DNA of 36,750 nucleotides from an uncultured Eubacteriales bacterium (lineage in GTDB: Bacteria; Bacillota; Clostridia; Oscillospirales; Acutalibacteraceae), in contig OMWP01000017.1 in NCBI GenBank assembly GCA_900314795.1, positions 1 through 36,750 of the forward strand, in the 5' to 3' direction. The position numbers and the translations under genes are program-made. Below the pieces are notes generated by a model that made no database searches, was not told where the DNA came from, and worked only from the letters and a program-made list of their open reading frames with translations. Numbering within the stretch: position 1 is the first letter of the stretch; every line of letters begins with the position of its first letter. Shown piece after piece: positions 1 through 36,750 of this stretch.

Positions 1-75
1 TTATGGGGAGAGGAGGAGCCGCCACACGAGGTCAAAGCGTATCAAACGGATACGCTTACCGAATACGGCGAGTGA
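1..75 (+). CDS. Possible 3' end of a gene cut by the window edge
   Basis: Frame 1 is open from the first base to a TGA at 73-75 and gives 24 residues ending DTLTEYGE. The composition is acidic and the codon use resembles the neighbouring genes. The start and any domain lie outside the window, so no function can be given. A perfect 9-bp hairpin (35-43 pairing with 49-57, loop of 5) lies inside this stretch. It could equally be an intergenic structure, which weakens the coding call. Confidence 0.3.
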   Translation, partial: LWGEEEPPHEVKAYQTDTLTEYGE

Positions 76-97
76 CGACGAGGGAGAGCCTTGCATG

Positions 98-201
98 GGA
101 GTTGTAAGCCAAATCAGCTAACGCATGGGTGCTGTAACCAAAATCAAGATTTTGACAGCACCTCAAAAGATTTGGACAACTCCTCAAGCGCCGTACCCTA
201 C
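98..201. repeat. Nested double inverted repeat with CCCTAC-type end
   Basis: Two related hairpins are nested. The outer arms are 98-115 and 169-183 (GGAGTTGT..CCAAATC with GATTTGGACAACTCC). The inner arms are 128-145 and 148-162 (GGTGCTGT..CAAAATC with GATTTTGACAGCACC). The left arms are diverged direct copies 30 bp apart (93-115 and 123-145, 19 of 23 positions alike). The right arms are direct copies 21 bp apart. The differences between inner and outer arms are compensated, so both stems stay paired. The block is followed at 186-201 by AAGCGCCGTACCCTAC, which also occurs in the 77-bp repeats near 30640 and 30720. No credible gene overlaps it. Confidence 0.6.
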
Positions 202-280
202 AACTCTCTGACAGATAGCACTTCGCTGAAAAGAGCCGCCGCGTTGTTCACGCAGCAGCTCCGTAATCTCAATCGCTTAT

Positions 281-1672
281 TCAGTTAAACAGTCCCCAAA
301 ACGCCTTATGCGCCATGTAGATATCCGCCTTGGAGATGACCTCGAAGGGCGCGTGCATGCACAGCACCGCTACGCCGAGGTCGACCACATCGACGTTCAT
401 GTTGGCGACGTACTTCGCGATGGTACCGCCGCCGCCGATATCGACCTTGCCCAGCTCGCCTACCTGCCACTTGACGTCGTTCTTTGCGAGCATGGCGCGG
501 ATCTCGCCCATGAACTCGGCTGACGCGTCGGAGGTATCATACTTGCCGCCGTGACCGGTGTACTTGCTGATAACAACGCCCTCGTTGATGAAGGAGCAGT
601 TCTTTGCCTCATACACGGACGGGAAGGTGGGATCGAACGCCGCGTTGACGTCCGCCGAGAGGCACTTTGACTTACTCAGCACACGATAGCCCTCGTTGCC
701 GTCCTGCTTTGCCAGATCATAGATGAAATATCGGAGGAAATCACTCTGCATGCCGGTGTTGCCGTCGGAGCCTGTCTCCTCCTTATCGGTCAGATAAGTG
801 ATGCAGGTGCACTCGGGCAGCTTGGTGTCGAAGATCGCGGTGACAGACGGATAAGCGCAGCACTTGTCGTCGTGACCGTAGCCGCCGATCATCGAGCGGT
901 CAAAGCCGACGTCACGCGTCGGATACGCGGGACAGAAGTTCAGCTCCGCGGAGAGGAAGTCATTTTCTTCAATGCCGAAGCGGTCGTTGAGGATCTTCAT
1001 CACATTCAGGGCGACAAGATCCTTTTCATCACTGTCATCATAGGGACGCGAGCCGACCAAGATGTTCAGATCCTCGCCTGTGAAGAGCTTTGATACGGTC
1101 TTCATCGCGCCCTCGCGGTCAAGGTGCGGCAGCAGATCGGTGATCAGGAAGCACTCGTCCTTGGGATCGTCACCGATTTGGATGTCCACGGTCGAGCCGT
1201 CGAGCTTGACCACTCTGCCGTGCAGAGCAAGCGGCACGGTCGTCCACTGATACTTTTTGATGCCGCCGTAGTAGTGGGTCTTGAACAGCGCCAAACCGTT
1301 GTCCTGATACAGCGGGTTGGGTTTCAGATCAATGCGCGGGGAGTCGATATGCGCGATCGCGAGACGCACGCCCTCCGAAGTGCCGTTCTTGCCGATGACC
1401 GCCAGACCGATCGCCTTCTCGCGGTTGATCACATAGACCCTGTCGCCGGGCTTGTAAGAGCCGTCGGGATCGAATTCCACAAAGCCCTCTTTCTCAGCCA
1501 GCGCCTTGACGTAAGCTACCGCCTCGCGCTCGGTGCGGGAGTTGTCGAGAAACTTTTTGTAGTCCTCGCAGTAAGCGTCCGCCTGAGCGAGCACCTCTGC
1601 CGAGTAGGTCGCCGCGCCGCGGCGCTCCTTCATCATCAGTTTTTCTCTGAGTTCTTTTGCTTTTTCACTCAT
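281..1672 (-). CDS. M18 family aminopeptidase
   Basis: This encodes a 463-residue zinc-dependent cytosolic aminopeptidase of the M18 (aminopeptidase I/aspartyl aminopeptidase) family, which removes N-terminal residues from peptides. Typical metal-ligand blocks are visible in order: IAHIDSPRIDLKPN with His108, GYGHDDK, the EETGSDG block near residue 300, and KYTGHGGK near the C-terminus. Length is normal for the family (about 430-470). I chose the ATG at 1670-1672 because AGGAGG lies just upstream at 1678-1683. A longer in-frame start at 1768 would translate the heptamer repeat element and is rejected. It is the last gene of the minus-strand group starting with DUF951. A 110-bp repeat element separates it from the transglycosylase gene, so co-transcription is possible but not shown. 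Physiological substrate is unknown. Confidence 0.93.
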   Translation of the reverse strand: MSEKAKELREKLMMKERRGAATYSAEVLAQADAYCEDYKKFLDNSRTEREAVAYVKALAEKEGFVEFDPDGSYKPGDRVYVINREKAIGLAVIGKNGTSEGVRLAIAHIDSPRIDLKPNPLYQDNGLALFKTHYYGGIKKYQWTTVPLALHGRVVKLDGSTVDIQIGDDPKDECFLITDLLPHLDREGAMKTVSKLFTGEDLNILVGSRPYDDSDEKDLVALNVMKILNDRFGIEENDFLSAELNFCPAYPTRDVGFDRSMIGGYGHDDKCCAYPSVTAIFDTKLPECTCITYLTDKEETGSDGNTGMQSDFLRYFIYDLAKQDGNEGYRVLSKSKCLSADVNAAFDPTFPSVYEAKNCSFINEGVVISKYTGHGGKYDTSDASAEFMGEIRAMLAKNDVKWQVGELGKVDIGGGGTIAKYVANMNVDVVDLGVAVLCMHAPFEVISKADIYMAHKAFWGLFN

Positions 1673-1690
1673 TTTGTACCTCCTGAAAAG

Positions 1691-1800
1691 GGTGAACGGT
1701 GAATGGTGAATGGTGAACGGTTGTGGGGAAATCCTCGCGGATTTTTGATCTATAGAAATAGGTGACAACCGTTAACCGTTATCCGTTAACCGTTAACCGG
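1691..1800. repeat. Heptamer-ended intergenic element, copy 1
   Basis: The left end holds four 7-bp units (GGTGAAC, GGTGAAT, GGTGAAT, GGTGAAC) at 1691-1718. The right end holds the inverted version (AACCGTT, AACCGTT, ATCCGTT, AACCGTT, AACCGG) at 1767-1800. The interior carries a short hairpin (AAATCC TCGC GGATTT, 1729-1744) and an AT-rich part. The right array ends one base before the TAA stop (1802-1804) of the transglycosylase gene, and the left array begins just behind the aminopeptidase ribosome binding site. It belongs to a family of five in this window. Mobility is inferred, not shown. Confidence 0.8.
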
Positions 1801-1801
1801 A

Positions 1802-2440
1802 TTATTGATAGTATAGTTTTTGATATAACTCATACGCGTTACCGACGCGCTCGACGTAAGTTGCTGTCTCCTCATATGGAATATTCGTCAGCGTAATGCC
1901 GTCGGGCGAGATGTTCGGATCCTGCAGCCAGCCATCCACGGTGGTGGTGCCGGCGTTATAGGCGGCGACAGCCGTCTGCCGGTTGCCGTATTTGTTGAGC
2001 AACACCGACAAAAGATAGGTGCCGTAGCGGATATTGATATCGGGATCCTTGAGCGATTCGGTGGTGTAGATCACCTGCCCGTCCAGACTCTCCTGCAGCC
2101 AGTCAAAGGTAGAGGGCATCAACTGCATCAGACCCTGTGCGCCGGCGGAGCTTTCCACATCAGCTCGAAAACCGCTTTCGGTACGAATGACCGCAAACAC
2201 GAGCGGCTCTTCCACGCCGAACTCGGTCGCGTATTTGTGCACCTGTTCGCCGTATTGCTGTTGATAAAAGAGTTTATATACCTTTCCCTTCGTTCCCTTA
2301 TAGTTTGTATCGGAAACGAAAAAGAATACCATCACCCCTACAAATAGCAAGAGGACAAATACTACGAGAAAGCCGATCGCTCCGTGTCCCTTGGTCTCGC
2401 GAGAACGTCGTGCGTGTCGTTCGCTGTATCTTCTGCTCAT
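1802..2440 (-). CDS. Membrane-anchored SLT-type lytic transglycosylase
   Basis: This is a 212-residue peptidoglycan lytic transglycosylase that cleaves glycan strands outside the membrane. A basic N-terminus (1-20) is followed by one membrane segment (about 21-43) and an Slt/goose-lysozyme-like domain. The catalytic Glu88 sits in AVIRTESGF, followed by GAQGLMQLMP and the AYNAG motif near residue 160. The size suits the short MltE/YjbJ-like group. Its ATG overlaps the TGA of the TsaC-CoaE gene (ATGA), indicating translational coupling. No strong Shine-Dalgarno is visible, which fits coupling. The stop codon directly abuts a heptamer repeat element. Confidence 0.92.
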   Translation of the reverse strand: MSRRYSERHARRSRETKGHGAIGFLVVFVLLLFVGVMVFFFVSDTNYKGTKGKVYKLFYQQQYGEQVHKYATEFGVEEPLVFAVIRTESGFRADVESSAGAQGLMQLMPSTFDWLQESLDGQVIYTTESLKDPDINIRYGTYLLSVLLNKYGNRQTAVAAYNAGTTTVDGWLQDPNISPDGITLTNIPYEETATYVERVGNAYELYQKLYYQ

Positions 2441-4056
2441 CCGCGCACCAGCCTTTCCTTATAATCCCGCACAGCGTTTTGGAAAGCATCGGCGGAACCG
2501 TTATTATATAGTATATCATCGCAGTGCGTAAGAAAGAACTCTTCGCTTAATTGAGCCGACATTCTCAACTCAGCCTCTTCCCTGTTCAGACCGTCACGCT
2601 GCATGATCCTTTCCCTACGGATCGCGGGATCGGCGAGCACACCGATGATGCGGTGACAGAATACATCCTGATGGGCTTCAAAGAGCTGGGACGCGTCAAA
2701 GATGACAGTATCACTCTCACACTCCTTTGCCTGTGCGAGCATGATCTCACTGATTTTGGGATGGGTGATATGATTGAGTGTTTCCGTGTTTTCGGGAGTC
2801 GAGAACGCGATCTTTGCAACAAGCTGCCTGTTGAGATTGCCGTCGGGTAACAACACATCACCGAACGCGGCGCACAGCATCGCCTTCACTTCGCTGTCCT
2901 CGACCGCGCGTCTGGCGGCTTCATCCGCGCTGATGACGGGGAGTCCGCATGCGCCGAGCAGTCTTGCCGCTTCACTCTTCCCCGCGCCGGTCTGTCCGGT
3001 CAAGCCGATGATCCGCTTCTCGGGCAGGTCGATGACCTCAAACGCCGCCGCACGGATCAAGCGGTTATACAGCGCCATACCGACGCCTGTCGCCTTGGGA
3101 CAGTGGGCATAAACGGTGTTCACATCGTCCAAATCATCCACGGCTCGGAGCGCGTCAAAGAGCGCCTGCGCCTGAGCCTTTTCATCTTCCATGCCGCCGA
3201 TCGTGATACAGGGCATGTCGAGCTGCGGCTTGTCCTCGTCGTAGCACAGCGCCGCAATATGCGGATCACGGGCGTACAGTCGATTCATGTATGTAATGTA
3301 ACGCTCGTCACTGCCGCGTAACAGTACGACCCGAGTGCGGGGCGCGTAGTGCTTGTACTTCATACCGGGTGACGAGGCTTTTTCATTGTTTTCCAATTGA
3401 TGGAGCACCGCGTGATCGACCTCGATCGCGCCGATCACCGCTTCGATCTCCTCACGCGTGATCAGCCCGGGTCGTAAAATGCGGGGCATATCGGTCGCGA
3501 GGGTGATGACAGTGCTCTCTACGCCGACAGAACAGCTGCCGCCGTCGATGACCGCCTCGATCCTGCCCTCCATGTCGTCGATGACATGCTGTGCCGTGGT
3601 CGGGCTGGGCTTGCCAGAGGTGTTGGCAGAAGGCGCCGCCAATGCCAGACCGCTTGTTTTGAGCAGTTTTTGCGCGTCGGGATGGGACGGGATTCGGATC
3701 GCCACGGTGCTCAGCCCCGCGCTGACTTCATCGGGGATCACATTCCCCTTGGGCATGATGATGGTGAGAGGTCCCGGCCAGAAGGCTTTGGCGAGCTTGA
3801 CCGCCTTTTCGGGGATCTCCGATACCAAACGGAGCCGCTTTATGTCGGAAAAATCCGCGACATGGACGATCAGCGGGTTATCCATCGGTCGACCCTTCGC
3901 CTCAAAAATACGGCGCACCGCCTCGCCGTCCAACGCGTTAGCCGCCAAGCCGTAAACCGTCTCGGTAGGCATAGCAACCAGACCGCCCTCACGCAGGATG
4001 GCGGATGCCGTTTCAATATCCGATTGTGTGTTGGTTAAATGCAGTGTTTTCATCAT
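2437..4056 (-). CDS. tsaC-coaE: TsaC/Sua5 threonylcarbamoyl-AMP synthase fused to dephospho-CoA kinase
   Basis: This 539-residue protein joins two normally separate enzymes. Residues about 13-200 are a YrdC/Sua5 domain (PTETVYGLAANA, SANTSGKPSPT) that makes threonylcarbamoyl-AMP for the tRNA t6A modification. Residues about 228-342 are a Sua5-type C-terminal domain introduced by the typical SPGMKYKHYAP linker. Residues about 348-539 are CoaE, with the P-loop GLTGQTGAGKS at 351-361, and catalyse the last step of CoA synthesis. The frame is open throughout with no internal Shine-Dalgarno obvious to me, so a true fusion is likely. The start is ATG-ATG at 4051-4056. An inverted-repeat element ends only 7 bp upstream and no good ribosome binding site remains. 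The prfA-TsaC order resembles the common Firmicute prfA-prmC-sua5 neighbourhood, here without prmC. Confidence 0.93.
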   Translation of the reverse strand: MMKTLHLTNTQSDIETASAILREGGLVAMPTETVYGLAANALDGEAVRRIFEAKGRPMDNPLIVHVADFSDIKRLRLVSEIPEKAVKLAKAFWPGPLTIIMPKGNVIPDEVSAGLSTVAIRIPSHPDAQKLLKTSGLALAAPSANTSGKPSPTTAQHVIDDMEGRIEAVIDGGSCSVGVESTVITLATDMPRILRPGLITREEIEAVIGAIEVDHAVLHQLENNEKASSPGMKYKHYAPRTRVVLLRGSDERYITYMNRLYARDPHIAALCYDEDKPQLDMPCITIGGMEDEKAQAQALFDALRAVDDLDDVNTVYAHCPKATGVGMALYNRLIRAAAFEVIDLPEKRIIGLTGQTGAGKSEAARLLGACGLPVISADEAARRAVEDSEVKAMLCAAFGDVLLPDGNLNRQLVAKIAFSTPENTETLNHITHPKISEIMLAQAKECESDTVIFDASQLFEAHQDVFCHRIIGVLADPAIRRERIMQRDGLNREEAELRMSAQLSEEFFLTHCDDILYNNGSADAFQNAVRDYKERLVRG

Positions 4057-4063
4057 ATCAATC

Positions 4064-4210
4064 GTAGGGCGGGGGCTTGCTCCCGCCGAAACCTGTCTGA
4101 TAAATCAATATTATAGGCAAAGTCGCTATTTCTTTGCTTCGCAATTGTCCTGCGGGACACGCTTCACAAACGTCCCTGCGGGACACGGCGGGAGCAAGCC
4201 CCCGCCCTAC
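4064..4210. mobile_element. MITE-like element with perfect 25-bp terminal inverted repeats
   Basis: The 147-bp element has identical inverted ends at 4064-4088 and 4186-4210, starting GTAGGGCGGGGGC. Each end also folds on itself (GGCGGGAG..CCCCGCC). The interior contains a short repeat (CTGCGGGACACG, twice, near 4150 and 4176). No transposase is encoded. The right end supplies the last base of the prfA stop codon, and the left end lies 7 bp before the tsaC-coaE ATG. Related half-ends ending CCCTAC appear at 186-201 and in the tandem repeats at 30596-30806. That it moves, presumably in trans, is inference from structure. Confidence 0.8.
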
Positions 4211-5286
4211 TATGCGTTCATTTGCTCTTTCAGTTGTTCCGCTCGTTGTGCGGTGACGAGTGCGTCGATGATCTCGTCGAGATCGCCGTTCATGATCTCG
4301 TCCAATTTATACAGCGTCAAGCCGATACGGTGATCGGTAACGCGGCTCTGCGGATAATTGTAGGTGCGGATCTTCTCACTGCGGTCACCCGAACCGATCT
4401 GGGAGCGTCTGTCGGAGGCGATCGCCTCATGCTGTTTATCCTGCTCGATCTTGAGCAAGCGCGATTTGAGCACCTTCATCGCCTTATCCTTGTTCTTATA
4501 CTGGGAGCGCTCATCCTGACACTCCACGACCATACCCGTGGGCTTATGGGTGATGCGGATCGCGGAGCTGGTCTTGTTGATATGCTGACCGCCCGCGCCG
4601 GAGGAGCGGAAGGTATCGATCTCGAGATCATTGGGGTTGATGTCCACCTCTACGTCATCCGCTTCGGGCAGGACGGCGACCGTTGCCGCCGAGGTATGGA
4701 TGCGCCCCGAGCTCTCGGTCTTAGGCACACGCTGGACGCGATGGGTGCCCGACTCGAACTTAAAGCGGCTGTATGCGCCCGTGCCGCTGACGATGAAGGA
4801 CACTTCCTTATAGCCGCCGAGCCCCGTCTCATTGAGGTTGATGACCTCTATCTTATAGCCTCTGCGCTCGGCGTACATGCTGTACATGCGGTACAGATCA
4901 TAGGCGAACAGCGAGCTTTCCTCGCCGCCCGTGCCGCCGCGGATCTCGACGATAACATTGCGTTCATCGTTCGGATCCTTGGGCAGGAGCAGAATCTTGA
5001 GTTCCTCTTCGAGCTCGGGGAGTTGGCGCTTAGCGTCTTCGAGTTCGATGGACGCAAGCTCTCTGAGCTCGTCATCGGAGGACGCGTCGTCGAGGATCAT
5101 CAGGCTGTCCTCGATGGTCTGCTGTGCCGATTGGTATTCGCGGTACTTCTTGACCACCGGCTCGATGGACGCATACTCACGCATCACCTCGCGGTAGCGG
5201 TCGGGGTCGGACACCACGTCCGGCTCATACATCCGCTTTTCCAGCTCGTTATATCGTTTGTCAAATATCGCTAATCTACTGAACAT
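4210..5286 (-). CDS. prfA: Peptide chain release factor 1
   Basis: The 358-residue class I release factor recognises UAA/UAG and triggers peptide release on the ribosome. The GGQ motif is at 232-234 ([10 protein letters not shown]). The codon-recognition P-x-T motif is PKT at 188-190, in the [15 protein letters not shown] context typical of RF1 rather than the SPF of RF2. Length is typical. The start ATG at 5284-5286 is preceded by GAAGGAAAC. The final TAG shares its last base with the inverted-repeat element at 4064-4210. The usual partner methyltransferase prmC is not next to it; the following gene is the TsaC-CoaE fusion. Confidence 0.97.
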
Positions 5287-5302
5287 AATGTTTCCTTCGT
5301 CA

Positions 5303-5431
5303 AATGAATAATGAATACTGAAAACTGAAGAATGGATGGCGGGACACCCGCACCCGAAAGATATAGAAATGTTCGAGCAAAGCGAGTCACCAACATTTTT
5401 CAGTTTTCAATTTTCAGTCTTCAGTTTTCAG
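5303..5431. repeat. Heptamer-ended intergenic element, copy 2
   Basis: The left array is AATGAAT, AATGAAT, ACTGAAA, ACTGAAG (5303-5330). The right inverted array is TTTTCAG, TTTTCAA, TTTTCAG, TCTTCAG, TTTTCAG (5397-5431). A GCGGG ACA CCCGC hairpin lies at 5339-5351. The right array overlaps the 3' end of the DUF951 gene: its last residues (L-K-T-E-D) and TGA stop (5414-5416) are written in heptamer DNA. The left end lies 17 bp from the prfA start. Confidence 0.8.
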
Positions 5432-5611
5432 TTCTACTCTAATGACTTTCCGTATATTCTTCTCCACATTCTTGCGGGGTACCATGACCTCTCTGCCGCA
5501 TTTTAGGCATCGGATCTTGAAATCCATGCCGACGCGCAGGACGAGGAAACGGTTGTCGCCGCAGGGATGGGGCTTCTTCATGATCAATTCATCGTTGACG
5601 CGGATATCCAT
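5414..5611 (-). CDS. DUF951 family protein
   Basis: This 65-residue protein of the DUF951 family is widespread in Firmicutes and has no established function. The recognisable family blocks are MKKPHPCG with Cys17, the VLRVGMDFKIRCLKCG stretch with Cys35 and Cys38, and VMVPRKNVEKNIRK. The three cysteines could bind a metal, but this is speculation. The last residues after about RKVIRVE come from an overlapping heptamer repeat and are probably not ancestral. The start ATG at 5609-5611 has a weak GAGG-like site upstream. It is the first gene after the promoter at 5752-5780 and precedes prfA. Confidence 0.92.
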   Translation of the reverse strand: MDIRVNDELIMKKPHPCGDNRFLVLRVGMDFKIRCLKCGREVMVPRKNVEKNIRKVIRVELKTED

Positions 5612-5751
5612 AAATGCCTCAAAAATCGGTTGAAAACGCCACGGCTCGACACGCGTGTCAAATGCCTCGCAATGACTGTTGGTTTACGAAGAAAACGAGA
5701 CTGTATCATGGCGGTTCTCATTTCTTCTTTCTTATTTCTTCATTCCAAACG

Positions 5752-5780
5752 ATTATACCATATATTGGCAAGAAAAGCAA
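5752..5780 (-). promoter_or_regulatory. Sigma-A promoter for the DUF951-prfA group
   Basis: On the minus strand TTGCTT (5775-5780) and TATAAT (5752-5757) are separated by exactly 17 bp, with TGG before the -10. It points into DUF951 about 140 bp away. The 5612-5989 gap contains only this promoter, the divergent promoter at 5829-5857, and AT-rich sequence. Confidence 0.65.
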
Positions 5781-5828
5781 ATCACGTTTCTGTCACCATT
5801 CCATATGTTGTGAAAATAGTCGAAATAC

Positions 5829-5857
5829 TTGACTATATATAGATTTTGGAGTAAAAT
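5829..5857 (+). promoter_or_regulatory. Sigma-A promoter for the sulfatase-like gene
   Basis: TTGACT (5829-5834), a 17-bp spacer and TAAAAT (5852-5857) lie about 130 bp before the ATG at 5990. The leader between them shows no recognisable riboswitch. Confidence 0.7.
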
Positions 5858-5989
5858 ATAGGGTGATTTATTATAGGCGATAAACCATATCGGTCAAGAT
5901 GGAACAGCAGGCTTGTTTCTCTTAATGAATATTTTTTGTCCAACAGCCATGTGCACCATCGCGGTGACCGATGATAAAAAGGAAAAGTT

Positions 5990-8050
5990 ATGGAAGATAA
6001 ACATTATTCACTCAAACACCGGTTTGCGTTCGGCGCTACGACCGCCGCACTGTTCTGTTTTACGCTGCTGGTGTACGGACCGCTCTCGCTGTATGTGACC
6101 GGTAACGATGAAATGTGGTTCAGCTTTCGCTCGCTTCTCTCCCCTGTCATCATCGTATCGCTGATCGGCTTTGTCGTGATGACACTGCTGCTCTCACTTC
6201 CTAAGGGCGCGATCCACAAGATACTATGCTGTCTGGTCTTTGGTATCTCGCTGGGACTGTATATCCAGTGCAGCTTCTTCAACATCAGCTACGGCTCGGG
6301 TGTGTTGGACGGCTCACAGATCGCATGGATGGACTACACCACCTACGGCGCGATCGACTCCGCGATGTGGGCGGCGTGTCTGGCAATGCCCTTCGCGCTG
6401 TTCATGGTATTCAAGCGCTCATGGCGACATGTGCTGATGGTCGCGGCGGTGTTCATCATCTTTACCCAGATCGCCGGACTCTCACTGGATCTGTACAAGA
6501 ACCAGAATTCACTCGACAAGCTCAGCCATGAGGTCACGACAGACGGCATCTATGAGCTGTCGGATCAGGAAAACACGCTGGTATTTGTGTTAAGCTCCAT
6601 GGATCAGTCTTATTATGACGAATACAAAAAGGATCATCCCGAGCTCGAAAAACAGCTTTCCTCTTTCACGGAATATACGAACGCCACAGCGACCGGCTCC
6701 GATTCCCTGGTATCTGTTCCGGCGATGCTGACCGGTGAGGTATACAAGAAAGACGTCAAGTACACCGAGTACATCAACGGCGCATGGAACGCTAACAACA
6801 CCTTCGACGTTCTGCAAAAGCACTACGCCGATACTCGTATCTTCACCGATGACAAATACTTTGGCAACGCGGCTGTGCGCAAGGTAGACAACATCTCCGA
6901 TCGCGCCAAGGACAAGGACGCATATAAGGTCATCGGCTCCACCATGTACCGCTACACCCTCTACAAGGCGGTGCCTCACTATTTGAAGCAGCTGTTCTGG
7001 ATGAGTCTGAGCGACTACTCCTCCTTCAAGAGCAACAACACCTACAACCCCGACGCGGACGACAAGTTCTTTGCCGATTACGACAAAGCGGAGGGCTTTA
7101 CCTACAGCGACAAATACCCCTCTGCTGTGCGTATCTACAATCTTAAAGGCGCCGAAGCGCCCTATCGTCTGACCTCAAACGGCGAGAAAGACCCCGACGG
7201 CACCTCGCGCAAAGAACAGATCGAGGGTGAATTCACCTACATTCTAAAGATGATCGGCGATCTCAAGGATCACGGCAAATTCGAGGACGCGAGGATCATC
7301 ATCACCGCCGACAACGGCAACGAAGACATCAACCAACATCCGATGCTGCTGTATAAGGATAAGAACGCGATCAATGTATACCGCACCAGTGAGGCTCCCG
7401 TCAGCCTCTTTGACCTGCCGGCTACCCTTGCTTCTACCGTCACAAAGGATTACAAAAAGATCGGTAGCGGCACAAGCTTTAAGGACGCGGAAAAAGCCTC
7501 CGAAAAACGAGAGCGCTACTTCTATCGCAGTGTGGGCTCCAACGCCCAGTCCCGCATCGAGGAATACCTGATCAACTCCAAGAACCTCGACTCCAAAAAG
7601 ATCAAGCTGACCAACAGCTATCTGCTCAACGGCGGCGTCGTAGAGAATTATACGCTGGGCAAGGAGCTGACCTTCACCGAGGATGAGACCGCCGCGATGT
7701 ACTGCAAATCCGGCTTCGGTCACACCAACGGCTGGCGCACCATCATCAACGGCAAGACCGCCCAGATGGAGATCCCGCTCGATGATCTGCCCGGCAATCT
7801 CAGTGACCTGCACGCGTACTTTAACGTGCTGAATGTCTATGAGGAGACCGAATGCGTCATCACCGCCAACGACGTGAACGTCTACACCGGCAGGCTGGGT
7901 AACGACGCCCGCAACCACGGTCTAAACTTCCTGATCCCCACCGACGTGATCGGCAGGGACAAGACCATCCGCCTGACCTTCAACTTCCCCGAGCTGCGCG
8001 AGGACACCGACGTCATGGCGCTGACCTCATTCAAGATCTATAAGCAGTGA
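5990..8050 (+). CDS. Membrane sulfatase-fold (LTA-synthase/YejM-like) protein with eroded active site
   Basis: The 686-residue protein starts with five predicted membrane segments (about 11-33, 49-70, 77-97, 124-141, 146-164). An extracellular alkaline-phosphatase-superfamily domain (about 194-490) and a beta-rich C-terminal domain follow. Landmarks of lipid-modifying family members are present but altered. The first metal motif reads VLSSMDQ (no Glu/Asp pair as in transferases). The nucleophile block GSDSLVSVPAML (236-247) has Ser where phosphoethanolamine transferases have Thr. GAEAPY (388-392) stands where G-x-H-x-P-Y is usual, and ADNGNED (440-446) replaces the Asp-His pair. Loss of several metal ligands suggests a non-catalytic or divergent enzyme, as in YejM/PbgA. 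AAAAAGGAAAAG provides the ribosome binding site. Monocistronic: own promoter and terminator. Confidence 0.8.
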   Translation: MEDKHYSLKHRFAFGATTAALFCFTLLVYGPLSLYVTGNDEMWFSFRSLLSPVIIVSLIGFVVMTLLLSLPKGAIHKILCCLVFGISLGLYIQCSFFNISYGSGVLDGSQIAWMDYTTYGAIDSAMWAACLAMPFALFMVFKRSWRHVLMVAAVFIIFTQIAGLSLDLYKNQNSLDKLSHEVTTDGIYELSDQENTLVFVLSSMDQSYYDEYKKDHPELEKQLSSFTEYTNATATGSDSLVSVPAMLTGEVYKKDVKYTEYINGAWNANNTFDVLQKHYADTRIFTDDKYFGNAAVRKVDNISDRAKDKDAYKVIGSTMYRYTLYKAVPHYLKQLFWMSLSDYSSFKSNNTYNPDADDKFFADYDKAEGFTYSDKYPSAVRIYNLKGAEAPYRLTSNGEKDPDGTSRKEQIEGEFTYILKMIGDLKDHGKFEDARIIITADNGNEDINQHPMLLYKDKNAINVYRTSEAPVSLFDLPATLASTVTKDYKKIGSGTSFKDAEKASEKRERYFYRSVGSNAQSRIEEYLINSKNLDSKKIKLTNSYLLNGGVVENYTLGKELTFTEDETAAMYCKSGFGHTNGWRTIINGKTAQMEIPLDDLPGNLSDLHAYFNVLNVYEETECVITANDVNVYTGRLGNDARNHGLNFLIPTDVIGRDKTIRLTFNFPELREDTDVMALTSFKIYKQ

Positions 8051-8091
8051 CACGCGATCGTTACTGTCATCTACAATGATCAAACAGCTTA

Positions 8092-8134
8092 AAAGGCAGT
8101 CACGCGATCAAACGTGACTGCCTTTGTCTTTTTT
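8092..8134 (+). terminator. Rho-independent terminator
   Basis: A perfect 13-bp stem (8092-8104 with 8113-8125, 8-nt loop) is followed by a T-rich tract. It lies 42 bp after the sulfatase-like gene. The convergent Fn3 gene ends 45 bp beyond the tract, so it may also serve the other strand, although the T run there is short. Confidence 0.88.
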
Positions 8135-8178
8135 ATCTAATAAGAGAGCTCGGATATATAAACTTTTTACCTATTGCA

Positions 8179-10503
8179 TTACTGCCATCCACCGGATCTG
8201 ACTTCCTCATAAGTGTAAGTTTTTATCGAGTATTTAAAAGATCGAAACGATCCGGAGGAAGAGTCTTTTACATAGGTCGCATTGATAAACGCGTTATACA
8301 AACTTGAATTCGAAGTCTTCGACTTCATCTTATATTCAACATGTGAGGCTGATGATGAATCCTCTAACAAATCCATCACCAATTCCGTATGCCACTCTCC
8401 GTTTTTGATATAATGATAATGATACGCGGCATATCCTGTATGAGCTGCCGTGGTAAAAACACCTCTGAATTCAGAATCCGGTGCGTATGCACCTATCGAG
8501 CCAAACAGACCTTTAAACATCAAATAAGAGACCTTGCCGTTTTTTGCAGTAAATATCACATGATGATTGTTTGCGGCGGCATAACCGACATTAATGATCA
8601 GTTCCGGAACGCCATCATCATCAAGATCATATACAGAATAGTAATGGGTATCTGATTTAAACGCACTCGGTACATAGCTTAAGTATGTTTTGTTCGACAC
8701 ATAATCTCTATACAAAGTTGACCAATCGTTAAACGCATACCTCCAGCCGGACGTATGGAACCAACTGGTAAACCAACCGTTGACATTGACGCATCTGACC
8801 GTATAGGTGTAGTTGCCGCCGTTGCTGACGTCGGTATCGAGATAGGTGTTCTCTGTCGCTTCCGCCATCTTGGTCCAGCCGCCGTTGCTGTTCTTGTAGT
8901 AGACACGGTATCTTGTCGCTCCAGCAGGCGCGTTCCATGTGATCCGAACGCCGCCCGCAGCACTTTCGAGCTTTGTGATCTGCGGTGCATCCACATAGGT
9001 GTGGGATGTTTCGGTGCTGTAGCCGCTTGCAAAATCACCGCTCTTTGCCGCGAGACATCTCACCGCGTAGGTGTAGGTAGAGCCGCCTTTGACAACGTCA
9101 TCGACAAAGCTCGTTCCCGTCGTTTCACCCATCTCGACCCAGTTATTGTTCCTGTTTTTGTAGTAGACCTTATATTTGTTCACGCTCGAAACAGGCTCCC
9201 AGTAGATCCTGACGCCGTTATTGATCGTCTCACATTTTGTGATAACAGGCGCGGACAGCTTTGGGTCATACTTGTACCGCCATCCCGCGCCGTTAAAGCC
9301 GCTGGTGAATCGAGAACCATCAGAGGTGATCGCGCGAACCGTGTAGCGATAAGTCACTCCGATGCGCACATCCGTATCGGTAAAGCTCGTACCCGTTGTT
9401 TCGCCCATTCGTGTCCAGCCCTTGCTGCCGTAGTAATAGACACAGTACTTAGCCGCTCCGATCGGATCCCATGCGATCACCACCCCTTTGCCCGTGCTGC
9501 TCAACGAAGTGATCTCAGGATCGTCGTAGTAATAGGTATATTGCCATCCGTTCGTGTCAAAGTCACTGGTAAAGGCTTTTCCGTCAGCGGAAACACACCT
9601 CACCGTATAGGTGTAGGTGTAGCCATACGCGACGTCACTGTCCACATAGCTTGTCCCGGACGTCTCGACCATCCGCACCCAGTTACCGCTTCTATTTTTA
9701 TAATACACACGGTATTTGGCGGCATAATCGACCTTGTTCCATTTGATGCTGACGCCGTTCGATGCGGTGCTCAACTCATTGATGCGAGGCTTGACAAGAT
9801 AGTGTTTATGCTTCCAACCGGTCGAGTTGAAGTCGCTGGTAAAGCGCCCGTTTTCATTGACGCACCTGACCGTGTAAGTATAGCGATAGCCAAAAGCGAC
9901 GTCCATATCCAAATAGCTTGTATCGGTCGTCTCCGTCATTCTTGTCCATCCTCTGCTGCCGTAATAATAGACACGGTAGCGGGACGCGTTAGGGACCTTT
10001 TCCCATGTGATCCGCACGCCCTTGTCGGTACTGACAAGGCTCGTGATCTGAGGCGTTGCCATGTTATAGGTGTATTGCCGACCGGTGGTATCCATCTCGC
10101 TCGTGACCTGAGAACCGTCCTCACTGACGCATTGCACCGAATAAGTGTAGGTGTGACCTGATCCGACATCCGTATCGATGAACGAGGTGTCAGCGGTATC
10201 GTCCATGGAAGTCCAACCGTTTCTGCCTTTGTAATACACGCGGTATTTTGCCGCACCGGGCACCTCTGCCCATGTGATCTTCACACCCTCGTCAAGGCTG
10301 TCAAAGCCGGTGATCTGAGGCGCAGGGAGCAGCGCTGTTTCTTCATTTTGCACAGCAGGATCCATCTGAAAGCCTTGTTCCGTGATCGATGCGCCCTTAT
10401 CGGCGTTGCCGATCTCCTGAGCCGACGTCTGCACCATAAAAAGCGCGAGCATCATACTCAAGCAAGCAATCAGTATCGTGATAACAGGTTTTTTTCGCAG
10501 CAT
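8179..10503 (-). CDS. Secreted protein with six Fn3-like repeats and a C-terminal Ca-binding-like domain
   Basis: The 774-residue protein begins with a signal peptide (MLRKKPVITILIACLSMMLA, cleavage probably after TSA). Six repeats of about 85-90 residues follow, each with the pattern PxIT..S...GV.I.W..V..A..YRVYYK....W..M, then TSY.D.DV..G..Y.YTVRCV and a GW-type end. The C-terminal part (from about residue 590) carries YDLDDDGVPELII, an Asp-rich loop resembling calcium-binding motifs in Clostridial surface proteins. The start at 10501-10503 is set by GGAGG upstream; a longer frame to 10581 would overlap the promoter -35. No enzyme domain is recognised. Binding to carbohydrate or wall is a guess. 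The repeats are clearly related to those of the gene at 33354-36668. Confidence 0.88.
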   Translation of the reverse strand: MLRKKPVITILIACLSMMLALFMVQTSAQEIGNADKGASITEQGFQMDPAVQNEETALLPAPQITGFDSLDEGVKITWAEVPGAAKYRVYYKGRNGWTSMDDTADTSFIDTDVGSGHTYTYSVQCVSEDGSQVTSEMDTTGRQYTYNMATPQITSLVSTDKGVRITWEKVPNASRYRVYYYGSRGWTRMTETTDTSYLDMDVAFGYRYTYTVRCVNENGRFTSDFNSTGWKHKHYLVKPRINELSTASNGVSIKWNKVDYAAKYRVYYKNRSGNWVRMVETSGTSYVDSDVAYGYTYTYTVRCVSADGKAFTSDFDTNGWQYTYYYDDPEITSLSSTGKGVVIAWDPIGAAKYCVYYYGSKGWTRMGETTGTSFTDTDVRIGVTYRYTVRAITSDGSRFTSGFNGAGWRYKYDPKLSAPVITKCETINNGVRIYWEPVSSVNKYKVYYKNRNNNWVEMGETTGTSFVDDVVKGGSTYTYAVRCLAAKSGDFASGYSTETSHTYVDAPQITKLESAAGGVRITWNAPAGATRYRVYYKNSNGGWTKMAEATENTYLDTDVSNGGNYTYTVRCVNVNGWFTSWFHTSGWRYAFNDWSTLYRDYVSNKTYLSYVPSAFKSDTHYYSVYDLDDDGVPELIINVGYAAANNHHVIFTAKNGKVSYLMFKGLFGSIGAYAPDSEFRGVFTTAAHTGYAAYHYHYIKNGEWHTELVMDLLEDSSSASHVEYKMKSKTSNSSLYNAFINATYVKDSSSGSFRSFKYSIKTYTYEEVRSGGWQ

Positions 10504-10552
10504 GATTGTTCCTCCGTTCGTTGTTGATAGGGTGCCCACTGTTCTTATTTTC

Positions 10553-10581
10553 ATCATATCATAAATGAAAGCGCATGACAA
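10553..10581 (-). promoter_or_regulatory. Sigma-A promoter for the Fn3-repeat gene
   Basis: On the minus strand TTGTCA (10576-10581), a 17-bp spacer and TATGAT (10553-10558) give a near-consensus promoter about 50 bp before the chosen ATG. Confidence 0.75.
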
Positions 10582-10816
10582 GGGAAAACATCAGAAACAA
10601 TAAGGATTTACAGACTGTTAGCAATCTGTCGCTAACGGTGTTTGGATCGATCTGATGATCCGTTTTGAACCCCTGTTTTTTGATGGAATGACCCTTTGGT
10701 TCGGGTGGATCACGACAAGCGGCAAAGCACCGTTCTTATCGATTGCTGTTGTCAGAGATCGGTATGAGCTCTGTCGTAAAGGCTCTTATAAACAACGCGC
10801 GTTCTGAGAGAACACA
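10582..10816. other. Intergenic stretch without recognised gene
   Basis: Both flanking genes are on the minus strand. I see no credible reading frame or RNA motif here, only a small palindromic patch (GTTAGC..GCTAAC near 10617-10636). Confidence 0.4.
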
Positions 10817-10846
10817 AAAGGCTGACGTCACAAAACGTCAGCCTTT
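10817..10846 (-). terminator. Terminator hairpin of the nagB-glmM operon
   Basis: A perfect 12-bp stem (10817-10828 with 10835-10846, 6-nt loop) lies 26 bp past the glmM stop. On the minus strand it is followed by TTTTGTGTT, a modest T tract. Confidence 0.7.
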
Positions 10847-10872
10847 CCTATTAGCAATAGCTTGATTTGAAC

Positions 10873-12219
10873 TTATGCCAGATGACCCTTTGCCGTGATG
10901 ACCTCGATGACCTGATCGACGTACTTCTCACAGACTTCATCTGAGCCTGCCTCGACCATTACGCGGATGACGGGCTCGGTGCCGCTCTCGCGGACAAGGA
11001 TTCTGCCGTCCTCGCCGAGTTCATCGGCAACCTTCTTGACAGCTGCCTGCACATCGGGATCGTTCTGCGCGTCGGGCTTAGACTTGACGCGGACGTTCTT
11101 CAAGACCTGCGGATAGAACTTGCAGGGCGCCGCCAGCTCGCTCATGGGCTTTTGTTTAGCGAGCATGACCTCCATCATTTTGAGCGAGGTCAGGATACCG
11201 TCGCCGGTGGTGGCGTACTTGCTGAAGATGATGTGACCGCTCTGCTCACCGCCGATACGGTTGCCGGTCTGCACCATGTTCTCATAGACATACTTGTCGC
11301 CGACAGCGGTCTTTTCATACTCGATGCCGACCTTGTCGAGCGCCTTGTACAGTCCGAAGTTGGACATGATCGTGGTAACGACCTTGTTATTGAGCAGCTT
11401 ACCGCGCTCCTTCATATACAGGCCGTAGACGTAGAGGATATGGTCGCCGGTAACGACGTTGCCCTTTTCATCTACGCACAGGCAGCGGTCAGCGTCGCCG
11501 TCATAGGCAAAGCCGATATCCAAGCCCTTCTCAACCACAAACTTCTGTAAATGCTCGATGTGGGTGGAACCGCAGTCGGTGTTGATGTTATAGCCGTCGG
11601 GGCTGTCGTTTATGACATAGGTCTTAGCGCCCAGCGCATTGAACACGCCCTTCGCAATATTCCACGAAGCGCCGTTCGCGCAGTCCAGACCGACCTTGAC
11701 GCCCTTGAAGCTGTATTTGCTCATGGAGATCAGGTAGCCGATGTAACGGTTACGACCCTCGACATAGTCAACGGTTCTGCCGATATCCTCGCGCTCAGCG
11801 ACAGGGATCTCGATCTTGCCGTCGATGTATTCCTCGACCTTCAAAAGGGTCTCTTCCTCCATCTTCTCGCCGTTGCCGTTAAGCACCTTGATGCCGTTGT
11901 CATAGAACGGGTTGTGAGAAGCGGAGATCATGATGCCGCAGTCGAAGTCGTCGATGCGGGTGATGTAAGCGACAGACGGGGTGGTGGTGACGTGCATGAT
12001 GTAAGCGTCAGCGCCGCTTGCCATCAAACCGGTGCACAGCGCATACTCGAACATATACGAAGAGCGTCTGGTATCCTTACCGATCAGCACCTTCGCCTTT
12101 TTTCCCTGATTCGCGCCGTAGTACCAGCCGAGGAAACGGCCGATCTTGATGGCGTGATCAAAGGTCAGATCCTTGTTCGCTTCACCGCGGAAGCCGTCTG
12201 TACCGAAATATTTACCCAT
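10873..12219 (-). CDS. glmM: Phosphoglucosamine mutase
   Basis: This 448-residue alpha-D-phosphohexomutase interconverts glucosamine-6-P and glucosamine-1-P on the route to UDP-GlcNAc and peptidoglycan. The phospho-serine loop ISASHNPFYDNGIK places Ser101 as the catalytic residue. DGDADRCL, the Mg-binding loop, and the C-terminal phosphate-binding RESGTEPVIRVMVE are present. The N-terminus MGKYFGTDGFRG is classic GlmM. AGAGG lies upstream of the ATG at 12217-12219. It is the third gene of a tight operon, 5 bp after the beta-helix protein gene, and is therefore under the glmS-type ribozyme in front of nagB. Confidence 0.97.
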   Translation of the reverse strand: MGKYFGTDGFRGEANKDLTFDHAIKIGRFLGWYYGANQGKKAKVLIGKDTRRSSYMFEYALCTGLMASGADAYIMHVTTTPSVAYITRIDDFDCGIMISASHNPFYDNGIKVLNGNGEKMEEETLLKVEEYIDGKIEIPVAEREDIGRTVDYVEGRNRYIGYLISMSKYSFKGVKVGLDCANGASWNIAKGVFNALGAKTYVINDSPDGYNINTDCGSTHIEHLQKFVVEKGLDIGFAYDGDADRCLCVDEKGNVVTGDHILYVYGLYMKERGKLLNNKVVTTIMSNFGLYKALDKVGIEYEKTAVGDKYVYENMVQTGNRIGGEQSGHIIFSKYATTGDGILTSLKMMEVMLAKQKPMSELAAPCKFYPQVLKNVRVKSKPDAQNDPDVQAAVKKVADELGEDGRILVRESGTEPVIRVMVEAGSDEVCEKYVDQVIEVITAKGHLA

Positions 12220-12224
12220 GGGAA

Positions 12225-12881
12225 TTACCTCTTTTCTACGATTTCACCGCTGTTTTTCCAAATGCAGTTCTCAGGAACCACACCGCGCACGCAGGAGGTC
12301 GGATAGACGTTAGAATGTCTGCCGATCACGGTGCCGGGGTTGCATACAGCGTTACAGCCGACCTCGACATAGTCGCCGAGCATCGCGCCGAATTTCTTGA
12401 GTCCCGTTTCGATCTTCTCGGTGCCGTTGTGAACGACAACGAGCTGTTTGTCGGACTTGACGTTCGAGGTGATGGAGCCGGCTCCCATGTGGGAGAAATA
12501 GCCCAGGATCGAATCGCCGACATAGTTATAATGCGGGGTCTGAACGTGATCGAAGAGGATGACGTTCTTGAGCTCGGCTGAGTTGCCGACGACGCAGTCA
12601 GCGCCGACCAGCGCCGAACCGCGGATGAACGCACACTGGCGCACCTCGGTGTTCGGGCCGATAATGCAGGGAGCGCCGAGATAAGCGGAGTCAAAAACCT
12701 TGGCGGTCTTATGCACCCAAACCTGAGGAGCTCTCTCTTCATAGTCATCGCCGAGGGTCTCGCCCAGCGCGATGATCATGTCCTTGATCCCCTTTAACGC
12801 CTCCCACGGATAGGTGAACTGCGCAAGATAATCCTTTGCAAGCGTGTGGTCAAGGTCATATAAATCCTTAATGGTATACAT
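12225..12881 (-). CDS. GlmU-like left-handed beta-helix (hexapeptide) transferase
   Basis: This 218-residue protein has hexapeptide repeats from about residue 52 to 200 (PQVWVHKTAKVFDSAYLG, APCIIGPNTEVRQ, GSALVGADCVVGNSAELKN, GAMLGDYVEVGCN, NPGTVIGRHSNVYP) and a short helical N-terminus. It resembles the acetyltransferase half of GlmU without the uridylyltransferase half. Lying between nagB and glmM, 4 and 5 bp from each, it may acetylate GlcN-1-P to GlcNAc-1-P; that is inferred from context. It could instead be a sugar nucleotidyltransferase-associated or other O/N-acyltransferase. A separate uridylyltransferase would be needed elsewhere. Confidence 0.82.
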   Translation of the reverse strand: MYTIKDLYDLDHTLAKDYLAQFTYPWEALKGIKDMIIALGETLGDDYEERAPQVWVHKTAKVFDSAYLGAPCIIGPNTEVRQCAFIRGSALVGADCVVGNSAELKNVILFDHVQTPHYNYVGDSILGYFSHMGAGSITSNVKSDKQLVVVHNGTEKIETGLKKFGAMLGDYVEVGCNAVCNPGTVIGRHSNVYPTSCVRGVVPENCIWKNSGEIVEKR

Positions 12882-12885
12882 AGGT

Positions 12886-13689
12886 TTACAGTCTCTCTTT
12901 CTTCTCGATATCGAGGAAGTATTTGTAAGCGCCGACGGTCAGCTCGTCGCAAGCCGCCTCATCGCAGGCGATGATCGCGCCGTTGTGCATCTGCAGAGCG
13001 GAGCAGGTCCACTTGTGGCTGACAGAACCCTCTACGGTCTCAGCCAGCGCCTTTGCCTTGTTATGACCGTTGATCAGGATCAGCACTTCCTTAGAATCGG
13101 TAACGGTGCCTACGCCTACGCTCAGTGCCTGAGCGGGAACAGCCTCGGGATCGTTGCCGAAGAAGCGGGAATTGACGATACGGGTGTCGGTGGTCAGGTT
13201 GCGAACGCCGGTGCGGGACGCAAGGCTGGTGAACGGCTCGTTGAACGCGATATGACCGTCAACGCCGATGCCGCCCATGAACAGATCGATACCGCCGTAG
13301 GCAGCGATCTTCTCTTCATAGCGCGCGCACTCACCCTCGGGATCGTCAGTCATGCCGTTGAGGATGTTGATGTTCTCGGGCTTCATGTCAACAAGATGAT
13401 CAAAGAAATTGTCATGCATGAAATACCAGTAGCTCTGGTCATGCTCATGGGGCAGACCGAGATATTCATCCATGTTGAAGGTCACGACATTCTCAAAGCT
13501 GACCTCACCTGCCTTGTTCATGCGGATAAGCTCCTTGTAAACGCCGATGGGAGAGGAGCCTGTGGGCAGACCGAGGACGAAAGGACGATTCAGAATCAGT
13601 CCGGACTTATGGTTGTTGATCTTGTCTGCGATATATTTCGCAGCCCATTTGCACATATTATCGTAATTTTCCTGAATAACAACTCTCAT
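12886..13689 (-). CDS. nagB: Glucosamine-6-phosphate deaminase (possibly acting as GlcN-6-P synthase)
   Basis: The 267-residue protein has the full NagB set: LPTGSSPIGVY near the N-terminus, NMDEY with Asp74, and GGIGVDGHIAFNEP with Asp144, His146 and Glu151. NagB reversibly interconverts GlcN-6-P with fructose-6-P and ammonia. The usual role is catabolic. Here the gene is first in an operon with glmM and a GlmU-like transferase, no nagA or transporter is adjacent, and its leader is a glmS-type ribozyme that shuts expression when GlcN-6-P is plentiful. This context argues for the biosynthetic direction. GGAGGT precedes the ATG at 13687-13689. Confidence 0.95.
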   Translation of the reverse strand: MRVVIQENYDNMCKWAAKYIADKINNHKSGLILNRPFVLGLPTGSSPIGVYKELIRMNKAGEVSFENVVTFNMDEYLGLPHEHDQSYWYFMHDNFFDHLVDMKPENINILNGMTDDPEGECARYEEKIAAYGGIDLFMGGIGVDGHIAFNEPFTSLASRTGVRNLTTDTRIVNSRFFGNDPEAVPAQALSVGVGTVTDSKEVLILINGHNKAKALAETVEGSVSHKWTCSALQMHNGAIIACDEAACDELTVGAYKYFLDIEKKERL

Positions 13690-13815
13690 AATAGTTACCT
13701 CCGTAAAAGTAATAGTTTTTATGTTAAGTCAAAGATAGTGAGAGACTCTCTGTTACAGTGTTGATTCTGCTTTTTCGTTTCTCCCTGACGACATATCTCT
13801 ACGCAATGATTTATG

Positions 13816-13973
13816 TAAAATACCTTCCGAGTATTACTGAAAGCTGCCCCTTGCAGCCTATTAATGAAACCACCGTGCGTGATTTCGGTTAAGTTTGCGT
13901 ATTTGCCGTGGCAGCATCCGCCGAATCTTTCGATAACCGCCAAACCTCGTCAACCAATTACGGTCCCGGCGCT
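13816..13973 (-). ncRNA. glmS-type self-cleaving ribozyme in the nagB leader
   Basis: Read on the minus strand, the conserved glmS ribozyme core is present in order: A|GCGCC (cleavage expected between 13973 and 13972), GGGACC..GGT (short P1), GTTGACGAGG, GGTTATCGA, and TTCGGCGGATGC. The P2 strands are TGGCGG and CTGCCA, differing from the Bacillus subtilis GGAGG/CCUCC while staying paired. GCGCC can pair with GGCG as in P2.2. Peripheral hairpins follow: GAAATCAC..GTGGTTTC near 13866-13886, GCTGC..GCAGC at 13843-13857, and AATAC..GTATT at 13819-13835. The RNA senses glucosamine-6-phosphate as cofactor and cleaves, destabilising the mRNA. The 3' limit is approximate. The remaining leader, 13690-13815, holds no further recognised motif besides the nagB ribosome binding site. 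Confidence 0.93.
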
Positions 13974-14044
13974 AACAGACCTCATAACCTCCTTTGGGAG
14001 GGCTGTTTTAATGTACAGCATATAGGAATACACTATACGTTAAA

Positions 14045-14073
14045 AGTTTATCATAAGCAGGGGTAAAAGTCAA
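14045..14073 (-). promoter_or_regulatory. Sigma-A promoter of the ribozyme-nagB-glmM operon
   Basis: On the minus strand TTGACT (14068-14073), a 17-bp spacer and TAAACT (14045-14050) point into the ribozyme. The transcript would begin about 65 nt before the cleavage site and carry a leader of about 350 nt. A CCTCC..GGAGG hairpin lies between promoter and ribozyme (about 13985-14002). Confidence 0.7.
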
Positions 14074-14155
14074 GAAAACCGCAATGAAACGCTATTGGCA
14101 GAATGGAATAAAATTACCGCTTTAATGTGCTGATTTTTATGGAATTGTAAATAAT

Positions 14156-14355
14156 GGAAAGTGGAAAGTGGGAAGTTGAGGGAGAGCTCCGCCCTCACCT
14201 GAGTTGTAATGCGTACCGAACCGGCTTGATATAATTACAAAACGTCCGCAGCTCTGCAAAGAGTCACGGACGTAAAGATCACACAGTATTTATATCAATC
14301 CAAAACACGAAGTGCTTCCAAAAACTATCAACTTTCCACTTTCAACTTTCCACTG
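14156..14355. repeat. Heptamer-ended intergenic element, copy 3
   Basis: The left array is GGAAAGT, GGAAAGT, GGGAAGT (14156-14176). The right inverted array is CAACTTT, CCACTTT, CAACTTT, CCACTG (14329-14355). A GAGGG..CCCTC hairpin is at 14178-14196. A second two-part hairpin, ACGTCCG..CGGACGT with inner CTCT..AGAG, spans 14242-14273. The right array ends one base before the galE stop codon. The inner CCCTCACC and ATATAATTACAA segments recur in copy 5. Confidence 0.8.
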
Positions 14356-14356
14356 A

Positions 14357-15364
14357 TCAATACCCTTTCGGATTATTCTTCTGCCAGTTCCAGCTATCGC
14401 GGCACATGTCCTCGATGCCGTACTTTGCGGTCCAGTGCAGTCCTTCCTTCGCCTTGGCGGGGTCGGCGTAGCACTCGGCTACATCACCCGCACGACGAGG
14501 CTTGATATCATAAGGGATCTCAATATCATTCACACGCATGAAGGCATTCACGATATCCAGTACACTGTAGCCGACGCCGGTACCGAGGTTGAATATCTCA
14601 GTGCCCTTGTGCTCAGCGGCGTACTCGATCGCTTTGACGTGACCCTGCGCCAGATCGACGACATGGATGTAGTCGCGCACACCGGTGCCGTCATGGGTAG
14701 GATAATCGTTGCCGAATACGCCGAGGCGTTCGAGCTTGCCGACAGCCACCTGCGTAATATAGGGCATGAGGTTATTGGGGATGCCGTTGGGGTTCTCACC
14801 GATCAGACCGCTCTTGTGCGCGCCGATGGGATTGAAATAGCGCAGCAGTACCACGCTCAGGTCGGGATCGGCGGTCGCAGCGTCGGTCAGGATCTGCTCA
14901 TTCATGTATTTTGTCCAGCCGTAGGGGTTGGTACAAGAGGTCGGCATGCCCTCTTTTAGCGGTACTTCCTCGGGGATTCCGTAGACGGTCGCCGACGAAC
15001 TGAACACTATGTTATGCACACCGCGCTTTTTCATCACCTCTAAGAGGGTGAGGGTGGTGTCGATATTGTTGCGATAGTAGCGCACGGGGATGGCACAGCT
15101 CTCGCCTACTGCCTTGAGTCCCGCAAAATGCACCACCGCGTCAAAGCTCTCTCTCTGGAACATCGCGTCCACCGCGGAGCGATCCGCGACATCCAGCTCA
15201 TAGAGGATGGGGCGGGTGCCGGTGATGGTCTCGATACGGTCGAGCACCTTGGGCGAGCTGTTGTCAAAGTTATCGGCAATGACGACCTCGTAGCCCGCTT
15301 CGATCATTTCGACGGCAGTGTGGCTGCCGATATATCCGGCGCCGCCGGTCAGTAATACTTTCAT
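14357..15364 (-). CDS. galE: UDP-glucose 4-epimerase
   Basis: This 335-residue short-chain dehydrogenase-fold epimerase interconverts UDP-glucose and UDP-galactose, and in some cases the N-acetyl forms. TGGAGYIGS (6-14) binds NAD. Ser124 in FSSSATVYG and the Y148xxxK152 pair form the active site. RYFNPIGAH and the C-terminal KPRRAGDVAECYAD are typical. AGGAGG precedes the ATG at 15362-15364. It is downstream of the CapD-like gene on the same strand, separated by heptamer element copy 4, and could be read from the promoter at 17484-17512. Confidence 0.96.
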   Translation of the reverse strand: MKVLLTGGAGYIGSHTAVEMIEAGYEVVIADNFDNSSPKVLDRIETITGTRPILYELDVADRSAVDAMFQRESFDAVVHFAGLKAVGESCAIPVRYYRNNIDTTLTLLEVMKKRGVHNIVFSSSATVYGIPEEVPLKEGMPTSCTNPYGWTKYMNEQILTDAATADPDLSVVLLRYFNPIGAHKSGLIGENPNGIPNNLMPYITQVAVGKLERLGVFGNDYPTHDGTGVRDYIHVVDLAQGHVKAIEYAAEHKGTEIFNLGTGVGYSVLDIVNAFMRVNDIEIPYDIKPRRAGDVAECYADPAKAKEGLHWTAKYGIEDMCRDSWNWQKNNPKGY

Positions 15365-15397
15365 GTTAACCTCCTTTTTTAGAGAAAAGATAGTAGA

Positions 15398-15541
15398 GAT
15401 AACAGATAATAGATAACAGATAACAGTGAAAGGAAACGCTGACGCGTTTTTGATTTATAGTAAATATATAATCAGGTGCGGGCAGTGCCCGCCCTTCACT
15501 GTTCTCTATTCTCTGATATCTATTCTCTCTTATCTATTATT
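15398..15541. repeat. Heptamer-ended intergenic element, copy 4
   Basis: The left array is GATAACA, GATAATA, GATAACA, GATAACA (15398-15425). The right array is TGTTCTC, TATTCTC, TGATATC, TATTCTC, TCTTATC, TATTATT (15500-15541), an inverted and partly decayed version. A GCGGGCA G TGCCCGC hairpin lies at 15478-15492. The right array runs into the 3' end of the CapD-like gene: the TAA stop (15530-15532) and the preceding Asn-Asn-Arg codons are repeat DNA. Confidence 0.78.
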
Positions 15542-17428
15542 CACGTGATGGAACGTATCCACCATGCTCTCGAGTTTCTTGACAGTTGCGTCATTATCGT
15601 TGGTCTCGACGATCTCGTGCAGTTCATCGAGCTGCTGATTCAGCTTGTCTGCATCGACGTCGATCTGATTGCCGATGAAGATCTTCTTGTTGTCGGTCTT
15701 TGTCAGACCCTCTTCGTCCATCAACAGCTCCTCATAGAGCTTCTCGCCGGGGCGCAGTCCGGTGAACTTGATCTCCACATCACGATACGGCACCTTGCCG
15801 TACATGCGGATCAGGTTCTCGGCGAGGGTCGTGATCTTGACGGGATCGCCCATATCGAGGACGAAGATCTCGCCGCCGTTGGCGATCGCACCGGCTTCCA
15901 ACACCAGCGATACCGCCTCGGGGATGGTCATGAAGTAACGGATGATGTCGGGGTGGGTGACGGTAACGGGTCTGCCCGCCTCGATCTGTCGACGGAACAG
16001 CGGGATGACGGAACCGTTTGAGCCCAGCACGTTGCCGAATCGCGTGGTGACGAATTCGGTCTTGCCGCCCTTGCGGGAATGATTCTGCACGATCATCTCA
16101 CAGCAGCGCTTGGTCGCGCCCATGACATTGGTGGGATTGACCGCCTTATCGGTGGAGATCATCACAAAGCGCTCCACCTCATATTTTTCGGCAAGGTTCA
16201 CCATGTTGAGCGTGCCGAAGATATTGTTCTTGACCGCCTCGGTCGGAGATACCTCCATCAGCGGAACATGCTTATGCGCCGCCGCATGGAACACGACCTG
16301 CGGATGATATTCGGCAAAGATGCTGTCCATCTTTGCGTAGTCGCGCACGGACGCGATCAGGGTAACGAGATTCAGGCTGTCGCCGTACTCGATGTACAGC
16401 TCCTGCTGGATATCATAGGCGTTATTCTCATAGATATCCACGATGATGATCTGTTCGGGGTTGTACTTAGCGATCTGGCGCACCAACTCGGAGCCGATGG
16501 AACCGCCGCCGCCCGTGACCATACAGATCTTGCCGTTGATAAAATCACGGATCTTCTTCTTGTTGAAGGTGATCGGCGGTCTGCCGAGCAGATCCTCGAT
16601 CTTGATGTCCTTGACCTGCGAGAGGATCTGAGTCGAATCGTCATCCTGGAACAGCTGGCTCAGATAGGGTACCGTCTTGATACGGCAGCCGGATTCGGAG
16701 CAGTAGCCCATGATGCGCTTACGCTCCTCCTCGGTGCAGGAGGGGATCGCGAAGATCACGAGGTCGATGTTGTATTGGCGGCAGACAAGCGGGATATCCT
16801 TGGTGAGTCCGACGACCTCCACACCCATCAGCTTGGTGTGATACTTGGACGGATCATCGTCCACCAGACACACCGGCAGGATCATATTGGAGGGGTTGTT
16901 CGGATCCTGCTGGGCGTATTTGATCTCCTGCAGGATCATGCGCGCGGCGTTACCGGCGCCGACGATCAGGGTGCGGTCATATTCTTCATTCTCAAATTCG
17001 CCCGCTTGGATCAGGTGCACCACCGTATTGCGGAAGGCGATGCGGAAAATGCAGATTGCCGCAATGCTCAGGATCGTGTCCAACGTCATGAACTCTACTG
17101 TCGGGGGTTTGCTCATCAGGTTCATAAACAGAAAGCTGAGTCCCAAGCCGAGCACGACTGCCAAGCCGCACAAGGCGATATCGCCCGCCTTGAGGTCGCG
17201 CCACACCTTGTTATACGCGCCGAACACAAACAGAAAAAAGAAGCAAAACAGCATGCTCATGCCGATCACACCGACAATACGGACAGGCTGTACCGCGATA
17301 CCCATCGTATTCCCTCTGGTCATAATGCCGTACCATCCCAGCAGCATATTACTGAGCAATGCCGATACCGCGATCAGCGCCGCGTCGGCAAGCATCAGAA
17401 AGATTTTTCTGACATTCATTTTCTTCAT
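15530..17428 (-). CDS. CapD/PglF-type membrane nucleotide-sugar 4,6-dehydratase/epimerase
   Basis: The 632-residue protein has four N-terminal membrane segments (about 8-28, 49-70, 84-104, 114-132). A first nucleotide-binding fold follows (LIVGAGNAARMI near 155), then a catalytic SDR domain with MVTGGGGSIGSEL (about 303-315) and STDKAVNPTNVMGATKR. This is the WbpM/PglF/CapD family, which converts UDP-GlcNAc to its 4-keto-6-deoxy form for capsule, bacillosamine or related sugars. The ATG at 17426-17428 was preferred over the in-frame TTG 6 bp upstream. The last codons and stop are in a heptamer repeat. Together with galE and the DegT aminotransferase nearby it suggests surface-glycan precursor synthesis. 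Confidence 0.92.
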   Translation of the reverse strand: MKKMNVRKIFLMLADAALIAVSALLSNMLLGWYGIMTRGNTMGIAVQPVRIVGVIGMSMLFCFFFLFVFGAYNKVWRDLKAGDIALCGLAVVLGLGLSFLFMNLMSKPPTVEFMTLDTILSIAAICIFRIAFRNTVVHLIQAGEFENEEYDRTLIVGAGNAARMILQEIKYAQQDPNNPSNMILPVCLVDDDPSKYHTKLMGVEVVGLTKDIPLVCRQYNIDLVIFAIPSCTEEERKRIMGYCSESGCRIKTVPYLSQLFQDDDSTQILSQVKDIKIEDLLGRPPITFNKKKIRDFINGKICMVTGGGGSIGSELVRQIAKYNPEQIIIVDIYENNAYDIQQELYIEYGDSLNLVTLIASVRDYAKMDSIFAEYHPQVVFHAAAHKHVPLMEVSPTEAVKNNIFGTLNMVNLAEKYEVERFVMISTDKAVNPTNVMGATKRCCEMIVQNHSRKGGKTEFVTTRFGNVLGSNGSVIPLFRRQIEAGRPVTVTHPDIIRYFMTIPEAVSLVLEAGAIANGGEIFVLDMGDPVKITTLAENLIRMYGKVPYRDVEIKFTGLRPGEKLYEELLMDEEGLTKTDNKKIFIGNQIDVDADKLNQQLDELHEIVETNDNDATVKKLESMVDTFHHVNNR

Positions 17429-17483
17429 AATCAAAACCCTTTTTTATCTAAACTATAGCCAATGCACACAATTAATCATTGTA

Positions 17484-17512
17484 ATTATACTCCACGCCGA
17501 ACAGAAAGTCAA
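17484..17512 (-). promoter_or_regulatory. Strong sigma-A promoter for the CapD-like gene
   Basis: On the minus strand TTGACT (17507-17512), a 17-bp spacer and a perfect TATAAT (17484-17489) lie about 55 bp before the ATG. Confidence 0.8.
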
Positions 17513-17570
17513 TCATTTCGCGTGATTATATGTTTGTCATTCGGCGTCAAATCCCCTTAAGGTGTTTCCT

Positions 17571-17599
17571 GCATATTCCTGTCTGCCGCTCCATATACT
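17571..17599 (+). promoter_or_regulatory. Sigma-E-like sporulation promoter for spoIIID
   Basis: GCATATT (17571-17577), a 14-bp spacer and CATATACT (17592-17599) match the known mother-cell sigma-E pattern (KMATATT, about 14 bp, CATACAxT) at all but one position. It lies about 80 bp before the spoIIID ATG. In Bacillus subtilis spoIIID is sigma-E dependent. Confidence 0.7.
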
Positions 17600-17676
17600 T
17601 TACCAGAGTTTCGTGCGGCAAGTTCATCCGACAGCATCCTGCCAATGCTTCCCGCACCACGATCAGGGAGGTTTCC

Positions 17677-17940
17677 ATGAAAGGGATCTTAGAAGACCGC
17701 GCCGTGCGGTTAGGCGAATATATCATCGAGCATCAGTCTACCGTGCGCGATACCGCGGCGGTGTTCGGCATCAGTAAATCCACCGTACATAAAGACATCA
17801 CCACACTGCTTCCCAAGCTCAACGCCGGACTGTACAGGGAGGTGCGCGCCGTGCTGGATGTCAACAAAGAAGAACGCCATCTCAGAGGCGGCGAGGCGAC
17901 GAAGCATAAGTATGAGATGATGAAGAGAATGAGGAATTAG
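17677..17940 (+). CDS. spoIIID: Sporulation transcriptional regulator SpoIIID
   Basis: This 87-residue DNA-binding protein controls the mother-cell gene programme during endospore formation. The helix-turn-helix spans about 22-45 (TVRDTAAVFGISKSTVHKDI), and the diagnostic ERHLRGGEATKHKY follows at 67-79. GGGAGG precedes the ATG at 17677; a longer frame to 17530 lacks family similarity. The protein ends soon after the conserved block (MMKRMRN), slightly shorter than the 93 residues of B. subtilis. The TAG stop is the first three bases of a heptamer repeat array, so the tail may have been replaced. It shows that the lineage has, or recently had, a sporulation pathway. Confidence 0.95.
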   Translation: MKGILEDRAVRLGEYIIEHQSTVRDTAAVFGISKSTVHKDITTLLPKLNAGLYREVRAVLDVNKEERHLRGGEATKHKYEMMKRMRN

Positions 17941-18097
17941 GAGTGAGGAGTTAGGAGTGAGGAGTGAGGAGTTGATGGAGGGCTTCGCCCTCACCCAATA
18001 TAATTGCAAGGAAACATTTCGTTGCGTTTTAATAGGAGCCAAATAAAAAACGCGATCACCCGTTTCCCGAACTCCTCACTCCTAACTCCTCACTCCT
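17938..18097. repeat. Heptamer-ended intergenic element, copy 5
   Basis: The left array is TAGGAGT, GAGGAGT, TAGGAGT, GAGGAGT, GAGGAGT (17938-17972). The right inverted array is AACTCCT, CACTCCT, AACTCCT, CACTCCT (18070-18097). A GAGGGC TTC GCCCTC hairpin is at 17978-17992, followed by an AT-rich interior. The first unit contains the spoIIID stop codon. Confidence 0.85.
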
Positions 18098-18164
18098 AAC
18101 TGAAACAACTTCTCACTACAACAGTTCCTCACCAAAGCCACTACTAACTCGTCCATTTCCCCTC

Positions 18165-18193
18165 TTTACATTCTCTATTTCAGGGTGTATAAT
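18165..18193 (+). promoter_or_regulatory. Sigma-A promoter for the DegT aminotransferase gene
   Basis: TTTACA (18165-18170), a 17-bp spacer and TATAAT (18188-18193) sit about 55 bp before the chosen ATG. Confidence 0.78.
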
Positions 18194-18248
18194 ATATTCT
18201 GTATAAATAGGGCGAACATTGTTCGCTTCCATACAGGAGATATGTCTT

Positions 18249-19460
18249 ATGATGAATATACCCTTTTCCCCTCCCGATATCGGAGAGGATGAGATCGCAG
18301 AGGTCGTAGATACCCTACGCTCCGGCTGGATCACCACCGGTCCCAAGACCAAGCTCCTCGAGCAGGAGATCGCAAAGAAATGCAATACCAAAAAGGCAGT
18401 GTGCCTGTCGAGCCAGACTGCCTGCGCGGAAATGACCCTGCGTCTGCTCGGCGTAGGCCCCGGCGACGAGGTCATCGTGCCTACCTACACCTACACCGCC
18501 TCGGCGTCGATCATCTACCATGTCGGCGCGACGCCGGTGATGATCGACTGCAAGCAGGATTCCTACGAGATGGATTATGACAAGGTGGAGGAAGCGATCA
18601 CCCCCAAGACCAAGGTCATCATCCCCGTTGATCTGGCGGGCGTGGTATGCGATTACGATCGTATCTTTGAGATCGTCGAGAAGAAGCGCGCGCTCTTCAA
18701 ACCGTCCGAGAACCCGATCCAGTTAGCGCTCGGACGCGTCATCGTCATGGCTGACGCCGCTCACGCCTTCGGAGCACAGTGGCACGGCAAGATGTGCGGC
18801 TCCATCGCCGATTTCACCAACTTCAGCTTCCATGCAGTCAAAAATATGACTACCGCCGAGGGCGGCGCCGCGACATGGCGCGAGGTTCCCGGCGTAGACA
18901 GCAACGATCTGTACAAGCAATACATGCTGATGACCCTGCACGGTCAGACCAAGGACGCCTTCACTAAGGACAAGGGTACCTCGTGGGAGTATGATGTCGT
19001 CAACACCCAGTACAAGTGTAACATGCCCGATGTGCTCGCTGCGATCGGACTGGCTCAGCTCAGGCGCTACGATCAGATGCTCAACCGCCGCCACGAGCTG
19101 ATCACCCGTTACAACAAGGCGTTCGAGGGCTTGAACATCCAGGTGCTCGACCACCGCGGCGCCGATCACCGCTCCAGCGGACACCTGTACTTCGTGCGCT
19201 TCTTAGGTAAGGACGCTGAGTTCCGCAACCGCTTCTATGATGAGATGAAGCAGCGCGGAGTAAACTGCAACGTCCACTTCAAGCCGCTGCCGATGATGAC
19301 CGCCTATAAGCAAAAGGGCTTCGACATCGTGGACTACCCCTATGCCTACAACATGCACAAGAATCAGCTGACCCTGCCTATGAACTCCGTGATGACGGAT
19401 GAAGAGGCACAGTATGTGATCGACACCTTCATCGAGGTGTACAACAAATTAACGAAATAA
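18249..19460 (+). CDS. DegT/DnrJ/EryC1/StrS-family sugar aminotransferase
   Basis: This 403-residue PLP-dependent enzyme transfers an amino group to a keto-sugar nucleotide. It has the N-terminal PFSPPDIGEDEI and SGWITTGPKT blocks, SSQTACAEMTLR, and VIVPTYTYTASA. The Asp of VMADAAHAFGA and Lys198 in FSFHAVKNMTTAEGG should carry PLP. The start at 18249 (two ATGs in tandem) follows AGGAGA at suitable spacing; the upstream in-frame ATG at 18219 lacks a site. The likely substrate is a 4-keto-6-deoxy UDP-sugar such as the product of the CapD-like protein, but this is inferred from neighbourhood. The gene has its own promoter and is separated from the dehydratase by spoIIID. Confidence 0.93.
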   Translation: MMNIPFSPPDIGEDEIAEVVDTLRSGWITTGPKTKLLEQEIAKKCNTKKAVCLSSQTACAEMTLRLLGVGPGDEVIVPTYTYTASASIIYHVGATPVMIDCKQDSYEMDYDKVEEAITPKTKVIIPVDLAGVVCDYDRIFEIVEKKRALFKPSENPIQLALGRVIVMADAAHAFGAQWHGKMCGSIADFTNFSFHAVKNMTTAEGGAATWREVPGVDSNDLYKQYMLMTLHGQTKDAFTKDKGTSWEYDVVNTQYKCNMPDVLAAIGLAQLRRYDQMLNRRHELITRYNKAFEGLNIQVLDHRGADHRSSGHLYFVRFLGKDAEFRNRFYDEMKQRGVNCNVHFKPLPMMTAYKQKGFDIVDYPYAYNMHKNQLTLPMNSVMTDEEAQYVIDTFIEVYNKLTK

Positions 19461-19568
19461 AAAGAGGCTGCATAGGCAACCGAGAACAAATCCGAACCCG
19501 GTTTTGACGGAATATTGTCATTTACAGCGTGTTCGTCTTTATCCTCGATCGTCTTAGCAGCCTCTTTT
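19460..19568. repeat. Inverted-repeat element or composite terminator after the aminotransferase gene
   Basis: Perfect 12-bp inverted ends (AAAAGAGGCTGC at 19460-19471, GCAGCCTCTTTT at 19557-19568) enclose 85 bp. The left end includes the last base of the aminotransferase stop codon. The right end resembles a terminator arm but lacks a long T run. A short minus-strand frame crosses it but has no ribosome binding site or family. It may be a small inverted-repeat element that also stops transcription. Confidence 0.5.
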
Positions 19569-19670
19569 GGAATTGAAATCAGCGAAAACACGATCTTCCT
19601 TTTTTCACTGATTTCAACCATCCCTCACCATAAATTTAAAAAAAATTCACTTTTTCAAGATTATTTATAT

Positions 19671-19676
19671 TATAAT
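19671..19676 (+). promoter_or_regulatory. Candidate -10 box for the two-component operon
   Basis: A perfect TATAAT lies 38 bp before the response regulator ATG, behind an A/T-rich stretch. A convincing -35 is missing at 17 bp (TTCACT is 19 bp away), so the call is weak. Confidence 0.35.
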
Positions 19677-19714
19677 GGTAAAGAAAGATAAAACAGAAAC
19701 CGTGAGGTAACACC

Positions 19715-20401
19715 ATGAACAATCGTAAAATCCTAATCGTAGACGACGACCAGAACATCTGCGAGCTGCTGCGCTTATACATCGAAAAGGAGGGCTACAC
19801 CACCGCGATCGCCAACGACGGTGAAGAGGCGCTGGAGCTCTTTGAGCGCGAACAACCCGCAATGGTACTGCTCGACATCATGCTGCCCAAGATGGATGGA
19901 TGGCAGGTTTGCCGAGAGATCCGCAAGACCTCCGACTGCCCCATCATCATGCTCACTGCCAAGGGCGAGGTATTCGACAAGATCCTCGGTCTGGAGTTGG
20001 GGGCAGACGACTATGTAGTCAAGCCCTTTGAGGCAAAAGAGGTCGTCGCGCGTATCCGCGCCGTCCTGCGCAGAACGGGCAACACCGAAGAAGCCGTCAA
20101 GGAGGTTCGTTGGGACAAGCTTGTCATCAACCTGACCAACTACGAGCTGATTGTCGACGGCAAACAGATCGACACCCCGCCTAAGGAGCTGGAGCTGCTG
20201 TATCATCTTGCTTCCAACCCGAACAAGGTATTCACGCGCGACCAGCTGCTCGACCAGGTCTGGGGCTTTGAATACTACGGCGACAGCCGTACCGTAGACG
20301 TACATGTGAAACGAATCAGAGAGAAAATCGACGGTGTCTCCGACAAATGGGAGCTGCGCACCGTCTGGGGAGTAGGCTATAAATTTGAAACAAAAGGCTG
20401 A
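19715..20401 (+). CDS. OmpR/PhoB-family response regulator
   Basis: This is a 228-residue two-component regulator. The receiver domain (1-118) has the acidic pocket DDD at 10-12, phospho-acceptor Asp54 in LLDIMLPKMDG, Thr81 and Lys103. The C-terminal winged helix (about 130-228) shows the PPKELELLYHLASNPNKVFTRD and SRTVDVHVKRIREKI signatures. GAGGT precedes the ATG. The kinase gene overlaps its end by 17 bp, and htrA follows, so the likely regulon concerns the cell envelope, comparable to CssRS-type systems (inference). Confidence 0.96.
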   Translation: MNNRKILIVDDDQNICELLRLYIEKEGYTTAIANDGEEALELFEREQPAMVLLDIMLPKMDGWQVCREIRKTSDCPIIMLTAKGEVFDKILGLELGADDYVVKPFEAKEVVARIRAVLRRTGNTEEAVKEVRWDKLVINLTNYELIVDGKQIDTPPKELELLYHLASNPNKVFTRDQLLDQVWGFEYYGDSRTVDVHVKRIREKIDGVSDKWELRTVWGVGYKFETKG

Positions 20402-21968
20402 CAAAGCGAACAGATCGTCCGCTTCAAACCGGGGAAAAGCACCGTACTTCCGCGTACGGCGATCCCTCTTCAAAAAATATCTGATCTTCGGCATCTCGAT
20501 CCTATTGACGAGCTTTATCGCGCTGAGTGTGACGATGTATATCTCTGTCAACCGATACTGGGAAGAACAGAAAAAGACTTCTCTGCTCGATAACGCCCAT
20601 CAGGTCGCACAGGCGATCACCTCCTATTCATCCATTATCCCGTCTGTTCATTCGCTGGTCATCGACGAGCGTTCCCTTGTCGGTATGACGGTCATCAACA
20701 TCTCTAAGGCGGTCGACGCCGATATCTTGATCACCGACAACAAAGGCGTTTGCCTGTACTGTTCGGAGGAAGGCAGCTGTGTGCACAAGAGCCACACCTT
20801 CCCCTCCAAGGTACTGCTCGAGACCACGCCGGGCGAATACTTCTCGTCGGGCACGCTGGACGGATACTATTCCGATAACCGCTACACGGCAGGCGTGCCG
20901 ATCATACTGGAATCCGACTCCGCGCCTTCGGCGTTCTGCTATGTCACCACCAAGGCGACCTTCCTTTCGGGGTTGCCGGTCACGTTCCTGCAGATCTTCC
21001 TGATCGCCGCGGGCGTGATGCTGGTCATCATCATCATCTTCGTCGCGTTCATGTCCTACAGTATGTCAAAACCGCTCAAACAGATGTCATCCGCCGCCAA
21101 GAAATTTGCTGTCGGCGATTTCTCCGTGCGCGTCAACGCCAATTCCGACGATGAGATCGGGGAGCTTGCCAACGCTTTTAACTACATGGCGGACAGCCTT
21201 GCCTCCAGCGAGGGCATGCGGCGGTCGTTCATCTCCAACGTATCGCATGAGCTCAAAACGCCGATGACGACCATCGCGGGCTTCATCGACGGCATGCTCG
21301 ACGGCACCATCCCGCCCGAGCGGCACGACCACTATATGAAGATCGTATCCACCGAGGTCAAGCGCCTGTCGCGTCTGGTGACCTCGATGCTCAACCTCTC
21401 GCGTATCGACAGAGGCGAGCTCAAGGTCAACCGTCAAAAATTCGATATGTTCTCGCTGATCATCACGATCCTCGCAAGCTACGAGCAAAAGATCATTGCG
21501 CGCAAGCTGCACATCACGGGACTCGAGGACTTTCGCAGTATCGTCGTATACGCCGACCCCGATCTGATGTATCAGGTCGTGTACAACCTGGTTGAAAACG
21601 CGGTCAAGTTCACCGATGAGGGCGGCACCATCCACTTCGGTGTGGAAGAGACCCGCTACGACGTATCCGTCAGCATCTCCAACACCGGCCCCGGCATCCC
21701 GCCGGAGGATATCCGATTTGTCTTTGACCGTTTCTATAAAACCGACAAAAGTCGCAGTATCGACAAGAAGGGCATGGGACTGGGCTTGTTCATCGCCAAG
21801 ACCATCATGCGCCTGCACGGCGGCGACATCTACGTCGACTCCCGCGTCAACGAATATACGACGTTCACCATCCGTCTGCCGAAAACCGTGCAGCAGAGCA
21901 CTGACACACAGACAAAGAAGAACCAAAAATTCGTTGAGACGACTGTTGACAACGAAACAGAAGAATAA
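20385..21968 (+). CDS. Sensor histidine kinase
   Basis: The 527-residue membrane kinase is paired with the preceding regulator. The first membrane segment is about 32-52. An extracellular sensor region spans about 53-198 and contains C123, C126 and C132, which could form a disulfide or bind metal. The second membrane segment is about 199-222, with HAMP at about 223-277. HisKA has His288 in SNVSHELKTPM. The ATPase domain shows the N box (LVENAVKFTDEGG), GPGIPPED and GMGLGLFIAK. The start is a TTG at 20385 overlapping the regulator gene; no ATG lies between it and the first membrane segment. The ligand is unknown. Confidence 0.94.
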   Translation: MKQKADKANRSSASNRGKAPYFRVRRSLFKKYLIFGISILLTSFIALSVTMYISVNRYWEEQKKTSLLDNAHQVAQAITSYSSIIPSVHSLVIDERSLVGMTVINISKAVDADILITDNKGVCLYCSEEGSCVHKSHTFPSKVLLETTPGEYFSSGTLDGYYSDNRYTAGVPIILESDSAPSAFCYVTTKATFLSGLPVTFLQIFLIAAGVMLVIIIIFVAFMSYSMSKPLKQMSSAAKKFAVGDFSVRVNANSDDEIGELANAFNYMADSLASSEGMRRSFISNVSHELKTPMTTIAGFIDGMLDGTIPPERHDHYMKIVSTEVKRLSRLVTSMLNLSRIDRGELKVNRQKFDMFSLIITILASYEQKIIARKLHITGLEDFRSIVVYADPDLMYQVVYNLVENAVKFTDEGGTIHFGVEETRYDVSVSISNTGPGIPPEDIRFVFDRFYKTDKSRSIDKKGMGLGLFIAKTIMRLHGGDIYVDSRVNEYTTFTIRLPKTVQQSTDTQTKKNQKFVETTVDNETEE

Positions 21969-22065
21969 TTCTTTTAACGAATCATAACGCAATCTACTCC
22001 ACCGCGTATCGCCCACTGCGCACGGCGACCGAATCCCATGTGGGCGGAAAGGAAAGGTATTTGAT

Positions 22066-23865
22066 ATGGAAGATTTTACTCCCAAAAAGTTTTACCATCC
22101 CGAAGAAGAGTATGAATCTTTAGAAAACGAACAGGAAAAATTCGAGGCAGCAAGAGCGAAGACTGACAACAATGCGGCATCCGACATCCCCGATGCCGAA
22201 GTGATCCCGACCGTTGCGGCAAATCAGCCCACAGAGGATCTCAAACCCGAGGCACCGGAAGTGAGCGCGACATCGCCCGAAGCCGGACAGCCGATCACTC
22301 CGACGCCTCCTACACAGCCCGCACAACAGCCGGCGGCATATCCGAACGCCGCTCCCCCCTACGGCTACTATCCCTACTATCCGCAGCCGGTGCAACAACC
22401 GATGCCATACTATTATCCGAATGCCGGATATCAGCAGGCTCCGCCGACCTATCCGCAGACGGCTCCCCAGCCCGAACAGTCTGTCCGAAACGTACAGCCC
22501 TATGCGCCGATGCCCAACCAAGCACCCGACAATCCCCAAACACTCCCGACAAATCCAAAACCGCCTAAGCAGTCCACGCCTACCGGCACCAAGGTGTTCA
22601 TCATCATCCTTTGCGCACTGCTTGCGGCAATGGTGGTAGGCTTCGGATGGTATGTCGCGGGAACCCAGCGCGGCAAGAGCGAATCCGAGAGCGAGCCCCG
22701 CTATCCCTTCTCCTTCGGAGATGACGGCGGCAGCGACAACGGCAGTGATGGTAATAAGGAAGGCAGCGGCGACTCCGAATACGGGCTCAATCCGTTCTCC
22801 TTCAATCAAAACGGCAACAATTACACCGATGTGGAGGATACCATCACCCTGATCGCCGACAACGGCGAGACACAGAAGCGTGATGACGACAATGCCGATT
22901 CTGTCGGGAAGCCCGATGAGGATGCGAAGAACATCAAGCTCGAGGATCTTCCCAAGGATAAGAGCGACGACAAATACACCACCCAGAGCGCTTATGCCGC
23001 TGTCAGCGACAGCGTCGTGACCGTGGTTTGCTTCAAGGACAAGATCACCGATGAAGAGACCGATGTGATCGCACAGGGCTCCGGCGTGATCATCTCATCG
23101 GACGGTTACCTGATCACCAACGCCCATGTCATCGGCAACAGCCGTGCCTACGCGGTCAACATCGTGATGAACAACGGCAACAAATATCAGGCAAAGATCG
23201 TCGGCTTCGATACATGGACCGATCTGGCGGTGCTCAAGATCGACGCCAAGGATCTCAAGGCAGTCACCTTCGGCGATTCCGAAAAGATCGCGATCGGCGA
23301 CGATGTGATCGCAGTCGGCAGCCCCGGCGGACAGAAGTTCCAGAATACGCTGACAAAGGGCGTTATCTCAGCCGTTGACCGTGAGCTGTCCGTCAACAAA
23401 AACGTGCGCTATATCCAGAGTGACGCCGCGATCAGCCCCGGCAGCTCGGGCGGTCCTCTGTGCAATATCTACGGTCAGGTGATCGGCATCACCACCGCCA
23501 AGGCAGTAGCCGAAAACTTTGAGAGCATGAGCTTCTCGATCCCCTCCGCGACCGTGGAACGGATCGTGGGCGATCTGATCCACTACGGCTATGTCAAGGG
23601 TCGTACCCGCATCGGCTTCTCCGGCAAGGAGATCTCCGCCGATGATATGTCGGCCTACAACGCGCCTTCCGGCGTTCTTGTCAGCAAGATCGATTCCGAA
23701 GGCTCTCTCGCGGGCACCGACATCAAAGAAGGCGACATCATCACGGAGCTGGATGGTCAGAAGGTCACCTCTTTCCAGGATATCTATGATGTTCTCGACG
23801 ACCACAAGCCCGATGATAAGATCACCATCAAAGCGAAACGACCGTCAACATCATCATTAAGATAA
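22066..23865 (+). CDS. htrA: HtrA/DegP-type membrane serine protease with PDZ domain
   Basis: The 599-residue envelope-quality protease has a long cytoplasmic N-terminal region (1-174) rich in Pro, Tyr and Gln. A membrane segment (176-198), an acidic/Gly-Ser linker, a trypsin-like domain and one PDZ domain (about 510-599) follow. The catalytic triad is His354 (TNAHVIG), Asp386 (TWTDLAVLKID) and Ser461 (ISPGSSGGPL). AAAGGAAAGG precedes the ATG, and a CGCCCAC..GTGGGCG hairpin (22009-22045) lies just upstream. It follows the kinase gene by 97 bp and probably belongs to that operon. The last residues (RPSTSSLR) do not look like a PDZ end; the +2 frame from about 23836 gives a better one, suggesting a terminal frameshift. 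Confidence 0.94.
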   Translation: MEDFTPKKFYHPEEEYESLENEQEKFEAARAKTDNNAASDIPDAEVIPTVAANQPTEDLKPEAPEVSATSPEAGQPITPTPPTQPAQQPAAYPNAAPPYGYYPYYPQPVQQPMPYYYPNAGYQQAPPTYPQTAPQPEQSVRNVQPYAPMPNQAPDNPQTLPTNPKPPKQSTPTGTKVFIIILCALLAAMVVGFGWYVAGTQRGKSESESEPRYPFSFGDDGGSDNGSDGNKEGSGDSEYGLNPFSFNQNGNNYTDVEDTITLIADNGETQKRDDDNADSVGKPDEDAKNIKLEDLPKDKSDDKYTTQSAYAAVSDSVVTVVCFKDKITDEETDVIAQGSGVIISSDGYLITNAHVIGNSRAYAVNIVMNNGNKYQAKIVGFDTWTDLAVLKIDAKDLKAVTFGDSEKIAIGDDVIAVGSPGGQKFQNTLTKGVISAVDRELSVNKNVRYIQSDAAISPGSSGGPLCNIYGQVIGITTAKAVAENFESMSFSIPSATVERIVGDLIHYGYVKGRTRIGFSGKEISADDMSAYNAPSGVLVSKIDSEGSLAGTDIKEGDIITELDGQKVTSFQDIYDVLDDHKPDDKITIKAKRPSTSSLR

Positions 23866-23867
23866 AG

Positions 23868-23925
23868 AACGAACAACAGCGCTTCCGCAAGGAGGCGCTG
23901 TTGTTCGTTAATTGAGTTGTTTTTT
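23868..23925. terminator. Long bidirectional terminator between htrA and the sirtuin gene
   Basis: A stem of about 19 bp (23868-23886 with 23891-23909, GCAA loop, one G-T pair) is followed on the plus strand by TTGTTTTTT. It begins 2 bp after the htrA stop and ends next to the stop of the convergent sirtuin gene. Confidence 0.9.
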
Positions 23926-24637
23926 ACACCTGCGAGAGCACCTCGCCCACCTTATCGTGGATCACGAGATCCGCCATATGGTCATAGGGTGTGGCGTCGC
24001 GGTTGATCAGGATCATGTGATCGCCGCCAAAATAACGCACATAGGACGCCGCGGGGTAGACTGTCAGCGAGGTACCCGCCACGATCAGCGTATCTGCACG
24101 GCGGATATCATCGAGCGCCTGCATCACCGTGTCCTCGGGCAGGGCTTCTTCATACAGGACAACATCGGGTTTAATGATGCCGCCGCAGTCGCACAGCGGA
24201 ACTCCCTCGCTCTCGGCGATCTTCTCTACGCCGTAGAACTTGCCGCATTTCATGCAGTGATTGCGCAGGACAGAGCCGTGCAGCTCATGCACGCGCTTAC
24301 TGCCCGCCGACTGGTGGAGTCCGTCGATGTTCTGGGTGACGACTGAGCGCAGGATACCTTCACTCTCCCATTTTGCGAGCGTGAGGTGCGCCTTGTTGGG
24401 CTTTGCGGTCAGGCACAGCATCTTATTGCGATAGAAGCGATAGAACTCCTCGGGATTGCGCACAAAGAAGGTATGGCTGAGGATCTCCTCGGGCGGATAA
24501 TCATATTGTTGATGATACAAGCCGTCCGCGGAACGGAAGTCGGGGATCCCGCTCTCGGTGGATACGCCCGCGCCTCCGAAAAAAACGATGCGGTGGCTGT
24601 TTTGGATGATCTCTCTGAGCTTTTCGATATCTGTCAT
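23924..24637 (-). CDS. cobB: SIR2-family NAD-dependent protein deacylase
   Basis: This 237-residue sirtuin removes acyl groups from lysines using NAD. GAGVSTESGIPDFR (22-35) forms the NAD pocket, TQNIDGLH (101-108) follows, and His120 in VHELHGS is the catalytic base. Cys128, Cys131, Cys149 and Cys151 form the zinc site, and the NAD-binding GTSLTVYPAA is near the C-terminus. AGGAGG precedes the ATG at 24635-24637; the longer frame to 24730 is rejected because it would span the promoter. It stands alone, with its own promoter. Confidence 0.95.
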   Translation of the reverse strand: MTDIEKLREIIQNSHRIVFFGGAGVSTESGIPDFRSADGLYHQQYDYPPEEILSHTFFVRNPEEFYRFYRNKMLCLTAKPNKAHLTLAKWESEGILRSVVTQNIDGLHQSAGSKRVHELHGSVLRNHCMKCGKFYGVEKIAESEGVPLCDCGGIIKPDVVLYEEALPEDTVMQALDDIRRADTLIVAGTSLTVYPAASYVRYFGGDHMILINRDATPYDHMADLVIHDKVGEVLSQV

Positions 24638-24664
24638 ACGGCGCCTCCTGCTTTTGATAAATAC

Positions 24665-24693
24665 ATTATAGCGCGAAAAAACGGCGAGAGCAA
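24665..24693 (-). promoter_or_regulatory. Sigma-A promoter for the sirtuin gene
   Basis: On the minus strand TTGCTC (24688-24693), a 17-bp spacer and TATAAT (24665-24670) lie about 28 bp before the ATG. Confidence 0.7.
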
Positions 24694-24715
24694 TACCCGC
24701 CATCATTTTCGGACA

Positions 24716-24742
24716 TAAAAAAACAACCACCCTACTGGGTGG
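24716..24742 (-). terminator. Terminator after the 5S rRNA gene
   Basis: On the minus strand the stem CCACCC AGTA GGGTGG (24727-24742) is followed by TTGTTTTTTT. It lies directly behind the 5S gene. Confidence 0.88.
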
Positions 24743-24752
24743 AAGCCTTTAT

Positions 24753-24870
<118 letters not shown>

Positions 24871-24894
24871 TATGTTCTTTTCGGAACAGTTGCT

Positions 24895-24923
24895 ATTATA
24901 GCACCACAGTTTTGAAAATGCAA
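24895..24923 (-). promoter_or_regulatory. Promoter of the isolated 5S rRNA gene
   Basis: On the minus strand TTGCAT (24918-24923), a 17-bp spacer and TATAAT (24895-24900) are followed by an A/T-rich upstream region that may act as an UP element. The start would be about 20 nt before mature 5S. Confidence 0.8.
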
Positions 24924-24981
24924 GTACTTTTTAACAATTTTTTAATAAAATTTAAATTTTCGTAGTATTTCATAGTTTTAT

Positions 24982-25010
24982 TTGACTATCCCCTATTATT
25001 TGAGTACAAT
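24982..25010 (+). promoter_or_regulatory. Sigma-A promoter for the binding-lipoprotein gene
   Basis: TTGACT (24982-24987), a 17-bp spacer and TACAAT (25005-25010) lie about 60 bp before the ATG at 25073. The interval between the two divergent promoters is strongly A/T-rich and shows no Fur-like palindrome that I can recognise. Confidence 0.75.
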
Positions 25011-25072
25011 AAAGATAAGTTGCTTTGATTCTGTCGAAACAAGGCAAAAACAGAAACCATGAGGTGTCACAT

Positions 25073-26131
25073 ATGAAAAGATTTCTTTGTATTGTATTAT
25101 CCCTGTGTGTGCTTCTGTCATGCACAGTCATTTTTTCGGGATGCAACAATAAAACATCCGAGAACTGGCCTGTCACCGTCGGAGACGTCACCATCGATAA
25201 AGAGCCCGAGAACATCGTCGTACTCAACGACGTCTTTGCCGATATCATCTCCTACATCGGTTATGATATCAAGATGGTAGGCCGCTCCGAGGAATGCGAC
25301 CAGGAATTCCTGCATGTCGTACCCACGATGGGCAAGGGCGCTGCTCCCGATACCGCCGCGATCACTGCCGCTAAGACTGATCTGGTCATTGCGGATAACA
25401 CCCTCAGCGCCGACGCGAAGAGCGCGATCGAATCCGGCGGCGCAAAGGTCATCACCTTTGACATCCCCACCACATCGGACGCACTCAAGGAGCTGTATAC
25501 CAACCTCGGCACCGTCCTAGGCGGCAAGACCGCCGGCAAAGAAAAGGGCGAGAAGGGTTATGAAGGGCTGCTCGAGATGCTCAGCACCATGAACACCGCG
25601 ACCTCCAACGTCGTACAGACCGTTGCTTATATCTATCTCGATGAGAACAACCAACTGTGCACCTTTGTCAAGGGGTCGCTGGAATACCAGTTCTTTAACT
25701 ACAACGGCAACAGTAATGTATTTGCCAACCAGGCTGCTCCCGCCATCAATCTTGATGAGCTCAAGCTGGGATCACCCAATTTCATCTTCTACGACAATGA
25801 CAAAGATCTGGCGGCGTTAAAGGCGGATCAGAGCCTTGCCGGCGTCAACGCGCTCAAAAGCAACCATACCTGTCAGATCCCGAAGAAGTCCTTCTTCCGC
25901 TACGGAAAATCTGCCGAGCAAGCGATTTTCGATATACTCAACTACATCGAAAAGACCACCAAGGGAACCCCTGACAGCGCGACGCGCGACTATTCCGTAC
26001 CCGCAACAACAGCTGAGACGACAGCCGCCGCTCCCGCCGCGACTGAGGCTCCTGCCGCCGACAGCGCCGCTCCCGCCGGTGCAAGCAGCCAGAACGACAG
26101 CGGTGAGATCAACTACACCGTAGAAGGATAA
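25073..26131 (+). CDS. ABC-type iron/cobalamin-family substrate-binding lipoprotein
   Basis: This 352-residue lipoprotein has a signal peptide ending in the lipobox FSGC (Cys24). The body is of the BtuF/FhuD class III binding-protein family (NIVVLNDVFADIISYIGYDIKMVGRS, KTDLVIADNT, and the two-lobe layout with a central helix). The C-terminal 45 residues are a low-complexity Ala/Thr/Pro linker ending NDSGEINYTVEG, unusual for a free binding protein. No permease or ATPase gene is adjacent, so the substrate (siderophore, haem, cobalamin or other) and partner are unknown. The start at 25073 has GAGGTG upstream; the frame from 25025 is rejected. Confidence 0.85.
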   Translation: MKRFLCIVLSLCVLLSCTVIFSGCNNKTSENWPVTVGDVTIDKEPENIVVLNDVFADIISYIGYDIKMVGRSEECDQEFLHVVPTMGKGAAPDTAAITAAKTDLVIADNTLSADAKSAIESGGAKVITFDIPTTSDALKELYTNLGTVLGGKTAGKEKGEKGYEGLLEMLSTMNTATSNVVQTVAYIYLDENNQLCTFVKGSLEYQFFNYNGNSNVFANQAAPAINLDELKLGSPNFIFYDNDKDLAALKADQSLAGVNALKSNHTCQIPKKSFFRYGKSAEQAIFDILNYIEKTTKGTPDSATRDYSVPATTAETTAAAPAATEAPAADSAAPAGASSQNDSGEINYTVEG

Positions 26132-26144
26132 ACAACAGTCACCC

Positions 26145-26175
26145 ACAGCCTCCGTGAAAAATCGGGGGCTGTTTT
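26145..26175 (+). terminator. Terminator after the binding-lipoprotein gene
   Basis: A 10-bp stem with one G-T pair (26145-26154 with 26163-26172, 8-nt loop) is followed by TTTT. Confidence 0.7.
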
Positions 26176-26256
26176 GACAGCTGTTGTCATGATTGCCGCA
26201 CCATCTGCGTAATAACAGTTAAAAAGAAGTACTGCGCCGCAAAAACGCCTATAGTA

Positions 26257-26281
26257 AAAGCCCCTCAAAACGAGGGGCTTT
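26257..26281 (-). terminator. Terminator after the L,D-transpeptidase gene
   Basis: A perfect 10-bp stem AAAGCCCCTC/GAGGGGCTTT (26257-26266 with 26272-26281) lies 7 bp beyond the stop codon of the minus-strand gene, followed on that strand by a short TTTT-type run. It can also work on the plus strand. Confidence 0.8.
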
Positions 26282-26288
26282 GTGTTAT

Positions 26289-27524
26289 TTATCCGGTGAC
26301 GGTCACGGTACGGGTGACACGCGTTTTGAGGTTGAAGTCATCGGTGATCGAATAGGTCAGATAATAGACGCCGGGTTTTTCGGAAATGACCTGACCGGCG
26401 ATCTTGACGCGGTCAGAGATATCGTTGCCGCAGATATCGGCGGCGGTGATGCCATCCATCTCCTTGAAATGCTCACCCTTCTTCAGCGTAAGATCATCCG
26501 CACCCTCCAGGGTAGGCATCTTACCGAGGAAGGGATTACCCTCTGTACTATCGGTAGGATCCCATGTCGCGCCGACAGGCAGCTTAGGTGCATTCGGTCT
26601 GCCGAGGGGATCGGACTTGGTGTCCGCGTCGATGACATGCACGGGCGTATTCAGATCACAGTTCCGCATGATCCAGTAAACATCCGCTACCATCATACGA
26701 ACACATCCCTGAGAAGCAGGCTCGCCGAGCTTATTGAACTCAGCTGTTTCGAGCGAATCATGAGAGGTCGCCTCATAGGGGATGCTGTGGAACAAAAAGT
26801 CATCCTTAAAGCCCGAGACGAACATGCCGTACACATTGTCATAGAGCGGGTGCCACGGCTCCTGGAAATAGATGGAGAAGTCGCCGGTGATGGTAGTGAA
26901 CTCTCCGCCCTTACCGCAGGAGCAGATCATCGCACGGACAGGCACGGTGTACTGTCCGTCCTGATCCTTGGTATAGACGGTGACGGTGTTGGTGCGGCGG
27001 TTGACAGTGATGCTGTAGATATCACGCGCGCCGCTCGCCTGATTCTGTGCGAGCACATCCTGGTTCGCCTTGATCGCGGTCGTCACCTCGTCCGGACGAT
27101 CCGGCTCGGTGTTTTCGGTGACCGTGAACTGACATTCTGCCGTAAAATTACGCGCTGTCGCGGTGACGGTCGCCTTACCAACAGAAAGCGCGTCGGTATG
27201 TCCGGCGGAGTCTACGCGAACAACATTGGGATCAGTTGATGTAAACTCGACCTCCTTCATGTTGATGGCAGAAGGCATATTCAGGATACAGACATCGCCG
27301 GTCTTGACGTCCATCTTGGACGCCTTGTCCGCGCTCATCTGCATATTGAGCGCGCCGTTATCCTCCGCTTGTTTGTTGATATCAATAAAACGCAGGACAA
27401 CCAGCACCGCCAATGCGATGATCACGATCACGCCGACGATGATCAGGATCTTCTTAGCCGGATTGCTCCGGGATCGATCGTAACGGTATTTGCTACCGTA
27501 TCTCATTACTTTTATCGGTTTCAT
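26289..27524 (-). CDS. Membrane-anchored L,D-transpeptidase (YkuD) with Ig-like domains
   Basis: The 411-residue enzyme cross-links peptidoglycan or attaches substrates through 3-3 linkages. A basic cytoplasmic N-terminus is followed by a membrane segment (26-46). A Big2-like Ig domain follows (about 60-136, STDPNVVRVDSAGHTDALSVG), then the YkuD domain (about 168-300) with His246 (FHSIPY) and Cys274 in SQGCVRM. A C-terminal DUF5011-like Ig domain ends the protein. The ATG at 27522-27524 lies only 7 bp after the -10 box, so the mRNA would be leaderless. An alternative ATG at 27504-27506 has no Shine-Dalgarno. The annotated longer frame to 27560 starts upstream of transcription and is rejected. 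Confidence 0.92.
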   Translation of the reverse strand: MKPIKVMRYGSKYRYDRSRSNPAKKILIIVGVIVIIALAVLVVLRFIDINKQAEDNGALNMQMSADKASKMDVKTGDVCILNMPSAINMKEVEFTSTDPNVVRVDSAGHTDALSVGKATVTATARNFTAECQFTVTENTEPDRPDEVTTAIKANQDVLAQNQASGARDIYSITVNRRTNTVTVYTKDQDGQYTVPVRAMICSCGKGGEFTTITGDFSIYFQEPWHPLYDNVYGMFVSGFKDDFLFHSIPYEATSHDSLETAEFNKLGEPASQGCVRMMVADVYWIMRNCDLNTPVHVIDADTKSDPLGRPNAPKLPVGATWDPTDSTEGNPFLGKMPTLEGADDLTLKKGEHFKEMDGITAADICGNDISDRVKIAGQVISEKPGVYYLTYSITDDFNLKTRVTRTVTVTG

Positions 27525-27531
27525 ATCCCTG

Positions 27532-27560
27532 ATTATACACGATAATTCCCGATTTATCAA
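27532..27560 (-). promoter_or_regulatory. Sigma-A promoter directly before the L,D-transpeptidase ATG
   Basis: On the minus strand TTGATA (27555-27560), a 17-bp spacer and TATAAT (27532-27537) end 7 bp before the ATG at 27524. Confidence 0.8.
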
Positions 27561-27599
27561 GTTACAGTTTTTTCAAAACGTAAATATCACCGTAAATGA

Positions 27600-27628
27600 T
27601 TGAAAATAGGACCGCATCGTGCTAAAAT
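27600..27628 (+). promoter_or_regulatory. Sigma-A promoter directly before the RNA methyltransferase ATG
   Basis: TTGAAA (27600-27605), a 17-bp spacer and TAAAAT (27623-27628) end 6 bp before the ATG at 27635. The two divergent promoters are back to back, with 39 bp between their -35 boxes. Confidence 0.75.
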
Positions 27629-27634
27629 ACCATT

Positions 27635-28777
27635 ATGAACCATTTTTGTCAATACGCGAAAAAATGCAATTCCTGTCAGCTTTGCAACCTCAGCTATGAG
27701 GAACAGCTCCGACACAAAGAACATATCTGCCGCAAATATCCGGGCAAGCTCTGCACTGTCAAGAAGATCACGCCCTCTCCCCGGATCACGGGCTACCGCA
27801 ACAAGGCGCAGTTCGTCTACAAACGCGAGGGCAAGCGTCTGGTAAGCGGTCTGTACAAATCCGCCACACACAGTGTGATGGCGGCGGATCACTGTGCGAT
27901 CTGCACAGATACGGCGAACGCGATCACCGCGGCACTCGCAAAGCTCTTCTACAGCTTCAAGGTCATGCCGTATGACCCCTACACCGAACGCGGCTGGCTC
28001 AAAAGCGTCGTCATCCGTGAGGCGGTATCTACCGGAGAAGTGATGGCGGTCATCAACGGCGCGGACAAAATCTTTCCCGCTAAGCGCACCTTCACCACCG
28101 CCTTGCAAAAGGCGTGCCCGATGCTGACCACCGCCGTGATCACGGTCAATCGTGACCGCACCAAGCTCTTCACGGGCAAGCAGAGTGAGGTGCTCTTCGG
28201 CAGCGGCACCATCACCGACATCCTGTGCGGCGAAAAATTCATCATTTCCCCCACCTCATTCTATCAGATCAACCATGACCAGACAGAGCAGCTCTATCAA
28301 AAGGCACTCGAGCTCGCCGAACTGTCGGGCAACGAGATCGTGCTGGACGCCTACTCTGGGATCGGCACCATCGGCATCATCGCGTCCCGTAAGGCGAAGT
28401 TCGTCCACGCGGTCGAGCTGAATCCCGCCGCCATCGCCGATGCGAAACGCAACGCGCAGCTCAACGGCATCGATAACATCCGCTTCACCGCCGCTGATAG
28501 CAGAGATTACGCAAAGAGATTAACAGAAAAAGACGCGCGCGTCGACGTGGCGTTCATCGACCCGCCGCGCGCGGGGTGCACGTCATCCTTCCTCAATTCA
28601 TTAGCAAAGCTCTCCCCCGACAAAATCGTCTACATCTCCTGCAACCCCGAGACGCAGGCACGCGATCTGCGCGTGCTCGGCAGACTCGGCTATCGGGCGG
28701 AGGTCTGCTACCCCTTTGACATGTTCCCGCACGCCAATCATACAGAATCGGTGGTTCTGTTAACGAAGAAAGACTAA
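27635..28777 (+). CDS. RNA m5U methyltransferase of the RumA/TrmA (RlmCD-like) family
   Basis: The 380-residue SAM-dependent enzyme methylates C5 of a uridine in rRNA or tRNA. N-terminal cysteines C5, C11, C14 and C17, with CAIC near 87-90, suggest the iron-sulfur cluster of RumA-type enzymes. The SAM motif is LDAYSGIGTIGI. The catalytic Cys lies in VYISCNPETQARDL, preceded by FIDPPRAGC. An N-terminal TRAM domain is missing, so it is shorter than many RlmD proteins (about 430-460). The exact target base cannot be assigned. No Shine-Dalgarno is visible and the promoter predicts a leaderless message. The DUF1275 gene follows 3 bp after the stop. Confidence 0.93.
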   Translation: MNHFCQYAKKCNSCQLCNLSYEEQLRHKEHICRKYPGKLCTVKKITPSPRITGYRNKAQFVYKREGKRLVSGLYKSATHSVMAADHCAICTDTANAITAALAKLFYSFKVMPYDPYTERGWLKSVVIREAVSTGEVMAVINGADKIFPAKRTFTTALQKACPMLTTAVITVNRDRTKLFTGKQSEVLFGSGTITDILCGEKFIISPTSFYQINHDQTEQLYQKALELAELSGNEIVLDAYSGIGTIGIIASRKAKFVHAVELNPAAIADAKRNAQLNGIDNIRFTAADSRDYAKRLTEKDARVDVAFIDPPRAGCTSSFLNSLAKLSPDKIVYISCNPETQARDLRVLGRLGYRAEVCYPFDMFPHANHTESVVLLTKKD

Positions 28778-28780
28778 TTC

Positions 28781-29443
28781 ATGAAGAATACAACAACACA
28801 AACATCAGAGAGCTTCCTGCTCAGCGCCATCCTGTCCTTTTCGGGCGGCTTGCAGGACGCTTACACCTACAATATACGCGACAATGTGTTCGCCAACGCG
28901 CAGACGGGTAACGTCGTCCTGATGAGTCAGAGCTTTTTGACGGGCAACTGGCTCAGCGGCGTTCACTATATGCTCCCCTTACTCTCCTTTGCATCGGGCA
29001 TTTTCATCACCGAGCAGATCGAGGCGCGGTTCAAAAGCAATAAAGGGGTGCACTGGCGGCAGATCATCCTGATCATCGAGATCCTGCTGCTGGCGGTCGT
29101 AGGGTTCCTGCCGCAGGAACTCAACATGCTCGCCAATATCCTGGTGTCCTTCTCCTGCGCGATGCAGGTACAGACATTCCGCACCGTACACGGCTACGGC
29201 TACGCGAGCACGATGTGCATCGGTAATCTGCGGAGCGGAACAGAGAGCCTGTCAAAATACCTGCGCACACGCGACAAACCATTATTATATAAGGCACTGC
29301 ACTTCTTCGGCATCATTCTGATCTTCGCCATCGGCGCGGGCGTCGGCGGCGTTCTGTCGACCCTACTCGGCATCAGAACCATCTGGATCTCACCGATCCT
29401 GCTGATGATCGTCGTCATCATGATGGCAAAGGAAAACCGATAG
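28781..29443 (+). CDS. DUF1275 (YoaK) family membrane protein
   Basis: This 220-residue integral membrane protein has about six hydrophobic segments. The family start SGGLQDAYTYNIRDNVFANAQTGNVVLMS is well conserved, as is the later SFSCAMQVQTFRTVHGYGYASTMCIGNLRSG block. The family has no established biochemical role. It follows the methyltransferase gene by 3 bp without a strong ribosome binding site, so translation is probably coupled. The message may be read from the promoter at 27600-27628. Confidence 0.9.
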   Translation: MKNTTTQTSESFLLSAILSFSGGLQDAYTYNIRDNVFANAQTGNVVLMSQSFLTGNWLSGVHYMLPLLSFASGIFITEQIEARFKSNKGVHWRQIILIIEILLLAVVGFLPQELNMLANILVSFSCAMQVQTFRTVHGYGYASTMCIGNLRSGTESLSKYLRTRDKPLLYKALHFFGIILIFAIGAGVGGVLSTLLGIRTIWISPILLMIVVIMMAKENR

Positions 29444-29517
29444 CCATATCGGAAGCATGGTGCAGTTTTCGAACCGCACACCCGATCACTCAGATCATCA
29501 AAACAGAAAGGTCCGTT

Positions 29518-30552
29518 ATGTTTTCAATCGTTGTTTGTTCGGCAGTGATCTTCTTCTGGACACTGCTGATCGTCTCGTTTATCAATGACAGAAGCAGATA
29601 CCGCAACTGTTATTTTCTGTTTCTCGCGCTGGCAAGCACCGTCTTTGCGTTGACGTTCCTTGCCGGCGAGCATCAAAAAACCGTTTTGGTCGTGATGATG
29701 ATCACGATCCTCGTAGCGCTGTTGATCGTGCCGATCTTCCTCATCTGTAACGGAATCGTCATGCTCAAGCGTGAGGGGCGCAGTCTCGCGAATCTGCTGT
29801 CGCTGTTCTTCGGGATCATCATCGCGCTCGGCGAGATCGCGACGCTGGTCGCCGTGTTGATCCCTGTGTTCGGCGGAAAAGATTGGATCTTCGAAACCTC
29901 CCTGCGCAGGATCAACCGTATCAGCGTGTTCTTCAGCGTCACGGTCATCTATATCTCGATGTGCTTTTTGGTGTTCATGATCTACTGCGTTTTTCTGCAG
30001 ATCATCCCCCGCAAGCGTGATTTTGACTATGTCATCATCCACGGCGCGGGACTGCTCGACGGCGACCGCATCTCCAAGCTCCTCGCCGACCGTCTGGACA
30101 AGGCGATCGAGGTCTATCAGAAAGACCCCACTCCGCCGATCATGATCCCCTCCGGCGGTAAGGGATCGGACGAAACAATCTCCGAAGCCGAGGCGATGGC
30201 ACGCTACCTGATCGACAAGGGGATCCCGCCCGAAAAAATCATCAAAGAAGATCAATCCCTGACCACCTTTGAAAATCTAAAATTCTCAAAAAGAATTATC
30301 GAAGCGCGTGAGGGCAGCAAATACACCGTGCTCGTCACCAGCAACTATCATGTATACAGAGCGCTGCGCTATTGCCGCAAGAACAAGATGAAATGTACCG
30401 GCGTCGGCAGTCATGTGGCGTTCTATTACTGGCCGAGCGCCCTGATCCGCGAGTTCATCGCCGTCCACTCCGAGAAAAAGCACCTGATCACCTTCCTCAT
30501 CGGTTGGGTGCTGTGTATGATCCCGCTGATCATCGAGTTCTTTGCGCACTGA
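29518..30552 (+). CDS. YdcF/ElyC-family (DUF218) membrane protein
   Basis: The 344-residue protein has five or so N-terminal membrane segments, one C-terminal segment (about 323-341) and a DUF218 domain at about 170-320. Domain motifs are VIIHGAGLLDGDRISKLLADRLD, MIPSGGKGSDETISEAEAMARYL, GIPPEKIIKEDQSLTTFENLKFS and VLVTSNYHVYRA. E. coli ElyC and SanA of this family affect envelope integrity, but the reaction is not established. AGAAAGG precedes the ATG. It follows the DUF1275 gene by 74 bp on the same strand. Confidence 0.9.
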   Translation: MFSIVVCSAVIFFWTLLIVSFINDRSRYRNCYFLFLALASTVFALTFLAGEHQKTVLVVMMITILVALLIVPIFLICNGIVMLKREGRSLANLLSLFFGIIIALGEIATLVAVLIPVFGGKDWIFETSLRRINRISVFFSVTVIYISMCFLVFMIYCVFLQIIPRKRDFDYVIIHGAGLLDGDRISKLLADRLDKAIEVYQKDPTPPIMIPSGGKGSDETISEAEAMARYLIDKGIPPEKIIKEDQSLTTFENLKFSKRIIEAREGSKYTVLVTSNYHVYRALRYCRKNKMKCTGVGSHVAFYYWPSALIREFIAVHSEKKHLITFLIGWVLCMIPLIIEFFAH

Positions 30553-30595
30553 TCGGACACGCGTGTCTGTCATTCTCTTCGGCAGAATCGATATG

Positions 30596-30806
30596 CTCCG
30601 CGTTTGAACGGCATTGATCGGAAAGGTTTCGGTACGTCGACAAGCGCCGTACCCTACGGAGGGATCGATCTGCTCCGCGTTTGAACGGCATTGATCGGAA
30701 AGGTTTCGGTACGTCGGCAAGCGCCGTACCCTACGGAGGGATCGATCTGCTCCGCATTTTGTCGGCAGTGCTCGGAAGGTCTCGGCGGGAGTAAACCCCC
30801 GCCCTA
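30596..30806. repeat. 77-bp tandem repeats with hairpin ends
   Basis: The unit starting CTCCGCGTTTGAACGGC occurs at 30596-30672 and 30673-30749, nearly identical. A third diverged copy runs from 30750 to about 30806. Units 1 and 2 hold a hairpin GGTACG..CCGTACC followed by CTACG. Unit 3 has GGCGGGAG TAAAC CCCCGCC at the same place, also followed by CTACG, matching the ends of the element at 4064-4210. The 30553-30919 gap contains these repeats, a terminator, and nothing that looks like a gene. Confidence 0.85.
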
Positions 30807-30875
30807 CGAGGAGCGTTGTAGCATTATTGCGGGGGCGTTGTATCACTAAAAAATGAAAATTGATGAAAAAACAAC

Positions 30876-30909
30876 ACGTGAGTACCGAACATACTCACGT
30901 ACTTTTTTC
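30876..30909. terminator. Bidirectional terminator
   Basis: A 9-bp stem ACGTGAGTA/TACTCACGT (30876-30884 with 30892-30900) has a T run on the plus side (30903-30909) and an A-rich stretch on the other side that gives a T run on the minus strand. It serves the YdcF-like gene and the convergent dockerin gene. Confidence 0.85.
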
Positions 30910-30919
30910 TTATATAGAA

Positions 30920-33130
30920 TTATTTGATCCTCTTACCGATCTCATACGGAGTGTCGATATTGGCTAAATACCGCTGGATATAGGTGACGTCCATCACGTC
31001 AAGGGACAGATCGCCGTTCACGTTGCCGCGGCTGAGCGTCGCATCATCACAGGGAGTGTCAATGTACACGATCCTGCGCATGAGCATCGCGGAATCCGCG
31101 GATTCGACCGTGCCGTTGCCGTCGGCGTCGCCGAGGATGATCACGGGTGCTGATGGCTTGGCGGTCAGGTGCGATACCCCTCCGTCGCCCTCAACCGTGA
31201 TGACATATTTCTTCGTGATATTATTGTCGGACTTGACGGTGATCGTCGCCTGACCCTCGCCTACAGCATAGACCATGCCGCCCTGATCGACCGTCACGAC
31301 CTCCTCATCACTGCTTGAATAGGTGAAGGTGGCGATGGCGTTGGTGGGGCGTACATCGGGCGCGATATGGAACATGGAGCCGACGCCCATCTTTGCTCCC
31401 ACCTTATCGGTGGTATCCCACGGCAGGTAGAAGGTGGTCAATGCCGAGGATGAGGAATAATGCGACTGAGCGGTATTTTTACCGAAAGAATTACTATCGT
31501 CACAGCTGACGGTCGTATTACTCTTGACGGTGGTCGCCGTCGTGGTGGAGGTGAGCCAGATACCCGCGTCCGAACAGTTGCGGATGCGATTCCAGCGCAG
31601 ATAATTGATCTTTGACCCATTCGCAAACAAGCCGATATTTTTGGTGCCCATGATATCGTTGTCCTCGATCTTGTCGATGCTCATGTCGTAGACGCCGATG
31701 CCGTACTTGCCGCAGTTCGAGATACGGTTGAAGCGCACCTTCGTCACACTGCCGCCTTTGGTACCGTCGAGCTGGATGCCGTTGACCTCAGCGCCCATGA
31801 TGGTATTGTAGCTGACGGTGGAGGCGCTCGCGTTACCGCGTACCACTACGCCGTAGTAATTATCCTTGTGGACGGTGTTCTTGGAGCAGACGATCTCGTT
31901 GCTGGCGACGGACGCGTTGCGCACATCCTCCAGACGAATACCGTTGCCGCGAACGTCAATGAAGTTCGCGTGGATATTCGCGCCGTCGATATAGTAATCG
32001 CCCGCGGGCAGACCGCCGCTTTCATCCCCGCTGTCTACGGGAGATCTTGCGGTGAGCTTTTCGCCGAGCACCGCGATACCCTGACTGGAATAGGAAGCGT
32101 ATTTGTCATCGCTCGTACCGATATCGATCAGGATATTATAGTTGATCGTGATATTGGCTTTGCCGGGCGCTTGATAGGCGTCGGTCACATGACTCTGTGT
32201 GCCGCCCTTTTGCGCTAATTTGCTCGATAGATAGGTACAGCCGCCGGGCTCCGAATAGAGCGTGATACCACGCGGCGCGTTGTTGATGGCGTTCTTCGTG
32301 ATAGTCACATTCGTCCAGTTGAGCCCTTGGATCGCGATACTGCTCATGTCGTTGAAGACATTACCGCGGATGGTGATATTGTTATGCGGACGGTTATGCA
32401 CCGCTGTATGCGAGCCGATCGCGCGGGGCATATCCGCAAACATACAGTCCTCGATCAGCACATTGCTGACAGGCAGATCCTCGCACCGACCGTTGGTGAT
32501 ATGGAACGGATGGAGCACATCGAGCTGGATCGCCTCATAGCCGTAGTTGCCGGGGGTGAGGCGCTGATCTTGGAAGATACAGCCGCGGATGGTCAAGCCG
32601 TCCACACCCGCGAACTCGGTCATGTGACCCTCCTTCTCGTTGAGAACGGTCACGTCGTCCATCGTGAAGTTCTTGGTATGAAACGCTTTGATGATGGTAT
32701 TCTCGCCGAAGTTGCCGTCAAAGGTGCCGCCGAACACGCGCACATTCTCATACGCATAACCGGTCACACCGGTATTGACGCCGTCCTCGTCACCGACGCG
32801 CAGCATGTTGCCTGCGCCTGCACCGGAGCGTTTGAGCGTCACACCGCGCAGGTCGAGCGTCGTGTTGCTGTAGACGCGCAGCACATAGCTCAGGTCATAC
32901 TCGCCCTCGGGGACAGTGACCGTATAGGGCAGCTCCGCCGTAGCAGTCTGCGCCGCCTCATCCAGCGCGGACTGTACCGCTCCCCGAAAGCCAAAGGTAT
33001 CAATATCTTCCGCGGTAACGGAGAGAATGACCTCTTCCTCTGCGACAGCGCCCGCGGAAAAAACGGTCATCCCGACCAACAGCGCCGGGATCATCACAGC
33101 TATCAAACAACGCTTGATAAATGACTTCAT
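30920..33130 (-). CDS. Secreted right-handed beta-helix protein with Big2 and dockerin type I domains
   Basis: The 736-residue protein has a signal peptide (MKSFIKRCLIAVMIPALLVG, cleavage near SAGA). A pectate-lyase-like parallel beta-helix occupies about 30-590, with many N-rich coils such as NVLIEDCMFADMPRAIGSH and NNITIRGNVFNDMSSIA. A Big2 Ig-like domain lies at about 590-665. Two calcium-loop dockerin segments end the protein (GDADGNGTVESADSAMLMRR and GNVNGDLSLDVMDVTYIQRY). Beta-helix folds of this type act on or bind polysaccharides such as pectin. The dockerin predicts docking onto a cohesin, as in Ruminococcus cellulosomes. No cohesin is in this window. GAGGTG precedes the ATG at 33128-33130; the longer frame to 33244 runs past the promoter. 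Confidence 0.9.
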   Translation of the reverse strand: MKSFIKRCLIAVMIPALLVGMTVFSAGAVAEEEVILSVTAEDIDTFGFRGAVQSALDEAAQTATAELPYTVTVPEGEYDLSYVLRVYSNTTLDLRGVTLKRSGAGAGNMLRVGDEDGVNTGVTGYAYENVRVFGGTFDGNFGENTIIKAFHTKNFTMDDVTVLNEKEGHMTEFAGVDGLTIRGCIFQDQRLTPGNYGYEAIQLDVLHPFHITNGRCEDLPVSNVLIEDCMFADMPRAIGSHTAVHNRPHNNITIRGNVFNDMSSIAIQGLNWTNVTITKNAINNAPRGITLYSEPGGCTYLSSKLAQKGGTQSHVTDAYQAPGKANITINYNILIDIGTSDDKYASYSSQGIAVLGEKLTARSPVDSGDESGGLPAGDYYIDGANIHANFIDVRGNGIRLEDVRNASVASNEIVCSKNTVHKDNYYGVVVRGNASASTVSYNTIMGAEVNGIQLDGTKGGSVTKVRFNRISNCGKYGIGVYDMSIDKIEDNDIMGTKNIGLFANGSKINYLRWNRIRNCSDAGIWLTSTTTATTVKSNTTVSCDDSNSFGKNTAQSHYSSSSALTTFYLPWDTTDKVGAKMGVGSMFHIAPDVRPTNAIATFTYSSSDEEVVTVDQGGMVYAVGEGQATITVKSDNNITKKYVITVEGDGGVSHLTAKPSAPVIILGDADGNGTVESADSAMLMRRIVYIDTPCDDATLSRGNVNGDLSLDVMDVTYIQRYLANIDTPYEIGKRIK

Positions 33131-33151
33131 CGAATCACCTCTTTCATTCTT

Positions 33152-33180
33152 ATTGTAAAGCATGTATAGAGAAAAATCAA
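33152..33180 (-). promoter_or_regulatory. Sigma-A promoter for the dockerin beta-helix gene
   Basis: On the minus strand TTGATT (33175-33180), a 17-bp spacer and TACAAT (33152-33157) end 22 bp before the ATG, leaving room for the GAGGTG site. Confidence 0.72.
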
Positions 33181-33353
33181 TAGATGCTCGCTGATAAAGC
33201 CCTCCGTTTTGAGCGGTGAAAAAGATTTTTACAGATATTGTCAATTTTGATTGTATTAGCGGGATTTATGTGGTAAACTGGTAGTGTATGAAATCATACC
33301 CGCACCATCTCCTTCGGATGACTGCGGGAACAAAAACGAGGAAGTGTAGAACA

Positions 33354-36300
33354 ATGAAAGTATGGAAAAAGGGCGTGTCCCTGCTGTTGTCGATCCTCAT
33401 GGTGTTGACACTGATGACGGTCGGTATCGTACCCGCTACGCTGAGCGCGAGCGCGGCGAGCTGGAACGGCTATAACAACGGCGGCGGCACACTCTACGGC
33501 TCCCAATCCTTTTTAGAGGCATTCGGCATCGACTATGACGAATACATGCACTGGATGGACACCCATGACGCGGACAGCGCCAACCCCAACTACTACTTAG
33601 GCACACCCTATGCGCACAACGATCACCGCAACCCGCAGGGCGACTGCTCAGGCGCACGCGGCGCATATGACACCCCCGGTGTGGCGGCGATGAACTGCAC
33701 GGGCTTTGTGTGGCATGTCCTGTACAAATCCGCGGTCGCGTCCGGCGCTCCGAGCTACAAGATCAACCGACTCAGCGTCATGGCGGGCGTACCGCAATCC
33801 TGGACTTACTACGACGTCAACCGCATCTGGTTCGACTCCGTCGACGACGCCTATGCCTCCGGCGTGCTGGAGAAGGGCGATCTGATGTGGCTGTACGGCA
33901 CCGGCGACAACCACAACGCGATCTTCTACGGCGACAGCCCCAAGGACTGGATCTACTGGGACAGCGCCGGTGAACGCAACCGCTACTGTGAAGTTCACGC
34001 GATCGGCGAGAGCCGCGGTCTGTGGGTCGCCAAGGTCACCCAGCCCAACAGGATCGAGCTGCAGATCGACACACCCTCCGGCGGCAAGGGTACCAAATTC
34101 GGCACTAAATATATGGTGTTCAGCAGCAAAGAAAAGGCACAGAACGCGCTCGATCATCCCGACAGCGATTATTACTGGGATCAGCGCGAGGGCACCATCG
34201 TGCTCGACAGCAACGGTCACGGATGCTTCCGCAAGCAGAGCGCACCCTCCGCGTCCGAGCTGTGGTCGGGCAACACGCCGCGTACCAATCACAGCTACTT
34301 TAAATCGGACGCAAAAAGAGTGAACTCCCAAAACACCTACTACGCGGTACAGTGGAGCCACGGCTCGGGTATCTCCGAGGATACCACGATCCACACCTTT
34401 ACCGACTCCGGTAAGCGCACGCCCTCCGGCTATCGCATCTATCGCTTCTATGCACCGATCCATGTCGACACGCCCCAATTTGACAGTATCGACAGCACCA
34501 GCGACGGTGTACTGATGAAATGGAGCGCCGTCAAGGACGCGTACAAATACCGCATCTACTATAAGAACAGAAATAACGAATGGACCCGTATGGCAGAGAC
34601 CGCCTCGACCTCTTACCTCGATAAGGACGTCAAAAACGGTTCCTCCTACACCTACACCATCCGCTGTGTCGACCGCTACGGCAACCTGATCAGCGACTAT
34701 GACACAAACGGTACAAAGCATACTTACCGTATCTTAGACACCCCTGAGTTCACCCGTCTTGAGAGCACCCCGGAGGGCGTCAAGCTCACATGGAACGCTG
34801 TCAAGAATACCCTCTCTGACGCCGACACCCGATACCGCGTCTACTACAAGAGCGCCAAATACGGATGGAAGATGATGACGGAGACCACCGACACTACCTT
34901 TACGGATACCGATATCACCAACAACGGCACCTATACCTATACGATCCGATGTGTTGACGAAAATGGTAATTTTGTCAGCAAATACAACACCACGGGTTGG
35001 AAGTATACCTATTCGGGTGTAAACACACCGCAGATCACCCAAACGGTCAGCGAGCCCGAGGGCATCCGCCTGCATTGGGATACGTCCGATAACGTCCACG
35101 CTTACCGCATCTATCGCCGATCGAGCGACGGCTGGCTGCGGATCGCCGAAACAAGCGCTGACGAATACCTTGATATGGATCTCACTCCCGGCGAAACCAC
35201 CACCTACACCATTCGCTGCGTCAACAGCAAGGGCAAATTTGTCAGCGACTTTAATACAAACGGCTGGCGCGTCAAGTACAAGGGCATCGATACACCGCAG
35301 ATCACCGAAATCACCGCACAGTATGACGGCGTCAGCATGACATGGGACGCAGTCGAGAACGCGGTCAAATACCGCGTCTACCGCAAGACCCCCGGCAAGG
35401 GCTGGACACGGATCGCGGAGCTTTCCGACACCGCTTACTTTGACGGCGACATCGAAGAGAACACCGACTATCTCTACACCATTCGCTGTGTCAACGATAA
35501 GGGCGGCTTTATGAGCGGCTTTAACAAAGACGGCTGGAAGGTTCACTATCAGGGCGTCGATAATCCGCAGATCACCGAAATCACCGCACAGTATGACGGC
35601 GTCAGCATGACATGGGACGCGGTCGAGAACGCGGTCAGCTACCGTGTCTACCGTAAGCTCCCCGGCGGCAGCTGGACGAGGATCGCTCAGCTCTCCGACA
35701 CCTCCTACTTTGACGGCAATATCACACAAAACACCGACTATCTCTACACCGTGCGCTGTGTCAACGAGCAAGGCGGCTTCATGAGCGGCTACAACAAGGA
35801 TGGTTGGAAGATCAGCTACAAGGGCGTTGACACCCCGCAGATCGCCGAGATCGGCAGCAACGCCGACGGCATCCGCTTCACATGGGAGCCTGTCGAGGGC
35901 GCGGTCAACTATCGCGTCTACCGCAAGACTCCCGGCAAGGGCTGGACGAGGATCGCGGAACAGACCGACACCGAGTATCTTGACATCGACTGTCAGCTGA
36001 ACACGGCATACATCTATACCGTTCGCTGCGTCAACGAGCAGGGCGGCTTTATGAGCGACTACAACAAAGACGGATGGAAGGCGACCTACAACGGCGTTGT
36101 GAACCCCGCATTCACCGAGGTCAAGAACGAGCCCGAGGGCATTCGCCTGACATGGAACGCCATTGACGGCGTGACCGCCTACCGCGTCTATGCCCGCGGC
36201 GCCAACGGCTGGGATCGCCTGATCGAAACGAAGGACACTACGTTCTTTGACGACAAGATCCCCTTCGGCACAACCCGCCGCTACACCATCCGCGCGATCA

Positions 36301-36668
36301 ACAATCACGGCGGCTTTGCGAGCGATTTCAACGAGCAGGGCTGGACGATCACCTACACCGGCGTTGACACCCCGCAGATCACCTCGCTCGAGAGCACCGC
36401 AGACGGTGTAAGGATCACATGGGATCCCGTAGAAGGCGCTGTGCAATATCGCGTATTCTACAAGGGCGCTGACGGCTGGGAACGCCTCGCTGTCACCGAC
36501 GGCACCGAGTTTGTCGATATCTCCGCACAGGCAGGCAGCACCTACATCTACACGGTGCGCTGCTTGGGCAGCAAGGACAACTACATCAGCGACTACGATC
36601 ACACCGGCGGCAAGATCGAGTATCAGCCGCCGGTCGAGCCCGAGCCGACTGATACTAAGTATCATTAA
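33354..36668 (+). CDS. Secreted NlpC/P60-like protein with eight Fn3-like repeats
   Basis: The 1104-residue protein starts with a signal peptide (MKVWKKGVSLLLSILMVLTL, cleavage after ASA). The N-terminal domain has MNCTGFVWHVLY with Cys115 and GDNHNAIFYG with His187, the order of Cys and His in NlpC/P60 cysteine peptidases that cut wall peptides. From about residue 370 eight repeats of about 90 residues run to the end (TPQIT..S...GVR.TWD.VE.AV.YRVYRK...GWTRIAE.. YLYT.RCVN..G.F.S.FN..GW). Repeats 4 and 5 are nearly identical in DNA (from 35298 and 35568, 270 bp apart), showing recent internal duplication. The repeats match those in the gene at 8179-10503. GAGGAAG lies upstream of the ATG at 33354; the frame from 33288 is not preferred. 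The remaining 36669-36750 shows nothing recognisable. Confidence 0.85.
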   Translation: MKVWKKGVSLLLSILMVLTLMTVGIVPATLSASAASWNGYNNGGGTLYGSQSFLEAFGIDYDEYMHWMDTHDADSANPNYYLGTPYAHNDHRNPQGDCSGARGAYDTPGVAAMNCTGFVWHVLYKSAVASGAPSYKINRLSVMAGVPQSWTYYDVNRIWFDSVDDAYASGVLEKGDLMWLYGTGDNHNAIFYGDSPKDWIYWDSAGERNRYCEVHAIGESRGLWVAKVTQPNRIELQIDTPSGGKGTKFGTKYMVFSSKEKAQNALDHPDSDYYWDQREGTIVLDSNGHGCFRKQSAPSASELWSGNTPRTNHSYFKSDAKRVNSQNTYYAVQWSHGSGISEDTTIHTFTDSGKRTPSGYRIYRFYAPIHVDTPQFDSIDSTSDGVLMKWSAVKDAYKYRIYYKNRNNEWTRMAETASTSYLDKDVKNGSSYTYTIRCVDRYGNLISDYDTNGTKHTYRILDTPEFTRLESTPEGVKLTWNAVKNTLSDADTRYRVYYKSAKYGWKMMTETTDTTFTDTDITNNGTYTYTIRCVDENGNFVSKYNTTGWKYTYSGVNTPQITQTVSEPEGIRLHWDTSDNVHAYRIYRRSSDGWLRIAETSADEYLDMDLTPGETTTYTIRCVNSKGKFVSDFNTNGWRVKYKGIDTPQITEITAQYDGVSMTWDAVENAVKYRVYRKTPGKGWTRIAELSDTAYFDGDIEENTDYLYTIRCVNDKGGFMSGFNKDGWKVHYQGVDNPQITEITAQYDGVSMTWDAVENAVSYRVYRKLPGGSWTRIAQLSDTSYFDGNITQNTDYLYTVRCVNEQGGFMSGYNKDGWKISYKGVDTPQIAEIGSNADGIRFTWEPVEGAVNYRVYRKTPGKGWTRIAEQTDTEYLDIDCQLNTAYIYTVRCVNEQGGFMSDYNKDGWKATYNGVVNPAFTEVKNEPEGIRLTWNAIDGVTAYRVYARGANGWDRLIETKDTTFFDDKIPFGTTRRYTIRAINNHGGFASDFNEQGWTITYTGVDTPQITSLESTADGVRITWDPVEGAVQYRVFYKGADGWERLAVTDGTEFVDISAQAGSTYIYTVRCLGSKDNYISDYDHTGGKIEYQPPVEPEPTDTKYH

Positions 36669-36750
36669 AACACTTTAACATTTATTGCGTTAAATTCCGC
36701 ATAGCGGTGTTGTCGTCGTCGCACGCCGTACTCGATAGGCATATCCAGTT

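Follow-up and report, generated by a model that had tools for sequence, protein, structure and literature searches.

Background

The glmS riboswitch of Rfam family RF00234, of the type known from B. subtilis and T. tengcongensis, consists of conserved core blocks and the helices P1, P2, P3, P3.1, P4 and P4.1. It occupies an operon leader, usually though not by definition the 5′ UTR of glmS, and its presumed cofactor is glucosamine-6-phosphate (GlcN6P). For the B. subtilis glmS transcript, the excerpted text of PMC3997798 reports that RNase J1 degrades the 5′-OH product once cleavage has occurred. According to the excerpts of PMC4281351 and PMC5902328, the deaminase NagB serves catabolism in most organisms; in S. 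mutans it opposes GlmS (PMC3306399, excerpted text). In Akkermansia, which is without GlmS, NagB is unable to make GlcN6P at physiological levels, with Km values of 5.5 mM for Fru6P and 41 mM for NH4 (PMC5902328, excerpted text). An anabolic NagB is reported for Giardia in the excerpted text of PMC4281351, where the GlcN6P synthase of Giardia and Entamoeba is given as absent.

Here we describe a glmS-class ribozyme that stands before nagB in the window, the whole 36,750-nt stretch of DNA analysed (contig OMWP01000017.1 of an uncultured Eubacteriales bacterium). It shares with RF00234 the core blocks, all of the helices named above, the operon-leader position and the presumed cofactor, and differs in its place before nagB rather than glmS, in a P3 apical part of 112 nt in the window, and in a hairpin with a Shine-Dalgarno-like motif, here called P0, 5′ of the cleavage site. 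The synthesis of GlcN6P by NagB that we propose is the reaction reported for Giardia and Entamoeba (PMC4281351, excerpted text). Here, however, the enzyme is bacterial, belongs to a glmM operon under ribozyme control, often has an intact glmS alongside, and has a synthetic role by proposal.

Identity and structure of the ribozyme

The preliminary description of the window had placed a glmS-type ribozyme core on the minus strand, and this is borne out by an RF00234 match, by the conserved blocks and by covariation in relatives. The match covers minus-strand positions 13861-13984, from the first to the last model position, with an E-value of 6.4e-7 when 711 bases were searched and of 5.6e-7 over the whole genome, and is the only one at E 0.001 in the 2.5-Mb genome of the window. 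The E-value is significant, yet the score of 36.6 bits lies under the curators' gathering score of 37. Because of this 0.4-bit difference the ribozyme is missing from the default Rfam table and appears only under an E-value threshold. The default scan of the window returns 5S rRNA alone (24754-24870, minus strand), with no other Rfam family over its cut-off and hence no 16S or 23S rRNA match.

The low score is explained by about 100 extra nucleotides in P3, which split the match. A model built from 19 relatives without large P3 insertions, with the window left out, recovers the 5′ half at 13862-13987 (79.2 bits) and the 3′ half at 13733-13865 (43.5 bits). RF00234 itself scores above its cut-off, at 39.3-68.5 bits, in 15 genomes of a genus sample of 39, among them G409 (39.3 bits) and G185 (67.4 bits), both with nagB beside the ribozyme. 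Judged by sequence, 13734-13973 is a glmS-class ribozyme (Table 1). The A-G bond earlier predicted for cleavage falls at the same place in the sequence and in the RF00234 alignment. The location proposed for the element likewise stands, while its 3′ limit, put at 13816, proved too short: 13734-13797 also belongs to the element and holds the 3′ strand of P3, P4, P4.1 and the partner strand of P3.1.

Table 1. Features of the ribozyme, its leader and the operon in the window
Feature	Position	Strand	Evidence
glmS-class ribozyme, whole	13734..13973	-	RF00234 and relatives' model
Predicted self-cleavage bond, A(-1) 13973 / G(+1) 13972	13972..13973	-	Sequence, RF00234 alignment
P1: 13962-13965 with 13952-13955	13952..13965	-	Sequence compared with relatives' alignment
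P2: 13937-13941 with 13910-13914, enclosing the UAUCGA...UUCGGCGGAUG core	13910..13941	-	Sequence, relatives' alignment, core blocks
P3: 13905-13908 with 13789-13792	13789..13908	-	Minimum-energy fold
P3.1 pseudoknot: 13794-13797 with 13734-13737	13734..13797	-	Sequence; helix covaries in relatives
P4: 13780-13785 with 13740-13745	13740..13785	-	Relatives' alignment, minimum-energy fold
P4.1: 13767-13769 with 13756-13758	within 13740..13785	-	Relatives' alignment, minimum-energy fold
Promoter-like pair TTGACT-17-TAAACT, start about 65 nt before the cleavage bond	14045..14073	-	Pattern match
P0 hairpin AACAG..CUGUU, ending at the cleavage site, in the 5′ fragment that cleavage would remove	13974..14007	-	Comparison
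AAGGAGG, Shine-Dalgarno-like motif, apical in P0	13988..13994	-	Comparison
nagB, glucosamine-6-phosphate deaminase family, 267 aa	12886..13689	-	TIGR00502, 378 bits (cut-off 237)
Left-handed beta-helix acetyltransferase, 218 aa	12225..12881	-	TIGR03992, E 4e-40, 138 bits (under cut-off 292)
glmM, phosphoglucosamine mutase, 448 aa	10873..12219	-	TIGR01455, 545 bits (cut-off 448)

Forty nagB-linked copies were extracted, 38 of them distinct. The alignment took in the 19 short copies and omitted the 19 longer ones, to which the window copy belongs. Across P1, P2, an inner P2 helix, P3, the P3.1 pseudoknot, P4 and P4.1, 96.1% of 588 cells in the alignment are paired, and two-sided changes occur at 18 of the 31 modelled pairs. 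None of 500 shuffles reaches this level of pairing and covariation, and with the 3′ partner slid out of place the paired fraction is 32-52%, a comparison that favours the real version over the slid ones in that the structure was drawn partly from the same 19 sequences. By minimum energy the window copy folds no better than shuffles (z -0.89), and the ribozyme claim therefore rests on covariance and comparison. In that fold the P3 apical part contains a helix UACGCAA/UUGCGUA and three small hairpins; the corresponding part spans about 12 nt in L037, and total ribozyme length differs among relatives.

The blocks AGCGCC, GACGAGG, AUCGA and UCGGCGGAU are common to nagB-linked copies and to glmS-linked copies of the same family, and appear in the window as AGCGCC.G, GACGAGG, UUAUCGA and UCGGCGGAUG. 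The core pattern, which itself requires part of these blocks, matched 37 of 40 nagB-linked and 18 of 29 glmS-linked copies, and the copies that it missed do not enter the blocks. The large P3 insertion and a score just short of the Rfam cut-off might be read as signs of a relic, or of a variant answering another ligand. We regard either as very improbable in view of the shared core blocks, the strong covariation and the 60 columns that are invariant in the alignment of 19 nagB-linked copies; in the excerpted text of PMC7125110, conservation of the glmS ribozyme core follows cleavage rate.

The promoter-like pair upstream is no evidence by itself, with one found against 1.9 expected in shuffles. 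By eye, TTGACT-17-TAAAAT recurs with equal spacing in the relatives L048/L091, L101 and L117.

The operon and its NagB

The ribozyme lies between galE (14357-15364) and nagB, whose ATG follows the cleavage bond at a distance of 283 nt. It is followed by nagB, the acetyltransferase gene and glmM, with intergenic gaps of 4 and 5 nt. The acetyltransferase resembles the C-terminal half of GlmU, and its family matches span that half only. By their sequences, the genes joined to the ribozyme are those for the steps from GlcN6P to GlcN1P and GlcNAc1P, with nagB in the place where glmS would be expected.

Of 80 named nagB loci, 32 have the ribozyme and 48 lack it. The window's order recurs in 18 of the 32, some of them cut in glmM by the contig end. 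In L102 the stretch ends just behind the acetyltransferase gene, and two loci are without that gene. Six put the acetyltransferase or glmM first (L092, L096, L103, L116, L118, L137), with the order ribozyme-glmM-nagB-glmS in L137. Five show nagB without a partner gene in the fetched stretch (L095, L097, L098, L112, L127). L276 and L277 likewise have ribozyme and nagB with neither partner seen, making seven such loci, although the sequence covered in L097, L276 and L277 extends no more than about 0.7 kb past nagB. All NagBs with at most 79% identity, L137 excepted, are found among the 48 ribozyme-free loci.

The NagB of the window contains the catalytic-residue motifs MDEY and DGHIAFNEP; in the E. 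coli enzyme we take the catalytic residues to be D72, D141, H143 and E148, and the GlcNAc6P allosteric site to be formed by R158, K160 and T161. The allosteric residues are not kept: G and R stand at the first two places in 73 of the 74 named NagBs that have the motif (32 of 32 with the ribozyme, 41 of 42 without), and the third place varies. As the change is alike with and without the ribozyme, it is uninformative on the switch.

Elsewhere in the window, the list of open reading frames contains two large secreted-looking proteins (8179-10581 and 33288-36668) with, by eye, many similar repeats of about 90 residues.

Conservation of the link to nagB

The earlier proposal that the ribozyme governs nagB instead of glmS is supported by a search of relatives for glmS ribozymes with nagB as the next gene, which shows the link to be conserved. 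In the genus of the window the ribozyme is present in 78 of 161 genomes, at 80 sites. At 79 of them nagB follows on the same strand, the two matches separated by 24-378 nt (median 50); the remaining site (G460) is at a contig edge. This type of nagB occurs in 79 genomes of the genus, and in G518 and G540, which gave no ribozyme match, the 5′ end of nagB is lost at a contig end. None of 30 glmS loci from the genus gave a convincing ribozyme match, the best reaching 18.2 bits (E 0.011).

In wider samples most sites lie before glmS. A family sample of 398 genomes yielded 37 ribozyme sites in 36 genomes: 30 before glmS and five before a nagB operon (G000 and G185, with G305, G352 and G244 from a second genus); of the other two, that of G123 stands behind glmM and the last extends past a contig end. 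An order-wide sample of 394 genomes under strict filters gave 82 with a match to the relatives' model, 70 of them before glmS, four before nagB (two in a second family) and eight before neither. The carriers are gut bacteria, relatives of Ruminococcus, in which the switch that elsewhere turns off glmS stands before nagB. Publications represented mostly by titles and the beginnings of abstracts, a set outside which the McCown 2011 and 2012 surveys fall, contain no earlier report of this arrangement that we could find, and none appears in the excerpts of PMC10668854, PMC11602151, PMC2258182, PMC7967978 and PMC10043782; an earlier mention in the two glmS ribozyme surveys of McCown and colleagues is quite possible.

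Other placements of the ribozyme

In five further loci of the order the ribozyme lies directly behind glmM or the acetyltransferase gene, namely L251 (1039-1190, G123), L319 (G686), L307 (G903), L347 (G858) and L312 (G671), and no glmS or nagB was found after any of these copies. Those of L251, L319, L307 and L347 are followed by what is, by eye, a terminator-like hairpin, and so look like 3′-UTR ribozymes. Repressing a maker of GlcN6P is therefore not the sole arrangement in the order. Free-standing glmS-class ribozymes with a terminator-like hairpin, again by eye, were also seen in L278, L279 and L282 (one genus) and in L317 (G663), all from one family of the order, with no match to glmS, nagB, glmM or the acetyltransferase in the stretch.

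The placements behind glmM or the acetyltransferase gene, together with the acetyltransferase or glmM standing first in six relatives and in G305, G352 and G244, raise the question of whether the target is the acetyltransferase-glmM pair or the whole operon, with nagB a passenger. Against such a reading, which we hold to be unlikely, stand the seven loci that have ribozyme and nagB with neither partner gene seen alongside, and a single genome, G529, in which acetyltransferase and glmM persist with a nagB remnant and without a ribozyme match (L265, 3071-5240). Ribozyme and nagB may have been lost together there.

Gene content and the direction of NagB

An off-switch set off by GlcN6P suits an enzyme that makes this compound and not one that breaks it down, and thus favours synthesis. 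The suggestion, made in the preliminary description, that NagB acts as a GlcN6P maker is supported by the gene context, that is, by the company of glmM, the acetyltransferase and in one case glmS, by the missing nagA and by carriers without an intact glmS; we consider that NagB probably makes GlcN6P in these bacteria. The more familiar alternative is an ordinary catabolic deaminase on which the ribozyme acts as a brake, for example to reserve GlcN6P for cell-wall synthesis while other sugars are available. This is the usual role of NagB in most organisms (PMC4281351 and PMC5902328, excerpted texts), and it agrees with the TIGR00502 equivalog score and with the closest solved structures, which are named glucosamine-6-phosphate deaminases. 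A substrate-triggered switch would nevertheless silence such an enzyme just when it is needed, and its gene lies with those of GlmM and the acetyltransferase, in one case also with glmS. We therefore judge a catabolic role improbable, the more so given the two observations that follow.

First, nagA exceeded the cut-off in none of the 161 genus genomes (best score 36 bits against 226), with 7 of 14 controls over it. Breakdown of GlcNAc-6-P via NagB is therefore unlikely; the absence of nagA does not exclude use of free glucosamine. Second, 23 of the 161 genomes have no glmS match at E 1e-37, and 17 of these retain a nagB: nine have the type described here, eight have a second nagB, and six have neither. 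The second type occurs in these eight genomes and in none of the 138 with a glmS match, and it stands directly behind glmM in six of the eight, six having been read.

The missing glmS genes come largely from incomplete metagenome-assembled genomes. Among genomes with this nagB whose completeness is 90% or more and whose contamination is 5% or less, only G545 (93%; glmS unmatched) and G185 (100%) are affected. In G185, glmS is broken into three frames (L248, 1602-3316) and the ribozyme and nagB are intact. Of the 32 named ribozyme genomes, for which completeness was not given, seven show no glmS, and one of the seven, L086, appears to be the same genome as G545. The absence of a glmS match is associated with both nagB types taken together (Fisher p 0.04, kinship ignored) and with the second type alone (Fisher p 5e-8, kinship ignored, the eight genomes being perhaps one clade). 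The genome of the window has an intact, ribozyme-free glmS, so that NagB need not be the source of GlcN6P there; this nagB and a glmS match at E 1e-37 occur together in 70 of 79 genomes, the window's included and the broken copy of G185 counted.

In L255, from a genus genome without glmS, a GlmM (2037-3656) has an N-terminal helix-turn-helix (HTH_3, E 3e-15) ahead of all four PGM_PMM domains and is followed by the second, divergent nagB. Similar GlmM N-termini were seen by eye in L257-L259, and L256-L259 likewise come from genus genomes without glmS. Such a GlmM is possibly an enzyme that regulates its own operon.

A hairpin upstream of the cleavage site

In nagB-linked copies P0 has the consensus AAYAG...CURUU, its 3′ strand ending at the cleavage site and AAGGAGG lying in its apical part. 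For the comparison 100 loci were offered; the core pattern was found in 76, and these yielded 64 different upstream sequences, the window among them. The ribozyme loci L116, L118, L218 and L230 were missed by the pattern and left out. A five-pair stem is possible in 54 of the 64 (16.5 expected with the rest shuffled), as against 14 of 68 glmS-linked copies (8.9 expected), and GGAG occurs at -34 to -9 in 61 of the 64 (15.4 expected) and in 11 of the 68, counts that are not independent because the sequences are related. The outer five pairs were selected for and thus provide no test. The inner four, unselected, are paired in 174 of 216 cells, compared with 146 ± 4 when re-dealt and 114-134 when slid.

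In 54 of the 64 copies, four or all five of the nucleotides just before A(-1) are paired in the minimum-energy fold, and GGAG is mostly unpaired in 35 of these 54 folds. The window belongs to the other ten: its minimum-energy fold does not form P0, because CCUCC (13996-14000) there pairs with the AAGGAGG motif and this pairing is preferred. Such a CCUCC-like sequence, pairing either with AGGAGG or with the cleavage-site strand, could make P0 a gate on cleavage through alternative folding rather than a stabiliser. The window, L037, L041 and L044 allow both pairings, and the minimum-energy fold takes the short one there. With the nucleotides before the cleavage site paired in most of the folds, and GGAG so often free in them, we think gating rather unlikely.

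A leader peptide encoded by a short reading frame (AGGAGGUUAUG in the window) behind the Shine-Dalgarno-like motif was considered and rejected, since ATG follows GGAG by 3-11 nt in four of the 54 P0 hairpins and any of three start codons does so in nine; so few starts argue against a general leader ORF. With a Shine-Dalgarno-like sequence in the 5′ UTR that in most copies is not followed by a start codon, P0 resembles the STAB-SD 5′ stabiliser, reportedly described by Agaisse and Lereclus in 1996 (cited in PMC3997798). The motif here is instead part of a hairpin that cleavage by the riboswitch would remove, and its function is a guess. Our best guess from these comparisons, one that we expect is wrong more often than right, is that P0 may be a ribosome-binding stabiliser shed on cleavage.

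Proposed mechanism

We propose that a glmS-class riboswitch provides GlcN6P feedback on the nagB-acetyltransferase-glmM operon, with NagB mainly synthetic and P0 a possible stabiliser, and assign this reading a probability of roughly 0.7. From the observed RNA family, structure, gene link and gene content we infer the cleavage, the ligand, the decay, the direction of NagB and the role of P0. NagB would mainly convert fructose-6-phosphate and ammonia to GlcN6P, GlmM would then form GlcN-1-P, and the acetyltransferase GlcNAc-1-P. Abundant GlcN6P would, as cofactor, bring about cleavage at 13973|13972; the 5′-OH mRNA would be degraded by RNase J1, and the operon would fall quiet. The hairpin with its AAGGAGG would guard the intact 5′ end and depart with the 5′ fragment on cleavage. 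The switch would thereby exert end-product feedback on the first step of UDP-GlcNAc synthesis, one that uses ammonia and works beside or instead of the glutamine-dependent GlmS. The full evolutionary picture, in which a degradative enzyme became an ammonia-fed GlcN6P synthase, the feedback ribozyme moved onto it, and a detachable, ribosome-binding hairpin that protects the mRNA until GlcN6P triggers cleavage became a second part of the switch, is one we offer tentatively and with less than even confidence.

Conclusions

If the proposed reading is correct, glmS ribozymes follow the step that makes GlcN6P and not GlmS itself, and the presence of the ribozyme in a genome would point to a NagB working in the reverse direction. 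P0 would be a novel kind of add-on to a self-cleaving riboswitch. Compounds targeted at GlmS could fail in such bacteria, whereas ribozyme activators would still act on the pathway. The natural synthesis of GlcN6P by a bacterial NagB, an old question, would then become directly testable in rumen bacteria.
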